NCBI GenBank assembly: GCA_022706165.1 | Contig: JAKJDA010000023.1 | Coordinates: 2,867 to 15,728 of the forward strand | Reading direction: 5' to 3' | Origin: Candidatus Hydrogenedentota bacterium | GTDB lineage: Bacteria > Hydrogenedentota > Hydrogenedentia > Hydrogenedentales > SLHB01 | DNA: 12,862 nt | Part shown: positions 1 through 12,862 of the stretch, piece after piece | How the letters are laid out: each line of letters begins with the position of its first letter | How positions within the stretch are numbered: the stretch's first letter is position 1 | Notes under the pieces: generated by a model | What the model was told of the DNA's origin: nothing | The model's database searches: none | Seen by the model: only the letters and a program-made list of their open reading frames with translations | Translations under genes and position numbers: made by a program

Positions 1-863
1 ACGATGCGCGGCGCGTGCAGCATCTCGATCTGCGCGTTCGCCCTGCGACAGGGCCGCATGCCGCGCATCCGACGGACGCCGGCGCGGAAGCAGAAGCGCG
101 GGGACCGGTCGCGCCGGAAGAAGCGGTCCCGGTTGAGATCGCCGCCGCCAATCCCCGGAGCGCCTGCCAGGAACCGGTGCAGGAGGACCTCGTTGGCGAC
201 GAAGCGGAGCCGTTGGAGTGGGGCGAGACGGCCGAAGCGACGCCGCCATCCCTCGAGCCTCGCGCCGTGTACCGCGCCTTCGAGCGTCTTGAGGACGCGC
301 CGCTCCAGATTTTTGACACGTACCTTCTTGTTCCCAGCGACGACCGCCTGCTTATCATTGATCAGCATGCGTTGCATGAGCGCCTGACCTATGATGCGCT
401 CTGCGCCGATCTTCAGGAACACGAATACGAATCGCAGCAATTGGCCGTGCCGCTGCTGCTCGACATTCCCCCCTCCCACACGAAATTGCTCGATGCGAAC
501 ATCGGGCTTTTTCGCAGGCTGGGATTCGAGATCGAGCCTTTTGGCGGCACGACGTATCAAGTGACCGGCATCTGCCACCTCTACGAAGAATCGAAAGTCC
601 CGGACAGCATCTATCGCGTGCTCGACGCGCTCGCGCAAGGCGATTTGTTTTCGCGGCAGGATTTCATGACGAACCTGTTGCGGCTGACCGTCGAGGCGTG
701 CCGCGGTTCGGTCAAGGCGGGCGATCGCCTGGCTCCGCAGGAACGGCGCGGATTGCTCGACGGCTTCCGCCGCTTGCGCCCGCCGTACACCTGCCCGCAC
801 GGCAGGCCCATCGTGACCGAGTTGACCCTCGCGCAGATGGAAAAGAGTTTCCGGAGACGCTAG
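1..863 (+). CDS. mutL: DNA mismatch repair protein MutL, C-terminal part (5' end outside window)
   Basis: MutL couples MutS mismatch recognition to strand incision; this part is the end of the interdomain linker and the C-terminal dimerisation/endonuclease domain. The frame is open from the first complete codon (base 3), so the N-terminal ATPase lies outside the window. Bases 3 to about 260 encode a Pro/Ala/Glu-rich linker. The C-terminal domain carries the nicking-MutL motif set: QQLAVP (QxLLxP-like), DQHALHER starting at base 360, an ACR motif near 694-703, and CPHGRP at 792-809, ending in FRRR. Together these form the metal site of endonuclease-type MutL, unlike E. coli MutL. Oddity: the last acidic residue of the DQHA(X)2E(X)4E motif is Asp (393-395) instead of Glu. 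miaA follows in the same direction, a pairing seen in many Gram-negatives. Identity is secure. Confidence 0.95.
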   Translation, partial: DARRVQHLDLRVRPATGPHAAHPTDAGAEAEARGPVAPEEAVPVEIAAANPRSACQEPVQEDLVGDEAEPLEWGETAEATPPSLEPRAVYRAFERLEDAPLQIFDTYLLVPSDDRLLIIDQHALHERLTYDALCADLQEHEYESQQLAVPLLLDIPPSHTKLLDANIGLFRRLGFEIEPFGGTTYQVTGICHLYEESKVPDSIYRVLDALAQGDLFSRQDFMTNLLRLTVEACRGSVKAGDRLAPQERRGLLDGFRRLRPPYTCPHGRPIVTELTLAQMEKSFRRR

Positions 864-921
864 TGACCTGTCTTGTCTGTCCTTTCTTCACATCCTGAAA
901 AGTTCGGGAGATCATGGATGC

Positions 922-950
922 CACAGGTGGTTGACCTGGGCCTGTGTTTT
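922..950 (+). terminator. Weak candidate terminator after mutL
   Basis: CACAGG (922-927) pairs with CCTGTG (941-946), which is followed directly by TTTT. A competing shorter pairing, CAGGT/ACCTG (924-928 with 934-938), lies inside. The stem is only 6 bp with a 13-base loop and the T tract is short, so this is marginal. Confidence 0.25.
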
Positions 951-975
951 CTGGAAACGCGCGAATAGGAGTGCG

Positions 976-1080
976 ATGAATACTCATCTGTCGCCGTCTG
1001 ACAAGGAGCTTTATCGAGCGGTTGACGAGGTTCTTCACTAATATGGGACCCGATCGAGGTGGCCAGAGAGCCGAGGGCGC
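976..1080 (+). pseudogene. Frameshifted, truncated remnant of a small DEVLHY-type protein gene
   Basis: An ATG at 976 with AGGAG four bases upstream (967-971) opens a frame reading MNTHLSPSDKELYRAVDEVLH and stops at TAA (1039-1041). If one base is restored at about 1040, translation continues as Y-IWDPIEVAREPRA up to base 1080. The joined DEVLHY-WDPI-V-A core matches, from memory, a family of roughly 90-residue bacterial hypothetical proteins of unknown function, which normally continue with an RDEY-like segment. Here the match ends exactly where a palindromic repeat begins at 1081, and I cannot find the rest of the gene beyond it. It therefore looks dead by both a one-base deletion and a 3' truncation. 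The frame restoration is seen directly; the family assignment is recollection. Confidence 0.6.
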
Positions 1081-1133
1081 AGTGTCCCGCCACTGAAGTG
1101 GTGGGCTACATTCAATTGTCCCTCCGGGACACT
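1081..1133 (+). repeat. REP-like palindromic element
   Basis: A 53-bp unit is bounded by perfect 9-bp inverted ends, AGTGTCCCG (1081-1089) and CGGGACACT (1125-1133). Inside are two further hairpins: CCCGCCACT-GA-AGTGGTGGG (1086-1105, one G·U pair) and GTCCC-TCC-GGGAC (1118-1130). Compact paired hairpins in an intergenic site are typical of REP/BIME-type repeats mobilised by REP-associated transposases. No transposase is present in the window, and I see no second copy. The left edge coincides with the point where the upstream gene remnant loses similarity to its family, which suggests insertion or a breakpoint. Confidence 0.6.
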
Positions 1134-1188
1134 ACGCAAAATTGGGAGTGCGCAGGATCGCGAAACAGTTTGCATCGTGAATGAATCA

Positions 1189-1293
1189 ATGAATTTGCAA
1201 CTCAAGACACTAGCTATCATTTGGACAACGGTCCAGCAGGACTTGCCGCAGTTGCTCCCGCAACTCAAGGCTATTCTGAGCCTGGAGCAATGA
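1189..1293 (+). CDS. Possible 34-residue leader peptide overlapping miaA start
   Basis: ATG at 1189 opens a 34-codon frame ending in TGA at 1291-1293. The peptide starts MNLQLKTLAIIWTTVQQ and ends LPQLKAILSLEQ. It is Leu/Gln-rich and amphipathic-helix-like, with no Gly and a single Lys pair. Its stop overlaps the preferred miaA start as TGATG (1291-1295), a geometry typical of translational coupling. Against it: no Shine-Dalgarno is visible upstream of 1189, and I recognise no homologue. It could be a real leader peptide, a scrap of a decayed gene, or chance. Confidence 0.3.
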   Translation: MNLQLKTLAIIWTTVQQDLPQLLPQLKAILSLEQ

Positions 1294-2297
1294 TGGCCCC
1301 CGAGACGGCTCAACGTGTTACGGTCCTTGATGGGAGCGCGGTGAGTATTGGGACGCGTGAGGCGCCCCGCATCATCGCGGTGACCGGGCCGACGGCGTCG
1401 GGCAAGACCGCCCTTGCCATCGAGCTTGCCGAACGCCTTCACGCCGAGATCATCTCGGCGGATTCCATGCAGGTTTACAAAGGCATGGAGATCGGGTCCG
1501 CCGCGCCCACGCCCGAAGAGCGCGCCCGCGTGCCGCACCATCTGGTCAGTTTTCTCGAACCTGGCGCGCCGTATAGCGCCGGGATGTTTGAGCGGAAAGC
1601 CCGCGCCATCATCGATGACCTCGCGCGGCGCGGACACGAGACGGTGGTGGTGGCTGGCGGATCGGGGTTGTACCTGCGCGCGCTGTTAGAGGGACTGTTC
1701 CCCGGACCGGAAAGGGACGACGTCATCCGTGCGCGGTTGCAGGATGAAGCCGAGGCGGTCGGCGCGCCGGCATTGTTCGCGCAATTGGAGCGCGTCGAAC
1801 CCGACTATGCCGCGACGATTCACCCCAACGACCTGCGCCGGATCATCCGCGCGATTGAGGTCCACGAGCTTACCGGACGCCCCTTTTCGGCGTGGCGCCG
1901 CGAGCACCGCGCGACCGCCACATCCATGCAGGCCGTCTCAATCGCCATAGACCATCCCCGCGACGTCCTCTACGACCGCATCAACCGCCGCGTCGACGCC
2001 ATGATCGAGCGCGGATTCGTCGACGAAGTCCAGCGCCTGCTCGATGCGGGGCACGCCCGTCATATCGACCATCTCCGCGCGCTCGGCTACCGCGAATTCG
2101 CCGCTTGCCTGTGCGGCGAGGGGGGGTGCGAAGAGGCCGTTGAAACCATGAAGCGCAACACTCGTCGCTTTGCCAAACGTCAACTCACTTGGTTCCGCGC
2201 CGATCCGAAAATACGGTGGCTGAAGGGGACGCCGGAAAAGACCCCCTCGGAATATGTCCGGGAACTGGAGGATCAGGGGGTTGTCGCGATGAGATAG
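1293..2297 (+). CDS. miaA: tRNA dimethylallyltransferase MiaA
   Basis: MiaA transfers a dimethylallyl group to N6 of A37 in tRNAs reading UNN codons, the first step of ms2i6A synthesis in the cytoplasm. Visible motifs are the P-loop GPTASGKT about 30 residues in, ADSMQVYKGMEIGSA (the DSxQxY substrate motif), GGSGLYLRALLEGL, the RRIIRAIEV helix, ALGYREF and the C-terminal FAKRQLTWFR signature. Length (334 aa) fits the family with a slightly long N terminus. I chose ATG 1293 because GGAG (1284-1287) sits five bases upstream and the stop of a short upstream frame overlaps it as TGATG. ATG 1290 is equivalent. GTG 1341, with GGGAG upstream, would give an even more typical N terminus. A TTG at 1221 is unlikely. 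The 3' end overlaps the opposing SIMPL gene by 25 bases. Confidence 0.95.
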   Translation: MAPETAQRVTVLDGSAVSIGTREAPRIIAVTGPTASGKTALAIELAERLHAEIISADSMQVYKGMEIGSAAPTPEERARVPHHLVSFLEPGAPYSAGMFERKARAIIDDLARRGHETVVVAGGSGLYLRALLEGLFPGPERDDVIRARLQDEAEAVGAPALFAQLERVEPDYAATIHPNDLRRIIRAIEVHELTGRPFSAWRREHRATATSMQAVSIAIDHPRDVLYDRINRRVDAMIERGFVDEVQRLLDAGHARHIDHLRALGYREFAACLCGEGGCEEAVETMKRNTRRFAKRQLTWFRADPKIRWLKGTPEKTPSEYVRELEDQGVVAMR

Positions 2298-2968
2298 GTG
2301 ACCCGCACGGTGGCGGCGCATGTCATCCGTCGAAGCGAGGGAAGGTGTTCTTTGGAACCGCTCGGGCGATTCCAGGTTGCGTCTTGCATGACGACTTTTT
2401 CCACTTGGGATATGACGGCTCCCATGATCGCGGCGGCGCTTTCCGCGGGTGGATACGCCTTTTCAATCGCTTTCGCCACCGCGCTCTGGAGCAGCGGTTT
2501 GGGATCGTCCAGTCCCAACACCGGGCCTTCGAACCCGCACGATAGTTTTTCCGCCGTTGCGCGCAATTGATCGCACACGGACGCAAATTTGGCCAGTCCG
2601 TCGGACACGCCCGTGAAGTCCTTGCAGGAAAACCGGACGCGGGCGTTGCGCGCTACGACAACCAGGGCCGCATCGGCCACGGCCGGCTCGAACACGACGA
2701 GTTCCGATGGCGTCAGGCCGCGTTTCTCGAACTCTTCGCGGAGCGAGGTCTCGAAAGAGGCCGAAGCCTTGAGAACTTCCGCGACCGATCCCCCGGTGCG
2801 CATGGAATGGAACCAGAATTCCGCATAATCAGGCGCGGCCTCGACCGTGCCCTCTCCGATGGTCTCGATGGTGATGGGCTCCGGCTGAACGCGCTGCTGC
2901 TGTTGCGCCAACGCGCCGCTGACGAAGGTCAACGCCACACACAATCCCCGCATGCTGGCCCGCATCAT
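2273..2968 (-). CDS. Secreted SIMPL-domain (DUF541) protein
   Basis: A 231-residue exported protein. A signal peptide (MMRASMRGLCVALTFVSGALA, with a likely cut after ALA before QQQQ) is followed by one SIMPL/DUF541-type domain. The typical opening ITIETIGEGTVEAAPDYAEF is near residues 32-51, and a DDPKPLLQSAVAKAIEKA helix, the counterpart of the family's DA-R-A helix, is near 154-171. SIMPL proteins are periplasmic or membrane-associated, and their biochemistry is poorly defined; the name comes from an interaction with a mouse kinase pathway in one member. The start is well supported: AAGGAGA (2975-2981 on this strand) lies six bases upstream of ATG 2968. A second ATG at 2965 follows immediately. 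The gene is monocistronic and overlaps miaA tail-to-tail by 25 bases. Confidence 0.8.
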   Translation of the reverse strand: MMRASMRGLCVALTFVSGALAQQQQRVQPEPITIETIGEGTVEAAPDYAEFWFHSMRTGGSVAEVLKASASFETSLREEFEKRGLTPSELVVFEPAVADAALVVVARNARVRFSCKDFTGVSDGLAKFASVCDQLRATAEKLSCGFEGPVLGLDDPKPLLQSAVAKAIEKAYPPAESAAAIMGAVISQVEKVVMQDATWNRPSGSKEHLPSLRRMTCAATVRVTYLIATTP

Positions 2969-3008
2969 GGACGATCTCCTTCTCGCACGATTCCGGTCGG
3001 CGCGGCGC

Positions 3009-3027
3009 AGGCCGCCGCCATCGGCCT
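3009..3027 (-). other. Leader hairpin upstream of the SIMPL gene
   Basis: AGGCCG (3009-3014) and CGGCCT (3022-3027) form a perfect 6-bp GC-rich stem with a 7-base loop, about 40 bases upstream of the SIMPL start codon. On the plus strand it is followed by the AT-rich GATTATTT, but no plus-strand gene ends before it, so a terminator role is unlikely. It may be an mRNA leader structure or simply reflect GC-rich composition. Confidence 0.25.
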
Positions 3028-3156
3028 GATTATTTCATAGAAGCGGGTCGCGATACGACCTCGCCGGATCAGAGCGGCGGGAGCGTTCCATTTCCTGGTT
3101 CTGTGGCGCGCCATGACCCTGTTGCGCCTACGCCCCGAGATTGGTAGTGTTTTTGC

Positions 3157-3606
3157 ATGAATGCCGACGCGACAACAACGAGCCGCCCGCGGCGGTCTTG
3201 CTCAGACCGCATGCAGGTATTGTGGTTGCGGGCCGGGTTCTTTTTGGCTGGCGCGATTCTGTTCGGGGCGGTCTTGTTTGTCTTGCACACATGGGGCGGC
3301 TCGTGGGCTCGCGTCGCGTACCGTCCCATACTCATGCAGCGCGTCGATGAAGCGCGCGCCCGAGGCGCGTTTGGTGAAGCCGAGGCGCACTTGTTGCGCG
3401 CGTTGAGGGTTTCGCCGGCGTATGCGCCGGACGTTTTCGCGGAGGTCCGTCTGGATCTATGCGTGATGCCGGAACTCGCGCAACGCCTCCGGCAGCTTGT
3501 GCCTTCCCTGGAAGAGCCTCATGTTTCGCATGTGGAGGCGGGACGCGACAGCGCGCTGTTTGCGGCGCCTATGGCGCACCCAAGCAGCACGGCGAACCCC
3601 GAATAA
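3157..3606 (+). CDS. Small membrane-anchored TPR-like protein, function unknown
   Basis: A 149-residue product. A short basic N terminus leads into one transmembrane helix (about residues 22-44, LWLRAGFFLAGAILFGAVLF), then a TPR-like helix pair (about 62-90, DEARARGAFGEAEAHLLRALRVSP with the typical small residues and terminal P). The remainder is low-complexity. The anchor plus TPR architecture resembles the N-terminal part of the protein encoded at 4805-5941, suggesting a related adaptor role in the glycan locus. No Shine-Dalgarno precedes ATG 3157, and an alternative ATG at 3211 would begin just before the membrane helix. The last 88 bases overlap the opposing O-antigen ligase gene, and the C-terminal residues there look unstructured. 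The gene may therefore be a 3'-truncated remnant that reads into its neighbour. I do not recognise a specific family. Confidence 0.55.
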   Translation: MNADATTTSRPRRSCSDRMQVLWLRAGFFLAGAILFGAVLFVLHTWGGSWARVAYRPILMQRVDEARARGAFGEAEAHLLRALRVSPAYAPDVFAEVRLDLCVMPELAQRLRQLVPSLEEPHVSHVEAGRDSALFAAPMAHPSSTANPE

Positions 3607-4808
3607 TACACGAACGGCATGACCAGGCTGATCGCGCCGTAGGCCCCAAGCAGGACTGCGTATGCCGCCAAGCGCGCCCGCTCGTCCGGATTCGAGCGCG
3701 CCCTCAGCCATGCGGCGCACAGCGAAGCGGCGATGCAACTCCACAGCCAGCCGTAGGCAGCCAGCCCCGTCCATCCGGTTTCAATCCAGAGCAGCAGCGG
3801 AACGTTGTGGACGGTCACGGCCGGCGTTTCGCCAAGCGGGTCTTCAAGGTGGATGACGGCTTTGTGCGCCGTATCAAGGCCAAAGCCGAACGCACCGCCT
3901 TCCTGGGCCCGGTTCATCATGCCCGCATAGTGCCAGACGCGCGAGGCGATTGAGGCGTCGCCGCCTTGCCGAAATTCCGTCGCCCGCCGCTGCACTGACT
4001 CGATCAATGCGGGGTGGATTGCCCAGACCATGGCCGTGATTCCCGCGGCGGCCGCGACGCCAACGCCCAGAACACGGAAACGGCGTCGCGACGCGACGAC
4101 TCGGAGCAGCGCGAGCGCGATGCATACGGCCCATCCCGCGCGAGACATCGTGAGGGCAAGGCCAACGGCGATCGCCAGGAACGCTCCTGCGGACAACCCC
4201 GCGCGAAAGCGCCCCCGCCACAATCGCCGTTCGAACAGCAGAAACGATGTCGCGAACAAGAACAGCAACGCTTGGTGATTGGGGTCCGGCAGGCCGACGC
4301 TCAAGCGCCGGATGCTCGAATTCGCGATGATCGAATCAGCCGCGGCGGGGACGTGACCCCAGAAAAAACTGTCCATGGCGGCCAGGCCGCTCAATGCCGC
4401 CGCGGACACGAACAGCGCGGGAATCCGGACTTGAACGGATTCGGATCGGGCAATTTCCGCAATTGCGTAGAATAGCAGGGCATACTGGAAAAATGTTTGT
4501 GTCGCGTTCCAGGAAGCGTCGGAATCGATCGAATGCGGCAGCGAGGCAAGACAGGCCGCCGCAAACAGCGCGATTCCCGATTCAATGTGCGCCCGGGCAA
4601 AAGGAGGGCGGCGTTCCGACACTCTCCGGATAACGTGGACCAGCACGGCAAGTCCGCCCATCGCTTTGGTCAACGTCCACCCTGCGCCCGGGATCGTCGT
4701 CAACGCCTGCAGCGGCAGGGAAAACACGAGGGCGTATAGGGCGTAGCGCTCGAGGGCGCACAGCGCGAGAGATAGACGGCTGTGCGGCGGCTGTGCGGCG
4801 AGAGTCAT
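3519..4808 (-). CDS. O-antigen ligase / Wzy-family polysaccharide polymerase-like membrane protein
   Basis: A 429-residue polytopic inner-membrane protein, about 10-12 hydrophobic segments, of the O-antigen ligase (Wzy_C/WaaL) family. These enzymes transfer or polymerise undecaprenyl-linked glycans on the periplasmic face. Visible signatures are GLPDPNHQA (about 172-180), TMSRAGW at the end of a helix (about 220-226), then a large periplasmic loop (about 263-335) with ASRVWHYA and VHNVPLLLWIETGWTG (about 333-348). The His and the Glu-Thr-Gly of the last motif are the usual conserved positions. Start: the ATG at 4808 overlaps the upstream stop as ATGA (4805-4808), indicating coupled translation. 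The open frame continues to 5303, but the extra 165 residues are hydrophilic, Arg-rich antisense of the neighbour. Ligase and polymerase cannot be distinguished from sequence alone. Confidence 0.85.
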   Translation of the reverse strand: MTLAAQPPHSRLSLALCALERYALYALVFSLPLQALTTIPGAGWTLTKAMGGLAVLVHVIRRVSERRPPFARAHIESGIALFAAACLASLPHSIDSDASWNATQTFFQYALLFYAIAEIARSESVQVRIPALFVSAAALSGLAAMDSFFWGHVPAAADSIIANSSIRRLSVGLPDPNHQALLFLFATSFLLFERRLWRGRFRAGLSAGAFLAIAVGLALTMSRAGWAVCIALALLRVVASRRRFRVLGVGVAAAAGITAMVWAIHPALIESVQRRATEFRQGGDASIASRVWHYAGMMNRAQEGGAFGFGLDTAHKAVIHLEDPLGETPAVTVHNVPLLLWIETGWTGLAAYGWLWSCIAASLCAAWLRARSNPDERARLAAYAVLLGAYGAISLVMPFVYYSGFAVLLGCAIGAANSALSRPASTCET

Positions 4809-5941
4809 TTCCGGTTCTCCAACAAGAGCGCCGCGGGCAGGTCCGCTCCCAGCGAAACGGCTTCCGCGGCGCGATCGCCGCCGGACAAACAGGCGACGAA
4901 TGCGTACGCCTGAAGCGCGTCCGGGGCGGGCAGAGCCTTCAGGCCAAAACGCTCCAATAGCAGTCGCCGCGCATCCATAGACATACGCGCCACGGCCTCG
5001 CCCGATGCGCATCCCGCCAGCAAGGCCGCCCCGCTTTCGCGTTCGATCCAGTCCTGGAATTGGCGCGGGGCGCGAGTCAACGGAGCAAAACAGAAGGTCG
5101 CGTCCCGAATCACTTCGCCCGAAACGGCATCCACCACGGCAAACCACCATCCCCTCGGCGTGGATACGCACCGGCGTCTCCCCTCCGACAACACCCCGTA
5201 CGTGTTGCCGGTCGCTCCTCCGTGGGCAAACACGGCGATGGCGGTCGCGGAGGTTTCTCCGACAGCGCACGACGGCAAGTCTTGCGGTTCGGCGCCGAGC
5301 CATGTCAGGAGCGCGGCGCTCTCCTCCGGGGTCGGCTCAGGGTTCAGTGCGCCAAAAGCGAGACTGCCGCAAATGCGGCCCGCCTCCACGAAATCCGTGG
5401 ATGCCATCGGCAACGGCGGCGCAGTCTCCCAAAACGTCAACAGAGGATTGTCCCCCTGCGCCGACAAGCGATGCATTCGCAAACGCGCGAGCGGATTCTT
5501 CATGGACTCGGGATAACGCGCTTCCAGGCGGTTCACGAAATCGCGAACGGCATCTTCGGTCGGCGGAACTCCGTTACTGGGAAGCAAGGCGCAGGCGTCG
5601 CCCGCTTCCGGCGCCGTTGCGAGGCAAATGCCGAGTCGGATTGCATCGGTCTGTCCCGCCGCTACGGCCAGATGTTCGATCGCGAATTCTGGAAAGCCGC
5701 GCTCGAACATGATCTCGGCCGTGATCGCGTGCAGCGGGCGGAAATACGGGTGGACGAGGAGGAGTTTTCGCGCGAATTGCGAGGCCTGGTCCCACTCGCG
5801 CTGCCGGGTGAGGTCTTCCAGGCGTCGCAGTTCGGGAAGCGCCGCGCCGGGAAGCGCGCGCGCGTTCATGGCGATTTGCGCAACCACCAACGCGAGAACC
5901 GTCGCAACGGCGGCAGCGGCGAGTATCGCGTCGCGCGGCAT
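4805..5941 (-). CDS. Membrane-anchored TPR plus ILEI/FAM3-like domain protein
   Basis: A 378-residue protein. An N-terminal transmembrane anchor (about 6-28) is followed by TPR-like helices (about 35-110, LTRQREWDQASQFARKLLLVHPYF and the next repeat). A middle region of unclear fold follows, then a C-terminal domain (about 230-365) that I read as ILEI/FAM3 (the fold of interleukin-like EMT inducer and of the POMGnT1 stem). The diagnostic pattern is RGWWFAVVDAVSGEVIRDATF (263-283), a DWIERESGAALLAGCASGEAVARMS stretch (297-321) and the following helix plus AYAFVA strand (345-350). The POMGnT1 stem domain binds sugars, so a glycan-binding role in the periplasm is a reasonable inference. ATG 5941 was chosen over ATG 5992 because it starts 10 bases after the upstream stop and directly before the anchor, although its Shine-Dalgarno is weak. 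The stop overlaps the ligase start (ATGA). Confidence 0.7.
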   Translation of the reverse strand: MPRDAILAAAAVATVLALVVAQIAMNARALPGAALPELRRLEDLTRQREWDQASQFARKLLLVHPYFRPLHAITAEIMFERGFPEFAIEHLAVAAGQTDAIRLGICLATAPEAGDACALLPSNGVPPTEDAVRDFVNRLEARYPESMKNPLARLRMHRLSAQGDNPLLTFWETAPPLPMASTDFVEAGRICGSLAFGALNPEPTPEESAALLTWLGAEPQDLPSCAVGETSATAIAVFAHGGATGNTYGVLSEGRRRCVSTPRGWWFAVVDAVSGEVIRDATFCFAPLTRAPRQFQDWIERESGAALLAGCASGEAVARMSMDARRLLLERFGLKALPAPDALQAYAFVACLSGGDRAAEAVSLGADLPAALLLENRK

Positions 5942-5951
5942 CGTGCGTCCG

Positions 5952-7100
5952 TTACGGCGCGCTGGCCGGCAATATAGACAGTTCACATCCATCGAACCAC
6001 AACGTTCCTGTCCCGCCTGGCGACGATTCGGGCGCGGGACGTCGCAAGAAGACCAGCATTTTGTCGGTGTCGCCGGGGACCGCGAACGAGATCGACGTCA
6101 AGGTCCAATCTTGCGTTCCGCTAACGGCGGGCTCGCTAAAACGGCAGAAGGCCTGATAGCCTTTTTCGCCGTGCTGGACTTCGATGCCGGCCTGTCCTGC
6201 CACGTCGCGACTTTTGACGTAGGCGCGCAACAAGTAGGAGGCGCCGGGAACAAGTCCGCTCACTTCCTGGGCAATGCCCAAATTGGCGCTGGCATCGCAA
6301 TTCACCATGAGCGAGGCCGAACCTTCGAGGAAGGGTTCCGAGCCGCTCCCTTGCTTTACGCCCTGCGTATCCATGATGTTCCAAGCGACGGGCCGTCCGT
6401 CGCGCCATTCTTCGAAACCGGCGTTTTGGAGCAGGTTGTTTCGCGCAATGGGCGTCGCTTTCAACTCCGCCCTGTCCCACCATACGGCACCGTTTCCGTC
6501 CGAAGCGAGGGAAGACGCCAAAACGAGTTGAAGACGCTTCGTGAACAGAGGCGGCTCGAATGACAAGGAAACCAATGTCCATTCGTTTTCGGAAAGCGTC
6601 GTCTTTTCTCCCTGTGCGGCAAACCGCGCCGCGCCGCCTTCTGCGTCCCGCGCTTCGGTGCGGACGTCTCCTTTTCCGCGAACAAGCGCCCGGGCCTGGT
6701 ACATCGTTTTGCCGGTCACGTTGATCGTCTGCTTGAGCTCGCAGGAGGCGACGCCTTCGATGCGCAGGCTGCGATCGCCGCTCGCCACCAGCGGCAACGA
6801 GGTCTCGGCGCGTGCGGCCTCGGCAGGCAAGACGGACCATCCCTCCGGGCTGTCGTTGGCGAATTTCTCGAAATCTCCATTGATCAGCGCATTGGGGCCT
6901 GCGGCCCCTTCGGCAAGGGGAGGGATCGGGACGGGATCATAGACCACCATCGTTCCCGGAGCCGGACGATCGGGAGCGGACGCCACGGGGCCGGTCTGCT
7001 CTTTTTGCGTTTTGCTGCAGCCGACCACAAGCGCCGCCGCACAGCCGATCGCCAGCATTCGCCCAACTCTTCCCCATCCGCAATGTTTTTCGGATCGCAT
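5952..7100 (-). CDS. Lipoprotein with two carbohydrate-binding-module-like domains
   Basis: A 382-residue lipoprotein. The signal sequence RMLAIGCAAALVVGC ends in a lipobox with the modified Cys at residue 28. A Pro/Gln-rich linker follows, then two tandem jelly-roll domains of the galactose-binding / CBM4_9 type. Domain 1 (about 70-214) opens with NALINGDFEKFANDSPEGW and closes with GAVWWDRAEL. Domain 2 (about 222-376) opens with NNLLQNAGFEEWRDGRPVAW and closes with GTLWFDGCELSIL. The N-GxFE-W openings and WxD closings are the family hallmarks, and the two copies look like an internal duplication. ATG 7100 is preferred because GAGGA lies nine bases upstream; ATG 7127 lacks a Shine-Dalgarno. 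It is first in the three-gene minus-strand operon. Expected at the periplasmic face or outer membrane, binding glycan; no catalytic domain is seen. Confidence 0.75.
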   Translation of the reverse strand: MRSEKHCGWGRVGRMLAIGCAAALVVGCSKTQKEQTGPVASAPDRPAPGTMVVYDPVPIPPLAEGAAGPNALINGDFEKFANDSPEGWSVLPAEAARAETSLPLVASGDRSLRIEGVASCELKQTINVTGKTMYQARALVRGKGDVRTEARDAEGGAARFAAQGEKTTLSENEWTLVSLSFEPPLFTKRLQLVLASSLASDGNGAVWWDRAELKATPIARNNLLQNAGFEEWRDGRPVAWNIMDTQGVKQGSGSEPFLEGSASLMVNCDASANLGIAQEVSGLVPGASYLLRAYVKSRDVAGQAGIEVQHGEKGYQAFCRFSEPAVSGTQDWTLTSISFAVPGDTDKMLVFLRRPAPESSPGGTGTLWFDGCELSILPASAP

Positions 7101-7167
7101 GCCTATTGTTCCTCGCGCGTAGTTCATTCGTTCGCCAAGCCGCTGCTACGGCGCCGCTTTTCGGGAC

Positions 7168-7195
7168 AGTATAGCACCGCGCCGCCAACCGTTCA
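7168..7195 (-). promoter_or_regulatory. Extended -10 promoter for the lipoprotein–ILEI–ligase operon
   Basis: On the minus strand the sequence reads TGCTATACT (7168-7176), an extended -10 (TGnTATAAT-like, hexamer 5/6). A poor -35 (TGAACG, 7190-7195) sits 16 bases upstream, as is usual when the TGn extension is present. The predicted start near 7161 gives a leader of about 60 bases to ATG 7100. Confidence 0.5.
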
Positions 7196-7212
7196 CGGCG
7201 ATCGCCTGCAGA

Positions 7213-7389
7213 ATGCGCGGGCAGGCGCTCAGGACGAGCGTGACTCAGCGAAGGCCGCCGGATCGATTGTTTCTCGGAGCGTTCCTCGGTATCCTTTCGT
7301 GGGCGATGTTTGGCGGGGCGCTGTTTTGGATGCGGCCGGATCTGGGAAAAAGGAGGACTGCTTCATGGGGGTTTCGATGTTGTTCGTGA
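7213..7389 (+). CDS. Possible 58-residue single-pass membrane peptide upstream of the sulfotransferase
   Basis: ATG at 7213 opens a 58-codon frame ending in TGA at 7387-7389. A basic, hydrophilic N terminus with QRRPPDR is followed by a clean hydrophobic run, LFLGAFLGILSWAMFGGAL, of about 22 residues, then FWMRPDLGKRR, so Arg/Asp flanks sit on both sides of a putative helix. It overlaps the sulfotransferase start (7365) by 25 bases, and the sulfotransferase Shine-Dalgarno lies within it. No clear Shine-Dalgarno precedes 7213. Chance frames of this length are common in GC-rich DNA, but the anchor-like composition is suggestive. I recognise no homologue. Confidence 0.35.
   Translation: MRGQALRTSVTQRRPPDRLFLGAFLGILSWAMFGGALFWMRPDLGKRRTASWGFRCCS
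7350..7356 (+). promoter_or_regulatory. Strong Shine-Dalgarno fixing the sulfotransferase start
   Basis: AAGGAGG, preceded by further A residues, is a full anti-SD match, eight bases upstream of ATG 7365. It decides against any of the longer in-frame upstream starts. Confidence 0.8.
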
Positions 7390-8384
7390 TCAGTTCGCCT
7401 CGGTCAGGCAGCACGATGCTGGAACGGATGCTCGAGTCGCACTCAATGATTCTCGGCGGTCCGGAGCCGCATCTCATAACCCCGCTGGCGCATCTGGGCG
7501 TATGGGATAAAGTGGACAAGGCCCCCTACGATCACATTCTCGCGGCAGAGTCGCAAAAGCTGTTTGTTGCGAAGTTGCCGCATGGCGAGCAGGACTATTG
7601 GGACGCGTGCCGGGCGTATTGCGACGTGTTGTATGGGCGGTATCTCGCGACCAGCGCGAAGACCGTCTGTCTTGACAAGACGCCGGCGTATGCCTTGACG
7701 CTGCCGTTTTTGATGAAGGTGTTTCCCGACGCGAAGTACGTCGTGCTGACGCGGCATCCGCTCGCGACTTTTTCGTCGTATGCCAATTCTTTTTTCAACG
7801 GCGATTACCAGGCGGCCCATGCCTACAATCCGTTGCTGGAGCGGTATGTGCCGGCCATTGCGCGGTTCCTGCGGCAGCAGTCGGTGGGGCATCTGCACGT
7901 GCGCTACGAGGACCTCGTCAAGGACCCGGAAACGTGGATGGAGCGCACGTACGCCTACATTGGCGTGCCGTTTGAGAGAGATACGGTCGATTATGGAGTC
8001 AAGACTCCAACGCAGAACAAGCCGGAGGGACTCGGCGATCCGTTGGGCGTGGATCGGCACACGCGTCCCACGACAGGATCGATCTCGAAATGGGTCGAGG
8101 AGCTTGCCGCGGACGCTGACAAGCGCGCATTTATGGAGAACGTCATGGGACGCCTCGATCCGGACGACTTGACCGTTCTCGGGTATCCCGTGGAGAGCCT
8201 CTGGAAGCCGCTCGAAGAGGCTCTGGGCCGGTCTATCGCGCCGAGGGCCAAGTCGTCGTTCTCGCTTTACCATGCCCAGCGCAAGGCGATTGTCGCGTTG
8301 CGCGCGGCGGCGCGGCGCCACGGCCCGCTGCGCAAGACGCTTTCGAAAATACGGTTGGCGTGCGATGTCCTGCTGCGCGAGTGA
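7365..8384 (+). CDS. PAPS-dependent sulfotransferase family protein
   Basis: A 339-residue enzyme predicted to transfer sulfate from PAPS to an acceptor hydroxyl or amine. The 5'-phosphosulfate loop is SSPRSGST (10-17), immediately after the first strand LFVIS. The 3'-phosphate motif is VVLTRHPLATFSSY (126-139), with Arg130 and a Ser at 137-138. KTPAY (105-109), VRYEDLVKDPE (179-189) and SISKW (239-243) complete the family pattern. No signal peptide or membrane helix is present, so it is cytosolic, as PAPS use requires. The acceptor cannot be read from sequence; nearby polysaccharide genes suggest a glycan or a glycan precursor, but that is inference. The last 40 residues are basic and Ala-rich. 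The start is fixed by the strong Shine-Dalgarno at 7350-7356. It is followed after 75 bases by a small helical protein gene on the same strand. Confidence 0.85.
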   Translation: MGVSMLFVISSPRSGSTMLERMLESHSMILGGPEPHLITPLAHLGVWDKVDKAPYDHILAAESQKLFVAKLPHGEQDYWDACRAYCDVLYGRYLATSAKTVCLDKTPAYALTLPFLMKVFPDAKYVVLTRHPLATFSSYANSFFNGDYQAAHAYNPLLERYVPAIARFLRQQSVGHLHVRYEDLVKDPETWMERTYAYIGVPFERDTVDYGVKTPTQNKPEGLGDPLGVDRHTRPTTGSISKWVEELAADADKRAFMENVMGRLDPDDLTVLGYPVESLWKPLEEALGRSIAPRAKSSFSLYHAQRKAIVALRAAARRHGPLRKTLSKIRLACDVLLRE

Positions 8385-8459
8385 GATGGAAATCGCCGGC
8401 GAAGCGTGGTACATAGAGAGTTGTTTCTTCGACGAACGCAGCAAAGGAGACCATCTGGA

Positions 8460-8699
8460 ATGTCGGAAACGGGCGATACGATTGCGTTGGCGTACCTTGC
8501 CTTGGCGGTGTTCGCCGAAGACGGGACGCTCGACATGCGGGAATTGGACGCATTGCTGGCGCAGGCGCGCCGCGACAACAAAGTGACGGATCAGGAGAAG
8601 CGCATCCTGGCGAATGTATTCGATCGCATTGGCCGCGAGGACGTCGCGACGGACGTGTGGGACCGCATCCAATCGGTCCGCCGTCAATACGAAATCTAA
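8460..8699 (+). CDS. Small TerB/EF-hand-like helical protein
   Basis: A 79-residue, acidic, all-helical protein. Two segments share the same half-EF-hand register: EDGTLDMRELDALL (20-33) and RDNKVTDQEKRIL (38-50), each giving D-(G/N)-x-(L/V)-x-x-x-E. Positions 1 and 3 of a true calcium loop are not acidic, so calcium binding is doubtful. The pattern is closer to TerB-like (tellurite-resistance-type) helical proteins, which also carry the LA-A-DG-hydrophobic-E-E motif. The start at ATG 8460 has AAGGAG (8444-8449) ten bases upstream. It lies 11 bases before the histidine phosphatase gene, so the two are probably cotranscribed. The role is unknown. Confidence 0.75.
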   Translation: MSETGDTIALAYLALAVFAEDGTLDMRELDALLAQARRDNKVTDQEKRILANVFDRIGREDVATDVWDRIQSVRRQYEI

Positions 8700-8710
8700 G
8701 CGCATCGCCC

Positions 8711-9325
8711 ATGCGTCTTTTTCTCATACGCCACGGGCAATCGCTCGAGAACCTGAACGGTCCTCTTCCCCCGGACGCCGATCCGCCGCTCACCGAACTG
8801 GGTCGACGGCAGGCGCAGCGCGTCGCCGATCGTTTTGCGGGGATGAAGCTGGACGTATTGTATTGCGGTCCGTTGCGGCGCAATCTGCAAACGGCTATTC
8901 CTCTTGCGCGGGCGACAGGCCTCGATCCTTGCCTGCTGCCTTCGCTTCACGAAGTTGGCTCAACGGTCGATGCAACGAATTTCGCGTATGCCGTCGAGCA
9001 GTTTCCGCGCATCCGGATTCTTTCCGAAGCCGCTTACGATCGGCTGGCGCCAAACGAAACGCGGGTCGAGGCTTTTGAACGCGCGGGAGCCTTGGTCGCA
9101 TGGCTTTGCGGCGCCCATGTGGCGGCCGAGCAGGCCGTGGCCGTGGTCACGCACGGCATGTTTTCCGATCTTCTGTTGTCGCGCTTTTTGGGGATGGCCT
9201 TTGCGGACTATACGCGCTTCAGCACCGGCAATTGCGCCGTGCATATCGTCGACGTGACGCCGGACCGTCTTAAAGTCCTTAAACTCAATGACGAATCCCA
9301 CCTCCCCGAGCCGGATCGCACCTGA
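8711..9325 (+). CDS. Histidine phosphatase family protein (phosphoglycerate mutase-like)
   Basis: A 204-residue protein of the histidine phosphatase superfamily. The catalytic RHG is at residues 7-9 (RLFLIRHGQSLEN). The second-arginine motif GPLRRNLQTAIPLA spans 53-66. The acid position is LHEVGS (79-84), and the second histidine is in VTHGMFSD (146-153). All expected catalytic residues are present, so it should be active through a phospho-His8 intermediate. The family covers phosphoglycerate mutases, cobalamin and sugar phosphatases, SixA-like enzymes and others, so the substrate is not assignable. ATG 8711 begins the first beta strand directly. No good Shine-Dalgarno is visible, and coupling to the gene ending 11 bases upstream is likely. 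Confidence 0.9.
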   Translation: MRLFLIRHGQSLENLNGPLPPDADPPLTELGRRQAQRVADRFAGMKLDVLYCGPLRRNLQTAIPLARATGLDPCLLPSLHEVGSTVDATNFAYAVEQFPRIRILSEAAYDRLAPNETRVEAFERAGALVAWLCGAHVAAEQAVAVVTHGMFSDLLLSRFLGMAFADYTRFSTGNCAVHIVDVTPDRLKVLKLNDESHLPEPDRT

Positions 9326-9329
9326 TCGC

Positions 9330-9381
9330 AGACGCTTTTTCTCCCGGAATGGGGGCTTTTTCCCCGCGTCCCGCGTCTTTT
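9330..9381 (+). terminator. Candidate terminator after the histidine phosphatase gene
   Basis: AGACGC (9330-9335) pairs with GCGTCT (9373-9378), which runs into TTT. The long loop contains a second small hairpin (GGGG...CCCC at 9352-9365) and a duplicate right arm, GCGTC, at 9366-9370. It sits five bases after the stop codon, which suits a terminator, but the loop is long and the T tract short. Confidence 0.35.
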
Positions 9382-9457
9382 GATCCAGAAGAAGGCGCGG
9401 AAAAGGGAAAACAACGGTCTTCTCGCGTCGGATGTCTTGAGGAGCGCGTTGTGCCGC

Positions 9458-9477
9458 AAGCGTTGCGTCACGCTTTT
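9458..9477 (+). terminator. Second candidate terminator
   Basis: AAGCGT (9458-9463) and ACGCTT (9470-9475) form a perfect 6-bp stem with a 6-base loop, extending into a run of four T (9474-9477). It is compact and lies between the histidine phosphatase operon and the downstream promoter. The T run is partly inside the stem. Confidence 0.35.
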
Positions 9478-9574
9478 CCGTCTTTGCATCCGATCGCGGG
9501 GCTCCAAGCGCTGGGGATAATAGGCCTAAACATCCAAGTGGCGCAGCGTTTACGGTTCTGCATCCGCTGATCGA

Positions 9575-9604
9575 TTGACGCTTGTGCAAGGCTTCCACTA
9601 TGAT
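9575..9604 (+). promoter_or_regulatory. Sigma-70-type promoter for the WecA-like gene
   Basis: TTGACG (9575-9580, 5/6 match to the -35 consensus), an 18-base spacer and TATGAT (9599-9604, 5/6 to the -10). The predicted start of transcription is near 9611. Because possible start codons at 9582, 9600 and 9603 fall inside or upstream of the promoter itself, they could not be translated from this transcript, which supports the start at 9714. Confidence 0.7.
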
Positions 9605-9654
9605 GCCATACGCGGATGCCAATGTGCGGAACGGCGTTGTTGTCGTGCGAGACG

Positions 9655-9676
9655 GGGGCTGGGAAAGCCCAGGCCC
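9655..9676 (+). other. Leader hairpin upstream of the WecA-like gene
   Basis: CTGGG-AAAG-CCCAG (9659-9672) is extended past one mismatch by three G-C pairs (9655-9657 with 9674-9676), about 40 bases before ATG 9714 and within the predicted leader. There is no T tract, so it is not a simple terminator. It could influence mRNA stability or translation; it matches no riboswitch class I can identify. Confidence 0.35.
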
Positions 9677-9713
9677 GGATATCGACTGGAAGGGCGGTCT
9701 GTTGACGAGGCAT

Positions 9714-11249
9714 ATGTTGATAGCCAGCGCTGCGGCGCTTTTTTTCATCTCTCTGCTTGCCACGGCGTTGCTTGTTCCCTTTGTCATGCGGTTCGCCCGG
9801 GCCATAGGCGCGGTGGATCGAGGCGGCTACCGGAAGGTTTTTCAGGGCGCGATGCCGTTGTTGGGCGGATTGGGCATAGCCTTGCCGCTCATCGCGTTGT
9901 GTCTGACCGGCGCCGTCGCAGGCTACGGCGTCGTTCGTCACTGGCAGTGGTTTTGGCTTTACCGTCGAGACGCGTTCGACGCGTTGTTTTCGTTGGCGGG
10001 CGAGCGCGGCAATTTTATGACGTTGGCATGGGGCGGCGCCGCCATTGTGGCGCTGGGTCTGGTGGACGACATCAAAGGGATGCGCGCTCGCTGGAAGCTT
10101 GCCGGGCAGACGGTTGTCGCGATCATGGTCTGCTTGTCGGGGCAGATGCTCACTACGGTGTCCCTGCCGTTTTGGGGGAGCGTCACCTTGGGCGCCGGCG
10201 TGGGCGGGCTGATTAGCGTGCTGTGGATAGTCGGCCTGATCAATGCGTTCAATTTGATCGATGGCGTGGACGGCCTTGCTTCGGGCGTTGCCTTGGTGGG
10301 GGCGGGGGCCCTGATCGCGCTGAGCCTGATTCAGCAAGATGTTTTCGTGATGTTTGCCGCCGCTGCGTTGACCGGGAGTCTGCTCGCGTTTCTGTTTTAT
10401 AATTTTCCTCCGGCGCGGATATTTCTTGGCGACACGGGCAGCATGTTTCTGGGGTATGCGTTGGCGTTGCTTTCGCTTTCGGGGGCGCAAAAATCCGAAG
10501 CCGCGATGGTTGTCGCGGGGCCCATGCTGGCCCTCAGCCTGCCGTTGTTTGAAACGGTCGTCTCCATTCTCCGCCGTTCCGTTCGAGGGGTTCCGTTATT
10601 TGCGGGAGATGCGCATCATACGCATCACCGGCTTTTGAGCAAGGGTTATTCGCAGCCGAGGATTGTGATCACCTTTTGCGGCGTGGCGCTGCTTCTTGCG
10701 GGAGCGGGGGTCATGTCCGCGTTGATTCCCGCTGGATCGCGCTGGGGGTGGTGTCCGTACGCGGTATACGCGGGGTCGCTTCTGTATATTGCCGTGCTGG
10801 CGGGTTATCTTCGCCCGGCGAGTTTCGAGGCGACCCTGGAACGGCATCAGCGCAACAAAGGTTTCCAGGCCTTGGCGCGCTACGTCGCTCCTCGGTTGGG
10901 CAGGGCCAGGCCGTCCGTTGAAACGGGGTTGCTGTTGGAACTGTGCCGGCAGGAACTGGAACTTGCGGGCATCGAGGTGCGGCGGCAGGCGAACCGGCTC
11001 GTGTTGCTTGCGACGCAGCCCGGCAGCGACGACGCGGCGCGAACGCCCTTCGAAACGTTTGGGGTGAAATCGTCCGACGGTCAGGATCTTTTGGTCGCGT
11101 ATGCGTTTGTTTCCGCCCCGGACGAAACCCGGCGCCAGGATGTTTGCGCCTGCTTGGCCGCGATTTTTGACGGGATGGATATCGACGAGTTGGACGCGGT
11201 CATTTCGCGCGATGGCAATCGGCGCAACTCAATCCCCGGACAGCCTTGA
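9714..11249 (+). CDS. WecA/MraY-family undecaprenyl-phosphate glycosyl-1-phosphate transferase with C-terminal extension
   Basis: A 511-residue integral membrane enzyme expected to move a sugar-1-phosphate from a UDP-sugar onto undecaprenyl phosphate, starting lipid-linked glycan synthesis at the inner membrane. About 11 hydrophobic segments fill residues 1-367. Family motifs are all present: LVDDIKG (116-122, the paired Asp), NAFNLIDGVDGLA (177-189), FLGDTGS (237-243) and the cytosolic HHTHHRL (301-307). The HHTHH loop is of the WecA/TagO/RgpG type rather than MraY. Residues about 370-511 form a soluble tail not found in standard WecA (about 350 residues); it contains a helix, LLLELCRQELELAGIEV, and strands such as LLVAYAFVS. 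I chose ATG 9714 because it begins the first membrane helix, has GAGG three bases upstream, and lies downstream of the promoter. TTG 9702 is a possible alternative. The 3' end overlaps the opposing gene by 50 bases. Confidence 0.9.
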   Translation: MLIASAAALFFISLLATALLVPFVMRFARAIGAVDRGGYRKVFQGAMPLLGGLGIALPLIALCLTGAVAGYGVVRHWQWFWLYRRDAFDALFSLAGERGNFMTLAWGGAAIVALGLVDDIKGMRARWKLAGQTVVAIMVCLSGQMLTTVSLPFWGSVTLGAGVGGLISVLWIVGLINAFNLIDGVDGLASGVALVGAGALIALSLIQQDVFVMFAAAALTGSLLAFLFYNFPPARIFLGDTGSMFLGYALALLSLSGAQKSEAAMVVAGPMLALSLPLFETVVSILRRSVRGVPLFAGDAHHTHHRLLSKGYSQPRIVITFCGVALLLAGAGVMSALIPAGSRWGWCPYAVYAGSLLYIAVLAGYLRPASFEATLERHQRNKGFQALARYVAPRLGRARPSVETGLLLELCRQELELAGIEVRRQANRLVLLATQPGSDDAARTPFETFGVKSSDGQDLLVAYAFVSAPDETRRQDVCACLAAIFDGMDIDELDAVISRDGNRRNSIPGQP

Positions 11250-12862
11250 CCGCCTCGTCGTGTGTTCCGTGTTCTCGTGCACACTGCTCCCATTGCTTGC
11301 CCAATTCCGGGATGTGCGTGAACTCGCGAGTCTTTATCAGGGCGCACAAAAGAGACTCGTACACGGAGACGGGACAATGCGCGGATCGGTATGCTTGCCA
11401 ATACAAAGGCAAGGCCTGCAATGCGTCGTCCTGTTTCCATAACAACATGTCCGCAAGGCGCACCAGCGCCTCTGTGCGTGCGGCCATCGTGGTAAACGGC
11501 TGATGCAGCGCCAGCCGGTACGCTCGTTGCGCGTTTGCATAGCGGGCCATTTCCTCGAATCGCATGGCGCGCGAGGCCAGCGAGTCGCCCTCGCCAACGT
11601 CCCCGTTCGCGCTCCAAACGATCGGGCTCGCCGGTTCCGGAGCATCGGGCTCCGCCGTGCGGAACAAAACGGACGACCCGATCAAGACCGCTGCAACCCC
11701 GCCTGCCAAACCCAGAAAGATCCTTCGGTCGCGCGGCGCGATGGCGCGGGCGTACGCCATCCAGTCGGCGCATAGGCGCTTCGTCGAAAAATCATTTGCG
11801 TCTTGCGAGGCGGCCCCGTTGTTTTCCGGATCGGTAAGCCCGATCGCCGCGCCCGCGAGCATCCACCAAAGCATCATGGCGGTATACACCTGAAACGTTC
11901 CGTCCACCAAGGCGATGGTCATCCATGCGCATCCGCTTGCCGCGGACCCCAGCGCCAGGTAACGCGCCAACGGAACAGCTCCGCCCCGGCGCCACAATTG
12001 GCCTATCAGGCCGAACATGAGCGCCGTCCATAACGCAAGACCCGGAATTCCGGTTTCAAACAAAAACTTGCGATAGTCGCAATGGGCGGCCAGCAGCACG
12101 CCCGGGGCATAGGGCGATCCCGCCGTGAATTGTTCGACCGAGCCCAAGCCGTGACCGCGAATAGGATGCTCCACAATCGCCGCGTCGATGGCGCGCCAAA
12201 GTTCCTTGCGCGATTCAAGGGAGCTTTGCTCTTTTGGGTTGGGATGCAACAGGGCCGCTGTGCGTTGTTGAAACACGCCGCTCGCAAACCCAACCGCCGT
12301 GAACAGCGCCAGAAAAAGAGCCAACAGCAGAAAACGCTTGAGCCCAGCGCACAAGACCGCGACTTCGATTACAAAGGCGACCATCGCCGAGCGGGTGGCG
12401 GTGGCGATGAGGGCCACGGGCATCAGCGCGGCGAGGCCCAGAAAGCCTGTACGGGCCGCCCATCGCTTCGAAAACAGGGCGCATCCTATCGCTATGGGGA
12501 ACAGCACCAACAACATATCCCCATACGCCTGCGGATAGTCCTTGAATCCATCGAGGCGGCGCCAATTCATCGCGTTGCCGGAAAAAGACTTTACCATTTC
12601 CGCAAAACCGGCCTTGTTCACCACCCATAGGAATTGGGCGCCGCCGATGAGGAGCGTGCCCACGGCGATGAGGAGAGACACCCAGATCAAGGCCCGCGCA
12701 AAACGCTGGGAACGAGCGGCGCACGCCATTCCGAAGACAACCACATAGGACGCGTAATTGATCCATTGTCGAAAACCGAAAAAGGGGTTCGTGGACCAAA
12801 GCAATGACAGGCCGCAGACCAGCAGGAATGCCGCGGCGATCCATGCCACAGGCTTGCGCGCC
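11200..12862 (-). CDS. O-antigen ligase-like membrane protein with C-terminal TPR region (5' end outside window)
   Basis: A second Wzy_C/WaaL-family protein; the frame stays open to the window edge, so the N terminus is missing. Counting from the GTG at 12849, hydrophobic segments run to about 395. Conserved positions are GFKDYPQAYGDMLL (101-114), TATRSAMVAF (150-159) and a periplasmic loop with ESRKELWRAI (212-221) and HCDYRKFLFETGIPG (256-270), matching HN...ETG..G of the other ligase here. Residues about 410-540 form TPR-like helix pairs (RFEEMARYANAQRAYRLALHQP, ALVRLADMLL...), predicted outside the membrane after the helix at 376-396. The protein ends in CADCHRAK, containing a CxxCH sequence. 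It probably polymerises or ligates lipid-linked glycan in the periplasm. Its last 50 bases overlap the WecA-like gene tail-to-tail. Confidence 0.85.
   Translation of the reverse strand, partial: ARKPVAWIAAAFLLVCGLSLLWSTNPFFGFRQWINYASYVVVFGMACAARSQRFARALIWVSLLIAVGTLLIGGAQFLWVVNKAGFAEMVKSFSGNAMNWRRLDGFKDYPQAYGDMLLVLFPIAIGCALFSKRWAARTGFLGLAALMPVALIATATRSAMVAFVIEVAVLCAGLKRFLLLALFLALFTAVGFASGVFQQRTAALLHPNPKEQSSLESRKELWRAIDAAIVEHPIRGHGLGSVEQFTAGSPYAPGVLLAAHCDYRKFLFETGIPGLALWTALMFGLIGQLWRRGGAVPLARYLALGSAASGCAWMTIALVDGTFQVYTAMMLWWMLAGAAIGLTDPENNGAASQDANDFSTKRLCADWMAYARAIAPRDRRIFLGLAGGVAAVLIGSSVLFRTAEPDAPEPASPIVWSANGDVGEGDSLASRAMRFEEMARYANAQRAYRLALHQPFTTMAARTEALVRLADMLLWKQDDALQALPLYWQAYRSAHCPVSVYESLLCALIKTREFTHIPELGKQWEQCAREHGTHDEAVKAVRGLSCADCHRAK

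Follow-up and report, generated by a model that had tools for sequence, protein, structure and literature searches.

Three adjacent genes of a Candidatus Hydrogenedentota bacterium, encoding a lipoprotein, an anchored protein with an ILEI/FAM3-like domain and a Wzy/WaaL-type membrane enzyme, may constitute a periplasmic glycan-handling set around the enzyme, in which the ILEI protein would be a diverged offshoot of a family of ILEI-TPR partners of WecA-type enzymes. We regard the chances of this reading as about even. It draws on the domain content, the tight overlap of two of the genes, the recurrence of the set in another genome (G006) and the swap for a CBM_4_9 protein at the corresponding slot of a further one (G021), all read from sequences and predicted models. 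The window, i.e., the whole stretch of 12,862 nucleotides that was analyzed, comprises bases 2867–15728 of a 15,728-base contig from a genome of 713 contigs that is 83% complete. The sample of the phylum Candidatus Hydrogenedentota consisted of 68 genomes (G000 to G067).

The three genes are all on the minus strand. The first (5952..7100) encodes a lipoprotein of 382 amino acid residues with a lipobox, VVGC, recognized by eye; an alternative start is at 7127. As the sequence-only reading had proposed, its jelly-roll domains are duplicated: PF02018 (CBM_4_9) matched two stretches (E 5.3e-15, 56.4 bits vs. the Pfam cut-off of 25.9), and the second half searched alone matched CBM_4_9 at E 1.3e-6. 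The second gene (4805..5941; ATG at 5941, stop at 4807–4805) encodes an N-terminally anchored TPR-like/ILEI protein of 378 residues, of which the ILEI domain covers approximately residues 232–369 (window ~4835–5248). The third (3519..4808) encodes a membrane protein of 429 residues, whose membership of the O-antigen ligase/polymerase superfamily, also proposed before, was borne out by a Wzy_C domain shared with WaaL and Wzy (PF04932, E 7.6e-14, 52.2 bits vs. the Pfam cut-off of 31.7). Because no NCBIfam equivalog cut-off was reached (RfaL, the WaaL ligase equivalog, scored 10.3 bits vs. 277), ligase and polymerase are not separated here. The tight linkage was likewise confirmed: the lipoprotein gene is followed after a 10-base gap by the ILEI gene, whose stop overlaps the Wzy start (ATG at 4808) as ATGA. 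No promoter-like site was found in the region 3000–7500 and terminators there were not above shuffles, so that it is the spacing that suggests one transcript for the three genes. A possibly associated gene (3157..3606, plus strand) is convergent with the Wzy gene and overlaps it. Its product of 149 residues has a single transmembrane segment, is TPR-like by eye, matched no Pfam family above cut-off and has a relative in G021 (L018:10922-11239, 32% identity, E 1.6e-8), where it is likewise convergent with Wzy.

In the window ILEI protein, PF15711 matched residues 263–349 with an E-value of 2.7e-4 and 21.8 bits, below the Pfam cut-off of 27 bits, which was also not reached by the domain piece (23.9) or in the genome search (25.1); relatives within the order scored up to 50.9 bits. 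The G006 relative independently matched PF15711 at the corresponding place, also below the cut-off (E 9.7e-4). When the window protein, its G006 relative and P0001 were compared by hhalign with a set of 16 ILEI-TPR proteins from the order, the probability was 95.8 and the E-value 7e-9 over 166 columns; this comparison aligned window residues 190–356 only and says nothing on the homology of the TPR halves between the two branches. Given the same sub-threshold match in the G006 relative and the strong profile comparison, a chance match was rejected. The sequence-only reading had pointed to the stem of POMGnT1 for a structural comparison, and a predicted model of low confidence (pLDDT 56) best matched the POMGnT1 stem and FAM3; since ILEI relatives were in the alignment with which the model was built, this fold match is not fully independent. 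Together, these results uphold the ILEI/FAM3-like domain claimed from the sequence alone, and the window protein is predicted to have the ILEI/FAM3 fold. Pfam called no TPR in it, and helices 36–94 of the low-confidence model resemble TPRs. Since a genome search with the profile of the 16 ILEI-TPR proteins did not report the window and G006 genes at E 0.001, these two are far diverged. A phmmer search of PDB with the window protein as the single query found no match up to E 10, and a scan of the genome contigs with it found 20 stretches, none of which was confirmed as a relative. A protein search that scored the 7,997 candidates with the highest word overlap gave a sole database match, 98% identical and named Candidatus Hydrogenedentes bacterium.

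In the first search, a near-full-length relative of the window ILEI protein was found in one of 59 other genomes, and two more had short matches. The complete three-gene set was present in 2 of the 68 phylum genomes, its gene order permuted between the two, and within the family ILEI matches were absent from 23 of 25 genomes. The linkage noted from the sequence alone is thus found again in G006, but as such the set is too rare to be called a widespread module. In G006, the ILEI and Wzy genes overlap as ATGA, as in the window, and the lipoprotein gene sits behind Wzy. Upstream and divergent are genes for a Bac_transf sugar transferase, a GHMP kinase and a small transmembrane protein with a weak TPR hit; the same three kinds were likewise recognized, by eye, in G021. 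The slot before Wzy in G021 holds a protein with two CBM_4_9 stretches, weak TPR hits and, by eye, a transmembrane segment. This protein resembles the window lipoprotein in its CBM part (E 3e-29) and, in its N-terminal part, an unambiguous TPR protein from G017 (E 3e-6). Because this CBM_4_9 protein replaces the ILEI protein before Wzy, ILEI and CBM_4_9 proteins alternate at one slot. The four leading lipoprotein matches in the 68 genomes, i.e., that of the window itself and then those of G006, G021, and G017, were each within ~3 kb of a wzy1 relative. Altogether, 14 genomes had a wzy1 match, and in the ten besides these four no contig carried both it and a lipoprotein match. Besides the window, only G006 had the ILEI protein beside a wzy1 relative.

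The Pfam ILEI search covered 119 genomes and matched 23, of which 20 belong to the phylum. A profile search matched 21 of the 68 phylum genomes, and a TM-TPR-ILEI protein of ~350 residues was identified in 18 of the 68, a count that leaves out the short partial matches of G009, G015, and G030. Of these 18 genes, the G038 copy is split into two frames and the G064 copy is cut by a contig end. At all 17 loci whose contig continues, i.e., leaving out L073, where the contig ends inside the ILEI gene, a WecA-type gene directly follows on the same strand (alignment A1 leaves out L057, L072, and L073). The proposal that the ILEI protein is a dedicated partner of a polymerase/ligase needs amending in that, across the phylum, ILEI-TPR proteins are mainly paired with a WecA-type enzyme and not with Wzy. 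At 16 of the 17 loci, a candidate start codon of the WecA-type gene (GTG at one locus, ATG at the others) gives an overlap of exactly 4 bases with the ILEI stop; at the remaining locus the overlap is 1 base. PF00953, the family of WecA/TagO-type polyprenyl-phosphate HexNAc-1-phosphate transferases, was over its cut-off at 16 of the 17 WecA-type places, confirmed by protein scan in all four tested. The best family for the same number of tested partner enzymes was TIGR02380 (ECA_wecA), with 123.8–134.4 bits; because its cut-off of 326.05 was not reached in any of the four, the partner is named WecA-type. The sugar that it uses is probably GlcNAc. By eye, the other neighbors of the gene pair differ between families of the order. 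A tree was made of 36 WecA-type cores, 16 of them ILEI-paired (L056, with a fragment of 91 residues at a contig end, was too short for inclusion), in which the paired genes and that of G030 formed one clade of 17 with a support of 100/100. Pfam and profile searches found no ILEI gene in G030, whose WecA ORF opens with a fused segment that resembles the anchor of ILEI-TPR proteins. The WecA-like gene of the window itself (9714–11249) was in another clade than the ILEI-paired ones, and the idea that it had left the window ILEI gene behind was rejected for this reason. We know of no ILEI partner in the known WecA systems. In the open-licence PMC literature, no paper was found on a TPR-ILEI protein as a WecA-type partner or on WecA, Wzy, tetratricopeptide, and carbohydrate-binding jointly.

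According to one report, sugar binding was shown for several ILEI/FAM3 domains and the POMGnT1 stem binds beta-linked GlcNAc via Arg129, Asp179, and Arg207, while the Fam3L1 domain of C. elegans FAMP-1, without equivalents of the Asp and the second Arg, is there described as having bound no sugar (PMC9802357). In a HMMER alignment, Arg129 and Asp179 corresponded to Arg221 and Asp272 of P0002, and Arg307 of P0002, placed via the G-x-K-G motif that follows, is the probable equivalent of Arg207. Among the 29 WecA-branch relatives listed, Arg, Asp, and Arg were kept in 29, 29, and 26, respectively, and all three in 26 of the 29, a ratio that leans to near relatives because the 29 were scored among 7,995 candidates and repeat some genome loci. 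Arg221 and Asp272 were among the 27 invariant columns of 352 in these listed relatives (n = 29), and Arg307 ranked 68th. At the 16 WecA-paired genome loci, the residues were kept in 15, 13, and 11, respectively, and all three at 8; half of the eight exceptions came from a single genus (g24), all four of whose genomes are without the last Arg. These counts take one domain per protein, and extra part-domains occurred (32 rows for 29 A5 proteins). In the WecA branch, the ILEI domain would most likely bind GlcNAc. In other bacterial ILEI proteins, the full triad was rare: it was found in one of two PMT_2-fused proteins and three of five large proteins, and in none of the 7 domains of the class labeled YfhO, the 8 rows of other multi-transmembrane proteins, the TPR proteins (sets of 2 and 6 rows) or the 4 small signal-peptide proteins. 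Of the three contact residues of the POMGnT1 stem, the window copy has just the first Arg, the Asp and the second Arg being lost; in the G006 copy, the Asp is kept, the first Arg is lost and the last position is alignment-dependent. Of the earlier suggestion that both partners look glycan-binding, the part on the CBM-like lipoprotein stands and that on the ILEI protein is weakened; sugar binding by the latter is doubtful and is not claimed here. The loss of two residues, the same two that the non-binding Fam3L1 lacks, raises the prospect that the window protein is a decayed lectin, which with its TPR-like part would serve as a scaffold for Wzy while the CBM lipoprotein binds the glycan. The recurrence of the lipoprotein near wzy1 relatives in three genomes, vs. 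one for the ILEI protein, is consistent with such an adaptor. However, the TPR-like protein with CBM domains in G021 suggests a preference for a carbohydrate binder at this slot, and most other bacterial ILEI classes are also without the full triad and may bind by other residues. We consider an adaptor possible rather than probable.

Among the 29 relatives listed, the net charge was more positive before the transmembrane segment in 19, equal in 5 and less positive in 5, and it was even in the window protein; this weak bias suggests an outward orientation of the TPR-ILEI protein. WecA acts on the cytoplasmic face, and a periplasmic lectin has no obvious catalytic role in such chemistry. An outward-facing protein coupled to WecA would be accounted for if it were a regulatory sensor of periplasmic glycan or lipid-linked intermediates that tunes its partner, mostly WecA-type and here Wzy, and the fixed small overlap suggests a fixed stoichiometry. 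A tether or hand-off role, however, fits equally well, and the orientation itself derives from the above charge bias, to which the window does not contribute; we therefore hold the sensor role to be only a tentative explanation. That the three are ordinary surface-polysaccharide genes, co-expressed but with no joint mechanism, would agree with their rare and differently ordered co-occurrence and with the many family genomes without ILEI, but it is improbable in view of the ATGA overlap in both genomes, the lipoprotein near wzy1 in four and the fact that, at each of the 17 loci, ILEI-TPR is coupled to a different membrane glycan enzyme.

ILEI/FAM3 domains have been studied as animal signaling proteins and their biochemistry is unclear. 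To our knowledge, FAM3A/B/C (ILEI, PANDER) are animal proteins with no TPR, transmembrane anchor or enzyme partner. Articles in open-licence PMC that combine "interleukin-like EMT inducer" and glycosyltransferase concerned animals only, and none on a bacterial ILEI domain or PF15711 was found there among the matches listed, judged by title. The NCBI name "interleukin-like EMT inducer domain-containing protein" is already on two of the 29 relatives listed. Overall, ILEI was found in 40 of 386 bacterial genomes, 20 of these among the 318 outside the phylum. Of ten multi-transmembrane ILEI proteins scanned (two from the phylum), four were YfhO-type, one was PMT_2-type over the cut-off and five had no other family. 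Other carriers included TPR proteins, one of which is followed by a Bac_transf gene, and a protein of 1,899 residues that stands between a Wzy_C gene and a WecA-type gene. Since several ILEI genes have no glycan neighbor by eye (L057, L164, and L165), the link of ILEI to glycan genes is frequent, not universal. Similar to the TM-TPR-ILEI proteins, bacterial PF15711 proteins with ILEI inside YfhO-type or beside PMT_2-type membrane domains are tied to membrane sugar transferases; one report describes YfhO of B. subtilis as thought to transfer GlcNAc from C55-P-GlcNAc (PMC7389260). They differ in being fused, multi-transmembrane and mostly without the full triad, and no overlap with WecA was seen. 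The human POMGnT1 stem (PDB 5ggf, 5ggj) is likewise an ILEI/FAM3 fold tied to a glycosyltransferase; however, it is eukaryotic and fused to its own catalytic domain, whereas here the fold is in a separate anchored TPR protein.

The most economical account of these results is a family of membrane-anchored TPR-ILEI partners co-translated with polyprenyl-linked glycan enzymes, which would be WecA-type in most of the order and Wzy in the window lineage. For the three window genes, we favor the glycan-handling set, in which the anchored TPR-ILEI protein would be co-translated with Wzy, dock on it at the periplasmic side and, together with the two-CBM lipoprotein, keep the lipid-linked glycan or its acceptor in place or steer it; both contact and sugar binding are predictions from sequence. 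It would be an offshoot of a family whose main job may be that of a co-translated partner of a WecA-type enzyme. Because its canonical GlcNAc pocket is eroded, it might recognize another sugar, use another face or act as an adaptor. More broadly, and with a chance that we rate as rather low, a FAM3/POMGnT1-type lectin known from animals could in Hydrogenedentota be a dedicated, translationally coupled extracytoplasmic partner of WecA-type enzymes, which initiate polyprenyl-linked glycans, and recognize the GlcNAc that its partner places on the lipid carrier; it would be redeployed in the window lineage onto a polymerase/ligase with its pocket re-tuned. Such a lectin-like partner might be a periplasmic glycan tether or sensor. 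We know of no such periplasmic partner for the WecA-type step. If true, the frequent retention of the triad and the 4-base overlap with the gene of a probable GlcNAc-1-phosphate transferase would speak for an ancient role of this lectin in the building of lipid-linked glycans, and WecA-type enzymes would have a periplasmic accessory.

The WecA-type gene of the window (9714-11249, plus strand) encodes a protein that is extended at its C-terminus by about 170 amino acid residues. In the tree of WecA-type proteins, long forms with such an extension were clustered together in one clade of 11, and these were without ILEI pairing, in which the gene directly follows that of a membrane-anchored TPR-ILEI protein (ILEI-TPR). 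The N-terminus of a WecA-type ORF of genome G030 (L138:5363-6541) was similar to the ILEI-TPR membrane anchor, which, to judge from the sequence, looks as if the anchor of a lost ILEI-TPR partner had become fused to WecA. In genome G038, the ILEI-TPR gene was found in two overlapping frames (L072:8449-9521) upstream of an intact WecA-type gene, a split that reflects either an assembly error or a broken gene. YfhO-type membrane proteins from genomes outside Hydrogenedentota contained ILEI domains (L178, L171, L174, and L175).

The WecA-like gene overlaps convergently with the 3' end of a second Wzy_C gene (11200-12861, minus strand; Pfam E 1.6e-15), which is truncated by the contig end and whose product has, by eye, a TPR-like C-terminal part. 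A small TM/TPR-like gene (3157-3606, plus strand) is convergent with wzy1, the Wzy_C gene of the three-gene operon, overlapping it by 88 bases, and a relative of this small gene in genome G021 (L018:10922-11239) was likewise convergent with the Wzy gene there. Wzy genes of more distantly related members of the family overlapped an upstream gene whose product, apparently secreted, was about 340-390 amino acid residues long (L019:6375-7445, L021:7177-8358, L022:1597-2613, L023:3108-4184, and L024:2042-3100). The L022 upstream protein, the only one scanned from these five loci, matched no Pfam family.

Divergent from the three-gene operon and adjoining glycan genes is a sulfotransferase gene (7362-8384, plus strand; PF13469, E 3.8e-33), whose product may possibly sulfate a glycan.
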